Positions 1-64,000 of a stretch of DNA of 64,000 nucleotides are shown one piece after another. Source of the stretch: Cryobacterium sp. Y11 (GTDB lineage Bacteria > Actinomycetota > Actinomycetes > Actinomycetales > Microbacteriaceae); contig NZ_PJJO01000060.1 in the NCBI RefSeq assembly GCF_002929535.1, positions 310,001 through 374,000 of the forward strand. Direction: 5' to 3'. The position numbers were made by a program, and so were the translations under genes. The first letter of the stretch is position 1. Every line of letters begins with the position of its first letter. The notes beneath the pieces are model-generated. The model was not told the origin of the DNA and made no database searches. It worked only from the letters and a program-made list of their open reading frames with translations.

Positions 1-724
1 GGCGCTCCGAGATATCAATATCGCTCATGATCTTGAGCCGGGAGATGACACCGTTCTGGATGCTTTTTGGTGCACGTTGCATCGCGTGCAGCACTCCGTC
101 AATGCGGTACCGCACGCCGAGGCTGTGCTCTGCGGGTTCAATGTGGATGTCCGATGCTCGGTCCTGGATGGCCTGGCTGACGATCAGGTTGACGAAGCGA
201 ACAATTGGGGCGTCAGAATCGCGGGAATCCGAGCCACCGATCGCGGCGGATTCCGCTGCCCCCTGCTCTTCTTCAAGAGTGGTCGTTAGATTGGTGAGTT
301 CGTCGTCGGCCCGGTGGTGGCGCGCGATCGCCGCAAGCAGGTCCGCGCGTTCCGCGACGATCTGCTTGACCGGCATCCGTGATGCGTCACGCACATCGTC
401 GAGGGCAAAGACGTTGCCGGGGTCGACCATCGCCAGTAGGAGCCGGCCCTCGGTAATCGCGATTGGCAGCACCTCATGGCGCCGGCACATGGCCGGAGTA
501 ACCAGCGCAACCGCCACGCGATCGACAGGGTAGTCGAGAAGCTCAACAAATGGCAGGTTAGCCTGCTGGGCCCTCGCCTTGGCGAACTGGAGTTCGGTGA
601 TGACGCCACGCTCGACCAACGCCCGCACCGCGCTCTCATCGGCCGGGTCACCAGCCATAAGCGTGTCGAGTACCTCGATGGGGAGCAGCCCGTGGAGGAT
701 CAGAATTTCTGTCAAGGTTGCCAC
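1..724 (-). CDS. PilB/GspE-type assembly ATPase, N-terminal part (runs off window)
   Basis: This is the N-terminal 241 codons of a type IV pilus or type II secretion assembly ATPase. The cytoplasmic motor hydrolyses ATP to drive pilin polymerisation. The start is GTG at 722-724, preceded on the minus strand by a GGGGGAGG ribosome binding site. The first ~150 residues form an MshEN-like domain (the start reads ATLTEILILHGLLP). An acidic linker follows, then the opening of the ATPase domain with the family signature IVRFVNLIVSQAIQDRASDI and IEPAEHSLGVRYRIDGVLH. The Walker motifs lie outside the window. The reading frame is open to base 1. PilB and GspE cannot be told apart from this part alone; the MshEN form favours PilB. 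Confidence 0.8.
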   Translation of the reverse strand, partial: MATLTEILILHGLLPIEVLDTLMAGDPADESAVRALVERGVITELQFAKARAQQANLPFVELLDYPVDRVAVALVTPAMCRRHEVLPIAITEGRLLLAMVDPGNVFALDDVRDASRMPVKQIVAERADLLAAIARHHRADDELTNLTTTLEEEQGAAESAAIGGSDSRDSDAPIVRFVNLIVSQAIQDRASDIHIEPAEHSLGVRYRIDGVLHAMQRAPKSIQNGVISRLKIMSDIDISER

Positions 725-821
725 GCGAGCCTCCCCCGAACTGGGCACAATATATCTAGACCCCGAGTATACGTCCCCGCCCCAGTATTTCCCGCTTAAC
801 CTCCCGTTCCCCCGCGTCGCA

Positions 822-1220
822 TCAATCGACAAATCCGGCGAGTCCGGCGAGTCCGGCGAGTCCGGCGAGTCCGGCGACCCATAATCGTCGAGGGCAATCA
901 TCAGTCCGCCCGCGCATAAACGGTCGATCTCCTGGCGTAACCCGATCAATCCGAGCGTTCTCAGTGGTGGCACCAGTGTCGCCCGCAGGGACAGCACAAA
1001 TATGGGAGGCTGACCCCCGGGCTTCGGTGCGCAACGCCGCCCACCCGAAACACGCAGCCTCCAGGGACGCTGCGCTAATCATTCTGATCACCGCAACCGG
1101 CCAATTCTCGGTGGCGCCGAGGACGACGATAACGACCGAGTTAACGATCTCCACGATGGCGACGCCCGCGAATACGACTAATCCAAACCGCCGCACTGTT
1201 CGTCGTGCACTCATGCTCAT
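822..1220 (-). CDS. possible small membrane protein upstream of pilB-like gene
   Basis: An open frame of 132 codons lies on the same strand as and directly upstream of the PilB-like gene. Residues ~12-35 form one convincing hydrophobic segment (GLVVFAGVAIVEIVNSVVIVV), and a weaker one follows around residues 40-60. The C-terminal end is a run of AGL repeats translated from the 9-bp tandem repeat at 834-878. No good ribosome binding site is visible before the ATG, and I recognise no family. It may be a genuine membrane protein or a chance ORF. Confidence 0.3.
   Translation of the reverse strand: MSMSARRTVRRFGLVVFAGVAIVEIVNSVVIVVLGATENWPVAVIRMISAASLEAACFGWAALRTEARGSASHICAVPAGDTGATTENARIDRVTPGDRPFMRGRTDDCPRRLWVAGLAGLAGLAGLAGFVD
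834..878. repeat. 9-bp tandem repeat, five copies
   Basis: Four identical copies and one copy with a final mismatch of the unit tccggcgag run head to tail. The period is a multiple of three, so the minus-strand ORF simply gains or loses Gly-Leu-Ala triplets. The copy number is likely to vary by replication slippage. Confidence 0.9.
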
Positions 1221-1275
1221 GCTTGCGTCCGCGACGACTCGCTAACACGTTATCTGCCCCGCGCATGCCTTAACG

Positions 1276-1309
1276 ACGGATGGCCCCTGCCGAAGCAGGA
1301 GCCATCCGT
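1276..1309 (-). terminator. rpoC terminator hairpin
   Basis: A 15-bp stem with one mismatch (ACGGATGGCCCCTGC paired with GCAGGAGCCATCCGT) encloses a CGAA tetraloop 17 bases after the rpoC stop codon. No long T-tract follows, as is common in high-GC actinobacteria. Confidence 0.75.
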
Positions 1310-1325
1310 TCCGAGCTGACGGGTA

Positions 1326-4300
1326 CTAGTTGTACGTGCCCGGAGCCAGGTCGTCCGACGAGAAGCTGTCGAAGTCGACGAAGCTCAGGTCACCCTCTTG
1401 GAACGTTGCGTCTTCGGTGAAGATGCGGTTCGGGTAACGCTCAGCCTTGGCCTCCTCCGTTGCCTCGACGGTGACGTCGCGGTAACGAGGAAGGCCGGTG
1501 CCGGCCGGGATCAGCTTTCCGATGATGACGTTCTCCTTGAGGCCCATCAGCGGGTCGCTCTTGCCTTCCATGGCCGCCTGGGTCAGAACCCGGGTGGTTT
1601 CCTGGAAGGAAGCGGCGCTCAGCCAGGACTCGGTCGCCAGGGATGCCTTGGTGATACCCATGACCTCCTGACGAGCGGATGCCGTCTTCTTACCCTCGGT
1701 CAGCGCGGTGCGGTTGAGGTCGTTGTACTTCAACCGGTCAACGAGCTCACCCGGAAGCAAGCCGGTGTCGCCGTGCTCAACAACAGTCACCTTGCGAAGC
1801 ATCTGACGAACGATGACCTCGATGTGCTTGTCGTGAATCGGAACACCCTGCGAACGGTAGACCTCCTGCACACCGGAGACGAGGTGCTTCTGCACCGCGC
1901 GAACACCCTTGACGCGAAGAACTTCCTTCGGGTCGACGGCGCCGATGATGATCTGCTGTCCAAGTTCAACGTGCTGGCCGTCTTCGACGAGCAGGGTTGA
2001 ACGCTTCAGCACCGGGTAAGCAATTGCTTCGTCACCATTGTCGGGAATCAGGATGACCTTACGGCCCTTATCCGAATCTTCAATGGTGATGCGTCCGGCG
2101 GAGTCAACGATGGGCGATGCACCCTTGGGGGTACGTGCTTCGAAGAGCTCCTGAACACGCGGCAGACCCTGGGTGATGTCGTCAGCGGATGCCGACCCAC
2201 CCGTGTGGAAGGTACGCATGGTCAGCTGGGTGCCGGGCTCACCGATGGACTGTGCGGCGATGATACCGACGGCCTCACCGATGTCGACGAGCTGGCCGGT
2301 AGCGAGCGAACGGCCGTAGCAGACCGCACACACACCGACAGCAGACTCGCAGGTCAGCACCGAGCGCACCTTGATGGTTTCGACACCAGCGGCGATGAGC
2401 TTGGCGATGAGCACGTCTCCGACGTCGTCTCCGGCGTCGGCGATAACCTCACCGGCCGCGTTGACCGCGGCTGCGGCCAGGCTGCGAGCGTAAACCGCGT
2501 TCTCGACGTTGAAGTCGACCAGGAGGCCGCCATCTTCGTCACGCAGAAGCGCACCGGTCGTGGCGTCGGTACCGGCGATAGGCAGTTCAAGACCCTTCGT
2601 CGTTCCACAGTCGTCTTCACGAATGATGACATCCTGCGAAACGTCCACCAGACGACGGGTGAGGTACCCGGAGTCAGCGGTACGCAGGGCGGTGTCGGCC
2701 AATCCCTTACGAGCACCGTGAGTAGCAATGAAGTACTCAGCGACGGACAGGCCTTCGCGGTAGCTCGAGATGATCGGGCGAGGGATGATCTCACCCTTCG
2801 GGTTGTTCACGAGGCCTCGCATGCCGGCGATGTTACGCACCTGCAGCCAGTTACCACGAGCACCAGAGGTGACCATGCGGTTGATGGTGTTGTCGGTCGG
2901 GAAGTTATCCTGCATGGCCTGGGCGACGTCTTCCGTCGCACGCGTCCAGATCTGAATGAGCTCCTGGCGACGCTCGAGGTCGGTCGTGAGACCCTTCTCG
3001 AACTGCGCCTGAACCTTCGCGGCCTGCTTCTCGTAGCCTGCGACGATCTCCTTCTTGTTCGGAGGCGTCAGGATGTCGCTGAGCGCGACGGTCACACCGG
3101 AACGGGTTGCCCAGTAGAAACCGGCATCCTTGATCCGGTCGAGGGTTGCAGCAACCTCCACCTTGACGTACCGCTCCGCGAGGTCGTTGACAATGGTCGA
3201 CATGGTGACCTTGTTGGCAACGTCTTCGAAGTACGGGTAGTCGGCCGGAAGCGCCTCGTTGAAGATGGCGCGACCGAGGCTCGTGGTGACGAGAACGGTT
3301 CCGACGGCCTGACCGTTGACCAGTTCGACACCGTCGGGCTGCGTGCCCTCGGTGAAGTACTTGTCGGTCAAACGGATGCGCACCTTGGCATTCAGATCGA
3401 GCGACTTCTGGTCGAACGCGAGAATGGCCTCAGACACGGTCGAGAATGCGCGGCCTTCTCCGACCACACCTTCCTTCATCGTGGTGAGGTGGTGCAGACC
3501 GATGATCATGTCCTGGGTGGGCAGGGTCACCGGGCGGCCGTCAGAGGGCTTGAGGATGTTGTTCGAGGCGAGCATCAGGATGCGTGCCTCGGCCTGGGCC
3601 TCAACCGAGAGCGGAAGGTGCACAGCCATCTGGTCACCGTCGAAGTCGGCGTTGAACGCCGCGCAGACGAGCGGGTGCAGCTGGATTGCCTTACCTTCAA
3701 CGAGCTGAGGCTCGAAGGCCTGGATGCCCAGGCGGTGCAGGGTGGGTGCACGGTTGAGCATGACGGGGCGCTCGCGAATGATCTCCTCGAGCACGTCCCA
3801 GACCTGCGGACGGCTCCTCTCGACCATCCGCTTGGCGGCCTTGATGTTCTGAGCGTGGCTCAGGTCGATCAGGCGCTTAATTACGAACGGCTTGAACAGC
3901 TCGAGTGCCATCTGCTTGGGCAGACCACACTGGTGCAGCTTGAGCTGCGGGCCAACCACGATGACCGAACGGCCGGAGTAGTCAACGCGCTTGCCGAGCA
4001 GGTTCTGACGGAAACGACCCTGCTTTCCCTTGAGCATGTCGCTCAGGGACTTGAGCGCACGGTTACCGGTACCGGTGACCGGGCGACCACGGCGACCGTT
4101 GTCGAACAGTGCGTCGACGGCCTCCTGCAGCATCCGCTTCTCGTTGTTCACGATGATCTCGGGAGCACCGAGGTCAAGCAGACGACGCAGGCGATTGTTG
4201 CGGTTGATCACACGACGGTAGAGGTCGTTCAGGTCGCTGGTCGCAAAGCGGCCACCGTCGAGCTGCACCATGGGGCGCAGTTCCGGCGGAAGCACAGGAA

Positions 4301-5249
4301 CGACGTCGAGCACCATTCCGGCCGGCGAGTTGCCGGTCATGATGAACGCGTTGACCACGCGCAGACGCTTGATGGCGCGGATCTTCTTCTGACCCTTACC
4401 TTCGGCAATCTGCAAGTGCAGGTTTTCGCTCTCGGTGACGAGGTCGAAGGCTTCCAGGCGCTTCTTGATGGCTTCGGCGCCCATGAAGGCCTCGAAGTAC
4501 ATGCCGAAACGGTCCTGCAGCTCGTGGAAGACGGAATCTTCCGGCTTCAGGTCGCCGACCTTGAGGGTGCGGAAGTCTTCCCACACGCGCTCGAGGTGAG
4601 CAACCTGCTCGTCCAGAGACTTGCGAATCTGGCCCATTTCCTTTTCGGCTGCGTCTTTTGTGCGCTTCTTCTGGTCGCTCTTGGCGCCCTCGGCCTCTAG
4701 TGCTGCGAGGTCGGTTTCGAGGCGCTGCAGGCGATCGGCGATGCGCGAGTCGCGGCTTCCCTCAATCGTCTTTAGTTCGAGACGCAGCTCGTTCTCGAGG
4801 CCGGGCATGTCCTGGTGGCGACCGTCTTCGTCAACCGTGATGACCATGTATGCGGCGAAGTAGATGACCTTTTCGAGGTCCTTCGGAGCCATGTCCAGCA
4901 GGTAGCCGAGACGCGAGGGCACACCCTTGAAGTACCAGATGTGGGTGACCGGGGCAGCGAGCTCGATGTGGCCCATGCGCTCACGGCGCACCGACGACTT
5001 CGTGACCTCTACACCACAACGCTCACAGACGATGCCTTTGAAGCGAACACGCTTGTACTTTCCGCATGAGCATTCCCAGTCCCGCGAGGGTCCGAAAATC
5101 TGCTCGCCGAACAGGCCGTCTTTTTCCGGCTTGAGCGTGCGGTAGTTGATGGTTTCGGGCTTCTTGACCTCACCGTGCGACCAACGACGAATGTCGTCTG
5201 CGGTAGCCAGGCCAATACGAAGCTCGTCAAATGTTGTTACGTCGAGCAA
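1326..5249 (-). CDS. rpoC: DNA-directed RNA polymerase subunit beta'
   Basis: This is the beta-prime subunit of RNA polymerase, which forms most of the catalytic cleft. It is 1307 residues, the usual actinobacterial length. The N-terminal zinc site is C60, C62, C75 and C78. The catalytic NADFDGDQM motif holding the active-site magnesium is present near residue 535. The second zinc cluster ([14 protein letters not shown]) and the trigger-loop and bridge-helix region ([20 protein letters not shown]) are intact. The start is TTG at 5247-5249 behind AAGGAGAG. The gene follows rpoB after 42 bases in one operon and ends before a strong hairpin. Confidence 0.98.
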
Positions 5250-5291
5250 TTTCTCTCCTTGGAAAGTTTTCGAAGTTTCTTTGGACCGGGC

Positions 5292-8200
5292 TTAGATATC
5301 GTCGATTGTCGACGTTTCAAACCGGGTGGAAATGTTGATGCCGAGTTCTTCCGCAGCACGGAACACCTCGTCATCCGTGTCGCGCAGGCTGACTGCTGTG
5401 CCATCGGCCGAGAGCACCTCGACGTTCAAGCAGAGCGACTGCATTTCCTTGATCAGAACCTTGAAGCTCTCTGGGATGCCGGGTTCCTGAATGTTCTCGC
5501 CCTTGACGATGGCTTCGTACACCTTGACGCGGCCGAGGATGTCGTCAGACTTGATGGTCAGGAGTTCCTGCAAGGCGTAAGCGGCTCCATATGCTTCGAG
5601 CGCCCACACCTCCATCTCACCGAAACGCTGTCCACCGAACTGCGCCTTACCACCCAGCGGCTGCTGCGTGATCATGGAGTACGGGCCCGTCGAACGAGCG
5701 TGAATCTTGTCGTCGACGAGGTGGTGGAGCTTCAGGATGTACATATACCCAACGGACACCGGCATCGGGAACGGCTCGCCGGAGCGACCGTCGAAGAGCT
5801 GGGTCTTGCCCGAGGAACCGATGAGGCGTTCGCCATCACGGGTCAGGGTCGTGGAGTCCAGAAGACCCTCGATCTCGATCTCGAGCGCGCCGTCGAATAC
5901 CGGGGTGGCGACCTTCGTGCCAGGGGCGGCACTGAAAGCGTGCTCCGGAAGGCGAGCGGCCCATTTCGGCTTGCCCTCGACGTTCCAGCCCTGCTTCGCA
6001 ATCCAACCGAGGTGCGTTTCCAGCACCTGACCGAAGTTCATGCGACCGGGGATACCGAGCGGGTTGAGGATGATGTCAACCGGGGTTCCGTCGGCGAGGA
6101 ACGGCATGTCCTCGATCGGCAGGATGCGGGAGATAACACCCTTGTTGCCGTGACGGCCAGCGAGCTTGTCGCCCTCGGTGATCTTGCGCTTCTGGGCGAT
6201 GAACACGACAACGCGCTGGTTGACGCCGCTTCCGAGTTCGTCGTCTCCGTCTTGCGAGTCGAACACCTTGACACCGATAATGGTGCCGCGCTCACCGTGG
6301 GGAACCTTCAAGCTCGTGTCGCGAACTTCGCGACTCTTCTCGTTGAAGATGGCGCGCAGCAGACGCTCCTCGGCGGAAAGCTCGGTCTCGCCCTTCGGCG
6401 TGACCTTGCCCACGAGGATGTCGCCGGGGCGAACCTCGGCTCCGATGCGAATGATGCCACGCTCGTCGAGGTCGGCGAGGAAGTCCGGAGACACGTTGGG
6501 AAGGTCGCGTGTGATCTCTTCCTTACCCAGCTTGGTGTCGCGGGCATCCACTTCATACTCTTCGATGTGAATCGAGGAGAGGGTGTCATCTTTTACCAGG
6601 TTCTGGCTCAGGATGATCGCGTCCTCGAAGTTGTAGCCTTCCCACGGCATGAATGCCACGAGCAGGTTCTTTCCGAGGGCGAGTTCTCCCTGGTCGGTGG
6701 CGGGTCCGTCGGCGATAACTTCGCCGGCTTCGATGCGCTCACCGGCGTTGACGATCACGCGGTGGTTGAAGCTCGTGCCCTGGTTGGAGCGGCTGAACTT
6801 GCGCAGGTAGTAGTCCTGCGTGCCGCCCTCGTCGAGCTGGATGGTGACGACGTCAGCCGAGACCTCGGAGACCACACCGGGCTTGGACGCGGTGAGCACG
6901 TCACCGGCGTCGATGGCCGTGTAGACCTCCATGCCGGTTCCAACCAGCGGGCTGTCGCTGAGGAGCAGCGGCACCGCCTGACGCTGCATGTTGGCGCCCA
7001 TGAGCGCGCGGTTTGCATCGTCGTGCTCAAGGAACGGGATGAGGCTGGTCGCGACCGACACCATCTGGCGCGGTGAGACATCCATGTAGCCGATGTCTTC
7101 AGCGGGAACGAGGTCAACCTCGCCACCCTTCTTACGAGCGAGCACGCGGGCCTCGGCAAAGTGCGAGTCCTTGGTGAGCGGCGCGTTGGCCTGGGCGACG
7201 ATGAAGTCGTCTTCCTCGCTGGCGGTGAGGTAATCGATCGTCTCGGTGACCTTGTTGCCCTGCACACGACGGTACGGCGTCTCGATGAAACCAAACGCAT
7301 TGATCTGCGCGAACGAGGCGAGCGAACCGATCAGGCCAATGTTCGGGCCTTCCGGGGTCTCAATGGGGCACATGCGGCCGTAGTGCGAGGGGTGAACGTC
7401 TCGCACCTCGACGCCGGCGCGGTCACGAGACAGACCACCCGGGCCCAGCGCGCTGAGGCGACGCTTGTGCGTCAATCCGGCGAGCGGGTTGTTCTGGTCC
7501 ATGAACTGCGACAGCTGGCTGGTTCCGAAGAACTCCTTGATCGCGGCGACCACGGGGCGCACGTTGATCAGGGTCTGCGGGGTGATCGCTTCAATGTCCT
7601 GCGTGGTCATGCGCTCGCGAACAACGCGTTCCATCCGGGACAGGCCGGTGCGCACCTGGTTCTGGATGAGCTCGCCAACGGCACGGATACGACGGTTACC
7701 GAAGTGATCAATGTCGTCGATGTCGATGTTGATATCGGTCATCTTGCCGTCGCGCAGACCTGGAAGGGTGGTCTGGTTGTCGTGCAGGGCGACGAGGTAC
7801 TTGATGGTGGCCAGAATGTCCGCCAGCGTCAGTACAGAGTCACTCAGCGGGGCTTCGAGGCCGAGCTTGCGGTTGATCTTGTAACGACCAACCTTGGCCA
7901 GGTCGTAGCGCTTGGAGTTGAAGAAGAAGTTGTCGAGCAGCGCACGCGCAGCCTCGGCGGCAACCTGCTCGCCGGGACGAAGCTTGCGGTAGATGTCCTT
8001 GAGGGCTTCTTCTTTGGTAAGGATGTTGTCCTTCTCGAGGGTGAGCTCGATAGACGCGTAGCCCTTGAACTCCTCGAGAATTTCCTCGGAAGTGAGGCCG
8101 AGGGCCTTCAGGAATACGGTCACGGACTGCTTGCGCTTGCGGTCGATGCGCACGCCAACCTGGTCGCGCTTGTCGATCTCAAATTCAAGCCAGGCACCAC

Positions 8201-8783
8201 GGCTCGGAATGACACGGGCGGAGTAGATGTCCTTGTCAGACGTCTTCTCCTGCTCGCGGTTGAAGTACACACCAGGGGAGCGCACCAGCTGCGACACGAC
8301 GACACGCTCGGTGCCGTTGATCACGAAGGTGCCCTTGGGGGTCATCAACGGGAAGTCACCCATGAACACGGTCTGAGTCTTGATCTCACCGGTGAGGTGG
8401 TTCATGAACTCAGCGTTCACGTAGAGCGGTGCGGAATAGGTCTTACCCTTTTCCTTGCACTCGTCAATGGTGTACTTCTCCGGCTCGAGCTCCGGGTTGG
8501 TGAAGGACAGCTGCATCGTTTCGCCGAGGTCTTCGATGGGAGAGATCTCCTCGAAGATCTCATCGAGCCCGGTGCGATTTGGCAGGTCCTGGCGTCCGGC
8601 AGCCTGGGCTTCGGCGACGCGAGCCTTCCAGATGTCGTTGCCGACGAGCCAGTCGAAGCTCTCGGTCTGCAAAGCAAGCAGATCCGGAACGTTCAAGTGG
8701 TCGCTGATCTTTGCGAACGACAGACGCTCGTGCGAGCGGCCGTTCTTGGGTGAGTTGGTGGTTGCGTTGCGCGCAGCAGCCAA
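5292..8783 (-). CDS. rpoB: DNA-directed RNA polymerase subunit beta
   Basis: This is the beta subunit of RNA polymerase, 1163 residues. The rifampicin-binding cluster is intact and of sensitive type: [20 protein letters not shown] followed by [10 protein letters not shown] keeps the residues equivalent to E. coli D516, H526 and S531. The conserved [20 protein letters not shown] and [20 protein letters not shown] blocks are present near the C-terminus. The start is TTG at 8781-8783 after a GGAGG site. It is the promoter-proximal gene of the rpoB-rpoC operon. Confidence 0.98.
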
Positions 8784-9124
8784 GGAAATAACCTCCGTGG
8801 ACCCCGTCAGGTCTAGTTACTGTTATTGGTGATGACTCCGCAGACCCTCATACGAGGTGTGCCTCAAGGTGGCTTGAACACGCAAAGCCGACCGCAATAT
8901 GAAGGCATAGTTTGTCTGGGAGCGCAAGGATCAACTATATGCCGCTTCTATCACTATGTCCACCCATTTCTTGCCATTATGCAAATTCTCAGGTATAACC
9001 CGCTCTGTTCCTAGCCGCGAGAGCGGGAAATTCGTTGCTTCAGGGGTGCCGAAGCAACGAATTTCCCGCTCTCGCGAAACGGATGGCGCGGCGTCGGCAC
9101 AGAGACAGGGCGCAGACTAGAACG
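8784..9124. other. rpoB upstream region, divergent from the spermidine-synthase-like gene
   Basis: This 341-base non-coding region must hold the rpoBC promoter on the minus strand and the promoter of the plus-strand gene at 9125. The part at about 8880-9000 is AT-richer than its surroundings. I cannot assign -35/-10 boxes with confidence. The plus-gene side carries the 26-bp perfect inverted repeat listed separately. Confidence 0.5.
9016..9076. repeat. perfect 26-bp inverted repeat with 9-base loop
   Basis: The left arm at 9016-9041 starts CGCGAGAGCGGGAAATTC, and its exact reverse complement lies at 9051-9076. It sits between divergent genes, so it is not an ordinary terminator. It is only 48 bases upstream of the ATG at 9125 and would form a very stable hairpin in any transcript of that gene. 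Confidence 0.95.
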
Positions 9125-10009
9125 ATGAGTACTGGGCGTAAGGGTGAGGTGACGGAGGGGCATCCGTCTGTTGTGTTGAAGTTGAGTGGACATACGGCGG
9201 TGATTGAACCTGATCGGTTTACCCCGGGGAGTTTTCAACTTGTGGTTGATGGCACGCCGCAGTCGCACGTGAATATTGACCACCCCGATGAACTGTTCTT
9301 CGAGTACGTGCAGCGCATTGGGCATGTGATCGACCTGCTCGGCGACCCGCACGAGCCGATCACCGCCGTGCACCTCGGGGCCGGCGCACTCACCCTGCCG
9401 CGCTACGTCGAGGCGACCCGGCCGGGATCTCGCCAGCAGGTGGTTGAGATCGAGAGCGATTTGATCGACCTGGTGCGGGAGGTTTTGCCCTGGGACAAGC
9501 GCGCCCAGCTGCGCGTGCGCCACGGCGATGCCCGCGAGGTGCTCGGCAAGCTTCCGGCGGGGCTGCACGTTGCGGTCGACCTCGTCGTTGTCGACATTTT
9601 CTCGGGCGCGCGCACTCCCAAGCACGTGACGAGCCGCGAATTCTTCGCGCTCGCTGCCCCGCTACTGTCGCCGCGCGGAGTACTCGCGGTCAATGTAGCG
9701 GATGGCCCGGGCCTCGCGTTTGCGCGCGGCCAGGCCGCTACGCTCTCGGCGGTGTTTGAGCACGTGATTGGATTCGCCGAGACCCAGGTGCTCAAGGGGC
9801 GGCGCTTTGGCAACATCGTGTTTATCGCAGCGCACACCCCGATCGACCTCAACTGGATCCCGCGGCTGCTCGCCAACGGCCCGCACCCGGCGAAGGTCAT
9901 CGAGGGCACCGAACTCAAGCAGTTCATGGCCGGTTCGCTCGTGGCGACCGACGAAACGTCAACCCAGTCGCCGCTGCCCGGCCGCACGGTCTTTCAAATC
10001 GGGCACTAG
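9125..10009 (+). CDS. spermidine synthase-like methyltransferase-fold protein
   Basis: The 294-residue protein has the Rossmann-fold signature of polyamine aminopropyltransferases and relatives: AVHLGAGALTLPRYVEATRP as the nucleotide-binding loop, VVEIESDLIDLVREVLPW as the acidic strand, and the VVVDIFSGARTPKHVTSREF segment. Actinobacterial proteins of this type are often annotated as spermidine synthase or fused-MFS spermidine synthase, but true polyamine activity is rarely shown. I chose the ATG at 9125 because the ORF upstream of it lies inside the large hairpin. Confidence 0.75.
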   Translation: MSTGRKGEVTEGHPSVVLKLSGHTAVIEPDRFTPGSFQLVVDGTPQSHVNIDHPDELFFEYVQRIGHVIDLLGDPHEPITAVHLGAGALTLPRYVEATRPGSRQQVVEIESDLIDLVREVLPWDKRAQLRVRHGDAREVLGKLPAGLHVAVDLVVVDIFSGARTPKHVTSREFFALAAPLLSPRGVLAVNVADGPGLAFARGQAATLSAVFEHVIGFAETQVLKGRRFGNIVFIAAHTPIDLNWIPRLLANGPHPAKVIEGTELKQFMAGSLVATDETSTQSPLPGRTVFQIGH

Positions 10010-10223
10010 TTCTTCCGCCGCGGTGGCTCATCCAGGCGATGTGCGCGGAGCGGGGGGCGGGGCCGGCTGATCTGGCGATGGCACGACCGGCCCGGCGGAT
10101 TTTCTGAATAAGCCACCGGGCGGGGCCGGCTGGCGACCGGATGCCCGCAGGCGGCGGTACTCTGGGGACACTCGTTACTTCCCCGCGCGGCTGCGTCCGC
10201 CCTCTTCATTACAGGAACACACC

Positions 10224-10751
10224 CTGAGTTTCATCATCGGTTACGACCCCATCACCCTGCGCGAAAAAGTCGACCTTGTCGCCGCCGGTGAGCGGCTTGA
10301 GGAACTCGGCACCCTGCGCAGCCTGGCCGCATTGAACGAGAAGGTCGCGCTGTTGCGTCTGGTCGGTCGGCTCGACGAGGCCTGGGAGGTGGCGAACGAA
10401 GCCGTGCGCCAGTCGCGCTTTACCGGCAACCGCGAACAGGCGGTGGCCAGCCGCATCCGTCGTGCGCAGGTGTTGCAGTTTCAGGGCAAGCTCGTCGAGG
10501 CCGCGAGCGAGTTGACCCATTGCATCCTCGACTCTGAGGTGCATGAGTGGACCCGCCTCGCTGCCTACGCACGGCAGCACCGGGGCAAGGTGTACTTCGA
10601 TCAGGGCAACCTCGAGGGGGCACTGGCGGACTTCACCGCGGCGGTTTTTCTGCGCGAGAAAGACGGCGCCGACGCCGACGAGCTCGACAGCTCCCTGCTC
10701 GCCGTTGCCGTCGTGGAGTCGCACATCGCGGCCCGCAGCACCCAAGCCTGA
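10224..10751 (+). CDS. tetratricopeptide-like helical protein, apparent CTG start
   Basis: The protein, about 175 residues, is helical and TPR-like: ALNEKVALLRLVGRLDEAWE, ASRIRRAQVLQFQGKLVEAA and HRGKVYFDQGNLEGALADF are spaced like helix-turn-helix repeats. Coding-type sequence runs upstream of the first ATG (10332) to CTG at 10224, giving an N-terminus SFIIGYDPITLREKV behind AGGAA. No in-frame ATG, GTG or TTG explains that conserved-looking N-terminus, so CTG is proposed as the start. If that is wrong, the protein starts at 10332. Its partner and role are unknown. Confidence 0.65.
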   Translation: MSFIIGYDPITLREKVDLVAAGERLEELGTLRSLAALNEKVALLRLVGRLDEAWEVANEAVRQSRFTGNREQAVASRIRRAQVLQFQGKLVEAASELTHCILDSEVHEWTRLAAYARQHRGKVYFDQGNLEGALADFTAAVFLREKDGADADELDSSLLAVAVVESHIAARSTQA

Positions 10752-10815
10752 CTCGGTGCTGGCCGTCTGGCGAGTTGTGCGGCATGCTGTGTTCACCACG
10801 AAGGCGAGGTGAGCG

Positions 10816-11976
10816 GTGACCGATCGGAGTCTGCGGCGCAGGAGCGCGGTCGCCACCATGACGCTGGTGATTCTGGCGCTGACCGCGTGCAGCGCCGAGC
10901 CGCCCCGCGCCACTCCGGCCACCTCGACGCCGGCACCGGCGACGCCGAGCGCGACGAACGCCGGCGCTGACCCGCTCGCACCGGTGCATCCGGTCGGAGA
11001 ACCCGTCGTGATCGCCTCGGGGCTGGAGGCGCCGTGGTCAATTCTGCGGCTGCCAGACGGCGCCACCCTGATCAGCGAACGCGACACCACCCGGGTGCGC
11101 GAGCTGCTGCCCACTGGCAGCCTGCGCGACGCCGGCACGGTATCGGCGGCGCAGCCGAGCGGCGAGGGCGGGCTGCTCGGCCTCGCCTTTCTGGCCGACT
11201 CGGCTGCCCCCGGCGGTGCGGGCTGGGTCTACGCCTATTTCTCCACCGCCACCGACAATCGCATCGAGCGGATGCCGCTGGCCGGCTCCCCCGGCAGCCA
11301 CAGTCTCGGAGCGCCCACCCTAGTGCTGGCTGGCATCCCCCGCGCCGGCAACCACAACGGTGGCCGTATCGCGTTCGGTCCGGACGGAGCGCTCTATGCC
11401 ACCGCCGGTGACGCCGGCAACACCGCGAACGCGCAGAACCTCGAGACGCTCGGTGGAAAGATTTTGCGAATGACATCGACCGGAGAAGTGCCAGAGGACA
11501 ACCCGTTCGGCACGCTGGTGTACTCGTTCGGGCACCGGAATCCACAGGGTTTGGCCTGGGATTCGCACGAACAGCTGTGGGCGAGCGAGTTCGGCCAGAA
11601 CACCTGGGACGAGCTCAACCGCATCGTTCCCGGCGGCAATTACGGCTGGCCGTTGGTCGAGGGGCAGGCGGGCGCCCCCGGCTCTATCGATCCGGAACGG
11701 CAATGGTCGACCGACCAAGCCAGTCCGAGCGGCATCGCGATTGTGAACGACACCATCTTCATGGCGAGCCTGCGCGGCCAACGGTTGTGGAGCATCCCGA
11801 TCACCGGTTCCTCCACAGCACCACCGACCGAGTGGTTTGTGCACAGTTATGGCAGGTTGCGAGACGTGGTATCTGGCCCTGCTGGCACACTGTGGTTTGT
11901 GAGTAATAACACGGATGGCCGGGGTGCGCCGGCGGCTGACGACGACCGCCTGCTGCAGGTTGCGGTGGCGCGCTGA
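10816..11976 (+). CDS. PQQ-dependent soluble sugar dehydrogenase family lipoprotein
   Basis: The 386-residue exported beta-propeller belongs to the glucose/sorbosone dehydrogenase family. The N-terminus has a type II signal peptide ending LALTAC, so Cys-25 would be lipidated. Family blocks are GEGGLLGLAFLADS, GNHNGGRIAFGPDGALYATA and YSFGHRNPQGLAWD. The expected reaction is periplasmic-face oxidation of aldose sugars, with PQQ as cofactor where the sites are complete. No PQQ biosynthesis genes are in the window, so the enzyme depends on genes elsewhere or on imported PQQ. The start is GTG. The stop overlaps the next ATG, which implies translational coupling. Confidence 0.85.
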   Translation: MTDRSLRRRSAVATMTLVILALTACSAEPPRATPATSTPAPATPSATNAGADPLAPVHPVGEPVVIASGLEAPWSILRLPDGATLISERDTTRVRELLPTGSLRDAGTVSAAQPSGEGGLLGLAFLADSAAPGGAGWVYAYFSTATDNRIERMPLAGSPGSHSLGAPTLVLAGIPRAGNHNGGRIAFGPDGALYATAGDAGNTANAQNLETLGGKILRMTSTGEVPEDNPFGTLVYSFGHRNPQGLAWDSHEQLWASEFGQNTWDELNRIVPGGNYGWPLVEGQAGAPGSIDPERQWSTDQASPSGIAIVNDTIFMASLRGQRLWSIPITGSSTAPPTEWFVHSYGRLRDVVSGPAGTLWFVSNNTDGRGAPAADDDRLLQVAVAR

Positions 11977-12488
11977 TGGCCGATCTTACCCAGGTGCGAC
12001 GCTGGGCCGACGCCCTCATCGCGCTGCACCTCGACTCCAGCTGGACCTTTGGCTTCGACAACGCGAAGAAGCGGGCGGGCCTGTGCAATTTCAGCAAAAA
12101 GCACATCACCGTGTCGCGCTACCTTGCGTCGCGGTATGCCGACGACGACGTGCACCAAATTCTGTTGCACGAGTTCGCGCACGCCCTCGTCGGGCCGCGC
12201 GCCGGGCATGGCCCGCGCTGGAAGAAAATGGCCACCGACCTGGGCTACGACGGCAAGCGCACCCACGACGGCGAGATCGCCAACGAGCTAGCGCCCTGGG
12301 TGGGTACCTGCCCGGCCGGGCACACGCACTTTCGCTACCGCCAGCCCACCCGTGTCCTGGCCTGCGGACTGTGCGCCCGCCGCTTCGATCAGGCTCACGC
12401 GATCACCTGGCTGCGCCGGGAGATCACGCCCGCGATCCGGCGCAGGGCTGCGGCCTCCGCGGCGCCGCGGCTGCCGCCGACCAGCTAA
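11976..12488 (+). CDS. SprT-like zinc metalloprotease family protein
   Basis: This 170-residue protein has the HEFAH zinc-binding helix (LLHEFAHALVGPRAGHGPRW) typical of SprT-like proteins. A C-terminal zinc-ribbon-like pair follows (TCPAGH and ACGLCARRF). In eukaryotes SPRTN cleaves DNA-protein crosslinks; bacterial relatives are mostly uncharacterised. It overlaps the sugar dehydrogenase stop codon by one base. Confidence 0.8.
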   Translation: MADLTQVRRWADALIALHLDSSWTFGFDNAKKRAGLCNFSKKHITVSRYLASRYADDDVHQILLHEFAHALVGPRAGHGPRWKKMATDLGYDGKRTHDGEIANELAPWVGTCPAGHTHFRYRQPTRVLACGLCARRFDQAHAITWLRREITPAIRRRAAASAAPRLPPTS

Positions 12489-12534
12489 CCCGGGTATATT
12501 TAGCGTTGGCCAGTTTCATACCCGGCCAGATCAA

Positions 12535-13806
12535 TCAGTGCACGTCGTAACGGGCGAGCGCGTCGGCATCCGTTGCGTGGGTCATCGCGCGGCGGGCGGT
12601 GTCGAGAGCCGTGACCGGGTCGGCCTCGGCCACGGCCACGGCGAGCGCCAGCTGACGCTCGGCTTCGGCCAAGCGGGTGCGCGCGGCGGCCTGCACGCGA
12701 CCCCGGTGCGCGTCGATGAAGTCACGCGTCACGGTGATCTGGCTTCGCGCGGTCAGCAGCGCACCGGCCAGGGCCGTGCGCGCGTTGTCGAGGCGCAGCT
12801 GCCGGTTGCGCGCCTCAGAACGGATGCCGTCCAGCCCGTTCATTGCCTCCTCCAGCCGCAGCAGATCCCCCGCGGGGTCGCTGAGCCGCCCGGGCTCGCG
12901 CAGCGACGCCTGCACGGATGCGGCCGTCGTGATGACCAAGTTGAGGGCGGCGCTGGTATCGGATTCTTCGTGACCATCGCGCAGGGCGCGAGCTTCGGTG
13001 AGTTCTGAGCCGGCAGCATCCAGTGCCGTCTGCAAGTTGGCGAAGCCGCGGTGCAGCTGGTCCTCGCCGGTTTCGATCGCATCGAGCAATTGCGTGGCCT
13101 GAAACAGTGCGTGTTCGGCGACCTGCAGTTGTTCGCCGACCGGATCGGACGACGCGGCTTCGAGGCGTGCGGCGGCAGCATCGGCGCTGGCCAGGGCTGC
13201 CTTGAGCGCTGTGCCCGCCCGCAGCACGTTGCCGCTGATCGGGGCGAGCGCCGGCGCGGAGTAGCTCACACCCAGTCGGTCAAGCGTGGTCGCTCCGCCA
13301 GCCACCCGGTCGGACACCCGACCGAGGCGGCGACGCAGCTCATCGAGTTGCTGCGGGGCATTGCGCTCCACGCCGCGCTTCGCCGTGAAATCGCGGGCCT
13401 GACCGGTCAACCGGCCGGTCGCTTCGTCGGCGAGCTGAATGATTTGATGGTTCCACCTGGTGCGCTCCGCGTCGCTGTCTGGCACGGCATCGTCGAGCTT
13501 TTGCTGCAGGGCGAAGGCATCGCTGAGCTGGCGCTTGGACGTGGTGAGCGCCGCATGGAACTCGCGCGTCGACGATTCCCCGAATTGCGCGATCGCAAAT
13601 CCGAGCTCGTCGGTCGTATCCTGCACGAGATCGTCGGCGCGCACCAGGCTGATCGCCGCGCTGCGGGCCAGTTCGGCGGCTTCGGCACTGACCTGCCCGA
13701 GCCGAGCCCTGGTGCGCCGCCGCGACGCCGCCACCAGCGCCCAGATTCCGACCAGAACGAGGCCGATAACGATGACCGAGGGCACCCACCAGAGATCACC
13801 ATTCAT
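12535..13806 (-). CDS. membrane-anchored coiled-coil protein
   Basis: The 423-residue protein has one N-terminal membrane segment (residues ~8-26, VPSVIVIGLVLVGIWALVAA) followed by almost uninterrupted Ala/Leu/Arg/Asp/Glu-rich heptads, so most of it should be a cytoplasmic coiled coil. It resembles the C-terminal half of actinobacterial TPM-domain (TPM_phosphatase) proteins but lacks the secreted TPM domain. It may be a shortened paralogue. Function unknown. Confidence 0.6.
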   Translation of the reverse strand: MNGDLWWVPSVIVIGLVLVGIWALVAASRRRTRARLGQVSAEAAELARSAAISLVRADDLVQDTTDELGFAIAQFGESSTREFHAALTTSKRQLSDAFALQQKLDDAVPDSDAERTRWNHQIIQLADEATGRLTGQARDFTAKRGVERNAPQQLDELRRRLGRVSDRVAGGATTLDRLGVSYSAPALAPISGNVLRAGTALKAALASADAAAARLEAASSDPVGEQLQVAEHALFQATQLLDAIETGEDQLHRGFANLQTALDAAGSELTEARALRDGHEESDTSAALNLVITTAASVQASLREPGRLSDPAGDLLRLEEAMNGLDGIRSEARNRQLRLDNARTALAGALLTARSQITVTRDFIDAHRGRVQAAARTRLAEAERQLALAVAVAEADPVTALDTARRAMTHATDADALARYDVH

Positions 13807-13836
13807 AGCCGTGAGTCTAATAAGGGTTGCTGGGCG

Positions 13837-14277
13837 CTACCGGTCGTCGGCGGAAGGCCGACGCATCTGCTGCCGAATCATCTCGAAGTCGTGCCGCGAG
13901 ATCTCGAGCACCCCGCGGCGCAGCTGAAAGCCCCAGTCCGGGTTGCCCCGGGTGAGTTGCAGCACCGGCAACAGCGGGCGGATGCTGGTGGGCCAGGCAT
14001 CCAAATCGTAGTCGGCTCGGCGACGCCACGGCCGATACTCGTTCGCGGGATCGCCGACCTGGTAGGCGTGGGCATCCGCTATTCGGCCGATTGCGGTGAA
14101 TTCCTTGAGCGGATCGCCCTCGATCGCGGTTTTCGGGGAGTAATAAACGATGCCGTCGAATTCGCCCATGTGCGAGATCAGGTCGCCGGCGCCGCGATTG
14201 GCCCGAGCAATGCCCAAATCGACACCGCGCAGCACGTGCTCGCGGTGCACAACGCCGAGCCAGAACCGAATTGCCAC
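13837..14277 (-). CDS. EVE domain-containing protein
   Basis: This is a 146-residue single-domain EVE protein. The start MAIRFWLGVVHREHV, then GDLISHMGEFDGIVYYSPKT and the C-terminal GNPDWGFQLRRGVLEISRHD match the family. EVE folds resemble YTH/PUA domains and bind modified nucleobases in DNA or RNA; many occur with restriction or defence genes. None is visible nearby, so a housekeeping RNA-modification role is equally likely. Length is normal for the family. Confidence 0.85.
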   Translation of the reverse strand: MAIRFWLGVVHREHVLRGVDLGIARANRGAGDLISHMGEFDGIVYYSPKTAIEGDPLKEFTAIGRIADAHAYQVGDPANEYRPWRRRADYDLDAWPTSIRPLLPVLQLTRGNPDWGFQLRRGVLEISRHDFEMIRQQMRRPSADDR

Positions 14278-14320
14278 AGTTCATTTGTACTGCATGGCGT
14301 CTTCGGGCCAAACTGGGCTC

Positions 14321-14854
14321 ATGCGCGTACTGCTGAAAGAGATCCTCAATTGCACACCGGATGCTGCCTGGCACGCCATCCACAGTCCCGCCGTTTTTCG
14401 CGAGGTGAGTAGCCCATTCATGGCCGTGGAATCCCTCGAAGCCGACGGTTTTCCCACCCGCTGGGAGCCGGGTGAGCACCCTGCAGTGTTCACCGCGCTC
14501 GGCTTGGTGCCGATGGGAACCCAGATCATTCGGCTCGCAAACTCCACGCACCGGCCAGACGGGGTGCGCATTCTGCGCGACACCGGACGCGGAGTGTCCG
14601 GCGCGCTTTCCGCGGTCACCCTGTGGGATCACCGCATGGCCATCGCGCCTGACCCGGCCGGCACCGGCAAGACGCTCTACCGCGACCAGCTCATTTTTCG
14701 CGGCCGTCCGGCCACGCTCGCGCTCTGGCCCACGTTTTGGGCGTTCTGGCAGTGGCGGATGCTGCGGCTCAAGCGTCTCGCGCCGACCTGGCAGCACGAC
14801 GTGGGCATCGACGACCCCACCTTTGTGCCGTTGTCAGAGCGCGACGGCAACTAA
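14321..14854 (+). CDS. uncharacterised protein, SRPBCC-like
   Basis: The 177-residue protein begins MRVLLKEILNCTPDAAWHAI, the way START/SRPBCC ligand-binding proteins begin. A cluster of Trp residues near the end (LALWPTFWAFWQWRMLRL) could be membrane-associated. The gene diverges from the EVE gene with about 43 bases between the start codons. I do not recognise a specific family. Confidence 0.6.
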   Translation: MRVLLKEILNCTPDAAWHAIHSPAVFREVSSPFMAVESLEADGFPTRWEPGEHPAVFTALGLVPMGTQIIRLANSTHRPDGVRILRDTGRGVSGALSAVTLWDHRMAIAPDPAGTGKTLYRDQLIFRGRPATLALWPTFWAFWQWRMLRLKRLAPTWQHDVGIDDPTFVPLSERDGN

Positions 14855-14936
14855 CGGATGCTTCGCCGCCCGACCTTTCGCGGATTCCGCGCGCAACCCC
14901 CGACGCACCGCGTCCGGCGGCGGTAGCGTAGCCATC

Positions 14937-15575
14937 ATGAGTTCTTCCCTGGGAGCCTTGCAGATCGCGGACTGGCGGCGTCGCGTGACCGGACTGTATG
15001 CCGGCGTGCGCCAACTCAGCGTGAGCAGTCCGAAAAGCGGCCACGAATTGTGGCGATCCGGGCGGGATGAACTGTTCGCCGGGCATCCGTCGTCGCCGTT
15101 GTTGCCCGATGATCGTTCGGCTTTCACCGGGCTTCCCATCGCCGCCTACGACCCAGACTGGCGATTCGAGGTGGAGGTGCACCGAGCCGAGGAGTCGTAT
15201 CGCATGAACGTGGATACGGGCACCGACGGCACCGTGCCGTTCGACCTGGTGGGAACGGTGCGCCTGCCCTACCTCGGGTCGCTCGATGTGTGGCGGCTCG
15301 CCAGCTATGGCGGCGGCCTCTTTCTGCCGCTCAAAGACGCCCTGGCCGGCAAAAACGCTGGCACCTACGGCGGCGGGCGCTACCTGCTCGACACCATCAA
15401 GGGCGCCGATCTCGGCCCGGGCACGGGCGATGACACCCTCATTCTCGACTTCAACTTCGCCTACAACCCCTCCTGCGCGTACGACCCCATGTGGGCCTGC
15501 CCGCTGCCGCAGAGCGGCAATATCATCGACGTCGAGGTACCCGTCGGTGAGCTATACCACGGCGACCACTCGTAG
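14937..15575 (+). CDS. DUF1684 family protein
   Basis: This 212-residue protein has the DUF1684 pattern: LFAGHPSSPLLPDDR near the N-terminus, central YGGGLFLPLKDALAG and TYGGGRYLLDTIKGAD, and the C-terminal LILDFNFAYNPSCAYDPMWA ending in CPLPQSGN. The family is cytosolic and of unknown biochemical role. The N-terminus (ADWRRRVTGLYAGVR) is typical of the actinobacterial branch. The ATG at 14937 is the start. Confidence 0.85.
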   Translation: MSSSLGALQIADWRRRVTGLYAGVRQLSVSSPKSGHELWRSGRDELFAGHPSSPLLPDDRSAFTGLPIAAYDPDWRFEVEVHRAEESYRMNVDTGTDGTVPFDLVGTVRLPYLGSLDVWRLASYGGGLFLPLKDALAGKNAGTYGGGRYLLDTIKGADLGPGTGDDTLILDFNFAYNPSCAYDPMWACPLPQSGNIIDVEVPVGELYHGDHS

Positions 15576-15602
15576 CGCCGCGCCCGCGCATACCGAGCCG
15601 CT

Positions 15603-15691
15603 GCGTACGTAAAACCGGTAAATCTGCAACACGCCGTGCAGATGCGCTTGAATTTATGGCGTGCCCTGATTTTTACCGGTTTTACGTACGC
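15603..15691. repeat. inverted-repeat element with 20-bp perfect arms
   Basis: Arms at 15603-15622 (starts GCGTACGTAAAACCGG) and 15672-15691 are exact reverse complements enclosing 49 bases. The interior carries a smaller palindrome (CTGCA...TGCAG). The element is AT-richer than the flanks and lies just after the DUF1684 stop codon. It could act as terminator, REP-like element or MITE. Confidence 0.9.
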
Positions 15692-15953
15692 GACGAGGGT
15701 GCAGTGAGGCCGATTTGACAGCATCCGCTAGACTGGTAGAACTTGCGAGCGCGTAGTTGCGCTTGCTGCGTCGTAGAACGCCCTCTTCTCTATCCGGCGG
15801 CCCACCAGGGCTGACCTGATTTTTCGAATGAAACATTCTTACGGCGAACGGATGTGCCCTTCGGCACCTTCGCCATGTGAATCCTCCTGGTTTGATTGCC
15901 GCTGCGCGGTAAACCAAACGGGCGAGGAGACTGATGCCCTGAAAGGCACCACT
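15692..15953 (+). promoter_or_regulatory. long leader region of the DEAD-box helicase gene
   Basis: About 260 non-coding bases separate the inverted repeat from the proposed TTG start of the helicase gene. A long untranslated leader is typical of cold-shock helicase mRNAs. No specific riboswitch or cold-box consensus could be recognised by eye. Confidence 0.35.
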
Positions 15954-17540
15954 TTGTCTACAACCTTCAATACGCTCGGCGTGCCAGCTCCCCTGGTCAA
16001 GGTTCTCTCATCCCAGGGAATCGACACCGCCTTCCCCATTCAGGTGGACACCCTTCCTGACACCCTGAACGGCCGCGACGTGCTCGGCCGCGGCAAGACT
16101 GGCTCGGGCAAGACCCTGGCCTTCTCCATTCCGATGGTGTCGCGCCTCGGCGGCAACCTCGCGGGCGGCAAGCGTCGCCCGGGCCGCCCGCTCGGCCTGA
16201 TCCTCGCGCCGACCCGCGAACTCGCCACCCAGATCACCAACGCCATCACCCCGCTCGCTGAGGCATACGGCCTCAACACCACGACCATCTTCGGTGGCGT
16301 CTCGCAGAGCCGTCAGGTCGCCGCGCTCAAGGCCGGCGTCGACATTGTCGTGGCCTGCCCCGGCCGTCTCGAAGACCTCATGAAGCAGGGCTTTGTCAAC
16401 CTCGACACGATCGAGATCACCGTGCTCGACGAGGCCGACCACATGGCCGACCTCGGCTTTCTGCCCGTCGTCACCCGCATTCTCGACAAGACTCCCGGCA
16501 CCGGCCAGCGCATGCTGTTCTCCGCCACCCTTGACAACGGCGTAGACAAGATCGTCAAGCGTTTTCTGCACGACCCGGTGATGCACTCCGTCGACGAGGC
16601 CAACAGCTTTGTTTCGGCGATGACCCACCACGTGTTTGAGGTTTCCGGCGTTGACGCCAAGAAGGATCTCGTGCAGAAGCTAGCTTCAGGCAGCGGCCGT
16701 CGCATCCTCTTCATGCGCACCAAGCACCAGGCCAAGAAGCTCGCCAAGAGCCTCACCGACGCGGGCATTCCTTCCGTCGACCTGCACGGAAACCTCTCGC
16801 AGGTGGCCCGTGACCGCAACCTTGCCGCCTTCAGCGCCGGCACGGTCAAGGTTCTTGTCGCAACGGATGTCGCCGCTCGCGGCGTGCACGTCGACGACAT
16901 CGAACTCGTTATTCACGTTGACCCGCCCGCCGAGCACAAGGCGTACCTGCACCGCTCGGGCCGTACCGCTCGGGCCGGTCACGCCGGAGATGTCGTCACC
17001 GTCGTGCTTCCCGAGCAGAAGCGCGACACCGACGCACTGCTCCGCAAGGCCGCCATCAAGGTAACCCCGCAGCGCGTGGACGCCTCCTCCCCCGCCGTCG
17101 ACGCCCTCGTCGGCGACGTCGCCGCCTACGTCAAGCCGCTTCCCCGCGTCGAAGCCCCGCAGCAGCAGCGCCAGTCGCAGGGTGGTCGTTCGCAGGGCGG
17201 ACGCTCACAGGGCGGTCGTGCCCAGGGTGAGCGCAGTGGTCGACCGAGCCGTGACGGCGATTCGAGCCGTGGCGGCCGTTCTGCAGATGGTGGCGCGAGC
17301 CGCTCCACCGGCAGCCAGGGCGGTGCCCGTACCGCTAGCCGCGACTCGGCTCCAGCCGGCGGCGCCCGTCGTGAGCGCACCGGTCGTCCGGCCGGCGCTG
17401 CCACCAGCGCCCCCCGCTCCGGTTCGGCCGCTGGCCGTTCCGGCGGACCCCGCGTCGGCAGCCTTCAGGTCGGCGGACTCGTTCGCGGACCCGGCTCGGG
17501 TGGAGCTGGCCGTTCAGCTCCCCGCCGCTCGCAGGGCTAA
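15954..17540 (+). CDS. DEAD-box ATP-dependent RNA helicase
   Basis: This ~528-residue RNA helicase unwinds RNA duplexes and is usually needed in the cold. All core motifs are present: Q-motif GIDTAFPIQ, motif I GRGKTGSGKT, Ia PTRELA, II DEAD (VLDEADHMADLGF), III SAT, and C-terminal ARGVHVDD and HRSGRTARAG. The tail of ~120 residues is a low-complexity Gly/Arg/Ser/Gln region with repeated QGGRS units, a likely RNA-binding disordered tail. I prefer the TTG at 15954 (STTFNTLGVPAPL behind GAAAGG) over the upstream ATG at 15828, whose extra residues are Cys-rich and unlike the family. Confidence 0.92.
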   Translation: MSTTFNTLGVPAPLVKVLSSQGIDTAFPIQVDTLPDTLNGRDVLGRGKTGSGKTLAFSIPMVSRLGGNLAGGKRRPGRPLGLILAPTRELATQITNAITPLAEAYGLNTTTIFGGVSQSRQVAALKAGVDIVVACPGRLEDLMKQGFVNLDTIEITVLDEADHMADLGFLPVVTRILDKTPGTGQRMLFSATLDNGVDKIVKRFLHDPVMHSVDEANSFVSAMTHHVFEVSGVDAKKDLVQKLASGSGRRILFMRTKHQAKKLAKSLTDAGIPSVDLHGNLSQVARDRNLAAFSAGTVKVLVATDVAARGVHVDDIELVIHVDPPAEHKAYLHRSGRTARAGHAGDVVTVVLPEQKRDTDALLRKAAIKVTPQRVDASSPAVDALVGDVAAYVKPLPRVEAPQQQRQSQGGRSQGGRSQGGRAQGERSGRPSRDGDSSRGGRSADGGASRSTGSQGGARTASRDSAPAGGARRERTGRPAGAATSAPRSGSAAGRSGGPRVGSLQVGGLVRGPGSGGAGRSAPRRSQG

Positions 17541-17568
17541 CCTGCCGGCAGCATCCGCTTGCCCTACG

Positions 17569-17604
17569 CGAATGGGCCGGTCTTTCACGAGGCCGGCTCA
17601 TTCG
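17569..17604 (+). terminator. helicase terminator hairpin
   Basis: A 12-bp stem with one mismatch (CGAATGGGCCGG against CCGGCTCATTCG) lies 28 bases after the helicase stop codon. A short mixed T/G stretch follows. Confidence 0.65.
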
Positions 17605-17644
17605 TGTGTGCGGGCGCGGGTGCAAAGACGGATAGTGTCGAATC

Positions 17645-18136
17645 ATGAACACCATAGTTGTCGTTCGACCAGTCACAGAAGCGGATGCCGAGAGTCTGGG
17701 CCGCGTACATGCCGCCTGCTGGCATGAAACCTACGATCACCTGCTCAGCGAGGCCGCGTTGTCACAGCTTCGGCCGCAGCGCCTGGCCGCCCTCTGGGGG
17801 CGATTTACCAGCCAAGGCGGGGAATACCACCAGAACGTTGTGCTCGTCGATGGCGAGATCGTGGGCTTCGCCGGCAGCGGACCGACGCGCGACGGTGACC
17901 GCCCGACCCCGCACGAGTTGTATTTCATGTATCTTCTCGAGGTGAACCACGGGTCGGGAGTCGGCCAGAAACTATTCGATTCCGTCGTCGATCCCGGCCC
18001 GTCCTCGCTGTGGGTAGCCGCCGACAACCCTCGAGCACACGCCTTCTATGCCCGCAACGGCTACGTCGCGGACGGCCTCGAGCGCAACGAAGAGGTGCTC
18101 GGCGAGAGGCTGCACGAGGTGCGGCTGGTTCGATAG
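17645..18136 (+). CDS. GNAT family N-acetyltransferase
   Basis: This 163-residue GNAT enzyme transfers an acetyl group from acetyl-CoA to an unidentified amine. The acetyl-CoA loop reads VNHGSGVGQKLFDSV (R/QxxGxG/A type), and the C-terminal motif DNPRAHAFYARNGYVADG is standard. Start at ATG 17645. Nothing nearby suggests the substrate. Confidence 0.88.
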   Translation: MNTIVVVRPVTEADAESLGRVHAACWHETYDHLLSEAALSQLRPQRLAALWGRFTSQGGEYHQNVVLVDGEIVGFAGSGPTRDGDRPTPHELYFMYLLEVNHGSGVGQKLFDSVVDPGPSSLWVAADNPRAHAFYARNGYVADGLERNEEVLGERLHEVRLVR

Positions 18137-18222
18137 CGACCGGGATCGCACCACAGTCCCTGTCCGTCGGTACGTTTTGCTCCACGGCCCCCGATGGGGT
18201 TGTGGGGCAATAGGGTGAACGA

Positions 18223-19212
18223 ATGACTAATTCCGCGGCGGCGATCCCCGTTATTCTTGACGTCGACACCGGCGTCGACGACGCGCTGGCCATCCTGTTC
18301 GCGGTGAAGCACCCCGGCATCGACGTGATCGGCATCAGTTGTGTCGCCGGTAACGCCGCACTGGACCGCGTCGTCGAGAACACCCTGCGCGTGCTCGACG
18401 TCGTCGACGCGCCGCTCATTCCGGTTGCCGCCGGCGCCAGCCGCCCCCTGCTGGAACCGGCCAGGTCGGCAGCACACGTGCATGGCGAGAGCGGCCTCGG
18501 CACGCTGCAGCTGCCGCCGACCGACCGCTGGGCCGAGTCGGTCAGCTCGATCGAACTCATGCGCCGGCTCATCCTAGACAGCCAGCGTCCAGTCACCCTG
18601 GTCGGGCTCGCCCCCCAAACCAACCTTGCGCTGCTGCTGCGCCAGTACCCCGACCTGGTCAAGAACATTGAGCGCATCGTCTTCATGGGCGGATCCACCA
18701 CGGTCGGCAACGCCACAGCCGTCGCCGAGTTCAACGTCTGGCACGACCCGGAAGCGGCGGCCATCGTGCTCGATTCCGGTGTGCCCACCTTCATGTACGG
18801 TCTGGACGTGTTCAACCAGGTCACCATTGGCGAGCAGGTCGCGCTTGCCCTTGAGCGCGGCGATTCGAATCTCGCTCACGTCGTCGGGCGACTGCTGAAC
18901 AACCGGATCGCCCTCGACTCTGGTCTGGGCGCCGAATACACCGGCCTGATCGGTGACGCCGGCGCACTTTGCGCCCTGGTCGACCCGCGCGGGTTGACCA
19001 CCCAGATGCTGCCGTTACGCGTGCAGCTTGCCGGCTACGGTCGCGGGCAGACGCTGGTCGACAAGCGCACGCATCCGGGCGAGGATATCGTGCACGGGCT
19101 GGCGAGCTCGTGGGCGGTCGCTGAGGTCGCCCTCGACGTCGACGTTGACCGCTACGCGCGCCTGTTCCTCGACACGCTCGGCTTGGGTTCGGCGCTGCCC
19201 CAGCCCGCATAG
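18223..19212 (+). CDS. nucleoside hydrolase (IUNH family)
   Basis: This 329-residue inosine-uridine-preferring hydrolase cleaves the N-glycosidic bond of ribonucleosides in salvage. The signature calcium-binding motif DVDTGVDDALAILFA is at residues 10-24. Conserved FMGGSTTVGNATAVAEFNVW and the downstream NVWHDPEAA region complete the active site. Length is typical. The gene ends near an inverted-repeat element shared with the convergent NUDIX gene. Confidence 0.93.
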   Translation: MTNSAAAIPVILDVDTGVDDALAILFAVKHPGIDVIGISCVAGNAALDRVVENTLRVLDVVDAPLIPVAAGASRPLLEPARSAAHVHGESGLGTLQLPPTDRWAESVSSIELMRRLILDSQRPVTLVGLAPQTNLALLLRQYPDLVKNIERIVFMGGSTTVGNATAVAEFNVWHDPEAAAIVLDSGVPTFMYGLDVFNQVTIGEQVALALERGDSNLAHVVGRLLNNRIALDSGLGAEYTGLIGDAGALCALVDPRGLTTQMLPLRVQLAGYGRGQTLVDKRTHPGEDIVHGLASSWAVAEVALDVDVDRYARLFLDTLGLGSALPQPA

Positions 19213-19250
19213 CGCGCACGGTTCGGTGAGCGGATGCCGCTGGCCGACTC

Positions 19251-19329
19251 CTCGCTCTCGCGGCACGCGTTTGGGAAGCCGGCACGTGTTCAAACCAGTG
19301 CCGACTTCTCCAAAGAGTGCCGCGACGAG
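19251..19329. repeat. intergenic inverted-repeat element, CTCGCGGCAC family, copy 1
   Basis: Imperfect arms (CTCTCGCGGCACGCGTTTGG on the left; CTTCTCCAAAGAGTGCCGCG on the right) flank an inner GGCAC/GTGCC pair and a GTTCAAAC core. A closely related element with the same arms and core is at 42911-42980. Both lie in gene-free gaps. This one lies between two convergent genes and may double as a terminator. Confidence 0.7.
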
Positions 19330-19347
19330 GCGAGCGCCGCCGCCGGC

Positions 19348-19932
19348 TCAGTACAGCAGGCCGACGGATGCCATGGCAGCGCGCAGCAGGGCGCCGCGGC
19401 CACCTTCCATCTCGGCAGACACTCCCGGTGACACAGCCTCTGCCGGCGTCATCCAGGTGATCTCGAGGGCGTCCTGGCGCGGGTCGCAGGTGCCGGTGAC
19501 GGGAACGACGTAGGCCAACGAGACGGCGTGCTGGCGGTCATCCGTGTATGCGGAAATGCCCGGAAGCGGAAAGTACTCGGCAACGGTGAACGGTACGGGG
19601 CTGACCGGCAGCTGCGGGAACGCCATTGGGCCGAGGTCTTTCTCGAGGTGACGAAAGAGCGCGTCGCGCAGGGTTTCGCCGTAGAGGACTCGACCGGAGA
19701 CGAGGGTGCGCGTCATCTCGCCGGTCGAACGGGCACGCAACAGCACGCCGACCTCGACGACCTGACCGAGACCGTCGACCCGAACGGGCACGGCCTCGAT
19801 GTAGAGAATCGGCAGGCGACGGCGGATCTCGGCGAGTTCGACGTCTTTGAGCCAGCCCGGATTCGTGTTCGGGGCTCCCTCGGGGGGCTTCGGCGTCCAG
19901 TCCGGGTCTGGGTCAGGGGTTCGCACGCTCAT
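19348..19932 (-). CDS. NUDIX hydrolase family protein (DUF4916-like)
   Basis: The 194-residue protein has an N-terminal PDWTPKPPEG arm followed by a NUDIX-like fold: EVGVLLRARSTGEMTRTLVS, then GRVLYGETLRDALFRHLEKDLG in the place of the NUDIX helix. The classical GX5EX7REUXEEXGU box is not intact (GETLRDALFRHLEKDL), so pyrophosphohydrolase activity is uncertain. This variant matches what is usually annotated as DUF4916 or NUDIX in actinobacteria. I chose the ATG ending at 19932; upstream codons look non-coding. Confidence 0.75.
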   Translation of the reverse strand: MSVRTPDPDPDWTPKPPEGAPNTNPGWLKDVELAEIRRRLPILYIEAVPVRVDGLGQVVEVGVLLRARSTGEMTRTLVSGRVLYGETLRDALFRHLEKDLGPMAFPQLPVSPVPFTVAEYFPLPGISAYTDDRQHAVSLAYVVPVTGTCDPRQDALEITWMTPAEAVSPGVSAEMEGGRGALLRAAMASVGLLY

Positions 19933-20024
19933 GATGCCATTCTGTCTTACGCGAGCCCCGCCCGCGCACCGGCGAGCGGCCCCACCCGCTTCCGTACTGC
20001 ACGCTCTGTACACAACTGCGGGAG

Positions 20025-20086
20025 ATTGAGGCGATTCGGGACGAATATGCCCCGGTTAGGCACCGGACGGCAGGAATCTCCGCAGT
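20025..20086. repeat. imperfect hairpin element
   Basis: ACTGCGGGAGATT at 20025-20037 is answered by AATCTCCGCAGT at 20075-20086, with one base missing from the right arm. An inner CCGG...CCGG pair lies between. It sits in the gap between the NUDIX gene and the plus-strand esterase gene. Confidence 0.6.
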
Positions 20087-20357
20087 ACTGTAGGGCACCC
20101 CCACAAGCGGCGGCCGCTCGCGCGCCAGACAGCGAGGTCACGCGTGCGATTCCGCGCCAACAAGCGACGCCACGGGTGGCGAATTCAGGCAGTCCGCCCC
20201 GCCGCGTGGTGGCGGCCTTCACGAATCCGCGGCTTCCCGTCGGCCGGCGCACGAATTTCCTGGATTGGCCACGGCCAGCGGGTACGAGAAACGGGCTCGG
20301 CAATGAAAGTATGGGAGCACACGGTGCTCGAGCTCCGCCCACGATCAGGAGGAACCC

Positions 20358-21011
20358 ATGACACTCATCGACCCCGCTGCCGTGCTCTGGTCTGCTTCCG
20401 GCGCCGACCGGGTTGACCGTCCGCTCCTGCTCGTGTTGCACGGCTATGGCTCGCATGAGGGCGACTTGTTCTCGCTCGCGCCGCACCTGCCGCTCGAGCC
20501 GGTCATCGCGGCACTGCGCGCGCCTCTGCCGGTCGGCGATGGCTGGGCCTGGTTTCCGATTAGCGATCCCGGAAACCCAGACAAGGCCTCGGTCGACGCG
20601 GGTGTTGCCGCGGTTTTGGCCTGGCTCGACGCCCTGCCGCAGCAGCCTCCAACGGTTGGTCTGCTCGGATTTTCGCAGGGAGGAGCCATGGCGTTGCAGC
20701 TTCTGCGTGCTGCGCCCGACCGGTTTAGCTTCGCCGTGAACCTCTCCGGGTTCGTCGCGAGCGGCTCACAAGCCGGTGACACAGCCCTGGCCGAGCAAGC
20801 GGTTCCAGTGTTCTGGGGTCGCGGTACCGCCGATACCGTGATTCCGACCAGCGCGATCGAATGCACCCAGGCCTGGTTGCCCGACCACAGCACGCTCACC
20901 GAGCGCATCTACGAGGGTCTGACGCACTCCATCTCGCAGGCCGAGCTCGGCGACGTCGTCAACTTTTTACGCGCGCAGTACCCCGACGCCGCGCCTCAGC
21001 CGGCCGCCTAG
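20358..21011 (+). CDS. phospholipase/carboxylesterase family serine hydrolase
   Basis: The 217-residue alpha/beta hydrolase is of the carboxylesterase/phospholipase (YpfH-like) family. The nucleophile elbow is GFSQGGAMAL, the oxyanion region is VLHGYGSHEGDLFSLAP, the Asp lies near GRGTADTVIP, and the catalytic His is in the GLTHSIS motif. It has no signal peptide, so it is cytosolic. The ATG is preceded by AGGAGGAA. Confidence 0.88.
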   Translation: MTLIDPAAVLWSASGADRVDRPLLLVLHGYGSHEGDLFSLAPHLPLEPVIAALRAPLPVGDGWAWFPISDPGNPDKASVDAGVAAVLAWLDALPQQPPTVGLLGFSQGGAMALQLLRAAPDRFSFAVNLSGFVASGSQAGDTALAEQAVPVFWGRGTADTVIPTSAIECTQAWLPDHSTLTERIYEGLTHSISQAELGDVVNFLRAQYPDAAPQPAA

Positions 21012-21185
21012 AAACGCTCAGCCGAGCGGATGCTGCAGCGCGGCATCCACTCGCCCGCCCGAGATGCTCAACGAGCCAGCGGGCCTGATCGTACGGGTCG
21101 CCGCCAAACCAGCGGCCGGGTCTGCTCACCCGCGAACGGCTACCAGCTTGGTCGGCTATTCTCTGCCGCGCCGCAGTGGTGCGTG

Positions 21186-21436
21186 GCGCGGGAGCCGCGC
21201 CAGTACGCGGGATTTTGACGCAGCCCCGACCACGCTGCCGGGTCGGGTTGAGCGGGAGCCGCGCCAGTACGCGGGGGTTCCGGCTGCGGGGCTGCCTCGA
21301 GGACGCGCGTTTGGCGGGACCTACGCCAGTGCGCGGGAGTTACGGATTGGCCGGAACACCCGCGCCACGTGCTGCGCGGGAGCTGCGCCAGCGCGCAGGA
21401 GTTTCGCCTCCCGCGCAGCGGCGCACCTCCCGCGCA
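21186..21436. repeat. tandem array of ~62-bp repeat units ending in a hairpin
   Basis: Four related segments of about 27 bases (GCGCGGGAGCCGCGCCAGTA type) begin at about 21186, 21251, 21313 and 21374, a period of 61-65 bases. The last unit is followed by its inverted complement (CCTCCCGCGCAGCGGCGC), making a hairpin. A second copy of the element with the same period and terminal hairpin is at 38907-39035. The stretch between 21012 and 21506 holds no gene I can support. Confidence 0.75.
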
Positions 21437-21506
21437 GCGTGAAACGCGTGCGTAGCGGAGCTATCGAAAACTCAGGACAAAAGCCAACTTCTCGCCCCAG
21501 CGAACG

Positions 21507-21947
21507 CTAAGAGCGGTCGCGCTTGGCCTGCTCCTGCGACGCCTGGCGCTCAACGTGCGCCTTCTTGGCCGCGCGGTGGGCATCACGGTCTTTCACCGCG
21601 ATCTGGTCGGCGCGCACGCCGGCCTGGGTAGAACGCTCCAGCACGAGCCAAGCCGGCGGCTGCTGCAGCAGGGCACTAATCTCGGCCGTGGTCAGCGGGT
21701 CGGTGATCTCGCTGCGGGCGAGGCCCGAGATGGAGACTCCGAGCTTGGCGGCAACAACCTGGCGCGGGTGCGGGCCGTTGGTGCGCAGCAACGTGAGCCA
21801 CTCCGGCGGGTTCGCCATGAGCTCGGCGAGCTCGGTGCGGCTAACAAATTCGGTCTGGAACTCGGCCGGCGCCGCGTCGAGCAGAATCCCGAGTTTCTGG
21901 GCCGCCGTGGCGGGCTTCATGGTCTGGGGCTTCTTCTCGGAACTCAT
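21507..21947 (-). CDS. DUF5997 family protein
   Basis: The 146-residue protein has the DUF5997 pattern (MKPATAAQKLGILLDAAPAE, FQTEFVSRTELAELMANPPEW, VVAAKLGVSISGLARSEI). It ends in a charged tail rich in Lys, Arg, Ala and Gln. It is cytosolic and its function is unknown. It diverges from a LysR substrate-domain-only protein, the common pairing in Actinobacteria. A DNA-associated role is possible but unproven. Confidence 0.8.
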   Translation of the reverse strand: MSSEKKPQTMKPATAAQKLGILLDAAPAEFQTEFVSRTELAELMANPPEWLTLLRTNGPHPRQVVAAKLGVSISGLARSEITDPLTTAEISALLQQPPAWLVLERSTQAGVRADQIAVKDRDAHRAAKKAHVERQASQEQAKRDRS

Positions 21948-22022
21948 TGTTCCAGCGTATAGCCTGAGGGGGCCCCTGTTTGGGCAAAACGACCTGTGCT
22001 GCCCTCAACTACCCGAGAAAGG

Positions 22023-22883
22023 ATGCCGGTGAGCTTTTCCATCGCCTTCGTCGCCGGTGTCACCCCCACCAAATGGACTCGCATCTGGGGCGACCGCCGC
22101 CCCGACGTGCCGCTGACCGTGTTTCGCACCGAAATGGTGGAGCAAATTGCGGTGCTCCACGACGGCCTTGCCGAGGTCAGTCTGGTGCGCCTGCCCATCG
22201 ACGAGACCAATCTCAGCGTGATCAACCTGTATAACGAGATTCCGGTCGTGGTCGCGTCGAAAGATCACGCCATCGACCAGGCCGAAACCGTGCTGCTGGC
22301 CGATCTGGCCGGCGAACACCTGCTGCAAAACCCCGACGACGTGCCGGAGTGGCGCGACATCGCCGACGAGGTGCGCGACGGAAACCGCCGGCCCCTGCCG
22401 CCGATGCGTGACCTCGACGAGACCATGGAGCAGGTCGCCGCCGGCGTCGGCATCCTCATCGTGCCGCACTCCATCGCCCGGCTGTACGGCCGCAAGGACG
22501 TCGTCTCCCGCCCGGTCTCCGGCGTGGCCGACACCCAGATCGCCCTGGCTTGGATCACTCGCGAGACCACGGAGGACATCGAGGAATTCATCGGCATCGT
22601 TCGCGGGCGTTCCAGGGCCAGTTCGCGAACGGATGCCGGTGCCTCCGTGGCTGCCGACGCCGCAGCATCCGCAGACGGGGAGCAGCTCGAGGTTCGTAGC
22701 GACGGCCGGCCGCCGAAGCCGCCGCGCAAGCCGAAGAAGACCGACAAGGCCAAGGCCGCCGCGAAAGCCATTCGGGTCGCCGCCGCGAAAGCAAAACCCG
22801 CCGTACGAAAGCGAACCGAGAGCGCCCCCGGCCGCACCCGTCCGACCAAAAACCCTAACAAAAGCAAGGGCCGCGGCCACTAG
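22023..22883 (+). CDS. LysR substrate-binding-domain protein lacking HTH, with basic tail
   Basis: The 286-residue protein starts directly with the periplasmic-binding-like LysR effector domain (SFSIAFVAGVTPTKWTRIWG, VPEWRDIADEVRDGN, VAAGVGILIVPHSIARLYGR). There is no N-terminal helix-turn-helix. Instead residues ~215-286 form a Lys/Arg/Pro/Ala-rich tail (KPPRKPKKTDKAKAAAK), similar to actinobacterial nucleoid-protein tails. The start ATG at 22023 follows GAGAAAGG. It diverges from DUF5997 and may act with it. Confidence 0.75.
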   Translation: MPVSFSIAFVAGVTPTKWTRIWGDRRPDVPLTVFRTEMVEQIAVLHDGLAEVSLVRLPIDETNLSVINLYNEIPVVVASKDHAIDQAETVLLADLAGEHLLQNPDDVPEWRDIADEVRDGNRRPLPPMRDLDETMEQVAAGVGILIVPHSIARLYGRKDVVSRPVSGVADTQIALAWITRETTEDIEEFIGIVRGRSRASSRTDAGASVAADAAASADGEQLEVRSDGRPPKPPRKPKKTDKAKAAAKAIRVAAAKAKPAVRKRTESAPGRTRPTKNPNKSKGRGH

Positions 22884-22987
22884 ACCGGATGCCGAAGCTC
22901 GACTCGGCAGAGACGGCACCCGAGACCGGATCGCGTTGGACTACGGCGATCTCGGCATGCTCGGTCAACGCGCAGGGTCGGCCCGCG

Positions 22988-23380
22988 CTACTGGTTCTTC
23001 AGGACCGAGAGGATATTGCCGGACGGGTCGGTGAACCAGGCAATGTCCGGTCCCTGCCCGCCGCCGGCGGCGATGCCCTTGTTGTTCTGATCGAATCCGT
23101 CGTAGCGCAGAAATTCCACGCCACGCTCGGTCAGCTCATCGACGGTGGCATCGAGGTCGCTGACGGAGAAGTTCAAAATCGTATAGGTGGCCGGCACGAA
23201 GTCGGGCTTGGGATAGACCATGACAATCGCTCCGTCCGGTAGGGCAATGCTCAACATCCCCATCACACCCACCGTGACCTCAAGCCCGAGCGTCTCGGCA
23301 TAGAACGTGCGCGCGGCGTCGAGATCAACGACCGCGAATCCGCTGAATCCGGCGACAATGCCAACGTCGTGTTCGGTCAT
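22988..23380 (-). CDS. VOC family glyoxalase-like protein
   Basis: The 130-residue vicinal-oxygen-chelate protein has paired beta-alpha-beta-beta-beta halves (FAVVDLDAARTFYAETLGLE and the ending WFTDPSGNILSVL). The family includes glyoxalases, ring-cleavage dioxygenases and antibiotic-binding proteins. Metal ligands cannot be assigned reliably here. It is transcribed divergently from nothing obvious, and the adjacent exporter genes are on the same strand. Confidence 0.8.
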   Translation of the reverse strand: MTEHDVGIVAGFSGFAVVDLDAARTFYAETLGLEVTVGVMGMLSIALPDGAIVMVYPKPDFVPATYTILNFSVSDLDATVDELTERGVEFLRYDGFDQNNKGIAAGGGQGPDIAWFTDPSGNILSVLKNQ

Positions 23381-23417
23381 GAGTGACTCCCTCTGAGATG
23401 GTGCTGGTTTCGCCGGG

Positions 23418-24416
23418 TCAGCGAGAGCTGATCGACGCGAACTTGCGAATGCACAGCGGCACGAACACGAGCAGCATCACCGTGATGCCGATCAAGACGG
23501 TCAGCACCGGGTTCTGCATGGTCCAGATATCGGGGACCGGCGCGGTGCCGAGGTTGCCAAACAGCTGCCGCACGGCCTGCACGAGCGAAGAAACAGGGTT
23601 CCACTCGGCGAAGACGCGCAGCACCGTCGGCAGGGTTTCGCTCGGCACGAAGGCGTTGGACACGAAGGTCAGCGGAAACAAAATCAAAAACGACGCATTG
23701 TTGATGACCTCTGGACTCTTCACGCTCATGCCGAGCAGCGCCATCACCCAGCTGAACGCATAGCCAAACAGCAACAGCAGCCCGACTCCGGCCAGAAACT
23801 CGCCCGGCGAGGAGCTGACCCGCCAGCCGACCGCGAGCCCGGTGGACATCATGATGATCATCGAGATGGTGTTCAGCACAAGGTCACCGTTGGTGCGTCC
23901 GATCAATACAGCGGATGCGTTCATCGGCAGGCTCCGAAAGCGGTCAATGATGCCCTCTTTCAGGTCCAGCGCCATGGCTGAGCCGGAGAAGGTCGCGCCG
24001 AACACGACAGTCTGCGCGAAAATACCGGCCATCAGAAACTGCGTATAGTCGCTGCCCGCGACCGCAATCGCACCGCCGTACACCTGACTGAATAGCAACA
24101 CGAACATGATCGGCTGGATCACGGCGAACACGAGCATGTCCGGCGAACGCTTGATCTTGATCAGGTTGCGCTTGGTGACGGTCCAGCCGTCGGAATACCA
24201 GAGGGAGAACGGGTTCCAGGTGGGCAGCGGGGGTATTGTGCCGATTCGGGCCCCGGCCAGCTTGCTGCTCGCGGCCGCCTCGCTGCCGATAATCCTCGTC
24301 TCGGAGATCGCAGTTCCGGAGGTCGCGGTTCCGGAGATCGCAGTTACGGAGGTCGCGGTTTCGTTCGTGCCGGCCGACACGGGCTCGGTGGGATCACTGG
24401 CGTGGCGAGCGCTCAT
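23418..24416 (-). CDS. ABC-2 type exporter permease (DrrB-like)
   Basis: This membrane permease subunit pairs with the adjacent ATPase. Roughly six hydrophobic segments follow residue ~90, with the ABC-2 features LVFAVIQPIMFVLLFSQVYG and GFPTSxx-like loop MSVKSPEVINNASFLILFPL, and the characteristic FVSNAFVPSETLP. The N-terminal ~55 residues are a Thr/Ser/Ala/Gly-rich stretch coded by a 30-bp DNA repeat (24302-24361); translation may start further in. It overlaps the ATPase gene by four bases. Confidence 0.87.
   Translation of the reverse strand: MSARHASDPTEPVSAGTNETATSVTAISGTATSGTAISETRIIGSEAAASSKLAGARIGTIPPLPTWNPFSLWYSDGWTVTKRNLIKIKRSPDMLVFAVIQPIMFVLLFSQVYGGAIAVAGSDYTQFLMAGIFAQTVVFGATFSGSAMALDLKEGIIDRFRSLPMNASAVLIGRTNGDLVLNTISMIIMMSTGLAVGWRVSSSPGEFLAGVGLLLLFGYAFSWVMALLGMSVKSPEVINNASFLILFPLTFVSNAFVPSETLPTVLRVFAEWNPVSSLVQAVRQLFGNLGTAPVPDIWTMQNPVLTVLIGITVMLLVFVPLCIRKFASISSR
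24302..24361. repeat. 30-bp direct tandem repeat within permease gene
   Basis: Two head-to-tail copies of a 30-bp unit (starting CGGAGATCGCAGTTCCGG), each itself made of two related 15-bp halves, code on the minus strand for alternating AISGTATSGT residues in the permease N-terminus. The in-frame period allows slippage without a frameshift. Confidence 0.85.
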
Positions 24417-25471
24417 TTCGCGCGCTCCAGATCTGGCCGGACGGCATCCGCAACACTCAATGCGCGAGCCTGCGCCCGTTTCGAGAGCTTCGGCCCGCTG
24501 GAATCGTCATCGTCGGGCTGAGCCAGATCCGCCTTGTGGCCGGTGAGCTTGAGAAACACGTCGTCGAGGGTGGGGCGACGCATGCCGGCATCGTGCAGAT
24601 TGATCTGCGCGGCACGCAGGTCGGCAAGCATGTTCTGCAGCGCGGTCGGTCCGTCGGTGACAGCGACTTCGACTCCCCGACCATCGGTGAAGATGGAGGC
24701 GACACCCGATCCATGCCGCGCGAGAATATCGCGGGCGGCCGCGCCGTCTGCGGCGTCGACCAACGCGACCACGACGCGATGCCCGCCGATCTGCGCCTTG
24801 AGCTGATCGGACGTGCCCTCGGCGATGACCCTTCCGTCGTCAATCACAACGATGTCGTCGGCGAGCTGGTCGGCCTCCTCGAGATATTGCGTGGTCAGCA
24901 ACACGGTCGTGCCATCGGCGACCAAGCGCTTGATCACGCCCCACAAGGCGATTCGGCTGCGCGGGTCAAGCCCGGTAGTCGGTTCGTCGAGAAAGAGCAC
25001 CTTCGGGTTGATGACGAGCGCACCGGCGAGGTCGATACGGCGGCGCATGCCGCCAGAAAACCCCTTGACCGGCCTATTGCCAGCAGCGGTGAGCTCGAAC
25101 AGGTCGATCAACTCCTGCGCCCGTTTGCGGGCAGTCGGGCCGCCCAGATGGTACAGCCGGCCAACCATTTCGAGGTTCTCGAATCCGGTGAGGTTCTCGT
25201 CGACTGCGGCGTACTGGCCGGAGACACCAATGATGCGGCGCACCAACTTGGGTTGCCGCACGACGTCGATTCCATCGATGATCGCGGTGCCGGCATCCGG
25301 TCGAATCAATGTCGTGAGCATTTTGACGACGGTGGTCTTACCGGCGCCATTCGGGCCGAGCAGCGCCTTGACCGTACCGCGCGGCACCGCCAGGTCAAGC
25401 CCGGCGAGCGCGTGCACCGGCCCGCTCTTGGACTGGTACGTCTTGGTCAAACCGTGAGCCTCAATGATCAC
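24413..25471 (-). CDS. daunorubicin-resistance-type ABC transporter ATP-binding protein (DrrA-like)
   Basis: The 352-residue ATPase is of the DrrA/CcmA drug-export group. Walker A LLGPNGAGKTTVVKML, signature VKGFSGGMRRRIDLAGAL, Walker B VLFLDEPTTGLDPRSR and the switch His (LTTQYLEE region) are intact. The C-terminal DUF4162-type domain follows, ending in a charged tail. With the downstream permease it should export a lipophilic compound. Start ATG at 25471. Confidence 0.93.
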   Translation of the reverse strand: MIIEAHGLTKTYQSKSGPVHALAGLDLAVPRGTVKALLGPNGAGKTTVVKMLTTLIRPDAGTAIIDGIDVVRQPKLVRRIIGVSGQYAAVDENLTGFENLEMVGRLYHLGGPTARKRAQELIDLFELTAAGNRPVKGFSGGMRRRIDLAGALVINPKVLFLDEPTTGLDPRSRIALWGVIKRLVADGTTVLLTTQYLEEADQLADDIVVIDDGRVIAEGTSDQLKAQIGGHRVVVALVDAADGAAARDILARHGSGVASIFTDGRGVEVAVTDGPTALQNMLADLRAAQINLHDAGMRRPTLDDVFLKLTGHKADLAQPDDDDSSGPKLSKRAQARALSVADAVRPDLERAK

Positions 25472-25632
25472 GTAACGGGTTCCTTGCCTGGTATCGGTAT
25501 TGTGCAGATCTCCAACCTCCTACCTGCGATGTTAACCGGGCCAGAATGCTTTGACAACCATTATTCTGGGCCGCCGTGGGTGCCCCTTCGCAACCGGGAC
25601 CGCACCATCCACGCCGGCTGGAAATCACGCCG

Positions 25633-26118
25633 TCACGCGCAGAACCAGACGATGTTGGCGCCCAATAACCCGAAGGTGGTGCTGATCGCGCGCGACTCGG
25701 TCGACACGACCGAAGACCATCCGTTGGCGTTGACGTTGACATTGACATTGACGACGTTCGAGGTCGTCGCCACCGACAGTTGGGTCGACAACGGCACGCT
25801 CGCGGAGCGCGACCTGGCGACCTTCTGCCCGCCGCCCGGGGAGCCCGACCAGACAACGGTGTATCTGGTCGGCACAATCGCGTTGCCGGTGACCACGGGT
25901 TGGGGCCAGTAAAACGCTACCTCGGACGTCAGCACACCGAATGATTCCGTGCAGGTGAGCGACGTCACCGGGTTGACGATCCCCGTTGTCAGTTGCGCGC
26001 CGTGAATCGCCTCACTGGTCCAGGCCGCCTCGGTCTGTTGCACGCTCTGCCCGACGCCACAGAATGCCAACAGCGTCATGGGTCCAGTGATGGCAATGCG
26101 ATCACGACGCGTCGTCAT
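25633..26118 (-). CDS. secreted SipW-dependent-type protein, third gene of the locus
   Basis: The 161-residue exported protein has a short signal region (IAITGPMTLLAFCGVGQS) and the TEAAWTSEAIHGAQLTTGIV motif seen just after cleavage in SipW-type substrates. The rest is a Thr/Ser/Val-rich beta-sandwich of Fn3-like type (LTCTESFGVLTSEVAFYW, YTVVWSG). The start ATG overlaps the sipW stop (ATGA). A hexamer repeat (25729-25752) gives an Asn-Val run. Whether it is still exported is doubtful because the peptidase gene beside it is broken. Confidence 0.6.
   Translation of the reverse strand: MTTRRDRIAITGPMTLLAFCGVGQSVQQTEAAWTSEAIHGAQLTTGIVNPVTSLTCTESFGVLTSEVAFYWPQPVVTGNAIVPTRYTVVWSGSPGGGQKVARSRSASVPLSTQLSVATTSNVVNVNVNVNANGWSSVVSTESRAISTTFGLLGANIVWFCA
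25729..25752. repeat. hexamer tandem repeat
   Basis: Four copies of gttgac/attgac lie head to tail inside the secreted-protein gene, producing alternating Asn and Val residues on the minus strand. Confidence 0.8.
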
Positions 26119-26519
26119 CGATCGGCTCCAGACAGCAGGGCAGGCTGCACAGCAGCAGACGTCTCGGCAACCGGCCGCTCGGAAGTTGCGGGTGCAAAGC
26201 GATCGGGACTGCGCGATTCGCGTTCGCGCGGCCGGAACGCCCACCTCACCACCGCGCTAGCAGCGACAGTTGCGCCGCCGAGCACGATCGGATTGGACAG
26301 CTGCACCACGAACTGCGCGAGGTGCGGTATTGAGAACAACACGATGCGCACGTCCTGCTCGCGATACGGCGCCGGATCATTGACGGGGTTCGCGTCGCCG
26401 CGAAGCGTCAGGCTGCGTTGGTTCACGGTGTCCCCCGCATCGACCAAGATGGCCCGGCGGGTGATGGGAAGAAGTCCGGTGCGAGCCACGGTAACCACAT
26501 CATCGACGCGCACAGAAGC
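26115..26519 (-). pseudogene. sipW-type signal peptidase remnant, N-terminus deleted
   Basis: The frame encodes the C-terminal part of an S26B/SipW-type signal peptidase: RVDDVVTVARTGLLPITRRA, SLTLRGDANPVNDPAPYREQ with the conserved LRGDANxxxDP motif, then a hydrophobic stretch (FVVQLSNPIVLGGATVAASA). The N-terminal membrane anchor and the catalytic Ser and downstream partner region are missing. Upstream the sequence joins directly, in another frame, the TasA-like gene. It therefore looks like the product of one deletion that removed the 3' end of the upstream gene and the 5' part of sipW. It cannot be an active peptidase. Confidence 0.8.
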
Positions 26520-27109
26520 GGCAGGGTCACCTCGAAGCAGAACGCCGTGGTGGAGCCGGGCGCGGCAGCCGGGGCAGCCGTCAGAGCACTGACAACTCCT
26601 GTTTCCTGGTCGACGGCGAGTGCACGCGCGGTGGCCGACGTGGCCGGATCGGAGCCGAACGGAGTTGCCACAGGAACGAGCACCGTGCCGACGGTGCTCG
26701 CGTCACAGCCGAAAGTGGTCAACTGCACGACCGAATAGCTCAGGCCCGTGGTGGTTCCAGTGCTGGCCGCGGGCCCGACGGTCACGGCGGCGGCGTTGGT
26801 AGTCGCGGCGTCGAGCCGCACGGCGAACGGTGTGTAGACAGCATCTCCGGGCGTCAGCAGCGCGGCGTTGACCGAGAAAGCGAGGTCGCCCAGCGTGCCA
26901 CCGGCGACATGGTCCGTGAATTCCTGGCCGTCGGCGCTGCCAACGCGGGTGAAGGCGCCAGCCGCAAAGTCCGCGTTGTTCCAGGCAGCCAGGGTGATGG
27001 TTGCTCCGAGTCCGAGTCCGAGAACGAGTCCGCCGGCCAGAATGGCGCGAATTTGGCGGTTACGCGGCCTGCGACTGCTCCCGAGCTGCTCCGGTGTCTG
27101 CTGTCCCAT
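26423..27109 (-). pseudogene. TasA-like SipW-class surface protein, C-terminus lost
   Basis: The start ATG at 27109 follows GAGGAGA. The N-terminus has a SipW-class signal peptide (IRAILAGGLVLGLGLGATIT followed by LAAWNNADFAAG), then a secreted Thr/Ala/Val-rich domain ending STTAFCFEVTLP. After that point (about 26519) the reading frame continues for 31 residues in what is an alternate frame of the sipW remnant, so the natural C-terminus is gone. Intact relatives are matrix or fibre-like secreted proteins. The truncated product lacks the processing peptidase in this locus. Confidence 0.75.
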
Positions 27110-27475
27110 GATGGATCTCCTCGTTGCATTACGCATCCGTACGGTCACGAGGACTTCTTCGACATCGCGCATTCTTGACGTGGATGCCTGATAAAAGGCG
27201 AGGCGCGGGGCTGCACTGCACTGCCGTTTACGCACAAATACCGGTGTAATTCTCGTTGACACCAGTGATCGGTGTCCCGGCTTAAGTACACGGCCCCTGG
27301 TGTCCCAGTGCCGCGCTGGTGGATGTCCAGTGCGGGCCAAACATTTCGGCTACCCGCGATACTTTCAGGCAATCTCCCTCTTCTACCCCCCTTTATGGGT
27401 AATGTTACGACTATCGTCTTTTTTGTGATCCGGCCCGGCTGTATGCAAGAAACCGAAAGGCGTTGACCGAGACCG
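27110..27475. promoter_or_regulatory. divergent control region between TasA-like gene and LAL regulator
   Basis: This 366-base gene-free region lies between the divergent TasA-like gene and the LAL regulator pseudogene. Two inverted repeats stand out: GACACC...GGTGTC at 27258-27276 (7-base spacer) and TACCC...GGGTA at 27384-27401 (8-base spacer). Either may be the former regulator's operator. No promoter boxes are assigned. Confidence 0.45.
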
Positions 27476-30182
27476 ATGTACGGCACCATAAAACCCATCG
27501 GCCTCCCTGCTAACGACATCGTCGATTCCCTCCACAACGGGAACAGTGTGGTGATCTTCGCCCCGCTCGGCCATGGCAAGAGCGTGCTGTTCGACTCCGT
27601 CGCGCGGGGCCTGCGTGCACTCGGCAGCGAACCGCTCCTCATCGCGACGAATCCCCTACTACATTCCGTTCCGTTCGGTTCCATCACGTCACAGCTCACA
27701 TTTGCCGAATCATCGGCCGAGGGCGAGCTCACCACGGCGCTTCTTCTTCGCTACGCCCAGGATCGGAGCGGGCACGGTCGACCGGTCATCCTGGTCGACG
27801 ACGCTCATTTTCTCGACGCCCCGGCCATGGACAGCCTCTCCCAGCTCGCGACCGCGCAGGCGGTCGTGCTGCTACTCACAAGCGACCTGGTGCCGCCGGT
27901 CGACACGACCGACACGACCGACACCAATGCATCCACCATTCATCTGCTCGACGAACTATGGATCAGGGGCGGCGCTCAGCGCATCGACCTCGAACCGCTC
28001 ACTGCGCTGCAATCCGGCCAACTCCTGCGCGAATTCGCGCCCCACGCCCAGTTCGATCGGGTCGCCCTGGCGCTGCTGCACTCCCGCAGCGGCGGATCCC
28101 GCCTGTTGCTGCGTGAACTCACCAGTGAAACCGTGCGCCAACAGACACTGCCCAGAGACCACGACTGCACAGCATTCGCCCTGTACGCGCCGTCACAGCG
28201 TATTCTTGACCTTCTCTCGCACCAGCTGCGGAGCCTGCACCCCAGCCAACTGGTCTCGCTCGCCCTGATCGGGGGCCTGAACGGTATTTCTACCGGGCGC
28301 GCAGCCATGATCTGTGACGCCGCCGACCTGCGCGACCTGATTCGACGCGGGTATCTGTTTCCCAGCACCGCGCGCTCCGGAGTGTTGCAGACGGGTCCGC
28401 TGCTCTCCGAGGCCGCGCTGGCCATCTGCGATGCCGCGCAGTTGCACACGCAGCGGGCTCTGATCGTGTCGATTCTGCTGACCGATCGCACCCACGGCTT
28501 CACCACCACCCCGGCCGAGTGCACGATGATTGCCGACAGTTGGACGGCATCCGTTGGCCTGGCACCCGGCGTTATCGCCACGTGGGGCAGCAGCGCCGTG
28601 GCCGACGTGTTGCTCGTGGCTGCCCGGCGCAGTCGTCGATTGGGCCTGACCGAGAAGGCTCTGCAGTACTCCGCGCTCTCGCTGCGCATCGAACCCGGGC
28701 TGAAGACAACGATCGAGTACTCGCGTGCGCTGGCCGGCGACGAGCGCTATCTGGCAGCGCTACACGTGCTGCACCGCGCCGAAAAACTGCTTGAGAACCC
28801 GACCGACGGCGTCAAACTCGTGCGTTGGCAGGTCTCGCTGGCCACGTTCACGACCATGACAGCGGATGATTTCACCGCGTTGCGCAAACAGATCGCCGGC
28901 TGGTTTCCCGGCGATGTACTCATGAACGGCGAGGTTGATTTCATCCGCCTCACCCAATCGATGCAAAACCTGGACTGGGCCCGCGTTGCGATTGACGGCG
29001 AGGCCATCGCCCAGAACTCGGATTACGACCTGATCACCCGCATTTGAGCCGCCTGTATGAGCGGCATCGGCCATGCCCATGACGGTCGCACCATGCAGGG
29101 TCTCGCCCTGTTCGACCTCGCGACCACCCTCAATCGGCGCTACCTGGCCCTGCGTGACGCCGATATCTATTCCGGTGAGGGCCTCGCCCTGGAGATCTTC
29201 TACAGCAGCGCCGCCGTGCGCTGCATGAGTGGGATCGGGGTGCAGATCGTCGCCGACGAACTCGACGAGTGAATCAGCCGATCCATCAACAACCACGACC
29301 GCGGCAACCTCGGCTTTCTCGGCTTCGTCGCGGCCCAACTGTCGCAATTTCGGGGTGACGAGACCGGCACCGAAGCAGACCTTCGCACCGCAGATGCATA
29401 TTTCGCGCGCTCGGACCCTCGGGCCTGGCGTCCCTATATTCAGGGCCTGCACGCCAGTTCACTTGCCCGCCTCGGTCTGATAGATGAAGCGCGCGCCGAG
29501 ATGGCCAAGGTAGGCATCGTGAACACCGGTGCTGCCGCCTTTTACCGTTTCGAAATTCACCGAACCAACCTTGAGATTTTGATCACCTCTGGCAGCACGG
29601 ATGACGCCCGTCTCCTGGCGACGAGGTTGTCCGCATCGGCCGACATTCCCACTCCCGTGATGCGCGCCTGGCTGCTGGATATTCTGGTGCGGCTCGGCGA
29701 CCCAGCGGTCGACATTGTGCGCATTCTCGATCGCGCGGTCGCAACCACCGACGCGCCCATCATCGAGGCCCTCGCCCGGCGCACCCGAGCGGCCACCGCC
29801 CACGATGCTGCCGCACTCGACGACGCTGCTAAACACCTGGCCAACCTCGGCGCCTACGGCAGTGCTATGATCGCGAGCACAGAGGCTGCGGCCCTACACG
29901 AGTTGCAGGGCGCGATCGGCGCCGCCGATCTCAGCAGATTGCGGGCCGATGGTTTCTCGCTGGCCAGTCGCCAGCTGCCGATAACCGTGCCGGCGGCGCT
30001 CCTGATCGAGCCGATCGTGCTGACCGAGCGGGAGAAGGAGGTCACCGCGCTCGCCACGCAGGGCCTGAGTAACCGGGACATCGCCAAGAGCCTTTTTCTC
30101 TCGGTGCGCACGGTTGAGTCCCATCTCTATCAGGCGCGGGTCAAGACCGGGCAGAACCCGCGAGGACCTCGCAATCGAATAA
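27476..30182 (+). pseudogene. LuxR-family LAL (MalT-like) ATP-binding regulator, disrupted
   Basis: This is one continuous reading frame of about 900 codons with three lesions. The N-terminus has a P-loop (FAPLGHGKSVLFDSV) and Walker B (VILVDDAHFLDA) of a STAND/LAL ATPase, then helical repeats. In-frame TGA codons interrupt at 29045-29047 and 29270-29272, while homology-like coding continues in the same frame across both. The C-terminal LuxR helix-turn-helix is intact (LTEREKEVTALATQGLSNRD then RTVESHLYQAR), but a +1 shift near 30157-30160 replaces a normal ending (REDLAIE, stop at 30180-30182). It diverges from the decaying SipW locus, which it probably controlled. Confidence 0.85.
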
Positions 30183-30283
30183 GCGGGAGCGCACAATCAA
30201 CATTTACAAGCCCTGGTGCATTTCCCGCTCAGGCGGTGGGTATCAAGGTCGGCACCGAGCCGGCCGAAGCCCGAACGCGGCGG

Positions 30284-30312
30284 GTGAGTGGATGCCGGCG
30301 GCATCCACTCAC
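30284..30312. terminator. bidirectional terminator
   Basis: A perfect 13-bp stem (GTGAGTGGATGCC and its complement) with a 3-base loop lies between the convergent LAL pseudogene and the GNAT-AAA gene. Confidence 0.8.
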
Positions 30313-30327
30313 GGTCAGATCACGCGC

Positions 30328-31614
30328 CTAGAGCCGGGCGAGACTTTCGATGTCTTCGAGGAACTCGGCGGCAACCTCGGCGGAGACGGTCATGCGGGTT
30401 TCGGAGATGGCGGTGACATAGTCATCGGTGCTCGGACCGTTGATCGCCGGCCCGTCACTCGCTGAGTACAGCGCCTTTTCGAGTGCGTGCTGGGAGGCTC
30501 GATGCGCGGCGTACTCGACGTCGGCTGGCGAGAATCCGTCGCTCTTTTCGACGAGAACGGCCAGGTCGACCGCATCGGACACAGCCTCGGGAATATAGCG
30601 CTCCCAGATGGCCTGGCGAGCGGCGACATCGGGCAGCCCGATCGGTACAACGTAATCGAAGCGGCCGTGACGGAGAAACGCGGAGTCAAGCGCGCGAATG
30701 AAGTTGGTCGCACAAACTAGCAGACGCCCCGGTTGTTCCCGGAAAGCCGGAATGATCTTGAGCAGCTCGTTAGTCACGCCCTGCATGGCCGACGGCGGTT
30801 CCCCCTGGCGCTGCGCGGCGATCTCCTCGACCTCGTCAATGAAGACGACCGCGTGTTCGAGCTCGGAGATCTTCAAAAAGGTCTCGCGCAGGGCACCGGC
30901 GAGGCCCTGCGGGTCGGCCGCGAGACGCGACGGGAAGACCTCGATGAATGACCATTCCAGGCGCGAGGCAATTGCCTTGGCGAAGGTGGTCTTTCCGGTG
31001 CCGGGAGGGCCGAACAGCACGACCGCCTTGGGTGGTGACACGCCGTACTGTTCGGCGAGGTCTGGCTTGGCCAGGGGCATGACCAGCCGGCGTTCGAGTA
31101 ATTCCTTCTCGCGCACCATGCCGCCGACCTTCTGCCACAGGTCGCGGGGCAGCACGCGCCCGCCCAGCTCGCTCAGGAGCTTGAGTTCCTCCCGTTGCAC
31201 GGGAATGTGTCGCTCGAAGTAGCGCAGGTTCTTCTTCATCTCGAAGCCGCGGTTGAGAAACGCGTCAACCTTGGTCTCGGATTCAGGCATGAGCGCCGAC
31301 AACTTGGTCATGCCGTGTGGGGCCATGCGCGCTTCGAGCGCCGCGAGCAACGCCGTGCCGATGCCCTGACTTTGCCAGCTTTCAGCGGTGGCGAGAAAGA
31401 CAATCCAGCCTTGCGCGTGCGCGGCCCGGCCGACGGCGGCACCGACTACTTCCTCACCGTGCACGGCAACGACGGCGTGATCCTTCTGGCAGGAAGCCAG
31501 CACCTCTGAGAGGCCGTAGACCGGCTCCGTGTCGGACGCTTTGATCTCTTCCCACAAGCGCAAAATGCCATCCAGGTCATCGGAGTGAAAATCGCGCAGT
31601 CGCCAGCCAGTCAT
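30328..31614 (-). CDS. GNAT acetyltransferase - AAA+ ATPase fusion protein
   Basis: The 428-residue protein joins two enzymes. Residues ~1-136 form a GNAT domain with acetyl-CoA loop SWQSQGIGTALL (residues 79-90) and the C-terminal FLNRGFEMKKNLRYFER. Residues ~165-428 form a VPS4/FtsH-class AAA+ module: Walker A GPPGTGKTT (202-210), Walker B VVFIDE (256-261), sensor 1 CATN, arginine-finger region SAFLRHGRFDYVVPIGLP, and a lid. I chose ATG at 31614 (TGWRLRDF); upstream residues are not GNAT-like. A remodelling or assembly ATPase regulated by or coupled to acetylation is inferred. Confidence 0.85.
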   Translation of the reverse strand: MTGWRLRDFHSDDLDGILRLWEEIKASDTEPVYGLSEVLASCQKDHAVVAVHGEEVVGAAVGRAAHAQGWIVFLATAESWQSQGIGTALLAALEARMAPHGMTKLSALMPESETKVDAFLNRGFEMKKNLRYFERHIPVQREELKLLSELGGRVLPRDLWQKVGGMVREKELLERRLVMPLAKPDLAEQYGVSPPKAVVLFGPPGTGKTTFAKAIASRLEWSFIEVFPSRLAADPQGLAGALRETFLKISELEHAVVFIDEVEEIAAQRQGEPPSAMQGVTNELLKIIPAFREQPGRLLVCATNFIRALDSAFLRHGRFDYVVPIGLPDVAARQAIWERYIPEAVSDAVDLAVLVEKSDGFSPADVEYAAHRASQHALEKALYSASDGPAINGPSTDDYVTAISETRMTVSAEVAAEFLEDIESLARL

Positions 31615-31710
31615 CGTGAACCTCGTATCTGTGGGGGTGTGCTGCCACACTATTGCACCCGCTCTCCCGTGCCTGCCCAGGCGAGGTACCCGCCACCGCT
31701 GCCCACGGAG

Positions 31711-31953
31711 CTACTGCGTTGCGACCGGGCAGTTTATTTGCGTGCGTGCGCCACTGCGGTCGACGTCGTGCTGGTCCATCGGCTGCGCACAGACGGGGCA
31801 GTTTCGAGCTGGCGCAGGCACAGGGGGCAGCAGATCTGACCCGCTGAGTCCGACCGGAGGCGGCCCCAGAATGGGAAATAGTCGAGCATTCAGCCAAGCC
31901 GTCAGTCCACCAAGTCCCTTGATTCGCGGACGGGAGCCCTTACCGTGTGTCAT
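31711..31953 (-). CDS. small conserved protein with CPVC zinc-finger-like motif
   Basis: The 80-residue protein begins MTHGKGSRPRIKGLGGLTAW, continues LNARLFPILGPPPVGL, and carries CPVCAQPMDQHDVDR with a second Cys near the end (INCPVAT). The CPVC plus His/Cys arrangement suggests a single zinc knuckle. The pattern resembles small conserved proteins of Microbacteriaceae; I know no function. It diverges from the MarR gene across 55 bases and probably shares its operator. Confidence 0.65.
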   Translation of the reverse strand: MTHGKGSRPRIKGLGGLTAWLNARLFPILGPPPVGLSGSDLLPPVPAPARNCPVCAQPMDQHDVDRSGARTQINCPVATQ

Positions 31954-31958
31954 AACTG

Positions 31959-31970
31959 TTAGTGTACTAA
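31959..31970. promoter_or_regulatory. palindrome in MarR divergent intergenic region
   Basis: TTAGTGTACTAA is a 5-2-5 inverted repeat in the 55-base gap between the MarR gene and the CPVC protein gene. It is AT-rich and of MarR-box type, making it the likely autoregulatory operator. Confidence 0.55.
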
Positions 31971-32008
31971 TTAAAGGCTCGGAAAACAATCGGCCAGAAC
32001 GGAAGGCC

Positions 32009-32449
32009 ATGACACTGCCCACGCTTGAGAACCCCCTCCTCCTCGACAACCAGGTCTGCTTCGCCCTCGCGATCGCCTCGCGCAACGTGATCGCCCTCTA
32101 CCGGCCCATTCTCGAGCCACTCGGCCTCACGCATCCGCAATATCTAGTCATGCTGGCACTCTGGGAAGAAAGCCCGCGCACACTGAAGGGCCTCGCTCAG
32201 ACCCTCTGCCTCGAGCCAGCCACCCTCTCGCCCCTGCTCAAACGGCTGGAAACGACCGGTTACGTGCGCCGCCAGCGCCGACTGGCCGACGAACGCACTC
32301 TCGACATCACCCTGACCACACACGGCACAGCCCTGCGCACGGTGGCCGAAACCATTCCGTCCCGGGTCGTCGCAGCTCTCAATCTTCCGCTCGATGATCT
32401 GGCTGTGCTGCGCGATGCGCTGCATCGGGTGATCGCCGCGACCTCCTGA
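32009..32449 (+). CDS. MarR/OhrR-family transcriptional regulator
   Basis: The 146-residue winged-helix repressor has recognition-helix sequence LCLEPATLSPLLKRLETTGY and wing RRQRRLADERTLDITLT. A Cys near residue 15 (LLLDNQVCFALAIASR) matches the redox-active Cys of OhrR, which senses organic hydroperoxides. No ohr peroxidase gene lies beside it. The ATG follows GGAAGG. Confidence 0.85.
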   Translation: MTLPTLENPLLLDNQVCFALAIASRNVIALYRPILEPLGLTHPQYLVMLALWEESPRTLKGLAQTLCLEPATLSPLLKRLETTGYVRRQRRLADERTLDITLTTHGTALRTVAETIPSRVVAALNLPLDDLAVLRDALHRVIAATS

Positions 32450-32459
32450 CCCGCGCACG

Positions 32460-32492
32460 GGGGCCGGCATCTGTCGAGCGGATGCCGGCCCC
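32460..32492. terminator. bidirectional terminator
   Basis: A perfect 12-bp GC-rich stem (GGGGCCGGCATC with GATGCCGGCCCC) and 9-base loop separate the convergent MarR gene and ald pseudogene. Confidence 0.8.
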
Positions 32493-32501
32493 GCTTATGG
32501 C

Positions 32502-32919
32502 TCAGGCGATCGCGTCGGCGACCGTGAGCAGCTTCGCGTTGAACGCGGACGCAACGTGCTCGTTGATAACAATGCTCCCGTCGTGAACATTTCGCCCCTT
32601 GGCGAGGGCGGCGTCTTCTGCGACAGCCTTCTTCCAGCCCGTCTGGACCAGCGCGATGACGTGGGGCAGGGTCGTGTTGGTCAGCGCACGGGTCGACGTG
32701 GCCGGCACCGCACCGGGCATATTGGCGACGCAGCAGTAGACACTGTCGTGCACGGCGAAGATGGGCGCGTCATGTGTCGTCGCGTGCGAACCCGCAACAC
32801 AGCCGCCCTGGTCGATCGCGACGTCCACCAGTACGGAGCCCGGCTTCATTGACACCGGCCGGCGTAATCGCCACCCGGTTCTCGTTGTTCTAAATTTCAG
32901 CAGGAATGCCGACTAACAC
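32502..32919 (-). pseudogene. ald: alanine dehydrogenase, deleted and nonsense-mutated
   Basis: The start GTG at 32917-32919 behind GGAG gives LVGIPAEI, then an in-frame TAG (32890-32892) where Ald has Lys, then NNENRVAITPAGVN. From there the sequence jumps, after a deletion of about 250 codons and a frame change, to the C-terminal NAD-domain part MKPGSVLVDVAIDQGG followed by normal C-terminal sequence (SVYCCVANMPGAVPATST). Catalytic and most NAD-binding residues are gone. The divergent Lrp-family gene 149 bases away is intact and was probably its regulator (AldR). Confidence 0.92.
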
Positions 32920-33068
32920 GTTCGCTCCGTTTCGGCCTGCCAGCGCCGAATGCATCGGCAGCAATGAAAGCAACACTGTTATTGATTCGTTTGAGGTTGG
33001 TAAAATCCGTAGAATCTGCCACACTTCAAGAATATTCCACGAAATATGCGGTAACGAGGAGAAGCTAG

Positions 33069-33554
33069 ATGTCAGAAACGAAGAGGATTCGGGTGGTCGA
33101 AACTCTCGATGAGGTCGACCACATCCTGGTCGCCGCACTACAAGCGGACTCGCGCACCACCAACAGCCGCCTGGCCGCGGCTGCCGGCATCGCCGAGTCC
33201 ACCTGCGTGTCCCGAGTACGCTCGCTGGTCAGCCGTGGAATCATCACTCGATTCACGACGGTGGTCGATCCCAAGGCGATCGGTCTCGGCCTACAGGCCC
33301 TGATCAGCGTCAGTATTCGGGCCGGCGCCCGCACTCATATTCCAGCCTTTCGCGATTCCATTCGGGTCATGCCGCGGGTCGTGCAGTTGTTCTTTCTCGG
33401 CGGGTCAGAGGACTTCATCATTCACCTCTCGGCCCGCGACACCGACGACGTGCGCGATTTCGTACTCGACAACCTCTCGGCCAACCCCGCCGTCGCTTCA
33501 ACCCGCACGAGCATGGTGTTCGAGCACTTCTACAACGGCGTAGCGCCCGAGTAG
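33069..33554 (+). CDS. Lrp/AsnC-family transcriptional regulator
   Basis: The 161-residue protein has an N-terminal helix-turn-helix (LAAAAGIAESTCVSRVRSLV) and a C-terminal RAM/SAM ligand domain (FLGGSEDFIIHLSARDTDDV). It diverges from the ald pseudogene, the position of AldR, an alanine-responsive activator of ald in mycobacteria. Its target next door is now dead. It also sits 9 bases upstream of the LysE exporter gene and may still control that. Confidence 0.88.
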   Translation: MSETKRIRVVETLDEVDHILVAALQADSRTTNSRLAAAAGIAESTCVSRVRSLVSRGIITRFTTVVDPKAIGLGLQALISVSIRAGARTHIPAFRDSIRVMPRVVQLFFLGGSEDFIIHLSARDTDDVRDFVLDNLSANPAVASTRTSMVFEHFYNGVAPE

Positions 33555-33563
33555 CCCCCTGAA

Positions 33564-34190
33564 ATGACCCTCGCCGATACCCTCCTGCCCGCCCTCTTCG
33601 GCTTTGGCACCGGACTCGCCCTCATCATCGCGATCGGCGCCCAGAACGCGTACATTCTGCGGCTCGGAATCGAGGGCAAGAACCGCACGGTTCTCGCGTC
33701 GGTGCTGATCTGCTCGGCCTCCGACGCCGTGCTCATCTTCGCCGGAATCGTTGGAATCGGCGCCCTGATTCAGGCAGCCCCGGTCGTGTTGGTCGTCGTG
33801 CAGGTGCTCGGCGTTGGTTTTCTCCTGAGCTACGGCGTGTTCGCTGCCGTGCGTGCGTTTCGCCCCGGCGTGCTCGTCGCCGCGGCCACCACCCAGATCA
33901 GCACCAGGGCCGCCGTCGCAACAACCCTGGCGCTCACCTGGCTCAACCCGCACGTCTACCTCGACACCCTGATCTTTCTCGGCTCGGTGGCCAATCACCA
34001 GGGGGCGAACGAACGCTGGTGGTGGGGCGCTGGCGCGATCACGGCGAGCTTCGTCTGGTTCTTCGCCCTCGGTTTCGGGAGCCGGATGCTGCGGCCCCTG
34101 TTCGCCAAGCGCTCCTCCTGGCGGGTGCTTGATGGCTTCATCGCCGTGGTCATGATCGCCCTCGGCGTGCGGATGGCTGTCGGGGTCTAA
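33564..34190 (+). CDS. LysE/ArgO-family amino-acid exporter
   Basis: The 208-residue protein has about six membrane segments and the LysE hallmark GAQNAYILRLGIEGKNR after the first segment, plus ALTWLNPHVYLDTLIFLG in the middle. The family exports basic amino acids. It follows the Lrp gene closely and is probably co-transcribed, which fits amino-acid-responsive control. Confidence 0.9.
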   Translation: MTLADTLLPALFGFGTGLALIIAIGAQNAYILRLGIEGKNRTVLASVLICSASDAVLIFAGIVGIGALIQAAPVVLVVVQVLGVGFLLSYGVFAAVRAFRPGVLVAAATTQISTRAAVATTLALTWLNPHVYLDTLIFLGSVANHQGANERWWWGAGAITASFVWFFALGFGSRMLRPLFAKRSSWRVLDGFIAVVMIALGVRMAVGV

Positions 34191-34312
34191 CGACTCAGTG
34201 ACGGCACCTCGGGCAGGAACACGCCAAAACCGCGCCACATTTCGGTGTCGGATGCGATCTGCTCACACAAGCTCTCCACCAGATCGTCGGGCAGTGAGTA
34301 GTCGAGGCAATG
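34187..34312 (-). pseudogene. C-terminal fragment of an unidentified gene
   Basis: An open minus-strand frame reads HCLDYSLPDDLVESLCEQIA then SDTEMWRGFGVFLPEVPSLS before a TAG. It looks like genuine protein-coding sequence without a start or N-terminal part. I cannot name the family. Confidence 0.4.
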
Positions 34313-34329
34313 TGGTGTCGGTTAGACGC

Positions 34330-34659
34330 TCAGCCGATGCTCGCCACGATCACGGCGATCTGCGCGACTGGCGGGTTGCCGCTCTGCAGCAGGTGCGCTG
34401 CGATGGCATCGTGCACGCGAGAGCAGACGTCGCCGGAGCGCTCGGTCGCACCGATACCGATCTTGGCCGTGATCCGCACCCCGTCGGCACGCTGCTCAAT
34501 GAGCACCGTCGGCATTGTGTGCGCGCGCTGTGTCACCGCGCCGAGGGCAGCATTCACTGCCGTGGCTACGATCGGCCCGGCCGGGTACACCGCGCACACC
34601 CCCGACACCCGGCGCACCACTGCCGCGAGCTGGTCGGTCGCGGGCACTACGGCGGTCAT
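34330..34659 (-). CDS. short Asp23/Gls24-like protein
   Basis: The 109-residue protein has the beta-rich Asp23 core (GVCAVYPAGPIVATAVNAAL, VLIEQRADGVRITAKIGIG). It overlaps the upstream gene on the same strand by four bases and belongs to the envelope-stress cluster led by the ECF sigma gene. Confidence 0.65.
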   Translation of the reverse strand: MTAVVPATDQLAAVVRRVSGVCAVYPAGPIVATAVNAALGAVTQRAHTMPTVLIEQRADGVRITAKIGIGATERSGDVCSRVHDAIAAHLLQSGNPPVAQIAVIVASIG

Positions 34660-35306
34660 CGGTTCTGCTCGTCAGGAACGGATGCTTTCGGTGCGACATA
34701 CAAATCGCTCACCGTGATATCGATGGCCGCCACGACCAGTTCGGTGTAGCGACCCAGCGCGGAATGCATCGCTTGCCGCAATCGCTCGGCCAGCATCGGA
34801 ATATTCTCGCCGGAGAATATAGTCGCGTCGACCACAATCGTGATCGGATTTGCGGGGACGCTGACGTCCCCGACGAGCACGCACCGCCCCACCAGAATGT
34901 TCTCCAGCCGGTCGCCGGCTTCCCGGAGAATGCCGCGCACGGCGCCCTCTGTAATAACCAGTCGTGCGGTCGGAGACGGGTGGGCCAGCGGAATCTCCCG
35001 GCCGGCGCGCGCCTCCAGGCTGATGTTGTCGAGAATGGACGCGATCCAGTTGTCATCCCGGAGTGATTCCCGTTTGAGATCTAGTTCAAGCAGCGAGGCC
35101 TGAACTCGGCGCAGTCGCTCGAGACCGCGCAGGGCGATCTCGCAGTCGGGCGAATCATCGATGCTCTTCTCGGCCGGAACCCGACCGCGGTCGAGATAGT
35201 CGCTGAGTTGCTCAAGGGTGTGGCCGTTCAGCCCGGCCTGTTCCCGCTCGGTGTCGTCAAGGTCGAACGCGACAAATCGCTGGTCGGCCGGCGTGAGTTC
35301 TGTCAT
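34656..35306 (-). CDS. Asp23/sigma-cluster protein with N-terminal helical domain
   Basis: The 216-residue protein has an acidic helical N-terminus (TPADQRFVAFDLDDTEREQA) reminiscent of an anti-sigma interaction region. The C-terminal half is Asp23-like (RLVITEGAVRGILREAGDRL and SVPANPITIVVDATIFSGEN). It overlaps the ECF sigma gene, so it is a good candidate for the cognate sigma-factor modulator, but no ZAS zinc motif is visible. Confidence 0.6.
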   Translation of the reverse strand: MTELTPADQRFVAFDLDDTEREQAGLNGHTLEQLSDYLDRGRVPAEKSIDDSPDCEIALRGLERLRRVQASLLELDLKRESLRDDNWIASILDNISLEARAGREIPLAHPSPTARLVITEGAVRGILREAGDRLENILVGRCVLVGDVSVPANPITIVVDATIFSGENIPMLAERLRQAMHSALGRYTELVVAAIDITVSDLYVAPKASVPDEQNR

Positions 35307-35881
35307 CGCCAGTCCTCCATCTCGCGCAGCAGGGTTTTGCGGGCCCGGGCGAGGAGTCCGCGAACAGTGGATGCCGGCAGGTTCAGCTCGTCGGCAATCT
35401 CACCGTAGCTGTAGTCGGCGAGTTCGCGCAGGGTCCAACACCGCCGCTGTTCCTCCGGCAGGGCGGCAAGCACATGAGCGAGCGCCTCGGTCTGAGACAG
35501 GGTCTCGGCCAGAACGTGAGGTGCGTGACTCTCCGGCGCCGGGGCATCCGTGTCGTCGATGTTGACGTGCAGGCGGCGAGCGCGCAGTCGATCAATGCTC
35601 CGGCGGCCAACGATGCGCATCAGCCAACTCTTCACGGCACGACCATCCGCGAGCGTGCCGAGTTGCTGCCAGGCCGTGATGAACGACTCCTGCACCACGT
35701 CGTCGGTCTCGTCGTTCGAGCCGAGAATCCGGGTCGCGTACACGCGCATGAGCGGACCGTAACGTCGAACCAGCACCTCGAAGGCACGCAGGTCACCGTC
35801 CGCGGCCCGGTCGGCGAGCATCTGATCGGTAGCCGTATCCAGCGGCGAAGCGATCTGCTCACCCACCCTGCCGAGCATCAT
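35303..35881 (-). CDS. ECF RNA polymerase sigma factor
   Basis: The 192-residue sigma-70 family protein has region 2 (RRYGPLMRVYATRILGSNDE then TDDVVQESFITAWQQL) and region 4 (LPEEQRRCWTLRELADYSYG then EIADELNLPASTVRGLLARA). The second ATG (35878) is an equally good start. It heads a minus-strand operon with Asp23-like genes and diverges by 127 bases from the plus-strand Asp23 operon, which it probably transcribes. Confidence 0.92.
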   Translation of the reverse strand: MMLGRVGEQIASPLDTATDQMLADRAADGDLRAFEVLVRRYGPLMRVYATRILGSNDETDDVVQESFITAWQQLGTLADGRAVKSWLMRIVGRRSIDRLRARRLHVNIDDTDAPAPESHAPHVLAETLSQTEALAHVLAALPEEQRRCWTLRELADYSYGEIADELNLPASTVRGLLARARKTLLREMEDWR

Positions 35882-36008
35882 CCCTCCTCAGTCGAACGGT
35901 TCAGAAATATTTCTCATCTTCGCGTGACGAATATGCCACAGGTTTCGTCCTACAGGTAACAATCCGCTTTCGGCCTGAACAGATGGCCCAACCTGAAGGA
36001 GCTAGCTC

Positions 36009-36488
36009 ATGGACCTCATCGACGCCAATGGCACCGGATCTGCAACCACGTCCCCGAACGACCGCCTACCCGTCGGCACTGCTCTGGCTGGCGAGCCGCT
36101 GACCGGCACCGGAAAGACCGTGATCAATGACGGCGTCGTGGCCAAGGTTGCCGGCATTGCCGCGCGCGAGGTCACCGGCGTGCACGCCCTCGGCGGCGGC
36201 GCGGCCCGCGCGCTCGGCGCCATTCGCGACGCCATGAACAACACCGACGTGAGCCAGGGCATTTCGGTCGAGGTCGGCGAAACGCAGGTTGCCGTCGACG
36301 TGACGATTGTCGCCGAGTACCCGGTGCAGCTGCAGCAGGTGGCCGACGACATCCGCTCGAGTGTCATTCAGGCCATTGAAGACCTGGTGGGACTCGAGGT
36401 TACCGAAGTCAACGTGACCATAGTCGACATTCACTTGCCCAGCGACGACCCCGCCGACGCTGAACCGAGCAAAGCCGCACTCCGGTGA
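36009..36488 (+). CDS. Asp23/Gls24 family envelope stress protein
   Basis: The 159-residue protein carries the full Asp23 core: GKTVINDGVVAKVAGIAARE, EVTGVHALGGGAARALGAIR, then GISVEVGETQVAVDVTIVAE. In Staphylococcus Asp23 coats the membrane through AmaP and protects the envelope; an AmaP gene is four genes downstream. Start ATG behind GAAGGAG. Confidence 0.92.
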   Translation: MDLIDANGTGSATTSPNDRLPVGTALAGEPLTGTGKTVINDGVVAKVAGIAAREVTGVHALGGGAARALGAIRDAMNNTDVSQGISVEVGETQVAVDVTIVAEYPVQLQQVADDIRSSVIQAIEDLVGLEVTEVNVTIVDIHLPSDDPADAEPSKAALR

Positions 36489-36679
36489 CGACCGCAACCC
36501 GCACCGGCATGCTGGTCGGCGCGATTCTATCGCTGACCTGGGTCATTCTGGGCTTCTGGGCGTTTCTGTTCGTTGCAGTGGCCATGCTGATCGGAGCGCT
36601 CGTTGGCCGCGTGATTGACGGCCGCCTCGACCTGAGCTCGCTGATCGGAGCGTTTCAGGGAAAGCGTTCCTCGTCGTGA
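36485..36679 (+). CDS. DUF2273 small membrane protein
   Basis: The 64-residue protein has a hydrophobic hairpin (LVGAILSLTWVILGFWAFLF then VAVAMLIGALVGRVIDG) and ends in a short hydrophilic tail, the DUF2273 pattern found in Asp23 clusters. It overlaps the gene before and after by four bases. Start GTG. Confidence 0.85.
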   Translation: MTTATRTGMLVGAILSLTWVILGFWAFLFVAVAMLIGALVGRVIDGRLDLSSLIGAFQGKRSSS

Positions 36680-37089
36680 GCGTCGCGACGGACTCCACCA
36701 CTGGCTGGTTCCTGGGTGAAACCGCACCGGCAACGCCCGGCTTGCCCCGCGGTCGCACCCGTATCGCACCCCGGGCGTTGCGCCAGTTGGTCGGTATGGT
36801 CACGGCCGAGTCACTCAGTGTGCCGTCCGGCCAGGTTAGCGTGCAACTCCGCGACGACCATGGCATGCTGGCGCTCACGATCAACACCGCTATTCGCGTC
36901 GTTCCGCTCGCGCGCGTCACCCGCGAACCGGCCGTCATCGCACGCACGGGCGGCACCATTCTGGCCCGGTCGGCTCGGTCGCAGACCGAAATTCGTCACC
37001 GCGTCACAGAGCTGACCGGCGCTGTTGTCGGTCAGGTCACCGTGCGGCTGACCGGCATTGATGTACAGCAGGAACGACGAGTGCAATGA
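36676..37089 (+). CDS. Asp23-like beta-rich protein
   Basis: The 137-residue protein starts at GTG with a Pro/Gly-rich arm (TGWFLGETAPATPGLPRG), then a short beta-rich core (QVSVQLRDDHGMLALTINTA and GAVVGQVTVRLTGIDVQQER) similar in layout to Asp23 domains. It is in the tightly overlapping stress operon. No catalytic motif is visible. Confidence 0.7.
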   Translation: MSVATDSTTGWFLGETAPATPGLPRGRTRIAPRALRQLVGMVTAESLSVPSGQVSVQLRDDHGMLALTINTAIRVVPLARVTREPAVIARTGGTILARSARSQTEIRHRVTELTGAVVGQVTVRLTGIDVQQERRVQ

Positions 37090-37673
37090 CTGACGTGGCG
37101 ATGACGGCGACGTACGGGCGCATCAGCCGACGCGAACTGCATTCCCCGCGGTCTACCGCGGCAATCGCGGTGGCCGTCGTGGCCATTCTGGTGTGCTGCT
37201 GGCTCGGTACCGAGATCGTGCTGCGATTGATCGACCAGCCTGCGCTGCTGGCAACTCCGGCCGATCTGGCGGCGGGCGTCGCATCCGCTTCGATGGTGCC
37301 GACACCAGTGCTCGGCGCTATCACGGCCGGATGCGCCCTGCTCGGTCTCGGTCTCGTCATCGTTGCGGTCACTCCCGGGCGTCGAGCGCGGCACCTCATC
37401 GATTCCGAGCGCATGGTGACCGTCGTCGATGACGAGGTGATCGCATCCGCTCTGGCCGGACGCGCTGCTCGCGTGAGCGGTATCGATCCCGACAGCACCA
37501 GGGTCAGCATCTCTCGTCGCCTCGCAACGGTGCATGTAGTGCCGACATCGGGGCAGCCGGTACAGCGCGACTCGGTGGACCAGGCCGTTCGCGCCCAGCT
37601 GGACGGTCTCAAGCTGCGACCAACGCTCCAGACTCGGGTCGTGGTTGCCGTCGGCGGAAGGGTCGGAGCGTGA
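37086..37673 (+). CDS. DUF6286-type membrane protein of the Asp23 cluster
   Basis: The 195-residue protein has a membrane segment at residues ~24-44 (TAAIAVAVVAILVCCWLGTE) and a second at ~75-93 (GAITAGCALLGLGLVIVAV), followed by a hydrophilic C-terminal beta-rich domain. It overlaps both neighbours. Its role in anchoring or sensing at the envelope is inferred from position. Confidence 0.7.
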   Translation: MTDVAMTATYGRISRRELHSPRSTAAIAVAVVAILVCCWLGTEIVLRLIDQPALLATPADLAAGVASASMVPTPVLGAITAGCALLGLGLVIVAVTPGRRARHLIDSERMVTVVDDEVIASALAGRAARVSGIDPDSTRVSISRRLATVHVVPTSGQPVQRDSVDQAVRAQLDGLKLRPTLQTRVVVAVGGRVGA

Positions 37674-38275
37674 ACAACACCAATCGCGCACTCAACCGCG
37701 GCGTCGTTTTCGTGGCCGGCCTGGTGCTGCTAGCCGTGGCCGCTCTGCTCGGCCTGATCGCAACGCAGGTCACACTGCAGAATGGCTGGGCCTCGGTTAC
37801 CGGCAGGATTGGCGCCACGGCCGACGGCTGGCTCCAGGCCACGCCGCTCGGCGCCACGCAGAATAGCTGGATCTGGATCGTCGTCCTCGCCGTCTTGCTG
37901 GCGGTCGTCGGCCTGCTGCTGCGCTTCATTGTGCGGCAGGGCAATGGGCATTCCGCGCACCTGATTAGCGAGCAGACCACAAACTGGGGTAATACCGAAG
38001 TCGATTCGGCTGTCGCCGAGCAAGCGCTGCAGAACGCGCTTGGGCAGCGCCCAGAATTTCTCTCGACCCGGGTATCGACCTACCGGGTGGCCCGCGAGGC
38101 CGTGCTCAAAGTTTCGGTGACCTGCCGACGCGGCACCTCCCCGACCGACGTTCTGCGCATCGTCGAACAGGCCCTGCTCGCCCTCGATGAGCTGCTCGGC
38201 CTGCGTCTGCCTGCCCTGCTGCAAATCAGCGGAGGCTTCCGAGTGCGCACCAGTCGCAGCACGCGCATTCGCTAG
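37670..38275 (+). CDS. amaP: AmaP-like alkaline shock membrane anchor protein
   Basis: The 201-residue protein has two membrane segments (GVVFVAGLVLLAVAALLGLI and WIWIVVLAVLLAVVGLLLRF) that enclose a short loop, followed by a cytoplasmic domain. This is the AmaP layout; AmaP anchors Asp23 to the membrane in Staphylococcus. Start GTG overlaps the previous stop. It ends the overlapping part of the operon. Confidence 0.8.
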   Translation: MNNTNRALNRGVVFVAGLVLLAVAALLGLIATQVTLQNGWASVTGRIGATADGWLQATPLGATQNSWIWIVVLAVLLAVVGLLLRFIVRQGNGHSAHLISEQTTNWGNTEVDSAVAEQALQNALGQRPEFLSTRVSTYRVAREAVLKVSVTCRRGTSPTDVLRIVEQALLALDELLGLRLPALLQISGGFRVRTSRSTRIR

Positions 38276-38350
38276 CCGGACTCCCCCACTTCTGTTCGGC
38301 GCTTCCGCACCGGACGTACCCGAGAGACACCTCACGAAAGAGAGAACACC

Positions 38351-38524
38351 ATGAGTGCAGCAGACAAGATGAAGAACGCCGCGCAGGACCTCAAGGGCAA
38401 GGCTACCGAGGCAGTGGGCAAGGCCACCAACGACGACTCCAAGGTCGCCGAAGGACGCGCAGACCAGAGCAAGGCGAGCGCCAAGAAGGTCGGCGAAGAC
38501 GTCAAGGACGTCTTCAAGAACTAG
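38351..38524 (+). CDS. CsbD family stress protein
   Basis: This 57-residue hydrophilic Lys/Ala/Asp-rich protein (KMKNAAQDLKGKATEAVGKA, then KVAEGRADQSKASAKKVG) is a standard CsbD protein, often sigma-B-regulated in Bacillus. It follows AmaP by 75 bases behind AAGAGAGAA. It is expected to be abundant under stress. Confidence 0.93.
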   Translation: MSAADKMKNAAQDLKGKATEAVGKATNDDSKVAEGRADQSKASAKKVGEDVKDVFKN

Positions 38525-38607
38525 ATCCACGTGGATGCGCGGTCGGCACGGTCGGTGACGGCCACCGTCGTCGACACAGCCGAACACTAGTTCGCAGCAC
38601 GCAGCAG

Positions 38608-38793
38608 ATGTTCACCGCCGGGATCGCGCTCGCCCTACCGAGAGTGATCCCGGCTCCATTCAATCTGATCAGGAGACTTTCATGGCAGACCCGGGCCGAG
38701 GCCAGGAAGAGCCAGAAGACCGCTCTGAAAGAGTTGCAGACCGTCCCCGACGGGCGGCGCATTCGCACAGCGCACGGTGTGCCGCGCCCCTAA
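38608..38793 (+). CDS. possible small basic protein, start uncertain
   Basis: Codons from about 38690 to the stop at 38793 show strong third-position GC (reading RAEARKSQKTALKELQTVPD then GRRIRTAHGVPRP), unlike the overlapping ATG frame at 38682. The only in-frame ATG (38608) lies before the CsbD terminator hairpin. The true start may be non-ATG or lost. Product unknown. Confidence 0.35.
   Translation: MFTAGIALALPRVIPAPFNLIRRLSWQTRAEARKSQKTALKELQTVPDGRRIRTAHGVPRP
38617..38654 (+). terminator. CsbD terminator hairpin
   Basis: A 9-bp perfect stem (GCCGGGATC with GATCCCGGC) extended by a partial CTC/GAG pair lies downstream of csbD. Confidence 0.6.
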
Positions 38794-38906
38794 CCCGCCC
38801 GCGATTTGTTCCGGGCCAGGATCGTGAGCAGGATTCCGGCGGCCGGGCTGTGCGGGTGCCTCGTGCTGCCTCGCACGTGTGCGGACATCCATTGAGACCA
38901 ACCGCT

Positions 38907-39035
38907 CTGCGCGGGAGGTACGCCGCTGCGCGGGAGCTACGGTCTGCCCGGAATTCCTGCGTCACGCGATACGCGGGAGGTACGCCAGTGCGCGGGAGTT
39001 ATACCTCCCGCGCAGCGGCGCGGCTCCCGCGCGCC
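38907..39035. repeat. second copy of the ~62-bp tandem repeat element
   Basis: Two units (starting GCGCGGGAGGTACGCC) at 38907 and 38970 have the 63-base period of the 21186 array, and the linker between them (TACGG..TG.CCGGAA) is related to a linker there. The array again ends in the inverted CCTCCCGCGCAGCGGCGC hairpin. It lies between the CsbD region and the convergent CarD gene. Confidence 0.75.
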
Positions 39036-39083
39036 GCGAATCGCAGGGGCAGTGCCGGAAGCGTTCACGGGTAGTTCTTCAGA

Positions 39084-39602
39084 TTAGACGGCGACTTCCA
39101 CCGGCTCGTCGCTGACGACGTAGTTCTGAATTTCGATGAGCAGCAGGTCGCCGGCTTCCTGGTCGGTGAGGCCCTGAGCCAGAGCGAGTTCGGAGACGAG
39201 GATCTGACGCGCCTTTTCGAGCATCCGCTTCTCGCCGGCCGAGACGCCCTTGTCTTGGTCGCGACGCCACAGGTCGCGCACGACCTCGCTCACCCGGTAG
39301 ACACTGCCGCTGGCCATTTTCTCCTGGTTGGCCTTGTAGCGACGCGACCAGTTGCCCGGCTCCTCGGTAAAGGCATTCTGCAGAATTTCGTACACGGCGC
39401 TCACGCCAGCGGCGTCGATGACGTCACGCACGCCGACGAGCTCAACGTTGTCGACCGGCAGCTGAATGGTCAGCGCGCTGGTGTGCACATTGAGTGTCAT
39501 GAACTGCTTCTCGACGCCCTTGATGGTGCGGGTGGTGAGATCTGTGATGGTGACCGCGCCGTGGTGCGGGTAGACCAGTGTTTCGCCGATTTCAATCTTC
39601 AT
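39084..39602 (-). CDS. carD: CarD-family transcription factor
   Basis: The 172-residue protein binds the RNA polymerase beta subunit through its Tudor-like N-terminal domain (ETLVYPHHGAVTITDLTTRT then IKGVEKQFMTLNV) and stabilises open complexes through a helical C-terminal domain (YEILQNAFTEEPGNWSRRYK). CarD is usually essential in actinobacteria and controls rRNA transcription. The length is normal. RBS GAAGGCGC precedes the ATG. It is monocistronic; the upstream tetR gene has its own stop 11 bases away. Confidence 0.94.
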   Translation of the reverse strand: MKIEIGETLVYPHHGAVTITDLTTRTIKGVEKQFMTLNVHTSALTIQLPVDNVELVGVRDVIDAAGVSAVYEILQNAFTEEPGNWSRRYKANQEKMASGSVYRVSEVVRDLWRRDQDKGVSAGEKRMLEKARQILVSELALAQGLTDQEAGDLLLIEIQNYVVSDEPVEVAV

Positions 39603-39613
39603 AAAATGCGCCT

Positions 39614-40294
39614 TCAGTTTTGTGTGGGTGATGCAACGCGTAACGGCGTTGCGCTTGAGGTGTGGTGATCGAGCAGCCAGCCGGGCAGCAGCGCCACGAG
39701 CTGTTCGACAAGTTCGTCGTCGGAGACGTCGAGGTGGCCGCGCATCCAGGAGCCGATCAGGGTGAGCGCGCCGCCGGCGACGTAGGTCGTGACCAGCTCG
39801 GCGTTCACGGTCTCGTCAAAGACGAGCACCGACTCGAGCATTCGGGTGGCGTAGGCCTCGATGATCTGGTCATGCGCTGTGCGGGTCAACGGCAGCTCGA
39901 GCACACTCGCGTACAGGGGAAAATTTTCGACCATGTGAGCAACGAGGCGGGCATACCCAAACCGTGCAGCGCTCTCGCCGGCCCTGACCGGTCGAAGGTC
40001 GAGACCGGCCGAGCCGATATCAGCGAACTGCGCCTGCAGCAGCTCCGCCGCCAGCACATCGAGACTGGCAAAGTGCGCATAGAACGAGCTGCGGCTGATT
40101 CCGGCCAGGCGCACGATTTCAGCCACCGAAACGGATGCCGATGGCTGGGCAATCAGCGCACGGATCGCCGTGAAGATGAGCTGCCTTGTGCGCTCGGCCC
40201 GCGGGTCATGCGTGAGCTTCGACTCAGAGAGAAGATCGGGGAGAACGTCGAACTGGACCTCGGCGATGAAACCGGGGTCAGTTAACGAAGTCAT
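39614..40294 (-). CDS. TetR-family transcriptional regulator
   Basis: The 226-residue regulator has helix-turn-helix VAEIVRLAGISRSSFYAHF. The C-terminal ligand-binding half is helical and ends hydrophobically. I chose ATG at 40294 (MTSLTDPGFIAEV); the upstream residues are not conserved-looking. Its target is unknown; neighbouring carD and the GH15 gene are candidates. Confidence 0.85.
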   Translation of the reverse strand: MTSLTDPGFIAEVQFDVLPDLLSESKLTHDPRAERTRQLIFTAIRALIAQPSASVSVAEIVRLAGISRSSFYAHFASLDVLAAELLQAQFADIGSAGLDLRPVRAGESAARFGYARLVAHMVENFPLYASVLELPLTRTAHDQIIEAYATRMLESVLVFDETVNAELVTTYVAGGALTLIGSWMRGHLDVSDDELVEQLVALLPGWLLDHHTSSATPLRVASPTQN

Positions 40295-40366
40295 CCGATT
40301 AGTATAGCACTTTTCGGACAGGTGTCCGAGACAATCTGCGGGCACCCACGGCTGACTCGCGGAAAG

Positions 40367-42730
40367 CTACCTCCCGCGGCGCTCGTCGAGCAGCTGCGCG
40401 CAGCGGATGAAGCCGAGGTGTGAGTACGCCTGGGGGTGGTTGCCGAGGTGCTTCTCGGTGGCCGGGTCGAATTCCTCCGAAAGAAGCCCGGTCGGGCCGA
40501 CCAGCGCGACCAGTTGATTGAACAGGGCCTCGGCCTCATCGAGCCGGCCGGTGAGTACGTAGGCCTCGATCAGCCAGGTCGTGCAAATGTGAAAGCCACC
40601 CTCGAGCCCGGGCAGGCCGTCGTCGTAGCGGTAGCGAAACACCGTCGGGCCAACCCGCAGCTCGCGCTCCACGGCGCTCACCGTCTTCTGAAAGCGCTCG
40701 TCGCGCACGTCGAGCAGGCCGGACAGTCCAATGTGCAGCACGGCCGCGTCGAGGTCGGGGCTGTCGTACGCCACGGTGTACGACTGCGCCTCCTCGCTCC
40801 ATCCCTCGCGCAGTACCTCCTCGCGAATCGTCTCGGCCAACTCGGACCAGCCGGCCCCGACCGGGCGTCCGTGCCGAACGGCGGTGCGAATGGCCCGATC
40901 CACGGTCACCCAGCACATGGTCTTCGTGTAGGTGTGGTGCCGCGGCGAGCGCCGAGCCTCCCAGATTCCGTGGTCGGGCTCCTGCCAGCGACTCGTCACG
41001 GCCTCGACCATCTCGGTGAGCAGGTGCCACTGAAAGTCGGAGAGGGTTCCCTTTCGGGCGCTGAGGGTGTCGATGAGCTCGGCGACCGGCCCGAATACGT
41101 CGATCTGCACCTGGTTGTCTGCGGCATTTCCGATCCGCACCGGGCGCGATCCGGCATAGCCAGGCAACGATTCGAGGCTTGCCTCGGTCGACAGCGACGA
41201 TCCAGTGACCGAATACAGCGGATGCAGCCACTGCGCGCCAGGACTGTCCGCCACGACCCCGGCCAGCCAGCCCAAAAACGCCTCGGCCTCGTCGGTCGAT
41301 CCAAGGTCGACGAGCGCTTTGACGGTCATTGAGCCATCGCGCAGCCAGCAGTAGCGGTAGTCCCAGTTGCGGGTTCCGCCGATTCCCTCGGGCAGTGACG
41401 TCGTCGATGCCGCGAGCACCGCGCCGGTCGGTTCGTAGCACAGGGCGCGCAGCACGAGGGCCGAACGGCCGACGAGCGAGGGCTTGACGCTCGGCAAGGA
41501 GAGCGAATTCACCCAGGAACGCGAGTTGTTCATGACCGCACCGCGCCTGGCGGCCTCGCCGGCGGCATCCGCTTGATAGGGCTCTGTATCGCCGCAGCGC
41601 AGGTTGAGCATGACAGCGCCCTGGGACAGGTCGACGATGGCGGTGGCCGTTTCGTTGCGGCCGTCGCTAGTTATCGTGAATTCGACACCCGGCGCCGACA
41701 GCGCGATCGGGTCGGGGGTGCCAGTAATGGTGACCAGGCCGTCGTCCGTGTGCATGTTGAAGTAGGCGACGGCATAGTCGGGGCGGGGTGCGAACACGAT
41801 GCGAGCCAGGCCGGTTCCGGTGAGCTTGCGCACCAGGTTCGTGATGCCCAGCGGCGACGGTTCGATGTAGTCAGTCACGGTCACGTCGGCCCAGCGGGTT
41901 TCGACGATCATGGTGTTGTCGACGTAGCGCTGACCGAGCACGCGGCTCTTTTTCACCGGTTCGATCGAGAAGTGTCCGGCCTCTTCGCTGCCGAGAATGC
42001 TCGCGAACAACGAGCCAGAATCGGGCAGCGGATGCGTCATCCAGCAGATGCGGGCCTCCGGAGTCACCAGGGCGGTCGATGTGCCGTCGCCGATCATGGA
42101 GTGACGTTCGATCGCGACGACGTGCTGGCCGAACAACCAGTCTTTCCGCAGCTCGAACAGCAGGGCGAGTAGCTGCGCGAGTTTTTCCGGGCCGCTGACC
42201 CGATGCGCGGCGACGGATTCGCCGTCGCCGATGCGGATTCCGAGGTCAGGGCCGTGCAGGGTATTCATCGCCATCTCGTCGCTCGCGCCGTCGCCGGCGA
42301 AGAAGGCGGCGCTGACGCCGAGGCGGGCGCGCAGGCGGTCGAGGGCCGCGCCGGAGTCCTGCTCTGCCGAGACGTTGTCATCGGCGTCTGCGTCGAAGAA
42401 TTCGGAGTCGAACTCGGCGCCGTTGGAGCCGACCAGGTGAACCTCTCGGGGCAGCCGGGAATCAGCGGCCAGGTCGCGCAGGGTGCGCCCACTCATCACG
42501 GCCGTGTGGGTGTTGGGCAACGCGGCGAGCGCGCGCAGTGCGAGCGCCGATTCGGCGAGCAACTGAGAGGGCACATCCGAAGCCCCGTGATACGAGAGCG
42601 TACCTCCGTAGTTGCAGGCCACGAGCAGGGACGGCGTGCGGGCCAGCTGCTGCAGGTCCTGAACGATCTCACGCGACAACCCGGCGAGACTGCGCGGCAG
42701 GTTCTTGGACAGGTTCAGGCGTTGGGGCAT
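40367..42730 (-). CDS. GH15 glucoamylase/trehalase with degenerate trehalose-phosphatase domain
   Basis: The 787-residue protein has two domains. Residues ~1-200 are a shortened OtsB-like HAD domain: motif I reads CNYGGTLS instead of DxDGT, so both catalytic Asp are replaced (Asn and Gly), while the late motif FAGDGASDEMAM is kept and the cap region is shortened. From ~210 a complete GH15 domain follows, with RNWDYRYCWLRDGSM, GIWEARRSPRHHTYTK and EEFDPATEKHLGNHPQAYSH. The expected reaction is hydrolysis of trehalose or related alpha-glucosides. The HAD part may be an allosteric or binding domain. Start ATG at 42730 by GGAACTCC upstream. Confidence 0.9.
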   Translation of the reverse strand: MPQRLNLSKNLPRSLAGLSREIVQDLQQLARTPSLLVACNYGGTLSYHGASDVPSQLLAESALALRALAALPNTHTAVMSGRTLRDLAADSRLPREVHLVGSNGAEFDSEFFDADADDNVSAEQDSGAALDRLRARLGVSAAFFAGDGASDEMAMNTLHGPDLGIRIGDGESVAAHRVSGPEKLAQLLALLFELRKDWLFGQHVVAIERHSMIGDGTSTALVTPEARICWMTHPLPDSGSLFASILGSEEAGHFSIEPVKKSRVLGQRYVDNTMIVETRWADVTVTDYIEPSPLGITNLVRKLTGTGLARIVFAPRPDYAVAYFNMHTDDGLVTITGTPDPIALSAPGVEFTITSDGRNETATAIVDLSQGAVMLNLRCGDTEPYQADAAGEAARRGAVMNNSRSWVNSLSLPSVKPSLVGRSALVLRALCYEPTGAVLAASTTSLPEGIGGTRNWDYRYCWLRDGSMTVKALVDLGSTDEAEAFLGWLAGVVADSPGAQWLHPLYSVTGSSLSTEASLESLPGYAGSRPVRIGNAADNQVQIDVFGPVAELIDTLSARKGTLSDFQWHLLTEMVEAVTSRWQEPDHGIWEARRSPRHHTYTKTMCWVTVDRAIRTAVRHGRPVGAGWSELAETIREEVLREGWSEEAQSYTVAYDSPDLDAAVLHIGLSGLLDVRDERFQKTVSAVERELRVGPTVFRYRYDDGLPGLEGGFHICTTWLIEAYVLTGRLDEAEALFNQLVALVGPTGLLSEEFDPATEKHLGNHPQAYSHLGFIRCAQLLDERRGR

Positions 42731-42910
42731 GAGGGAGTTCCTAGCAACAGAGGGGCGGTGACCGCCCATCGCTGGCCAGACCTAGGCGACGTTATCATTG
42801 GTGCCGTGCCGTTTTGCCGCTGCCACACCTTCTGGCACGAGGTTGTCAGCGTCGTCAGCCACCGCGCGCTGGCTCGCGGCATTCGTTAGCGTTCGCGGCA
42901 CGTGGTAGCG

Positions 42911-42980
42911 CTCGCGGCACGTGTTTGAGAGGTTCGCCCCGGTTTGAACGAGTGCCAACTTCTCAAACACGTGCCACGAG
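42911..42980. repeat. intergenic inverted-repeat element, CTCGCGGCAC family, copy 2
   Basis: Arms CTCGCGGCACGTGTTTGAGA (42911-42930) and its near-perfect complement at 42961-42980 (19/20) flank a GTTTGAAC core, as in the element at 19251. A third partial arm (CGCGGCACGTGGTAG) lies just upstream. The 344-base gap 42731-43074 holds no gene I can support. Confidence 0.8.
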
Positions 42981-43074
42981 ACTTCCCCGCGCTAGGCGAG
43001 CGGATGCCGGGGCTCACACAGCGCGGTATCCGCTCGGCGCAGCCAAGGAGCCCTCGGGTAACGAGCCCGTTGGG

Positions 43075-43419
43075 TTAGACGACCTCGCCCATGGGGAGGT
43101 TGCCCTTGCGGGCATCCAGCTTGCCGAAGTGGCTCTCGAGCAGGCTTTTCATCTTGTGCAGGGCGCCGGTCAGGGCCTCCTCAACGGCGCTGGCGTTCTC
43201 GGTGACGACGACGGGCGTGCCACCGGCCGGGCGGGCCTCGAGCGTGCACTTGATGTCCTCGGCGCTGCTGCGGCCGGCGCTGCCATCGGAGAGGTGAACC
43301 TCAACCCGGGTCAGGCGGTCGCCGTAGCGCGCGAGGGATTCTTCGACGATGGTTTCGAGGCCGCCGGCGACACGCTCTGTACCGTCGACGTTGCTGTCGG
43401 TATTAACAATGACCTGCAT
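43075..43419 (-). CDS. HPF/RaiA-family ribosome-associated protein, short form
   Basis: The 114-residue protein has the N-terminal beta-alpha domain of hibernation factors (MQVIVNTDSNVDGTERVAGG then ETIVEESLARYGDRLTRVEV) that binds the decoding centre of the 30S subunit. The C-terminal dimerisation domain of long HPF is absent, so it would inactivate single 70S ribosomes rather than make 100S dimers. ATG at 43419 follows AAGGAGCAATA. A CGAGCGGAT-type imperfect hairpin lies downstream. Confidence 0.8.
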   Translation of the reverse strand: MQVIVNTDSNVDGTERVAGGLETIVEESLARYGDRLTRVEVHLSDGSAGRSSAEDIKCTLEARPAGGTPVVVTENASAVEEALTGALHKMKSLLESHFGKLDARKGNLPMGEVV

Positions 43420-43445
43420 TATTGCTCCTTTGCTTGCGTGCACTT

Positions 43446-44317
43446 TCAGGCTACCGCTCCTGGATCTGAGGCGGCCGGTGACACGTTGAAGTTGTCGCGA
43501 AACACGTTTTCGGGATCGTAACGCCGTTTCAGTTTGCGCAGGCGGGCCAGTGTTGCCGGCGGAAAAGCATCATCCAGGCGTTCGGGGCGTTGATCTGTTT
43601 CACAGCTGAGGTAGACGCCGGCCAGGTGTTGGTACAGATCGTCCCAGGCTGCAGCGAGACGCGCCCGGTTGGTGCCGAGCGCGACCACGGAGAAATTCGC
43701 TTGCCGATGCGCGAACGGGGTGGCGTCATCCGCTCTACCGGCGACGGCGCCGCCCCTTGTGCGAATCGGAAAGAAGTACACGTCACCGCTCTGGATCAGC
43801 CGGGTGGCAGCGGCCGCGAATTCGGGCGTGAGGTGTTCGATCAGGCCCGAGCACGACACCGGTTCGCCCTGGCCACGGTGTGGACCAGGATCCGCGTTGC
43901 CCCCTACCTGGGCGGAGGACTGCAAACGCACCTCCTGACCGACCAAGGGGCGATGTTAGCGAGGGGTCGCAGCCGTTCGATGATTACGTCGGGATCACTC
44001 GAATTGACCACGGCCATGATCTGGGCGATCTGGGGTTCACCGCGCTGCGGGCGGCCCATCATCAGGAAGCTCGTGACGTCGCGCGGGGCCGCCTCGATGG
44101 CGGCGTCCCAGCCCTACACAAAGCTCGCGGTGTCGGTCGCGTCGAACGCGAGCTGCGCCCAGCCGATGTCGCCGACCTCGAACTCGAACTCGAACGAGAT
44201 CGCGATGCCGACGTTGGCGCCGGCGCCCCGAAAACCGAGAAACGCTCGCGCATCGAGACCGAAACCAAACTGGCTCGCCGCGCGCGCATAGCCAAGACCA
44301 GCAACGAGAACAAACAC
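43446..44317 (-). pseudogene. FAD-binding (BBE) oxidoreductase, disrupted
   Basis: The region reads as an FAD-linked berberine-bridge-type oxidase: GAGANVGIAISFEFEFEVGD then IGWAQLAFDATDTASFV, an in-frame TAG (44114-44116), GWDAAIEAAPRDVTSFLMMG and PDVIIERLRPLANIAP. After a frameshift near 43955 it continues LVGQEVRLQSSAQV to the BBE ending LKRRYDPENVFRDNFNV. The N-terminal FAD-binding half is not recognisable upstream. At least two lesions make it nonfunctional. Confidence 0.75.
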
Positions 44318-44851
44318 GGGTCGAAGATTTTGCTGAATCAGCGGGCCTCCGATGCCCAGGTCTCGGCGGGCAAACTACGCACCGAGGTTGGCGAGAAGGT
44401 GCAGCCTGCCCAGTCCCTGCTCGACACAGCGGATGCCCGGGTGCGCGATGACGAACACATCCACGTTGACCGGCTAGAACCCCGACGTTCCGACTAGCCG
44501 CCGTATCGCCGAAGTGACCTGCGCCCGGCGAACCATCGTGGCGCAGGGTCTGGAGCGAATCGCGTTGGTCAGCCCGAACGGCGTCGGGTGGCGCTGGCCC
44601 GGCTGCTGCTGACGCCCCGTGATGACGCTCCCCGATGAACTCACCACAACGACGTCTGCCGAGGTGTCGCGTTGTCGGCACCGCACAGCGTCAAGTCGCT
44701 GGAACACAGCGCTCATGCTCGTCCTGGAGCCATAACCCGCAGCACGTGAATCCTTGCACTCGTGGTTCGGCGGTCATCTGGGCCAGCGCCAGCGTTACGA
44801 AGCGCGAACCCGCCTGCATTACTGGCCAGGAGAACACGTAGCCTTGTTCTC
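44318..44851. other. gene-free stretch between FAD-oxidase remnant and DUF418 gene
   Basis: No supported gene is seen. Fragments may belong to the missing N-terminal half of the FAD oxidase, but the codons are too decayed to read with confidence. Confidence 0.4.
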
Positions 44852-45856
44852 ATGCAGACGAGGCCCGCCACGAGCACACGGGTCGTCGCCATCGACATCG
44901 CCCGCGGTCTCGCGATCATCGGTATGTTCGTGGCCCACGCCGTCCCGCGCGCGAACGACGCCGAATTGTTCGTCGACGGGCGTTCGTCCATACTGTTCGC
45001 GACCCTGGCCGGGGTGTCGCTGGGCATCATGACCGGGTCGCAGCATCCGCTTGGGCGCGGCCAGCGTTCTGATCGTGTCGTCGGCATTCTGGTGCGCGCA
45101 CTGTTCTTGTTTCTGCTCGGCCTGGTGCTTTCCAGCCTGCACAGCGGTATCGCCATCATTCTGCACTTCTACGCCCTCATGTTCTTGGTGCTGATACCCC
45201 TGCTCTTTCTGCGCCGCTGGCTCCTCGGCCTGATCGGCATGGCGTTTTTCATTGGAGCGCCCCTGCTCGGTGCCGCCCAGGGCGAAGTGGATGTCGACCA
45301 GCCAGCGTTCGCCTATTTCATCGACTATTTCTTTCTCAATGGCACCTACCCAGTGCTCATCTGGATGCCGTTTCTCCTGGCTGGACTCATCATCGTGCGG
45401 TCCGATCTGAATCGGCCGAAAACCCAGGTGGCCACGACGGGGATCGGTGCGTCGGCTGCGGTGGCCGGCTACGGCGCGGCTGTCGTGCTCCCCGGGGCCA
45501 GCGCAGCGGCCCATTCCGGATCAATCGCCGAAGTGATCGGCTCCGGCGGGCTCGCCATTGCGCTCATCGGGGCGTTGCTCTGGCTCACGGCACGGCAGCG
45601 TGACGTGCCCGGCCGAATCGCGCGCGGCATCCTCTGGCCGGTCGCAGCGACCGGCTCAATGGCGCTGAGCGTCTACACGCTCCAGATTATGGTCCTGGCC
45701 ATTGTGGTCGCCGGCGGCCGGGAGGTTGACTATCCCGGGTGGCCGCTGCTGATCTGGATGCTCGTCGTCACGCTACTCGGGGCCAGCCTGTGGCGGCATT
45801 TTCTGGGTAAGGGCCCACTCGAACGCCTGCTCGCGTCACTGACCCGGGCGCCGTGA
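44852..45856 (+). CDS. DUF418/DUF1624-type membrane protein
   Basis: The 334-residue protein has about nine hydrophobic segments and begins RVVAIDIARGLAIIGMFVAH, the motif of the heparan-glucosaminide acetyltransferase-like and DUF418 families; the ending GSMALSVYTLQIMVLAIVV is DUF418-like. It may transfer or export acyl groups across the membrane, but the bacterial substrate is unknown. I chose the ATG at 44852 (MQTRPATSTR). Confidence 0.8.
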   Translation: MQTRPATSTRVVAIDIARGLAIIGMFVAHAVPRANDAELFVDGRSSILFATLAGVSLGIMTGSQHPLGRGQRSDRVVGILVRALFLFLLGLVLSSLHSGIAIILHFYALMFLVLIPLLFLRRWLLGLIGMAFFIGAPLLGAAQGEVDVDQPAFAYFIDYFFLNGTYPVLIWMPFLLAGLIIVRSDLNRPKTQVATTGIGASAAVAGYGAAVVLPGASAAAHSGSIAEVIGSGGLAIALIGALLWLTARQRDVPGRIARGILWPVAATGSMALSVYTLQIMVLAIVVAGGREVDYPGWPLLIWMLVVTLLGASLWRHFLGKGPLERLLASLTRAP

Positions 45857-45978
45857 GCACGCTGATACGCCGCGTCACGCCTATCGCCCGGTGTCGAGAT
45901 GGGAGTTTCGGCCCATTTTCCATGGCACAGTCACACCTCGGTGAGCGGATGCTGCGGCGCGGCCGACCGATGGTGCAC

Positions 45979-46749
45979 TCAGCGAATGCCACCCATGCGC
46001 TCGAGCGCCGCGCGCATAATCTGCGCCTCGGGCGTCGCGGCCACGTGGTGGTTGGTGTAGATGCCGACGAGCCACTGCAGCACCTCGTCTTCACTCATGG
46101 CGACGGCGTTCCAGTCCACACCGGGCTCGGCCGCGGTGCGTGGCTCCCCCGTTTCCGGATCGAGCCAGGCGCGCGCGATCGGCACATCGGGGTCGTCGTT
46201 GGTCATATTCCAGAGCAGGGCGATCGGGTGGTTGTCGCCGTCGATGTGGTCGTGGTCGACCCGACCGGATCCCAGCCACGGCAAGGTCAGCAGCTCACCA
46301 ATGATGTCGACCTCAATGAGTTCGAGCTGGGTCGGTTCGGTCTCGGGTACATAGAGCGTGAAGCCCTGTTCAAACCACTCCGCGGCCTCGTAGATCGAGT
46401 CGAGAAGTTCGTCTTGTCCGTCGATTTCCTGCACCAAAACGAGCGCCCACTCCAGCAGAATCGTGGTTTGGTCCTCCGGCCACGGGCTTTCGTACGGGTC
46501 GGCGGTGCCGTGGTAGTGATAACTGGGGCCGGCCTCGTCGAGGAGTACGTGCAGCTGCCCGCTGTCGTAGTCGATCGACAGGTTGAGCGCCTCGCCCTCA
46601 TCGTCGCGGTCGGCAAACAGATCGGGGTGCGCCAGCTCGGGTGGCAGGGTGATGGCCGCTGCGAGCCGAGGCCCCAGGTCGAGAACGACGCGAAATTGGA
46701 CGGTCGGCAGGCGCAGGGTTTCGTCCTGCTCGAAGTGCTGGTCTGACAT
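45979..46749 (-). CDS. acidic conserved hypothetical protein
   Basis: This 256-residue, strongly acidic, cytosolic protein (pI clearly low: many Asp/Glu, few Lys) has no recognisable domain or signal peptide. Blocks such as TTILLEWALVLVQEIDGQDE and DHIDGDNHPIALLWNMTNDD look well structured. It may be a DUF I cannot name. A codon pattern like its neighbours argues for real coding. Confidence 0.75.
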   Translation of the reverse strand: MSDQHFEQDETLRLPTVQFRVVLDLGPRLAAAITLPPELAHPDLFADRDDEGEALNLSIDYDSGQLHVLLDEAGPSYHYHGTADPYESPWPEDQTTILLEWALVLVQEIDGQDELLDSIYEAAEWFEQGFTLYVPETEPTQLELIEVDIIGELLTLPWLGSGRVDHDHIDGDNHPIALLWNMTNDDPDVPIARAWLDPETGEPRTAAEPGVDWNAVAMSEDEVLQWLVGIYTNHHVAATPEAQIMRAALERMGGIR

Positions 46750-47288
46750 GGTTCGAGTTTATCGATGCGCGCGGGCGTTGCAGGCTCGCGCAGGCAAGCG
46801 GATGCTTCGCTCCGGCCGATCGCACGCCGGCGACAGCATGGCAGACTGCGCCGTCTGAATATCGAACTGCGGTAGCCCAAACTGACGCTGTCGACGCGGG
46901 CGTGGCTGATCGCGAACAACGGCGACGCTGTGCCGCCGAAGGTCGTCGCCAAGATCACGCGGGCCGGCGGCGAGGTTGCTACCGACAGCGAGAGCGCGCA
47001 ATCCGGCATCTACCTCTCCGACGACCACGACTGGATCGAGACGGTCGCCAACGAGGAAGAGCCCAGGTGGGTGCCGTGAGCGCGTCGTACCCGAAACAGT
47101 AAGCTCGGCGCCATGAGCGCGCCCGATATGGGTAGGCGCTACGCCGGTTAGCGCAGCGGCCACCCAGACCAACACCGATACCAACGGATGCCGGCAGCCT
47201 TGCGGCGCCCAACCGGGCCACGGATTCCGTGACCACGTTCAACGCCGGCTGGTCGATGTCCACCGCTCGCGCACCAGGCTGCGCGGGT
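46750..47288. other. mostly gene-free stretch
   Basis: Apart from the fragment at 46888-47079, nothing coding is supported. The sequence lies between the acidic hypothetical gene and the histidine kinase gene. Confidence 0.4.
46888..47079 (+). pseudogene. fragment of an unidentified coding sequence
   Basis: From CTG at 46888 the frame reads RAWLIANNGDAVPPKVVAKI, then TRAGGEVATDSESAQSGIYL and SDDHDWIETVANEEEPRWVP before TGA. It has strong coding character, but no start codon; an upstream in-frame TAG at 46873 precedes it. It appears to be the C-terminal remnant of a small hypothetical gene. Confidence 0.5.
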
Positions 47289-48410
47289 TCAGGGAAGAAG
47301 CGGCAGCTCCACGGTGAAGGTCGCACCGCATCCGACTCCTGCGCTCTCCGCACGGATGCTTCCACCGTGGGCCTCGGTAATGGATTTTGCGATCGCCAGA
47401 CCAATTCCCGAACCACCGTGAGCGCGGTCGCGGCTGGCATCCACTCGATAGAAGCGCTCAAAGACATGCGAGAGATGGTCGGGAGGAATTCCATCACCCC
47501 GGTCGAATACCGAGATCGCTACCCTGGTGCCGGCGACCGCGGCGGAAATAGCGACTTCACCGCCGGACGGGGTGTGTCGAACCGCGTTGTCGAGAAGATT
47601 GGTCAGGACTTGACCGATCCGATCGCCGTCCCCATTGACGGCAGCAGCCGTGGCGCCGGCAGCGATAACCGCCGTCAAGGTCACATTCTGGGTGGCGTAT
47701 TGCGCCGCCGCCTGGGCTACTGCATCAGCGAGAAGCTGCGCGACGGGCAGTCGTTGCCGGTGCATGGTCAGTCGACCCTCCTCGGCAGTGGTCACGATGG
47801 AGACGTCCTCGCTGAGCCGGGTCAGTCGAGTGACCTGGTCTCCCAGCATGGTGAGCGTTGCCGGGTTGGCTTGCTGCACACCGTCGGCGATGGCCTCGAG
47901 ATAGGCCCCAATCGTGGTGATGGGCGTGCGCATTTCGTGCGCCAGGTCGCCGAGCATTCTCGTTCTGGTCGCTTCTATTCGGCCGAGATCGGTGGCCATC
48001 GAGTTGAACGCCGTGGTGAGGTCATCAAACTCCACTCCCAAACCCACAGCGGGGATTCGGGCCGTGTAATTCCCGTTGGCAACACTATTCGCGGCCGCGG
48101 TAACGGGCGCGAGGGACCGAGTGATCCGGTGCGAGACAAACAGGCTAACCCCGACGGAGGTGGCCAGGGCTGCGATCAAGGCCACGGCCAGCGAAAGCAG
48201 GGACGCCGTCCGGAAGGCCTCTTCGGCGTGAAGCGACAACTCTGGTCCGGCGCCCATCCCCGTCAGATGTGCGTGAAAAATGGCCGGGCCAATACCTGCG
48301 ACGACGACCCAGGCGGTGGCGACCCCGACCAGAACAACGAACAGGATGGCGATGAGTAGGCGCGCGCTGAGATCCCGCAGGCCAGGAACCCGAACGCGTC
48401 TGCTGCTCAC
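47289..48410 (-). CDS. sensor histidine kinase with short His/Met-rich extracellular loop
   Basis: The 373-residue kinase has two membrane segments (~19-40 and ~69-92), then HAMP, and DLAHEMRTPI with phospho-acceptor His-158. An ATPase domain follows with the N box LTNLLDNAVRH, then VFDRGDGIPPDHLSHVFERF and the G2 box GSGIGLAIAKS. The extracellular loop of ~28 residues contains H46, H48, M52 and H61 (FHAHLTGMGAGPELSLHAEE), a plausible metal ligand set. Its start overlaps the response-regulator stop (ATGA). The nearby beta-propeller with a Met/His tail makes copper or another soft metal the best guess for the signal. Confidence 0.9.
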   Translation of the reverse strand: MSSRRVRVPGLRDLSARLLIAILFVVLVGVATAWVVVAGIGPAIFHAHLTGMGAGPELSLHAEEAFRTASLLSLAVALIAALATSVGVSLFVSHRITRSLAPVTAAANSVANGNYTARIPAVGLGVEFDDLTTAFNSMATDLGRIEATRTRMLGDLAHEMRTPITTIGAYLEAIADGVQQANPATLTMLGDQVTRLTRLSEDVSIVTTAEEGRLTMHRQRLPVAQLLADAVAQAAAQYATQNVTLTAVIAAGATAAAVNGDGDRIGQVLTNLLDNAVRHTPSGGEVAISAAVAGTRVAISVFDRGDGIPPDHLSHVFERFYRVDASRDRAHGGSGIGLAIAKSITEAHGGSIRAESAGVGCGATFTVELPLLP

Positions 48411-49141
48411 GCTCCGGCGCCCATCTGGTATCCCACCCCGCGTACCGTCCGAATGAAGACCGGTGAGGATGGGTCGTCACCGATTTTGCGTCGCAGGTGT
48501 CCGATATGCACATCCACGAGATGTGGATCACTCAGCCAGCCATCACCCCATACCTCCTCGATGAGTTGCTGCCGGGAGAAGACAATCCGAGATTTACCGG
48601 CCAATGTTGCCAAAACGTCAAACTCCGTCCGAGTGAGATCCACCGGTTCACCACTGCGGTGAATTTCCCGACCGGCGACGTCGATTCGGAGGGAGCCAAA
48701 GACCAGCGGCGCAGCGCCCCCGACGTCGACCTGTTCACTGGGCCGCGGACGACGCAGCATCGCGCGCACGCGCGCCACGAGCTCACGCGGGCTGAATGGC
48801 TTGGTCAGGTAGTCATCCGCACCGACAGAAAGCCCGACCAGCTTGTCAATTTCGTCGACGCGAGCGGTGAGCATGATGATGTAGCAGTCGGTGAACGTGC
48901 GAACGGTGCGGCAGACCTCGATCCCATCCATCGCCGGCAGCCCAACGTCCAAAACGATAATGGCCGGGGACCAGTCTCGCGCCTTCGTCACGGCCGACGG
49001 TCCGTCGACTGCCGTCTCGACGTCGAATCCATCTCGTTCCAGGTAGCCGGCGACCAGCTCGAGCAACGGCAACTCGTCATCTACCACCAGCACTCTGGGC
49101 CGCGGCTGGGCCGTGTACGGCCTGAAAGTAGGTGACGTCAT
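48407..49141 (-). CDS. OmpR-family response regulator
   Basis: The 244-residue regulator has a receiver domain with acidic pocket DD at 21-22, phospho-acceptor Asp-65 (VLDVGLPAMDG) and Lys in DDYLTKPFSPREL. The OmpR/PhoB winged helix ends LVDVHIGHLRRKIGDD and GVGYQMG. ATG at 49141; the upstream ORF extension looks non-coding. It overlaps the kinase gene. The promoter should lie in the 166 bases before 49308, facing the divergent propeller gene, an obvious target. Confidence 0.93.
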   Translation of the reverse strand: MTSPTFRPYTAQPRPRVLVVDDELPLLELVAGYLERDGFDVETAVDGPSAVTKARDWSPAIIVLDVGLPAMDGIEVCRTVRTFTDCYIIMLTARVDEIDKLVGLSVGADDYLTKPFSPRELVARVRAMLRRPRPSEQVDVGGAAPLVFGSLRIDVAGREIHRSGEPVDLTRTEFDVLATLAGKSRIVFSRQQLIEEVWGDGWLSDPHLVDVHIGHLRRKIGDDPSSPVFIRTVRGVGYQMGAGA

Positions 49142-49307
49142 GCTCTCATTGTCCCGCCACGTTACCCGCGTGCCGAACGGATGCGCGGCAGCAGCCGATC
49201 CCGGCGAGGAAACCACAGGAAAACTTCACAGTTTCTTCGACAGTTCTCTATTCGAGGCCAGAAGACTCCACAGAGGAGCGCCACCGGCGGGCCGCGAAAG
49301 GAAACAG

Positions 49308-50453
49308 ATGATGGGAAATGATGCAGGCAAAATGGGTCACGGGACTGCTCGAATGACGAAGCGCACTCTCACCACCGTTGCGGTCGCAGTCGGCGTTGCC
49401 GCCGTTGTCGCGGCGACAGCAGTCGTGGCAGTTACCAGCGGTAATTCGAACGCGCAAGCATCCGCTCATAACGACATGGTCACCGGCACTATTTGGGTCG
49501 GGAACGAAGACGACGCCAGCCTCACGGCGATCGACGCCACCACCAACACGGTGGCTACGACCCTCACCGGCGTTGCTAGCCCGCACAACGTGCAGGCCGC
49601 ACCGGGGGGCCGCTCCATCTGGGCGGTTAGCGGCACGTCGGCCATGGCTGTAGAAATCGATCTGCAAACGAACGAGGTTCACGGCACAGTTTCCACAGGA
49701 GTGATGCCCGCCCACGTCATCGTGACGCCCGACGAGACTCGCACATACACAACAAACAATGCCGACGACACCGTGTCAGCTTTCGACATCGCCACCATGA
49801 CGACGATCGCCACAATCCCGGTCGGCGCGGGACCCCACGGGCTGCGGCCCAGCCCGGACGGCACCACGATTTACGTTGCAAACATTGCAGGAACCACCCT
49901 GAGCGTCATCGACACGGCGACCAACACGCAGGTTGACGAAATTGAGGTGGGGGAATCGCCAGCACAGGTCGCGTTCTCGCCCGACGGACAGTTCGTTTAT
50001 GCCTCGCTGAACGGAGACGACGCTGTGGCGAAAGTCGATACCGCTACCCGCCAACTCGTTGCCACCATTCCCACTGGTGTTGGCCCGATTCAAACGTTCG
50101 CCAGTGCAGACGGTAAGTATGTTCTCGTCGCCAACCAAGGTACAGAAGAGCAACCCAGCACTACTGTTTCCATCGTCGACACCGCCACCTTTGCCGTTGT
50201 TCGCACGGTCGAGACCGGGGCCGGGGCGCACGGTATCGTCATTGACCCGACCAGCCGACATGCCTATGTCACCAATATGTTTGACGACACGGTCTCCGTA
50301 CTCGATCTGACGACGTTGACGGTGGTGGCCACGATTCCCGTTGGGTCGACACCGAACGGGATCACATTCACCCCCCGAAAAACAGCGGCCACCCCGCCGG
50401 TCGATTTGGGCCTGGCCGATCACGATACGGGTATGCACGGCATGCAACACTGA
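49308..50453 (+). CDS. secreted YVTN-type beta-propeller protein with His/Met tail
   Basis: The 381-residue protein has a signal/anchor segment at ~22-52 (TTVAVAVGVAAVVAATAVVA then SGNSNAQA), then YVTN-like blades with recurring TIPVGxGPHG and DTATxxVVATI units. The C-terminus DHDTGMHGMQH and the N-terminus HGTARMTK are His/Met-rich and could bind copper. The start ATG follows GAAAGGAAAC; a second ATG is adjacent. It diverges from the OmpR regulator and probably belongs to its regulon. No enzymatic role is seen. Confidence 0.8.
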   Translation: MMGNDAGKMGHGTARMTKRTLTTVAVAVGVAAVVAATAVVAVTSGNSNAQASAHNDMVTGTIWVGNEDDASLTAIDATTNTVATTLTGVASPHNVQAAPGGRSIWAVSGTSAMAVEIDLQTNEVHGTVSTGVMPAHVIVTPDETRTYTTNNADDTVSAFDIATMTTIATIPVGAGPHGLRPSPDGTTIYVANIAGTTLSVIDTATNTQVDEIEVGESPAQVAFSPDGQFVYASLNGDDAVAKVDTATRQLVATIPTGVGPIQTFASADGKYVLVANQGTEEQPSTTVSIVDTATFAVVRTVETGAGAHGIVIDPTSRHAYVTNMFDDTVSVLDLTTLTVVATIPVGSTPNGITFTPRKTAATPPVDLGLADHDTGMHGMQH

Positions 50454-50512
50454 CGCCAGTTTCCCGCCCTCTCTCACTGCAGTATCATTTATGAGCACCC
50501 GAGGAGTCACTC

Positions 50513-51508
50513 TTGGCTAAATTCAGCCGGTCACAACGCCGCATTTTCGTATTATCCATGCCACTCGCCGGCCTTATTGCCCTCAGCGGATGCTCCGCCA
50601 GCGGCCCGGATTCCGCCGTGCCGACGGCAGACACCGCCCCGGTCGAGAGCGCCTTCGAGCACGTGCACGGCCTCGGCGCCGATCCCTTGACGGGAAATAC
50701 CTACGCGGCCACCCACCACGGTGTCTGGCTCATCCCCACCAACGTTCTGCCAGACACCTATTTGACCGGAGCGCCCCGCGCCGACACGACCCAGCCGACG
50801 CAGATCGCCGGTCTGGGGCAAGACACGATGGGCTTTACCGTCGCAGCTCCCGGCCACCTGCTGGCATCCGGCCACCCCGATCCGACCGAGCCGAACGACC
50901 TGCGACTACCCAATCTGGGGCTGATCTCAAGTACCAATGAGGCGGCATCCTGGACGGCAGTGTCGCTGGAGGGCGAAACCGATTTTCACGATTTGGATGC
51001 CGTCCAGCTTGACGACGACACCCTGCGCGTCTACGGCTATAACGCCGGCACCGGGGCCATCACAGTCAGTGACGACTCCGGTCTTACCTGGTCCCCACGA
51101 GCGGTCCTCGCACTCCGCGACCTGAGCGCGGATCCAACCCGGCCCGATCGAATCTACGCCACGACAGCCGACGGCCTCCTGATGAGCACAGACGCCGGTC
51201 AAACGTTTACCCCATTGGCCGGCGCTCCGGCACTGCTCCTCATCGACACCGTCGAAACGGATGCCGGCAGCAGCCTGGTGGGAATGGATCCCAGCGGCGG
51301 AGTCTGGCGGTTGGACGCCGATACGTGGACCCAGACTGGAACGACCGGCCGCGCCCCCGAAGCGTTCACCGTCGTCGACGGCACCGCACCCTGGATCCTC
51401 GTCGCCGACGCCACCGGCATCGCTGCCAGCGACGACTACGGCAGCACCTGGACCGCGCTAGTAGCGCTGGCCGGAAGCGCCGCTAATGTCAGTGGGCATG
51501 AGCACTGA
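50513..51508 (+). CDS. F510_1955-type glycosyl-hydrolase-like lipoprotein
   Basis: The 331-residue propeller-like lipoprotein has lipobox LIALSGCSAS (signal peptide with a twin-Arg-like RRIF start) and a BNR/sialidase-like core. Features include HVHGLGADPLTGNTYAATHH near the start and repeated SDDxGxTW-type Asp boxes (VSDDSGLTWSP, ASDDYGSTWTA). It ends ANVSGHEH. Such proteins are usually annotated as F510_1955 family glycosylhydrolases without a shown substrate. Start TTG behind GAGGAG. It lies 59 bases after the propeller gene, so co-transcription is likely. Confidence 0.8.
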   Translation: MAKFSRSQRRIFVLSMPLAGLIALSGCSASGPDSAVPTADTAPVESAFEHVHGLGADPLTGNTYAATHHGVWLIPTNVLPDTYLTGAPRADTTQPTQIAGLGQDTMGFTVAAPGHLLASGHPDPTEPNDLRLPNLGLISSTNEAASWTAVSLEGETDFHDLDAVQLDDDTLRVYGYNAGTGAITVSDDSGLTWSPRAVLALRDLSADPTRPDRIYATTADGLLMSTDAGQTFTPLAGAPALLLIDTVETDAGSSLVGMDPSGGVWRLDADTWTQTGTTGRAPEAFTVVDGTAPWILVADATGIAASDDYGSTWTALVALAGSAANVSGHEH

Positions 51509-51679
51509 CGGCACCGATGACTGAGCGTGCGCTCTCGGCAGGCCCGCCATAGCCTGGATGAAATCGCGCTCGCGCCTCGGGAGGCGGTCGAGGATCCGCT
51601 CGACGTGGGTCGTTGCTTCTGCGCGAGCCCTGTTCCAGCCGGCCAGCACCTGGGCGCGAGTGATGAGAGCGCTGAACAA
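51458..51679 (-). pseudogene. remnant resembling an AAA-family ATP-binding protein C-terminal region
   Basis: The minus-strand frame reads RAEATTHVERILDRLPRRER then DFIQAMAGLPRA, the pattern of the C-terminal helical part of actinobacterial ATP-binding proteins. Neither an ATPase domain nor a normal C-terminus is present, so this is at most a decayed fragment. Confidence 0.25.
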
Positions 51680-51757
51680 GCGAGCGCCGGCATCCGCTCA
51701 CGACGTGACTCTTCGATGAATGCCCCGCATTGCAAATAGGTCAGTCATCACTGTAAC

Positions 51758-51773
51758 GTCAGTACATGCTGAC
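51758..51773. promoter_or_regulatory. palindrome over the cmtR-like start codon
   Basis: GTCAG...CTGAC with a 6-base spacer spans the ATG at 51766. It could be an autoregulatory operator for the ArsR-type repressor, but its length is short. Confidence 0.4.
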
Positions 51774-52119
51774 TATTGCCTCGCGGGCGGACGTCATGAA
51801 CCGGCTCGGCCGAGCCCTGGCCGATCCAACCCGGTCCCGCATCCTACTGAGCCTCCTCGACGCCCCCGGGTATCCCGGCCAGCTGGCGCAGAATCTCGGG
51901 CTCACGCGCTCGAATGTTTCCAACCATCTGAGCTGCCTGCGCGGTTGTGGCATCGTCGCGGCGACCCCGGAAGGCCGCGCAACGCGGTACGAGATCGCCG
52001 ACCCACACCTAACCCGCGCCCTCGTCGCCCTGATCGACGTCGTCCTCGCGGTCGACGACGGCAACGAGTGCAGTGACGACGCCTGCGAAGTCCCCCTCTG
52101 TTGCGGAGCCGGCGGATGA
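51766..52119 (+). CDS. cmtR: CmtR-like ArsR-family Cd/Pb sensor
   Basis: The 117-residue winged-helix repressor has helix-turn-helix LGLTRSNVSNHLSCLRGCGI. Cys-57, Cys-61 (CLRGC) and Cys-102 fall at the numbers of the three thiolate ligands of M. tuberculosis CmtR, the Cd(II)/Pb(II) sensor. Further Cys in the C-terminal CEVPLCCG may add ligands. The TGA overlaps the ATG of the cation transporter, so the pair forms a metal-detoxification operon derepressed by metal. Confidence 0.9.
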   Translation: MLTIASRADVMNRLGRALADPTRSRILLSLLDAPGYPGQLAQNLGLTRSNVSNHLSCLRGCGIVAATPEGRATRYEIADPHLTRALVALIDVVLAVDDGNECSDDACEVPLCCGAGG

Positions 52120-52802
52120 CCCGAACCTCAGCGCGCACCATCAGAGCGCTCGGTCTGCCGCGCAAACAGCTCTTGCAACGGCGAATCCGTTGGATCGTCG
52201 CGATCACGATTATCTACAACCTGATCGAGGCGGTCATTGCCCTCGCCGCCGGATCTGTCGCGTCGTCGGCAGCGCTGATCGGTTTCGGTCTCGATTCGAT
52301 TGTCGAGGTGCTCTCGGCCGCCGCCGTCGCCTGGCAGTTCGCCGCGCCGAACCCGGAACAGCGCGAGAAGGTCGCTCTGCGAGTGATCGCTGTCTCCTTT
52401 TTCGCTCTGGCTGGGTATGTCACCGTCGACGCTGCGCTGTCGATCACGGGATTGCGCACGCCAGAACACAGCCCGGTCGGCATCGCGCTCGCGGCGGTAA
52501 GCCTGATGGTGATGCCATTGCTGAGTTGGTTTGAACGTCGCACCGGCCGCGAGCTGGGTTCGGCATCCGCTGTCGCCGACTCCAAACAAACCCTGCTCTG
52601 CGCCTACCTCTCGGCCGCACTACTCATCGGGCTGCTGCTGAACAGCCTGCTCGGGTGGGCGTGGGCCGATGCGGTCGCCGCACTGGTGATTGCCGGTTTC
52701 GCGTTGCGGGAAGGCGTTGAAGCGTGGAAAGGCGACACCTGCGCCACGCCGATTTCTGCGCTGACCGGCGAACGTACCCCCGAGCCCGGGAGCTGCTGCT
52801 AA
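52116..52802 (+). CDS. cation diffusion facilitator-type (TMEM163-like) transporter
   Basis: The 228-residue protein has about six hydrophobic segments. The TM2 site reads FGLDSIVEV (Asp-x3-Glu rather than the YiiP Asp-x3-Asp), and the TM5 region AWADAVAALVIAG has an Asp but no HxxxD. These changes point to altered metal preference. It has no His-rich loop and ends GSCC. The start ATG overlaps the cmtR stop. It should export a divalent metal (Cd, Zn or Pb inferred from the regulator). Confidence 0.8.
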   Translation: MTRTSARTIRALGLPRKQLLQRRIRWIVAITIIYNLIEAVIALAAGSVASSAALIGFGLDSIVEVLSAAAVAWQFAAPNPEQREKVALRVIAVSFFALAGYVTVDAALSITGLRTPEHSPVGIALAAVSLMVMPLLSWFERRTGRELGSASAVADSKQTLLCAYLSAALLIGLLLNSLLGWAWADAVAALVIAGFALREGVEAWKGDTCATPISALTGERTPEPGSCC

Positions 52803-52942
52803 CGTCCTCGGCGAGCGTTCATCAGAGCGGATGCCGCACCTTCCGAAACCGGCATTCAGGAATGATCGCTGGCCGTGCGGTATCCTGCGAGGAAAGACAG
52901 TGGCAGCCCGTTCGTGGGCTGAAGACAGAAGCAGAAGGTGAC

Positions 52943-53203
52943 ATGACGTTAGATTGCGCGGTACGACGGGTCAATGCATCCGTCTCGCTGTCGCCTTTCG
53001 TCTCACTGCTGGCTCTTGCCGCGCTGCTCGCGATGACGTGCGTGCTGCTGCTCGCCCTCGTCGCCATGATTTTCCTGATTCGGCTTCCGGCCCTGCGTCG
53101 GCGCCTGCTCGACGCCAGCAGCGTCACTCTGGCGTCATGGCGCAGCGTTTCCTTGCCGATTCATCGCCCCAACCTCACCCTGCTGTCTATTAGTCGCGTT
53201 TAG
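52943..53203 (+). CDS. small membrane protein
   Basis: The 86-residue protein has one long hydrophobic segment (SPFVSLLALAALLAMTCVLL then LALVAMIFLI) and a basic C-terminal part (LPALRRRLLD). The ATG follows AGAAGGTGAC. No family is recognised. Confidence 0.5.
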   Translation: MTLDCAVRRVNASVSLSPFVSLLALAALLAMTCVLLLALVAMIFLIRLPALRRRLLDASSVTLASWRSVSLPIHRPNLTLLSISRV

Positions 53204-53414
53204 ACCGTGATGCGGTTTCGCGCCAGTAGCTGGTAGCTGGTAGCGGAACTTCGCCTCACCGTCATGACGAGCTTCTCGCTCGAGAGCGGCTCATTCAGCA
53301 GGGATTCTTCATTGGAGAACCGCGCTGGGCGACCATCTTCCTTTTTCTGAATCACCCGCAAGGACATATTTATGCATTGCCGTCAAATTTTCCGACTTCC
53401 GCGGGCAGCGTTCC

Positions 53415-54260
53415 GTGGATAACACCGGTCACGTCGCCACCGCCCCACAAATCTCCGGCGCACAGCCAGCACTGTCGCGTCGCGACATGCGCGCGTTGGA
53501 GACCAGGCTGCGCGCGCGCCGATCCGGCCCGGCTCAACCACCATCACGGGCAGCTTCCCGGCCCGTCTCACTGCGCCAGCGCACAGCAGCCGGTAGCGCA
53601 ATGGCGATGATCGCTCTGTTCGCGATTAGTACGTCCCTGCCCACGCTTGCGGTCGCCAACCAAACACCCAGGGCCGCAGTGACTGCCGCAGTCGAGATAG
53701 ACGATCTCCAAAGCGTCAGTGCCGCAGGCACAACAACCGTGCCCATTCAACGCGACGGGTTCAGCATCAGGGAGGCGCCAGACCCCGCGTCGTATACCGA
53801 AACCGCTAACAACGGCGAATGGGCCAGCCTGAGTCCGGGCCAGCTCAGCGACGAAGGCTGGGCGTTACCCGTTCTGGGCCGAATATCGAGCCCATTCGGT
53901 TCTCGTCCGAACAAGCCGGTTGACGGTGTGGGCGACTTTCACAACGGCACCGACATTGCCGCTCCCTGCGGCCGGCCCGTTTTCGCCGCGACGAGCGGAC
54001 AAATTGTCGACTCCGGCTATCAGGGCTCGTATGGCAATTGGATTCTCATTGACCACGGCAACGGCATCGAGAGCGGGTACGCCCATAACAGTCAGCTCCT
54101 CGTCGACGCCGGGCAGCTGGTCGTGGCCGGCGAAATCATTGCCGTGGTCGGCTCGACGGGGGCGTCGAGCGGCTGCCACGTGCATTTTGAAACCCGCGTC
54201 GACGGTGACGGTGTCGATGCCGAACCATTCATGAGCGATAAAGGAGTCACTCTTGGCTAA
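53415..54260 (+). CDS. secreted M23 (LytM) endopeptidase
   Basis: The 281-residue exported protein has a signal segment around residues 55-75 (AMAMIALFAISTSLPTLAVA region), a linker, and a C-terminal M23 domain: zinc ligands in FHNGTDIAAPCGRPVFAATS (HxxxD) and CHVHFETRVD (HxH), with GYAHNSQLLV between. It cleaves peptidoglycan cross-bridges or stems. The start is GTG 53415. Its last codons run into the truncated duplicate lipoprotein ORF; the stop (54258-54260) lies at codon 2-3 of that ORF in another frame. Confidence 0.9.
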   Translation: MDNTGHVATAPQISGAQPALSRRDMRALETRLRARRSGPAQPPSRAASRPVSLRQRTAAGSAMAMIALFAISTSLPTLAVANQTPRAAVTAAVEIDDLQSVSAAGTTTVPIQRDGFSIREAPDPASYTETANNGEWASLSPGQLSDEGWALPVLGRISSPFGSRPNKPVDGVGDFHNGTDIAAPCGRPVFAATSGQIVDSGYQGSYGNWILIDHGNGIESGYAHNSQLLVDAGQLVVAGEIIAVVGSTGASSGCHVHFETRVDGDGVDAEPFMSDKGVTLG

Positions 54261-54396
54261 ATTCAGCCGGACGCAACGCCGCATTTTTGTACTATCCAGG
54301 CCACTCACCGGCCTTATTGCCCTCAGCGGATGCGCCGCCACCGGCATCACCGCCAGCGACGACTACGGCGACACCCGGAGATCCCTGGCAGGTTAA
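54253..54396 (+). pseudogene. internally deleted copy of the F510_1955-type lipoprotein gene
   Basis: From TTG at 54253 the sequence repeats the first ~27 codons of the gene at 50513 (MAKFSRxQRRIFVLSxPL, lipobox LIALSGCAAT). It then jumps in frame to codons equal to that gene's C-terminal end (ATGITASDDYG) and stops after 47 residues. About 284 codons are missing. The preceding gaggagtcactc-type leader is also copied. It is a duplicate collapsed by an internal deletion. Confidence 0.85.
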
Positions 54397-54438
54397 CCCC
54401 TCACCACCTGCGTCAGATCCCGAACCGTGAGAAGCATT

Positions 54439-54465
54439 ATTGATTAGATCAATATATTGCAATAT
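54439..54465. promoter_or_regulatory. paired palindromic operators of the SmtB-like repressor
   Basis: Two perfect palindromes abut: ATTGAT-TAG-ATCAAT (54439-54453) and ATATTGCAATAT (54454-54465), 27 bases before the ATG at 54492. Both are AT-rich in a GC-rich genome, as expected for an ArsR-family zinc operator overlapping the promoter. Confidence 0.75.
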
Positions 54466-54491
54466 CTTTATATATCTGCTTCGATAGAAGC

Positions 54492-54785
54492 ATGGCAAGC
54501 GGCGCAGGTGTTGAGGAAGCGGCAGAGATTTTCAAGGCGCTGTCCTCGCCTGCGCGACTGGAGATACTGCATTTTCTTGCTCAATCTGACCTGACTGTCA
54601 CCGCCCTCGTGGAGGCGACAGACCTGTCACAACCGCTCGTGTCGCAACATCTCAAGACACTGAGGTTGGCTCGGCTGGTAACCGCCAGCCGCACCGGGCG
54701 AGAGGTGACTTACGCAATTGCGGATCACCACATCGCCCACGTCGTCGAAGACGCGATCAAGCACGTCCTCGAAGAGGATCTCTAA
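54492..54785 (+). CDS. SmtB/CzrA-like ArsR-family zinc sensor
   Basis: The 97-residue repressor has helix-turn-helix TDLSQPLVSQHLKTLRLARL. Near the C-terminus D78, H80, H91 and E94 match the alpha-5 zinc motif DxH-x10-HxxE/H of SmtB, CzrA and ZiaR. The alpha-3N Cys pair of CadC is absent. Zinc binding should release it from the twin palindromes upstream. It is followed after 31 bases by the His-rich protein gene. Confidence 0.92.
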   Translation: MASGAGVEEAAEIFKALSSPARLEILHFLAQSDLTVTALVEATDLSQPLVSQHLKTLRLARLVTASRTGREVTYAIADHHIAHVVEDAIKHVLEEDL

Positions 54786-54816
54786 TACACACTCACTCGT
54801 TAGAAAAGAAGCAATT

Positions 54817-55113
54817 ATGTCGACAACCGAAATCCACGCCGAGCACGCCCTATCCGAGCATGAGCACGGTGTCGACTGCGGACATCAGGCGATCCAGCAC
54901 GATGACCACACCGACTACGTTCACGACACCCACCACCACGCCCTGCACGACGGTCACTATGACGAGCACGAGTCGAAGGCAGAGCACACGGTCGAAGACC
55001 ACGCTCACGGTGCTGACTGTGGCCACGAATCCGTTAGCCACGACGACCACACTGATTTCGTGCACGACGGCCACAGGCACGCTGAGCACGCGGGTCACTA
55101 CGACGAGCACTAA
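54817..55113 (+). CDS. histidine-rich metal-binding mini-protein
   Basis: The 98-residue protein has about 30% His and nearly 20% Asp/Glu. It is made of two repeats of ~38 residues (HEHGVDCGHQAIQHDDHTDY-type and DHAHGADCGHESVSHDDHTD-type), each with one Cys in DCGH and ending HYDEH. There is no signal peptide, so it is cytosolic. It should buffer or store zinc (or nickel/cobalt) under the adjacent SmtB-like repressor. AAGAAGC precedes the ATG. The repeat arrangement shows it arose by internal duplication. Confidence 0.85.
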   Translation: MSTTEIHAEHALSEHEHGVDCGHQAIQHDDHTDYVHDTHHHALHDGHYDEHESKAEHTVEDHAHGADCGHESVSHDDHTDFVHDGHRHAEHAGHYDEH

Positions 55114-55149
55114 GTAGCGCCCGCCCGAGACTCTCGAGTCTTAAGGCAA

Positions 55150-55186
55150 ACGGGGAGGTCAGTCCACCGCGGACCGGCCTCCCCGT
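55150..55186 (+). terminator. terminator of the zinc-sensor operon
   Basis: A GC-rich stem with two mismatches (ACGGGGAGGTCAGTCC against GGACCGGCCTCCCCGT) and a 5-base loop lies 36 bases after the His-rich gene. A TTGTC stretch follows. Confidence 0.6.
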
Positions 55187-55346
55187 TGTCATATGCCCGA
55201 CTACCCAACATCGTCTCGACGTCGCGATCATCCTGCAAGCCGCATTCGTCGACGAAAGTCACTGCGCCGAGTCGTACGAGCAGACCGCCGCGATCGGCGC
55301 ACCGGTGGGAGCTAGATCGTTCGCCACGGTGCATGCCACCCGTGCG

Positions 55347-55772
55347 TCAACGCTCGGGGCTACGGGTCCGGATAGGTTTGCCGGTCCCGAGGACGGCGCT
55401 GTATAGCGCGGCTGGGATGTCGTCTGCCGGTGCGTGGATGCGCACCGGGCCGCCGGATGCTATCCAGCCCAGGAGGGCATCCAGAGCGACCGGTTGATCG
55501 AGGCCACCCAGCCACACGGACGGACCCGTCATGCCGGTGCTTCCATCGCGGCGGGCCACCGCAGCGACAGCCCCGCGGGCGCAGGCTCCCAGACATTCGG
55601 TGGAAACCAGGATCGCACCTCGGCTGGCTGCGATTGTTGACCGCAACCGGTCGGCACCGTTTTGGCCATCAGCCAGGCGGTGGAGCGCGTTACAGCGGTA
55701 GCCAGCGCACAGGGCCACGAGCGGACCGCTGGCTTCCTGGTCGGTCAGGGTTGTCACTTTTGTGTGTTTCAT
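55347..55772 (-). CDS. thioredoxin-like [2Fe-2S] ferredoxin-domain protein
   Basis: The 141-residue protein has four Cys arranged as CxxxxC (CAGYRC, residues near 20-25) and CxxxC (CLGAC), the pattern of thioredoxin-fold [2Fe-2S] ferredoxins. The remainder is Ala/Gly-rich without other motifs. I chose the ATG at 55772 (MKHTKVTTL); the longer ORF's first 42 residues look non-coding. It follows the COG0523 GTPase gene by 49 bases on the same strand. Its use in a metal-insertion or redox step is inferred. Confidence 0.7.
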   Translation of the reverse strand: MKHTKVTTLTDQEASGPLVALCAGYRCNALHRLADGQNGADRLRSTIAASRGAILVSTECLGACARGAVAAVARRDGSTGMTGPSVWLGGLDQPVALDALLGWIASGGPVRIHAPADDIPAALYSAVLGTGKPIRTRSPER

Positions 55773-55821
55773 TGCGGGCACCGATTCTGTCGTGTCGGAG
55801 TGGATATGACGTGGTGGAGTC

Positions 55822-56850
55822 TCAGTCAACGTCAAGGTCCCAGGCCGGAAAGGGGTCGGCCAGGGATTTCCATTCGCTAGGATCGCCGATGAATTCACGG
55901 TTGGTCAGCAGGCAGGCGTCGAGGTTCGCGGTGAGCTTGATCCCGTCGAGGTTCTTGCCAAAGAAGGCGATCTCCTGGCCCCAAGGAGACTCGGGGTCGT
56001 GGCTGCCCATACTGGTCGGTTCGAAGCCGATGGTCGGGCCTGCGCTATTCCACGAACCCACAACGTGGGGCCGGGATGCGAGACGGAACAGGCCGCGCGA
56101 GCGCAGGATCTCCCCCGATTTGGCCGCCTTGTCGCTGAGAAATTTCGCGAGCCGGCCCGGGTGAAACGGTCGAGGATCACGGTAAACGACGCATCCAAGC
56201 CCGATACCGCTCGAAGTTAGCAGCCCCTCACCGTTGAGCTGACGAATCCAACCGGGGCTTTGCTGCAGCCAAGCCAACATGTTCTCTCGGGGAGGGAACC
56301 ATGGTTTTACCGAGGTACGCCCATGGCGAGCGAAAACGACATGACTAGAGGGGTTGAGCAGCCGCACGAAGTCACGCAGGTCAGCACAGTCGGCCGCCGT
56401 GGCCAGGTCGGTCTTGTTGATCACCACAACGCTCGCCCACTCGATCTGCTCAACCAAAGCATCGGCAATCGTCCGGTCGTGCTCACCATGCGTGACACAG
56501 GAGACGGGAGGAATCGGCGCAAGAGCATCGCTACGGATGCCCGCCCAAAACGTGGACGCGTCCAGCACGCTCACAAAATTGCCGATGCGGAGGACTTCAG
56601 CATCGGGCCGCAGCGCCCGGTCGCCACCCGCAGCGATAACCGACATCGCCACCTCGATCGGAACTATGGACGGATGAATCTCCAACATCACCTCTGTCCG
56701 GGTAATGCCGGCAATGGCATTGGAAACGGCGCTGCGATCTGAGCCAGCGAGACGGATGCTGGTTGTCCCGCTGGCCCGCGCGATGGACGATTTACCGGCA
56801 CCGGCAAGTCCGCTAACGAGGTTCACTGTGAGAGAGGGAGACGTGATCAT
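55822..56850 (-). CDS. COG0523 (CobW/Zng1-like) GTPase without CxCC motif
   Basis: The 342-residue metallochaperone-type GTPase has Walker A SGLAGAGKSSIARASG, NKxD motif VVINKTDLATA, and the CobW C-terminal domain (CVVYRDPRPFHPGRLAKFL then SRPHVVGSWNSAGPTIG). The GCxCC metal motif normally found after Walker A is missing; the segment reads TRTEVMLEIHPSIVPIEVAM. Actinobacterial Zur-regulated members often sit beside ribosomal-protein paralogue genes, as here. The divergent rpmJ start is 47 bases away across a putative Zur box. Confidence 0.85.
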   Translation of the reverse strand: MITSPSLTVNLVSGLAGAGKSSIARASGTTSIRLAGSDRSAVSNAIAGITRTEVMLEIHPSIVPIEVAMSVIAAGGDRALRPDAEVLRIGNFVSVLDASTFWAGIRSDALAPIPPVSCVTHGEHDRTIADALVEQIEWASVVVINKTDLATAADCADLRDFVRLLNPSSHVVFARHGRTSVKPWFPPRENMLAWLQQSPGWIRQLNGEGLLTSSGIGLGCVVYRDPRPFHPGRLAKFLSDKAAKSGEILRSRGLFRLASRPHVVGSWNSAGPTIGFEPTSMGSHDPESPWGQEIAFFGKNLDGIKLTANLDACLLTNREFIGDPSEWKSLADPFPAWDLDVD

Positions 56851-56864
56851 GACTGCTACTCTAA

Positions 56865-56881
56865 TTGATATTCGTTCTCAA
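56865..56881. promoter_or_regulatory. putative Zur box
   Basis: TTGATATTCGTTCTCAA has TTGA/TCAA arms with a partly symmetric AT-rich core in the 47-base gap between the divergent COG0523 GTPase and rpmJ genes. Position and gene pairing match Zur regulation in actinobacteria. The match to the canonical box is incomplete. Confidence 0.5.
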
Positions 56882-56897
56882 CAAGAAAGATGTGACC

Positions 56898-57020
56898 ATG
56901 AAAGTTCGAAATTCACTCAAAGCGCTCAAGAAGCTCCCCGGCGCACAGATCGTGCACAGACGGGGACGCGTTTTCGTGATCAACAAGAAGAACCCGCGGC
57001 TGAAGGCTCGGCAGGGTTAG
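56898..57020 (+). CDS. rpmJ: ribosomal protein bL36, cysteine-free (zinc-independent) paralogue
   Basis: The 40-residue protein [20 protein letters not shown] is followed by [20 protein letters not shown]. The zinc-binding Cys/His set of the C+ form is absent, so this is the C- paralogue that replaces the zinc form during zinc starvation to free zinc. It is too short for many gene callers. It diverges from the COG0523 GTPase gene. Confidence 0.93.
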
Positions 57021-57401
57021 CCTGCCCTCCAGCGCTTGGCCTGCCCTTCGCGTGGCCATCCCGGCACGCGGAAGCTCGACTCAAAGCTGGTCGTTTTCGC
57101 CGGAGCGGTTTACGGCTGCTTGACCGGTCCATATGCGCACGACAACATTGCGTCGAACGGTCAGCCGTCAGGACAGTAGCTGAGCTTCGATCCACCGGTC
57201 CGCCTTGAGCGAGTGGCGTCGCTGAATTCTGCACGTTGTTGTGGTGGGCGCGGCGAAGCTGTCGGCTTTGCTGTCAATGGTGTTCTGTGAACTTCGGTGC
57301 CGGGTGGACAGCCGCGTTCGCGGCTGTCCACCCGGCTTCCCATGGCCAGCTGGCCGGCTGGCCGGCAGATGCAGGATGATTTTCCGAGCTGAGGAGAAGA
57401 T
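57021..57401. other. gene-free stretch with palindrome
   Basis: No gene is supported. The perfect 18-bp palindrome at 57299-57336 is the only clear structure. Confidence 0.5.
57299..57336. terminator. perfect 18-bp hairpin (2-base loop)
   Basis: The arms 57299-57316 (starting GCCGGGTGGACAGCCG) and 57319-57336 are exact reverse complements, separated by TT. It lies downstream of the minus-strand ORF ending at 57402. A GC-rich direct repeat (GGCCGGCT-type) follows. It may be a terminator or a recombination site. Confidence 0.7.
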
Positions 57402-57848
57402 TCAGGCCGGGATGTTGATGAGTTTGCGGCGGATGGTGCCGCTGCGAGCCTTGCCCCGATCGGCGTCGGCATAGGTTCCGACGAAAAGTTTCTTCGTGCC
57501 GCCGTGCCGCAGCAGCGCCATATTATCAATCGAGTCGGTACCGGCGAGAATGAGCGCGCGACGAGTGGGAAGTATCGTGATGCTTGACGTGCCCCGTAGG
57601 TCATCGCGCATGCCGGAATAACCCTCCCACACGAGAAAGAAACAATCGGTGGGTGTCGCGGTGTGCGGTCGGAGAAGCCGGGCGAGCGTCGCGGCCACGG
57701 CGGGTTCGATGGTTCCGATTATGGGATTTGCCTCCCGCTCTCTTTCGTTGAGGTCGGTCCACTTCATCGCTGCGTCCACCTCGATCCGCTCCGCGACACA
57801 GGTCCTCCATGCGAAAAGTTGACCGTCACCGTCGGGCACAGGATTCAT
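57402..57848 (-). CDS. hypothetical protein, possibly C-terminally truncated
   Basis: The 148-residue frame has CFFLVWEGYSG and the ILPTRRALILAGTDSIDNMA region, similar to a larger actinobacterial hypothetical family that continues with a tryptophan-rich C-terminal end not seen here. It is either a shortened member or a degraded gene. Start ATG at 57848. Confidence 0.45.
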   Translation of the reverse strand: MNPVPDGDGQLFAWRTCVAERIEVDAAMKWTDLNEREREANPIIGTIEPAVAATLARLLRPHTATPTDCFFLVWEGYSGMRDDLRGTSSITILPTRRALILAGTDSIDNMALLRHGGTKKLFVGTYADADRGKARSGTIRRKLINIPA

Positions 57849-58353
57849 GACACGCGCTTACGAAACGTGCCCACGAGGCAGATAATCGTTCACGATCATC
57901 AATTCACCATGGGGAGCTGACAGCCCAGTGATGACTTTCGGAACGCGATCAAGCGAAAGCAGGGCCATCTATCTGCGCACCCTACCGAATATTAGAAGCC
58001 AGTTCCATAGCGATCTGACGCGACGCGCCTCCCCGGCCGGATCCCTGCGCAAACAGTACTCGACAGCTTCCGCCACGACGTCATCAATCCTAAAACAGAC
58101 CAATTTATCGCAGGGACCCGCACTCGTTGACCCAGGCTAAATTCGCGAAAGAGCTCGAGCGAGACGACTATCCCGTAGTCGGCTCGGCGGATTTAATCGG
58201 TCGTCGCACCGATGGGCTTTTCTGACTCTGACAATATTTATTGCATAACTTGAGCGGGCGTGCTGCCACTGAGTGCTTACGGTGAAATGCGTCGTTCTCC
58301 CGCTAACGGGCGCGGGTGCAGGCCACAGACCCTGCACCGAACGCTAACGCCAA
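57849..58353. other. gene-free stretch downstream of the rhodopsin gene
   Basis: No gene is supported. A GGTGCAGG...CCTGCACC hairpin (58315-58338) lies 16 bases past the rhodopsin stop on the minus strand and is its probable terminator. Confidence 0.45.
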
Positions 58354-59187
58354 CTACGATTTGATCGTGGAACTTTTGAGGCTTGCGGCGTCTTCCAACG
58401 ACAGCTCGGAGTCGGCAAAGGCTTGGTCATCCGCAAAAGACTTCATGCGCGCGATACGATAGATGATTAGGCCGTAGAGGCATTTGGCGAGAATATCAGC
58501 CACGGAATAACCGATCTGCAGGCCTACCCAAGCGTCGGATCCGTCGATGCCGATGCCGGGCAGTAGGTACGCGATCGGATAGACACCCCAGGTGGCCAGC
58601 AGCAGCAGTCGCAGTAGGCTGATGGTTTTGCGCACCGTGGCGGGCTGCCGTTTCAGCGATCGAGTCAGCTCAACGAAGAGCACATAGAGGATGTACGCGA
58701 ACGGAATCGAGGACAGCAAGCCGAAGATGCCGCGGGTCAGGTTGTCCGAAGCCATCTCTCCGGGGTAACCGAGGGCGATCATGAGGGCGGCGGCGGGAAT
58801 CAGCCGAGTGAGCAGGCTGCTTTGCACTTTACGCGCCAGGGCCAGAACAGCCACGAGCTCGAGCAGCAATAGCGGCACAGTGAGGAGCCAATCGACGTAC
58901 CGGTAGCCCTCATTGAAGGATGCTCCGGCAACTTGGGCATAGTTGCCGCGGCCACCGATGGCGTCAGTGACGAACGCCTCGGTAAAGGAGTTGAAGATGC
59001 GGAAGTAGTGGTACGCCGCAATGCCACAGACGATGGCAGCGACGGTCATCGCCTGGCGGTAGCGCGGCAGCACTCGCGGCAGACAGACGACCAGAAAAAT
59101 AGACGTAAACAGCTGCGAAGCGATCACGAAAGAAAACACGTTGTAGATGGTGTCGTATTGGATTTGGGTTAGGGAGTCAGGTATCAA
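58354..59187 (-). CDS. xanthorhodopsin-like proton-pumping rhodopsin
   Basis: The 277-residue seven-helix retinal protein is a light-driven proton pump. Residues: R96 and D99 (counterion/acceptor), T103, E110 (donor), giving the DTE motif; H60 partner of D99; D231 and the retinal Schiff-base K235; L107 at the spectral-tuning position, predicting green absorption. G156 in helix E (TRGIFGLLSS) is the glycine that leaves the fenestration for a carotenoid antenna in xanthorhodopsin and Gloeobacter rhodopsin. No carotenoid or retinal synthesis genes are in the window. It is monocistronic. Confidence 0.95.
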   Translation of the reverse strand: MIPDSLTQIQYDTIYNVFSFVIASQLFTSIFLVVCLPRVLPRYRQAMTVAAIVCGIAAYHYFRIFNSFTEAFVTDAIGGRGNYAQVAGASFNEGYRYVDWLLTVPLLLLELVAVLALARKVQSSLLTRLIPAAALMIALGYPGEMASDNLTRGIFGLLSSIPFAYILYVLFVELTRSLKRQPATVRKTISLLRLLLLATWGVYPIAYLLPGIGIDGSDAWVGLQIGYSVADILAKCLYGLIIYRIARMKSFADDQAFADSELSLEDAASLKSSTIKS

Positions 59188-59701
59188 GATGTCCTCTACT
59201 GTCCACGAGCATTCGACGAAATTACGAAGATCAAACCGAAAAACAAAATAGCTAACTTCGTTACCTAAAGCAACCTACTTCGACCAACCAGATTTTTTCA
59301 ACTAATTCCAGAGGGAGTCCTAGAAATACTGGTCAACTTCGAGTTGCGTGTGTCTTAAATGCACTAACCTCACGCAGATCCTGCACAGCACGCCTCCCCC
59401 AATCATTGGATTCGGGGTGGAGCAAAAGTGCACGATGGAACAACCGGTAGCACGACGATCACACAGAAGAACATGCAGAAAAGCATCGCGATCGCGAGTT
59501 CGCAATTGCGCAGATCCGACCTACTGAACCGCCGTTCCCATCAAACGAGAGATCTGCTAGGCAATACCTGCGCATACTCCACGGTGTTGAGTGTCTCAAA
59601 TACACCACTAAGCACTTCACGCTGCGCACCACCCCAAGCAGCCGGACTGCGGTGTAGGGCGACCGGACCATCAAGATCCGTGAGTTGGCCTACCGGGAGC
59701 A
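59188..59701. other. rhodopsin upstream region
   Basis: This 514-base region should hold the rhodopsin promoter on the minus strand. The first ~150 bases upstream of 59187 are unusually AT-rich. No gene is supported. Confidence 0.4.
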
Positions 59702-60157
59702 TCAGGCCTGCACATCCCCGCGCCATCCACCCTCGTCGGTTCCCTGAGCCTCAATGAACTCCTTGAAGTTCGCGAGGTCTTTCTTGATGGCGTGATTGTC
59801 TACGCCGAGTGCGGCACCGGCTTTCTCAAGTAGCCCTGTAGCCTCCCAATCAAGCTGAACCGTCACACGCGTCTCGTTCCTGGCCAACTTGTGAAATGTG
59901 ACAACTCCCGCGTGGTTGACCTCGCCGCCAGTACTGTTCCAGGCAACACGCTCGTCGGGGTGCTGCTCAGTTATTCGCGCCTCAAACGTGCGTTCCACGC
60001 CGCCGACCTTGACGTTCCACTCGGTCAGTGTGTCGGTCACCTGCGTGATGGATTTAACAAAACTCAGGAACTTTGGAAACTCCTCGAATTTTGTCCACTG
60101 GTTGTAAGCGACGGTGATGGGCACGTTGACGTCGACGGTCTCGATGGCGTTAGGCAT
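59702..60157 (-). CDS. SRPBCC family (cyclase/dehydrase-like) protein
   Basis: The 151-residue protein has the START-like fold of stress-related SRPBCC proteins: ETVDVNVPITVAYNQWTKFE, FPKFLSFVKSITQVTDTLTE and DWEATGLLEKAGAALGVDNH. It is cytosolic. The ATG at 60157 follows AAGGAGATC. Relatives often accompany CsbD-type stress genes; none is adjacent here. Confidence 0.8.
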   Translation of the reverse strand: MPNAIETVDVNVPITVAYNQWTKFEEFPKFLSFVKSITQVTDTLTEWNVKVGGVERTFEARITEQHPDERVAWNSTGGEVNHAGVVTFHKLARNETRVTVQLDWEATGLLEKAGAALGVDNHAIKKDLANFKEFIEAQGTDEGGWRGDVQA

Positions 60158-61019
60158 AAAGATCTCCTTGGAGCAAATTAAGCGGATGGACGAGTTCCTG
60201 CAATCGCCGATCACATTACTAAAAGCTGGCACAACGTCAACCCCGAAGATAAAACTCACGAGAGCGTGAAGGTACCTACGCACGGAACCTCAAGAGCATG
60301 CATAAACACTCCCTGACGATAACGCCAGTGACAGACATCCAGAAGAGCCCTCAGCTTAGGGCTGCAGGGTGTCTACCGGGGTGAAAATGGTCTGCACTCT
60401 CGCAGTTGGCGGCTGCTCTGGATTTCTGTCATTCAGTCTTCGAAGTCCTGAACGCCACTCATTAGTGCGGTTGAGTGCCGGGATCGTGCCAGAGGGCGCC
60501 AGTCGTTTGATGGCTTGGCGCTCGGGATTTAGCGAATATCGTAACATCTGATCATTTGTGGGCTGTTTCCTCGAGTCTATGACGAAGGTTTGGGCGGGAT
60601 CACGATTGCGTAATTCGCGGGTTCCGCTTGCGTGCTCCGCATTCGCGCGTGTTCTCGTCCCGCAGCTCAAGCTGGTCATATCCTCATTTCATGGCTCCTC
60701 GTGAAAGCGTGGCACATCCTTCAGACTTCCACAGGTGAGCTTCGGTTACCGTGCCTTCTGGGGTGCTGCCGAATTGACATGAATCCGCAGGTGAGCATCG
60801 ACTGATCGTGTTACAGAATCAATTTATCCACTGGATTCGAGATGACGAATTTGACCGTTTTAGGTGACTTCCCATTTTCCCCGTGATCGAAAACCTCTAT
60901 TGAATCCGACGCTGGACAAAACGCCACTCCTGACCACCAACGTCGCGGCTGGAAAAACATGGTTTTTCCAAGGCCCCCGGACGAGAGTGCAATTGTGCGT
61001 GAATTAGTCATGCACTCTA
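60158..61019. other. gene-free stretch before the large secreted protein
   Basis: I see no supported gene in 862 bases, which presumably include the promoter of the secreted-protein gene. Short ORFs here have no coding character. Confidence 0.45.
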
Positions 61020-63326
61020 ATGAAGGAGTGGATGACCGTGAAAACCAGCCCATCTGCGGCGGGTCCTGGAAACAGGATTTCTTCCGTAAGGCGCGCGACC
61101 GTGTTTGGAGTCTCAGCAGCAGTGCTGATTGCACCCTTCATCATCGCCGTACCGGCCGCTTCGGCGGCTGTCCCGACCTTTCCCAACAACATCGTCGTCT
61201 TCCCTGACCGCGACTTCATCACCATCGAGGGCTACCAAGAACACATTGGCGAGATCGCAACCGTAGAGGTGACGCGCCCCGGGGTGGGTGTGATTGGCTC
61301 AGCGAAATCGGTTGTGGGCGCGGGCGATATCGCGCTCGAGATCAACCACCCGGGCGGGGTCTGCTGGGGCGCCGGCACGACACTGAACGTTACCCCCGAC
61401 ATCCGGTCCGGAGACCTCGTGTCGATGAAGTTCGGTGCAACTGCAGCCGGTGACACAACAGCCCAAAACGTATACGTGACAGCAACGCCGGTGCTCGCCG
61501 CCGACGGCGTCACCGTCACCATCAACGGTTTTATTGGCGATAGCGCAAATAAAGCTCAGATCGAGCAGCGAATCGTCGAACCGGCGTTCAAGGACACCGC
61601 TATCGGCCGACGTGACGTGCGCGCTGTGCCTGGACCGCTCACAGCCAACGTGGGCTACAGCTCATCGCTTGAGTTCGGGATTGCGGGCCTTAACACTTTC
61701 ACGGCCACCTACGTTTTCGACAGCCAGGATGCTGCCGACATTGCCGCTGCCGCCGGAAGCGGTGTGCGCGCGATGTCCTGGGAGTTCGAGGATGCCGACG
61801 CTAACCGCCAAGGACTCACCATCGCCGAGTTTGGCGAATTGGGCGGTCCTGGAATGGGCGGATGCCCGAACGGTCCGTTGCAATCAGGACCCGCCGGAGC
61901 GACCAATGTGATCGCCGCCACGGTGGCAGATTCACTCAAGATCACGTGGACGCCAGCACAAGCGATCCCCGGCACCCCGGCGATCACCGGCTACCGCGTT
62001 CACGCGGTAGCACAAACGATCGTGAACGGAGAGCGTGCAGAATTTGGCAAGCGCATCGACTCCCCCGCGGCGAAGACCACCACGATCTCGGGACTTAATC
62101 CAGCCGAGACGTATGACGTTTTCCTCGTCTCGGTAAGCAGCGCGGGCGAGACCTTTCCCGCCGTGCATGCCATCCCGGTCACCGACATCGTCGCGCCCCT
62201 CGCTACGGCCTCCCCCCAAAGCGGGTCGTTCCGCACTGCCCAAGACCTCACCCTGAGCAGCAATGAGGCGGCAGCGGAGATTTACTACACAACCGATGGG
62301 TCGGATGTTTTCCTATCCGGCGGCACTTTGTCTCCGGTCGCTGTGCTCTACACACAGCCCGTCAACATTGCCGCAACGACTACTGTGAACTTTGCCGCGG
62401 TCGACCCATCCGGCAACATCTCGACGCAGGGCCAGGTGGTGTTGACCATCACAAATGATCCTCTCCCCTCCACGCCAACCTTCACCTCGCCACCGCTGGC
62501 CGGCACGGGAAGCGTGACGCTGAACTGGGCTGCCGCAAACCCCGGGGCACCGGAACTCACTGTTACAGGCTATTCCGTGCAGGCGTACACCGCTGATGGA
62601 GCTGTGGCGGGCCCCCCGCGCGCTACCGCGGGAGACGTGACAACACTCGTCTTCGACGGTCTGGCTCCAGATACGACCTATCAGTTCACGGTGACTGCGA
62701 GCAATGCAAACGGCGCCAGCGCCGAATCGGCGAAGTCCGATCCGGTGCAAGCACTCGGCGCTCTCGTCGCTAATGCGGGAGCCGATCAGGCGATCACTCG
62801 GGCAGTCACCGCGACCACGGTGGTGCTCGACGGCAGCCGCTCGACCAGCGCGGAAACGACCTACCTGTGGGAGCAGGTGCTAACTGGCCCAACGGATCCC
62901 GACCGCGTCACCCTCTCAGTGCCAACGACGGTCAATCCATCGTTCTCTTTGCCGCTCTTCGCGACACCGATGACGAACAATCCGTTGACCTTCCGGCTCA
63001 CTGTCACTTCTGGTTCTGCCGTGCGCACCGATGAGGTACGAATCACGCCGATCGCCAGCCAGATCAGTGTCACCCAGGCGAGATGGAAGTCGCGCGACTT
63101 TAGAATCGTCGGTATCAGTTCGTCGGTCGGCGGCACCGTGACGATCCATCGTGACGGACCGACTGGTCCTGTCATCGGACGCGCGCCGATCACGGCAGCG
63201 GCGGCGCCGCAGACCGGTGGAGTGTTTACCTACAGAATCAGGACCACGATCAGCAACCCCGGCTCGATCTGGATCGATTCCACCCTGGGCGGCGTCGTGG
63301 GGCCAGTGACCGTAACCGCTGGGTAA
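61020..63326 (+). CDS. large secreted multi-domain (Fn3/CHB-type) surface protein
   Basis: The 768-residue exported protein has an N-terminal signal peptide (VFGVSAAVLIAPFIIAVPAA then SAAVPTFP). A ~230-residue N-terminal domain of unknown family is followed by an Fn3 domain (ITGYRVHAVAQTIV, ISGLNPAETYDVFLVSVSS), a chitobiase C-terminal-like module (AAEIYYTTDGSDVF), a second Fn3 domain (GLAPDTTYQFTVTASNANGA), a PKD-like segment (ANAGADQAITRAVTATTVVL) and a final beta-rich module. Start ATG 61020 or ATG 61032. No LPXTG sorting signal is visible. Probably an adhesin or polymer-binding protein. Confidence 0.85.
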   Translation: MKEWMTVKTSPSAAGPGNRISSVRRATVFGVSAAVLIAPFIIAVPAASAAVPTFPNNIVVFPDRDFITIEGYQEHIGEIATVEVTRPGVGVIGSAKSVVGAGDIALEINHPGGVCWGAGTTLNVTPDIRSGDLVSMKFGATAAGDTTAQNVYVTATPVLAADGVTVTINGFIGDSANKAQIEQRIVEPAFKDTAIGRRDVRAVPGPLTANVGYSSSLEFGIAGLNTFTATYVFDSQDAADIAAAAGSGVRAMSWEFEDADANRQGLTIAEFGELGGPGMGGCPNGPLQSGPAGATNVIAATVADSLKITWTPAQAIPGTPAITGYRVHAVAQTIVNGERAEFGKRIDSPAAKTTTISGLNPAETYDVFLVSVSSAGETFPAVHAIPVTDIVAPLATASPQSGSFRTAQDLTLSSNEAAAEIYYTTDGSDVFLSGGTLSPVAVLYTQPVNIAATTTVNFAAVDPSGNISTQGQVVLTITNDPLPSTPTFTSPPLAGTGSVTLNWAAANPGAPELTVTGYSVQAYTADGAVAGPPRATAGDVTTLVFDGLAPDTTYQFTVTASNANGASAESAKSDPVQALGALVANAGADQAITRAVTATTVVLDGSRSTSAETTYLWEQVLTGPTDPDRVTLSVPTTVNPSFSLPLFATPMTNNPLTFRLTVTSGSAVRTDEVRITPIASQISVTQARWKSRDFRIVGISSSVGGTVTIHRDGPTGPVIGRAPITAAAAPQTGGVFTYRIRTTISNPGSIWIDSTLGGVVGPVTVTAG

Positions 63327-63346
63327 CGGCTACGAGATGACAGAGT

Positions 63347-63382
63347 AACGGGCTCTCACAGCGTCAGCGGTGAGAGCCCGTT
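63347..63382 (+). terminator. rho-independent terminator
   Basis: A perfect 13-bp stem (AACGGGCTCTCAC with its complement) and 10-base loop is followed by TTTCTT, 20 bases after the secreted-protein stop. Confidence 0.85.
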
Positions 63383-63609
63383 TCTTGCGCCGTCTGGCCC
63401 CAGGCTGGTTAGACAGAAGCCACGCCAAGACACAACTTCGCGGGATCGGAGCGTTCGGCTCAGATCACACATGTTTTTGCCGGCGGCGCGACCTAGTTCG
63501 CGAGAGTTGTCGCGGACAAAACCGCCAATTCCGTTCGTTGCACTGACCCGTTCCACGTCGTGAAATGGGCCACTGAAGCCCTCAACAACTGAGTCGGCTG
63601 GGCCCGCCG

Positions 63610-63837
63610 GTGCCGCATTCCCTCGGTCGTGAAACTGCAGAAAGCATCGTCAAGCTCTGCGCCGCGATCCTGGCGTCCATCGAGCACAGCCTCTCCAACG
63701 ACCGCGTCGAATCCATGAACACCCAGATCCGCTTCATGGCCCGCATTGCCTTCGGCTTCACATCACCAGGCGCCTTCATCGCCCTTGCCATGCTCAGCCG
63801 CGGCGGCCACAATCCAATACTCTGCGGACGCAACTAA
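63610..63837 (+). pseudogene. ISL3-family transposase C-terminal remnant
   Basis: The 75-codon frame reads IEHSLSNDRVESMNTQIRFM then ARIAFGFTSPGAFIALAMLS, the conserved C-terminal end of ISL3-type DDE transposases (SNxRIExxNTKIRLLxRxA). An upstream frameshifted part (63566-63609) shows the preceding NWVGWARRCRIP-type motif with a TGA. Nothing else of the insertion sequence is visible in the window, and no inverted repeats are found. Confidence 0.75.
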
Positions 63838-63896
63838 TTCACGGAAGAGTCAGGAGAACCGTCTTTAAGCTGCCGCAGGCTTGACTGGTTGACCGC

Positions 63897-64000
63897 TCAG
63901 CGCGGCCAGAGGACCATGCCAGCCAAATCGGCAATCGGAATGAAGCCGTAATCCCTGGAGTCAATCGAACGTGCGCGATTGTCTCCGAGCACGAAAAGAT
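63897..64000 (-). CDS. lepB: signal peptidase I, C-terminal end (runs off window)
   Basis: The minus-strand frame enters at 64000 and reads LFVLGDNRARSIDSRDYGFI then PIADLAGMVLWPR, the conserved box E of type I signal peptidases (GDNRxxSxDSRxxG). Catalytic Ser and Lys lie outside the window. It is distinct from the SipW-type remnant at 26115-26519. Confidence 0.85.
   Translation of the reverse strand, partial: LFVLGDNRARSIDSRDYGFIPIADLAGMVLWPR

Follow-up and report, generated by a model that had tools for sequence, protein, structure and literature searches.

In cyanobacteria the smtB-smtA pair combines the repressor SmtB with a metallothionein; such cyanobacterial metallothioneins are, to our knowledge, the main examples of dedicated zinc storage in bacteria. 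A study of Synechococcus describes Zur as an activator of a metallothionein gene for which only SmtB-type repression had earlier been reported (PMC9337993). In S. coelicolor, Zur is reported to activate zitB through a box placed 8 nt before the -35 element of a promoter that has no A at -11 (PMC5472717).

Our analysis concerns five genes (54439-57020) in a 64-kb stretch of the genome of Cryobacterium sp. Y11, hereafter the window. A sequence-only reading had described them as a zinc island with two adjacent logics, one for excess and one for starvation. All five genes are present and had been correctly named, apart from a correction to the COG0523 protein (Table 1), and both arms are supported by sequence. 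They are probably not separate, however, since a conserved Zur-type box also precedes the operon of the His-rich protein, at about -57. We propose, with a probability of roughly 0.6, that the ArsR and His-rich genes are an operon for zinc surplus, with a cytosolic His-rich zinc buffer as its principal product, derepressed through ArsR and probably activated by Zn-Zur.

Table 1. Features of the locus, in window coordinates.
Feature	Position	Strand	Remarks
Zur-type box (GTGAGAAGCATTATTGA) of the ArsR/His-rich operon	54427..54443	+	centre at -57 from the ArsR start codon
Probable ArsR/SmtB operator, ATATAT-N12-ATATAT with ATTGCAAT inside	54452..54479	+	28 nt, over the -35 element and spacer
Putative -35, TTGCAA	54457..54462	+	conserved columns in alignment of relatives
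Putative -10, TTCGAT, no A at -11	54480..54485	+	17-nt spacer; columns T28 (0.84) and T33 (0.95) conserved
ArsR/SmtB-type zinc sensor	54492..54785	+	97 aa, no Cys; profile matches and SmtB alignment
His-rich two-unit protein, proposed zinc buffer	54817..55113	+	98 aa, 26 His
Thioredoxin-like [2Fe-2S] ferredoxin-type protein	55347..55772	-	141 aa; C22, C27, C60, C64
COG0523-like protein	55822..56850	-	has Walker A and NKxD but no CXCC
Zur-type box between the COG0523-like gene and bL36	56865..56881	.	TTGA...TCAA box; matrix and exact-pattern match
Cys-free bL36 (type B)	56898..57020	+	profile match, without Cys

The window ArsR belongs to the HTH_5/HTH_metalloreg proteins (PF01022, E 4.3e-15; NF033788, 88.5 bits against a cut-off of 55), and of its relatives with solved structures 8qkf and SmtB come out best; NmtR is another relative. 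The residues on which its designation as an SmtB-type sensor had been based, D78, H80, H91 and E94, align with the alpha5 set of SmtB (D-x-H...H-x2-E), and all 62 ArsR sequences near a His-rich gene have them unchanged, so that sequence supports the designation. Going by SmtB, these four residues would be the zinc ligands.

The His-rich protein does consist of duplicated repeats, namely two diverged units with a 72-nt direct repeat that is 78% identical. With two Cys among its residues it is not Cys-rich as the metallothioneins SmtA and BmtA are; it is not a metallothionein, though it may work like one. It has no match in Pfam or NCBIfam save a Malectin hit without meaning (E 0.55), and since the AlphaFold model of the His-rich protein has no confident fold (pLDDT 48.6), we draw no structural claim from it. 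Sequence comparison places the protein in a conserved actinobacterial family, whose free units are named 'zinc transporter permease' in RefSeq. In seven loci the unit is the C-terminal tail of a ZnuB-type (ABC-3) permease, with 7/7 above the PF00950 cut-off. These metal-import permeases provide the sequence evidence for the earlier idea that the His-rich protein feeds or drains the same zinc pool; at the same time, such tails would point to import rather than surplus. The family is patchy, being found in 27/199 genomes of the bacterial family and 6/57 of the genus, and in-frame stops occur in two of the six same-genus copies, the other four being intact, which indicates that the gene is dispensable. 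Free units are also borne on plasmids; in three of six matches viewed, recombinase genes lie beside two and zinc genes beside none, and we set these neighbours aside.

The promoter of the His-rich operon carries a conserved composite, in which a Zur-type 7-1-7 palindrome is followed after 8 nt by ACATATTGCAATnnnTTTATATGTGTGG. In the window the palindrome begins just upstream of 54439, where the island had been taken to start. Scored with a Zur matrix trained on 34 bL36-promoter boxes, it reaches 12.2, the second-best value in the window, and with the third at 11.8 (position 32563) this score taken alone proves little. Across relatives, the 28-nt element occurs at 65 of the 95 examined loci with a His-rich unit and is absent at 30, fusions included. 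Pooling identical promoters leaves 62; loci numbered 100 or higher, which are repeats or same-genus copies, are outside this count, and the same-genus copies were scored separately. A Zur-type 17-mer scoring at least 4 lies 7-9 nt before the element in 51 of these 62 promoters (exactly 8 nt in 46) and one scoring at least 10 in 39, compared with means of 0.08 and 0.01 and maxima of 2 and 1 for mononucleotide-shuffled flanks. The box is missing at 7-9 nt in the other 11 (L008, L010, L011, L012, L022, L029, L075, L078, L079, L080 and L086). When one member is taken per genus group, the box is found in a mean of 25.4 and a minimum of 24 out of 34 groups, against 0.06 for shuffled flanks, where 34 is an upper count with hand-assigned labels (Agreia/g149 and Mycetocola/g128 overlap, and g145 is split in two). 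Six of the seven family groups that have the element also have the box, family f1 having been made to include Microbacterium, Rathayibacter, Agreia, Naasia and Mycetocola, a placement backed for the last three only. In all four intact same-genus copies the box stands exactly 8 nt off, with scores of 12.2 in the window, 14.2 in L173, 7.0 in L174 and 12.5 in L175.

The position relative to the gene is also kept. Among the 56 regions in which an ArsR match lies at most 450 nt before the His-rich gene, the best Zur match (score at least 4) is 56-58 nt from the start codon in 39, and a score of at least 10 occurs anywhere in 130 nt in 32, against a dinucleotide-shuffle mean of 0.4 and maximum of 2. 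The misses include L033, L037, L060 and L069, which have the composite before the His-rich gene instead. More generally, where ArsR is not immediately followed by the His-rich gene, it is the His-rich gene that has the composite directly in front of it (for example in L033, L037, L060 and L073, and further in L081-L083, L089, L096 and L097), and thus the composite follows the buffer gene. Boxes at His-rich promoters score lower than those at bL36, where 33 of the 34 training boxes score 22-31 and one 15.6, suggesting that Zur affinity may be low; some also differ in form (GATCATC, GACGATC). A general pattern, TGAWANNCGNTNTCA, was given up in favour of the bL36-trained matrix: it has three sites in the genome, two of them not at zinc genes (frames identified by eye). 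Also without yield was a search of protein P0004 against solved structures, with 0 matches at E <= 0.01.

Within its own genome the 28-nt element is the only site at up to 2 mismatches. It is probably the ArsR/SmtB operator, placed over a TTGCAA-17-TnnnnT promoter, and the transcript is probably leaderless from 54492. Both of the twin palindromes proposed earlier for this repressor exist (54440-54452 and 54454-54465), yet conservation is confined to ATTGCAAT in the second. Since TTGATTAGATCAA is not retained in relatives, we do not count it as a conserved operator.

The starvation arm is ordinary. Its bL36 is of type B (NF002021, 76.1 bits against a cut-off of 70) and free of Cys, as had been stated, while a second bL36 on the same contig, flanked by frames that look by eye like IF-1 and S13, has Cys. 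The TTGA...TCAA box noted between bL36 and the divergent COG0523-like gene proves to be one of only two exact TTGANAWYNNTTMTCAA matches in the 4.03-Mb genome, the other lying 18 nt before a znuA-like gene. Such boxes are centred 21-26 nt from the bL36 start codon in 33/35 cases, which would be a repressing place. The protein called a COG0523 GTPase is indeed COG0523-like, with CobW_C and cobW matches, a Walker A motif (GLAGAGKS) and NKTD, but it is not a canonical metallochaperone, since CXCC is absent. PMC2770081 states CXCC for all COG0523 members, whereas it occurs in switch I in 0/36 frames at such loci, the window included; most of these frames lack the GTPase motifs as well, Walker A being found in 9/36 and NKxD in 11/36, two partial frames included. 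A COG0523/bL36 neighbourhood lies near the His-rich unit in 25 of 76 loci (18 of Microbacterium type), where the 76 include duplicates such as L037/L124, L036/L125 and L058/L126, and where L062 is a weak case (26% identity for the COG0523-like protein, no Zur box at bL36). At 25/76 we regard this neighbourhood as supportive of function, not as proof of it.

The companion protein has a thioredoxin-like ferredoxin fold (model pLDDT 82.8), and its only two PDB matches at E <= 0.001 are both chains of the thioredoxin-like ferredoxin 9jn8 (3.5e-05, TM 0.49/0.60), followed by 1f37 at 2.8e-03. The Pfam family 2Fe-2S_thioredx is reached in 1/15 family members and only at E 0.014. C22, C27 and C60 are nearly invariant and C64 is invariant; the first spacing is C-x4-C, and that of thioredoxin-like [2Fe-2S] ferredoxins is usually longer. 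It had been called an unusual neighbour for the GTPase. Few genomes have it, but its place beside the COG0523-like gene is kept in 8/8 intact same-genus relatives, though at least one COG0523-like/bL36 locus of the genus, L177, is without it.

How might the two arms work together? The pairing of proteins with sites and the activating sign of Zur are inferred. At low zinc, apo-ArsR over the -35 element and spacer would keep the ArsR/His-rich operon off, while apo-Zur, being off the DNA, would leave the COG0523-like, [2Fe-2S] and Cys-free bL36 genes on. As zinc rises, Zn-Zur would repress these genes and znu, and on its box at about -57, with the core promoter uncovered, it would aid polymerase at a weak promoter that has no A at -11. 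At still higher zinc the metal would enter the alpha5 site of ArsR, ArsR would leave, and the buffer would be made; stored zinc could then be handed back during later starvation. More tentatively, and at less than even odds, we picture a two-sensor zinc bank: a store based on histidine instead of cysteine would be activated by Zn-Zur and gated by an SmtB-type ArsR, and its unit would be interchangeable with an importer's cytosolic tail. One and the same Zur would, at neighbouring promoters, silence the starvation genes and switch on storage, and the stored zinc would later supply cells that depend on zinc-free ribosomes and on the CXCC-free pair of COG0523-like and [2Fe-2S] proteins.

Other readings have to be weighed against a Zur-activated surplus operon. 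Zur is mostly a repressor, and it could act as one from the upstream box with ArsR doing the same at the core; expression would then be steady or confined to a narrow range, as at M. smegmatis smtB-zur, which is co-regulated by SmtB and Zur (PMC7174638). In Microbacterium-type loci, moreover, the operon lies about 0.1-0.3 kb behind a Zur-boxed bL36 on the same strand, so that transcription could run on into it from a promoter under Zur repression. But in 39/56 promoters the box, 56-58 nt away from the start codon, lies upstream of -35 and leaves the core promoter uncovered, and the known activating site of zitB has a similar relative place (PMC5472717), which makes such repression unlikely in our judgement. 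The palindrome could also be a second ArsR site or belong to another Fur-family protein: it was found by a matrix, not by binding, and some members are unlike bL36 boxes. Its 7-1-7 symmetry and the GAGAAC-N-GTTCTC core that it shares with the znuA and bL36 boxes, together with its lack of resemblance to the ArsR element, render this quite improbable; the only other FUR-family match in the genome lies beside a catalase-like frame (by eye), which suggests FurA, whose gene is linked to that of catalase.

The protein itself, rather than storing a surplus, might be an import-side acceptor that takes zinc from an ABC importer or passes it to clients, as its occurrence as a permease tail and beside Zur-boxed genes in three layouts would suggest. 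We find this doubtful, given that its own operon is under a surplus-type sensor and that the ABC-3 permeases of its own genome carry no His-rich tail (query P0002 matched once there). There is also little probability, as we see it, that Ni, Co or Cd rather than zinc is the metal sensed and that the protein serves as a sink for metals in general. NmtR is among the sensor's relatives and His-rich proteins often bind Ni or Co, but the D/H/H/E set is invariant, the window sensor has no Cys, its closest solved relatives are 8qkf and SmtB, and the loci are linked to Zur-type sites and ABC-3 permeases.

If a zinc-surplus operon is the right reading, actinobacteria would widely have a His-rich store that Zur and an SmtB-type sensor control together, from which one could learn how a single cell grades zinc uptake, zinc storage and the sparing of zinc in ribosomes; a function would also follow for small proteins that now bear the name 'zinc transporter permease'. 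The promoter layout, 60 bp in all, is precise and testable. Moreover, COG0523-like proteins without CXCC, and often without GTPase motifs, beside a Cys-free bL36 call into question the metallochaperone label for the Zur-boxed branch.

No entry listed in searches of the open-access literature mentions the composite promoter or the His-rich protein in its free form. As in smtB-smtA, an SmtB-type alpha5 sensor stands beside a small metal-binding protein that is expected to be derepressed; here, however, the protein made has His/Asp/Glu repeats with a single Cys in each unit, and a Zur-type box is added. Synechococcus WH8102 bmtA shares the Zur site at a zinc-storage gene and activation with zinc, but its product is a metallothionein, its Zur is unusual, and the available part of the paper describes no SmtB-type co-regulator (PMC9337993). 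With zitB the locus shares a Zur box just upstream of -35 and the missing A at -11, while zitB encodes an exporter, the gap is 8 nt there and 13-14 nt here, and no ArsR site at zitB is mentioned in the part available (PMC5472717). In mycobacteria, to the extent that the sources are available, SmtB and Zur likewise act on one promoter, smtB-zur (PMC7174638), Zur represses the COG0523-like Rv0106, which lacks canonical motifs, and its regulon includes alternative ribosomal proteins; but SmtB there controls zitA and sits with zur, and the portions available describe no composite promoter at a His-rich buffer (PMC7174638, PMC2770081). With the tailed ABC-3 (ZnuB-type) permeases the unit itself is common, although in the window it is free-standing, doubled and without a permease. 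The ArsR/His-rich operon would be a variant of the SmtB/metallothionein kind to which a Zur-type box has been added.

We best read this island as zinc banking beside zinc sparing. In this reading the ArsR/His-rich operon is a store of surplus zinc under SmtB-type and probably Zur control, and the second arm is a standard set of Zur-boxed genes, apart from its COG0523-like protein, which is non-canonical. We infer the sign with which Zur acts, and likewise that zinc is bound and later returned. The main new result is the composite promoter of the ArsR/His-rich pair, in which a Zur-type palindrome, 8 nt and ACATATTGCAATnnnTTTATATGTGTGG follow one another, as they do upstream of the pair's relatives. 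Our search of the open-access literature found no description of this promoter or of the free His-rich protein.

With a matrix built from bL36 boxes alone, the best match (score at least 4) lay 56-58 nt from the start codon in 39 of 56 ArsR-to-His-rich promoters, and 32/56 scored at least 10, against a dinucleotide-shuffle mean of 0.4 and maximum of 2. Among 62 unique promoters with the 28-nt element, the box stood 7-9 nt upstream of it in 51 (shuffled: mean 0.08, maximum 2), at exactly 8 nt in 46, and was missing at the expected place in 11; the element itself was missing at 30 of 95 loci with the His-rich repeat unit. When one promoter was taken per genus group, the box was present in 25.4 of 34 on average, versus 0.06 after shuffling. 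The window score alone is weak, since the promoter box reaches 12.2 and the next place 11.8 (the bL36 box 27.1), so that the case rests on conservation. All four intact same-genus copies have the box at exactly 8 nt (scores 12.2, 14.2, 7.0 and 12.5), and at one same-genus locus, L175, there is an additional box, stronger at 21.4, lying 51 nt upstream of this one. For His-rich genes with a promoter to themselves, the composite is at that promoter and is absent from arsR. The element is unique in the organism's own genome at up to 2 mismatches.

Features of the window and of related loci in other genomes (L numbers)
Feature	Sequence	Positions	Strand	Remark
Second ArsR gene overlapping cation-efflux-like gene	window	51766-52802	+	relatives of both at Agreia L034-L036, about 2-4 kb or further away from the ArsR/His-rich pair
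Zur-type box, composite promoter	window	54427-54443		
28-nt element	window	54452-54479		ATATAT-N12-ATATAT in the window; over putative -35 and spacer
ArsR gene	window	54492-54785	+	
His-rich gene	window	54817-55113	+	98 aa
[2Fe-2S]-type gene	window	55347-55772	-	
COG0523-like gene	window	55822-56850	-	
Zur-type box, bL36	window	56865-56881		
Cys-free bL36 gene	window	56898-57020	+	
277-aa protein resembling microbial rhodopsin	window	58354-59187	-	by eye; RYVDWLLTVPLLLLEL and ADILAKC stretches
ZnuB-like permease/His-unit fusion match, then distant [2Fe-2S] protein relative	L115	3-1827		
Free single unit, Rhodococcus/Citricoccus plasmids	L169	5980-6129		recombinase gene <0.5 kb away
Free single unit, Rhodococcus/Citricoccus plasmids	L170	5989-6144		recombinase gene <0.5 kb away
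Tandem Zur-type boxes before ArsR/His-rich pair	L175	2184-2251		
Partial His-rich copy, in-frame stops	L176	1495-1647		near COG0523-like/bL36 locus
Partial His-rich copy, in-frame stops	L177	1498-1614		near COG0523-like/bL36 locus

The regulation of the starvation arm is ordinary. Its box, predicted by sequence to be Zur's, follows the consensus TTGAkAAynnTTmTCAA drawn from bL36 promoters of related loci, where it is present in 34/35 distinct upstream regions, with its centre 21-26 nt upstream of the start codon in 33 (exceptions L062 and L110). The exact pattern occurs at only two places in the genome, one in front of znuA and the other in the gap that separates bL36 from the COG0523-like gene; allowing up to 2 mismatches gives 23+22 matches, versus 13+5 for the reversed control. 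Zur-type boxes precede znuA in a cluster ordered, by eye, znuA-C-B-B'-zur, both permeases of which exceed the ABC-3 cut-off and whose last gene is one of two FUR-family genes in the genome. The window bL36 is a type B L36 (76.1 bits, cut-off 70), and a second bL36, with Cys, lies elsewhere between IF-1-like and S13-like frames.

All five genes of the sequence-only reading are present where it placed them. Its "COG0523 GTPase" holds in part: Walker A (GLAGAGKS) and NKTD are both there, and the protein matches CobW families (CobW_C 1.3e-15, cobW 5.2e-07), but CXCC is absent, NCBIfam scores fall far under their cut-offs (ZigA 150.3 bits against 600, MRF 57.4 against 375), and 36 such frames, counting the window copy and two partial ones, show CXCC in none, Walker A in 9 and NKxD in 11. 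It is COG0523-like and non-canonical, and by CXCC not a member. Most of the related COG0523-like proteins beside Cys-free bL36 (L048, L033, L057 and others) have no recognisable Walker A or NKxD; as a side reading, they may form a pseudo-GTPase branch.

The ArsR protein (PF01022, E 4.3e-15; NF033788, 88.5 bits, cut-off 55) has 8qkf (3e-22) and SmtB (4.3e-15) as its closest solved relatives. The ligands proposed for it, D78, H80, H91 and E94, are each present in 62/62 distinct ArsR sequences encoded within 1.5 kb of a His-rich gene in the same direction; position 79 varies freely, and 56 of these sequences are free of Cys over the aligned stretch. The His-rich protein gave no useful match in the family profile search and, modelled without metal, no confident fold. 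Twenty aligned two-unit proteins share 35 invariant positions, 23 of them His. When it stands alone, the protein consists of a single unit (51-61 aa) or of a pair (about 98 aa); at seven loci (L025, L027, L028, L030, L031, L032, L064) one unit instead makes up the C-terminal end of a 317-346-aa protein, in each case an ABC-3 permease (PF00950, E no higher than 7e-55), which is probably why free plasmid-borne units are annotated 'zinc transporter permease'. Counting fusions, the unit occurs in 56/198 genomes of the order, in 27/199 within the Microbacteriaceae and in 6/57 within the genus. Two of the six same-genus copies carry internal stops, a sign that some members of the genus keep the gene at this site and others lose it.

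The COG0523-like gene and bL36 lie within 9 kb of the unit at 25 of 76 loci (36 from genome_contigs and 40 further, duplicates included), with no such pairing within the sequence covered at the other 51. Three layouts occur: COG0523-like|bL36 then ArsR-His (18 Microbacterium-type loci and a weak L062), ArsR-His facing bL36|COG0523-like (L033, L060, L132, L140), and ArsR-His facing COG0523-like|bL36 (L057, L128; likewise the window and L102, in addition to the 25). The same neighbours in differing layouts argue for functional linkage or repeated co-transfer.

The [2Fe-2S] protein had been called an unusual companion. It adjoins the COG0523-like gene and bL36 in 8/8 stop-free same-genus relatives (L101-L108), but none was found at L177, a same-genus COG0523-like/bL36 locus, and L109, a match with a stop, keeps only pieces. 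Relatives occur in 15/149 genomes, 10 of them same-genus, its own included; most of the genus lacks it, since the collection holds 57 such genomes. Another relative lies near bL36 at L110, and the L115 arrangement would be an independent link of this family to metal import. Of its cysteines, C64 never varies among the relatives, and C22, C27 and C60 hardly do. The sole family match is DUF1636 (E 0.094); the model (pLDDT 82.8) matches 9jn8, a thioredoxin-like ferredoxin, at E 3.5e-05, with weaker matches to 1f37 and NuoE-type subunits, and a profile search points weakly the same way (best 9mqx, E 0.0027).

How might such a promoter work? TTGCAA would be the -35 and TTCGAT, 17 nt on, the -10, which ends 6 nt short of the ArsR ATG and makes a leaderless transcript probable; the element, an inverted repeat ACATAT-N12-ATATGT covering the -35 and spacer, would suit repression by ArsR, and the Zur-type box, centred at -57, would lie outside the core promoter. 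S. coelicolor zitB is Zur-activated, with its box 8 nt upstream of the -35 and no A at -11 (PMC5472717). The putative promoter here likewise lacks A at -11 and has its box upstream of the -35; since the gap is 13-14 nt rather than 8, its geometry appears to be alike but not equal to that of zitB.
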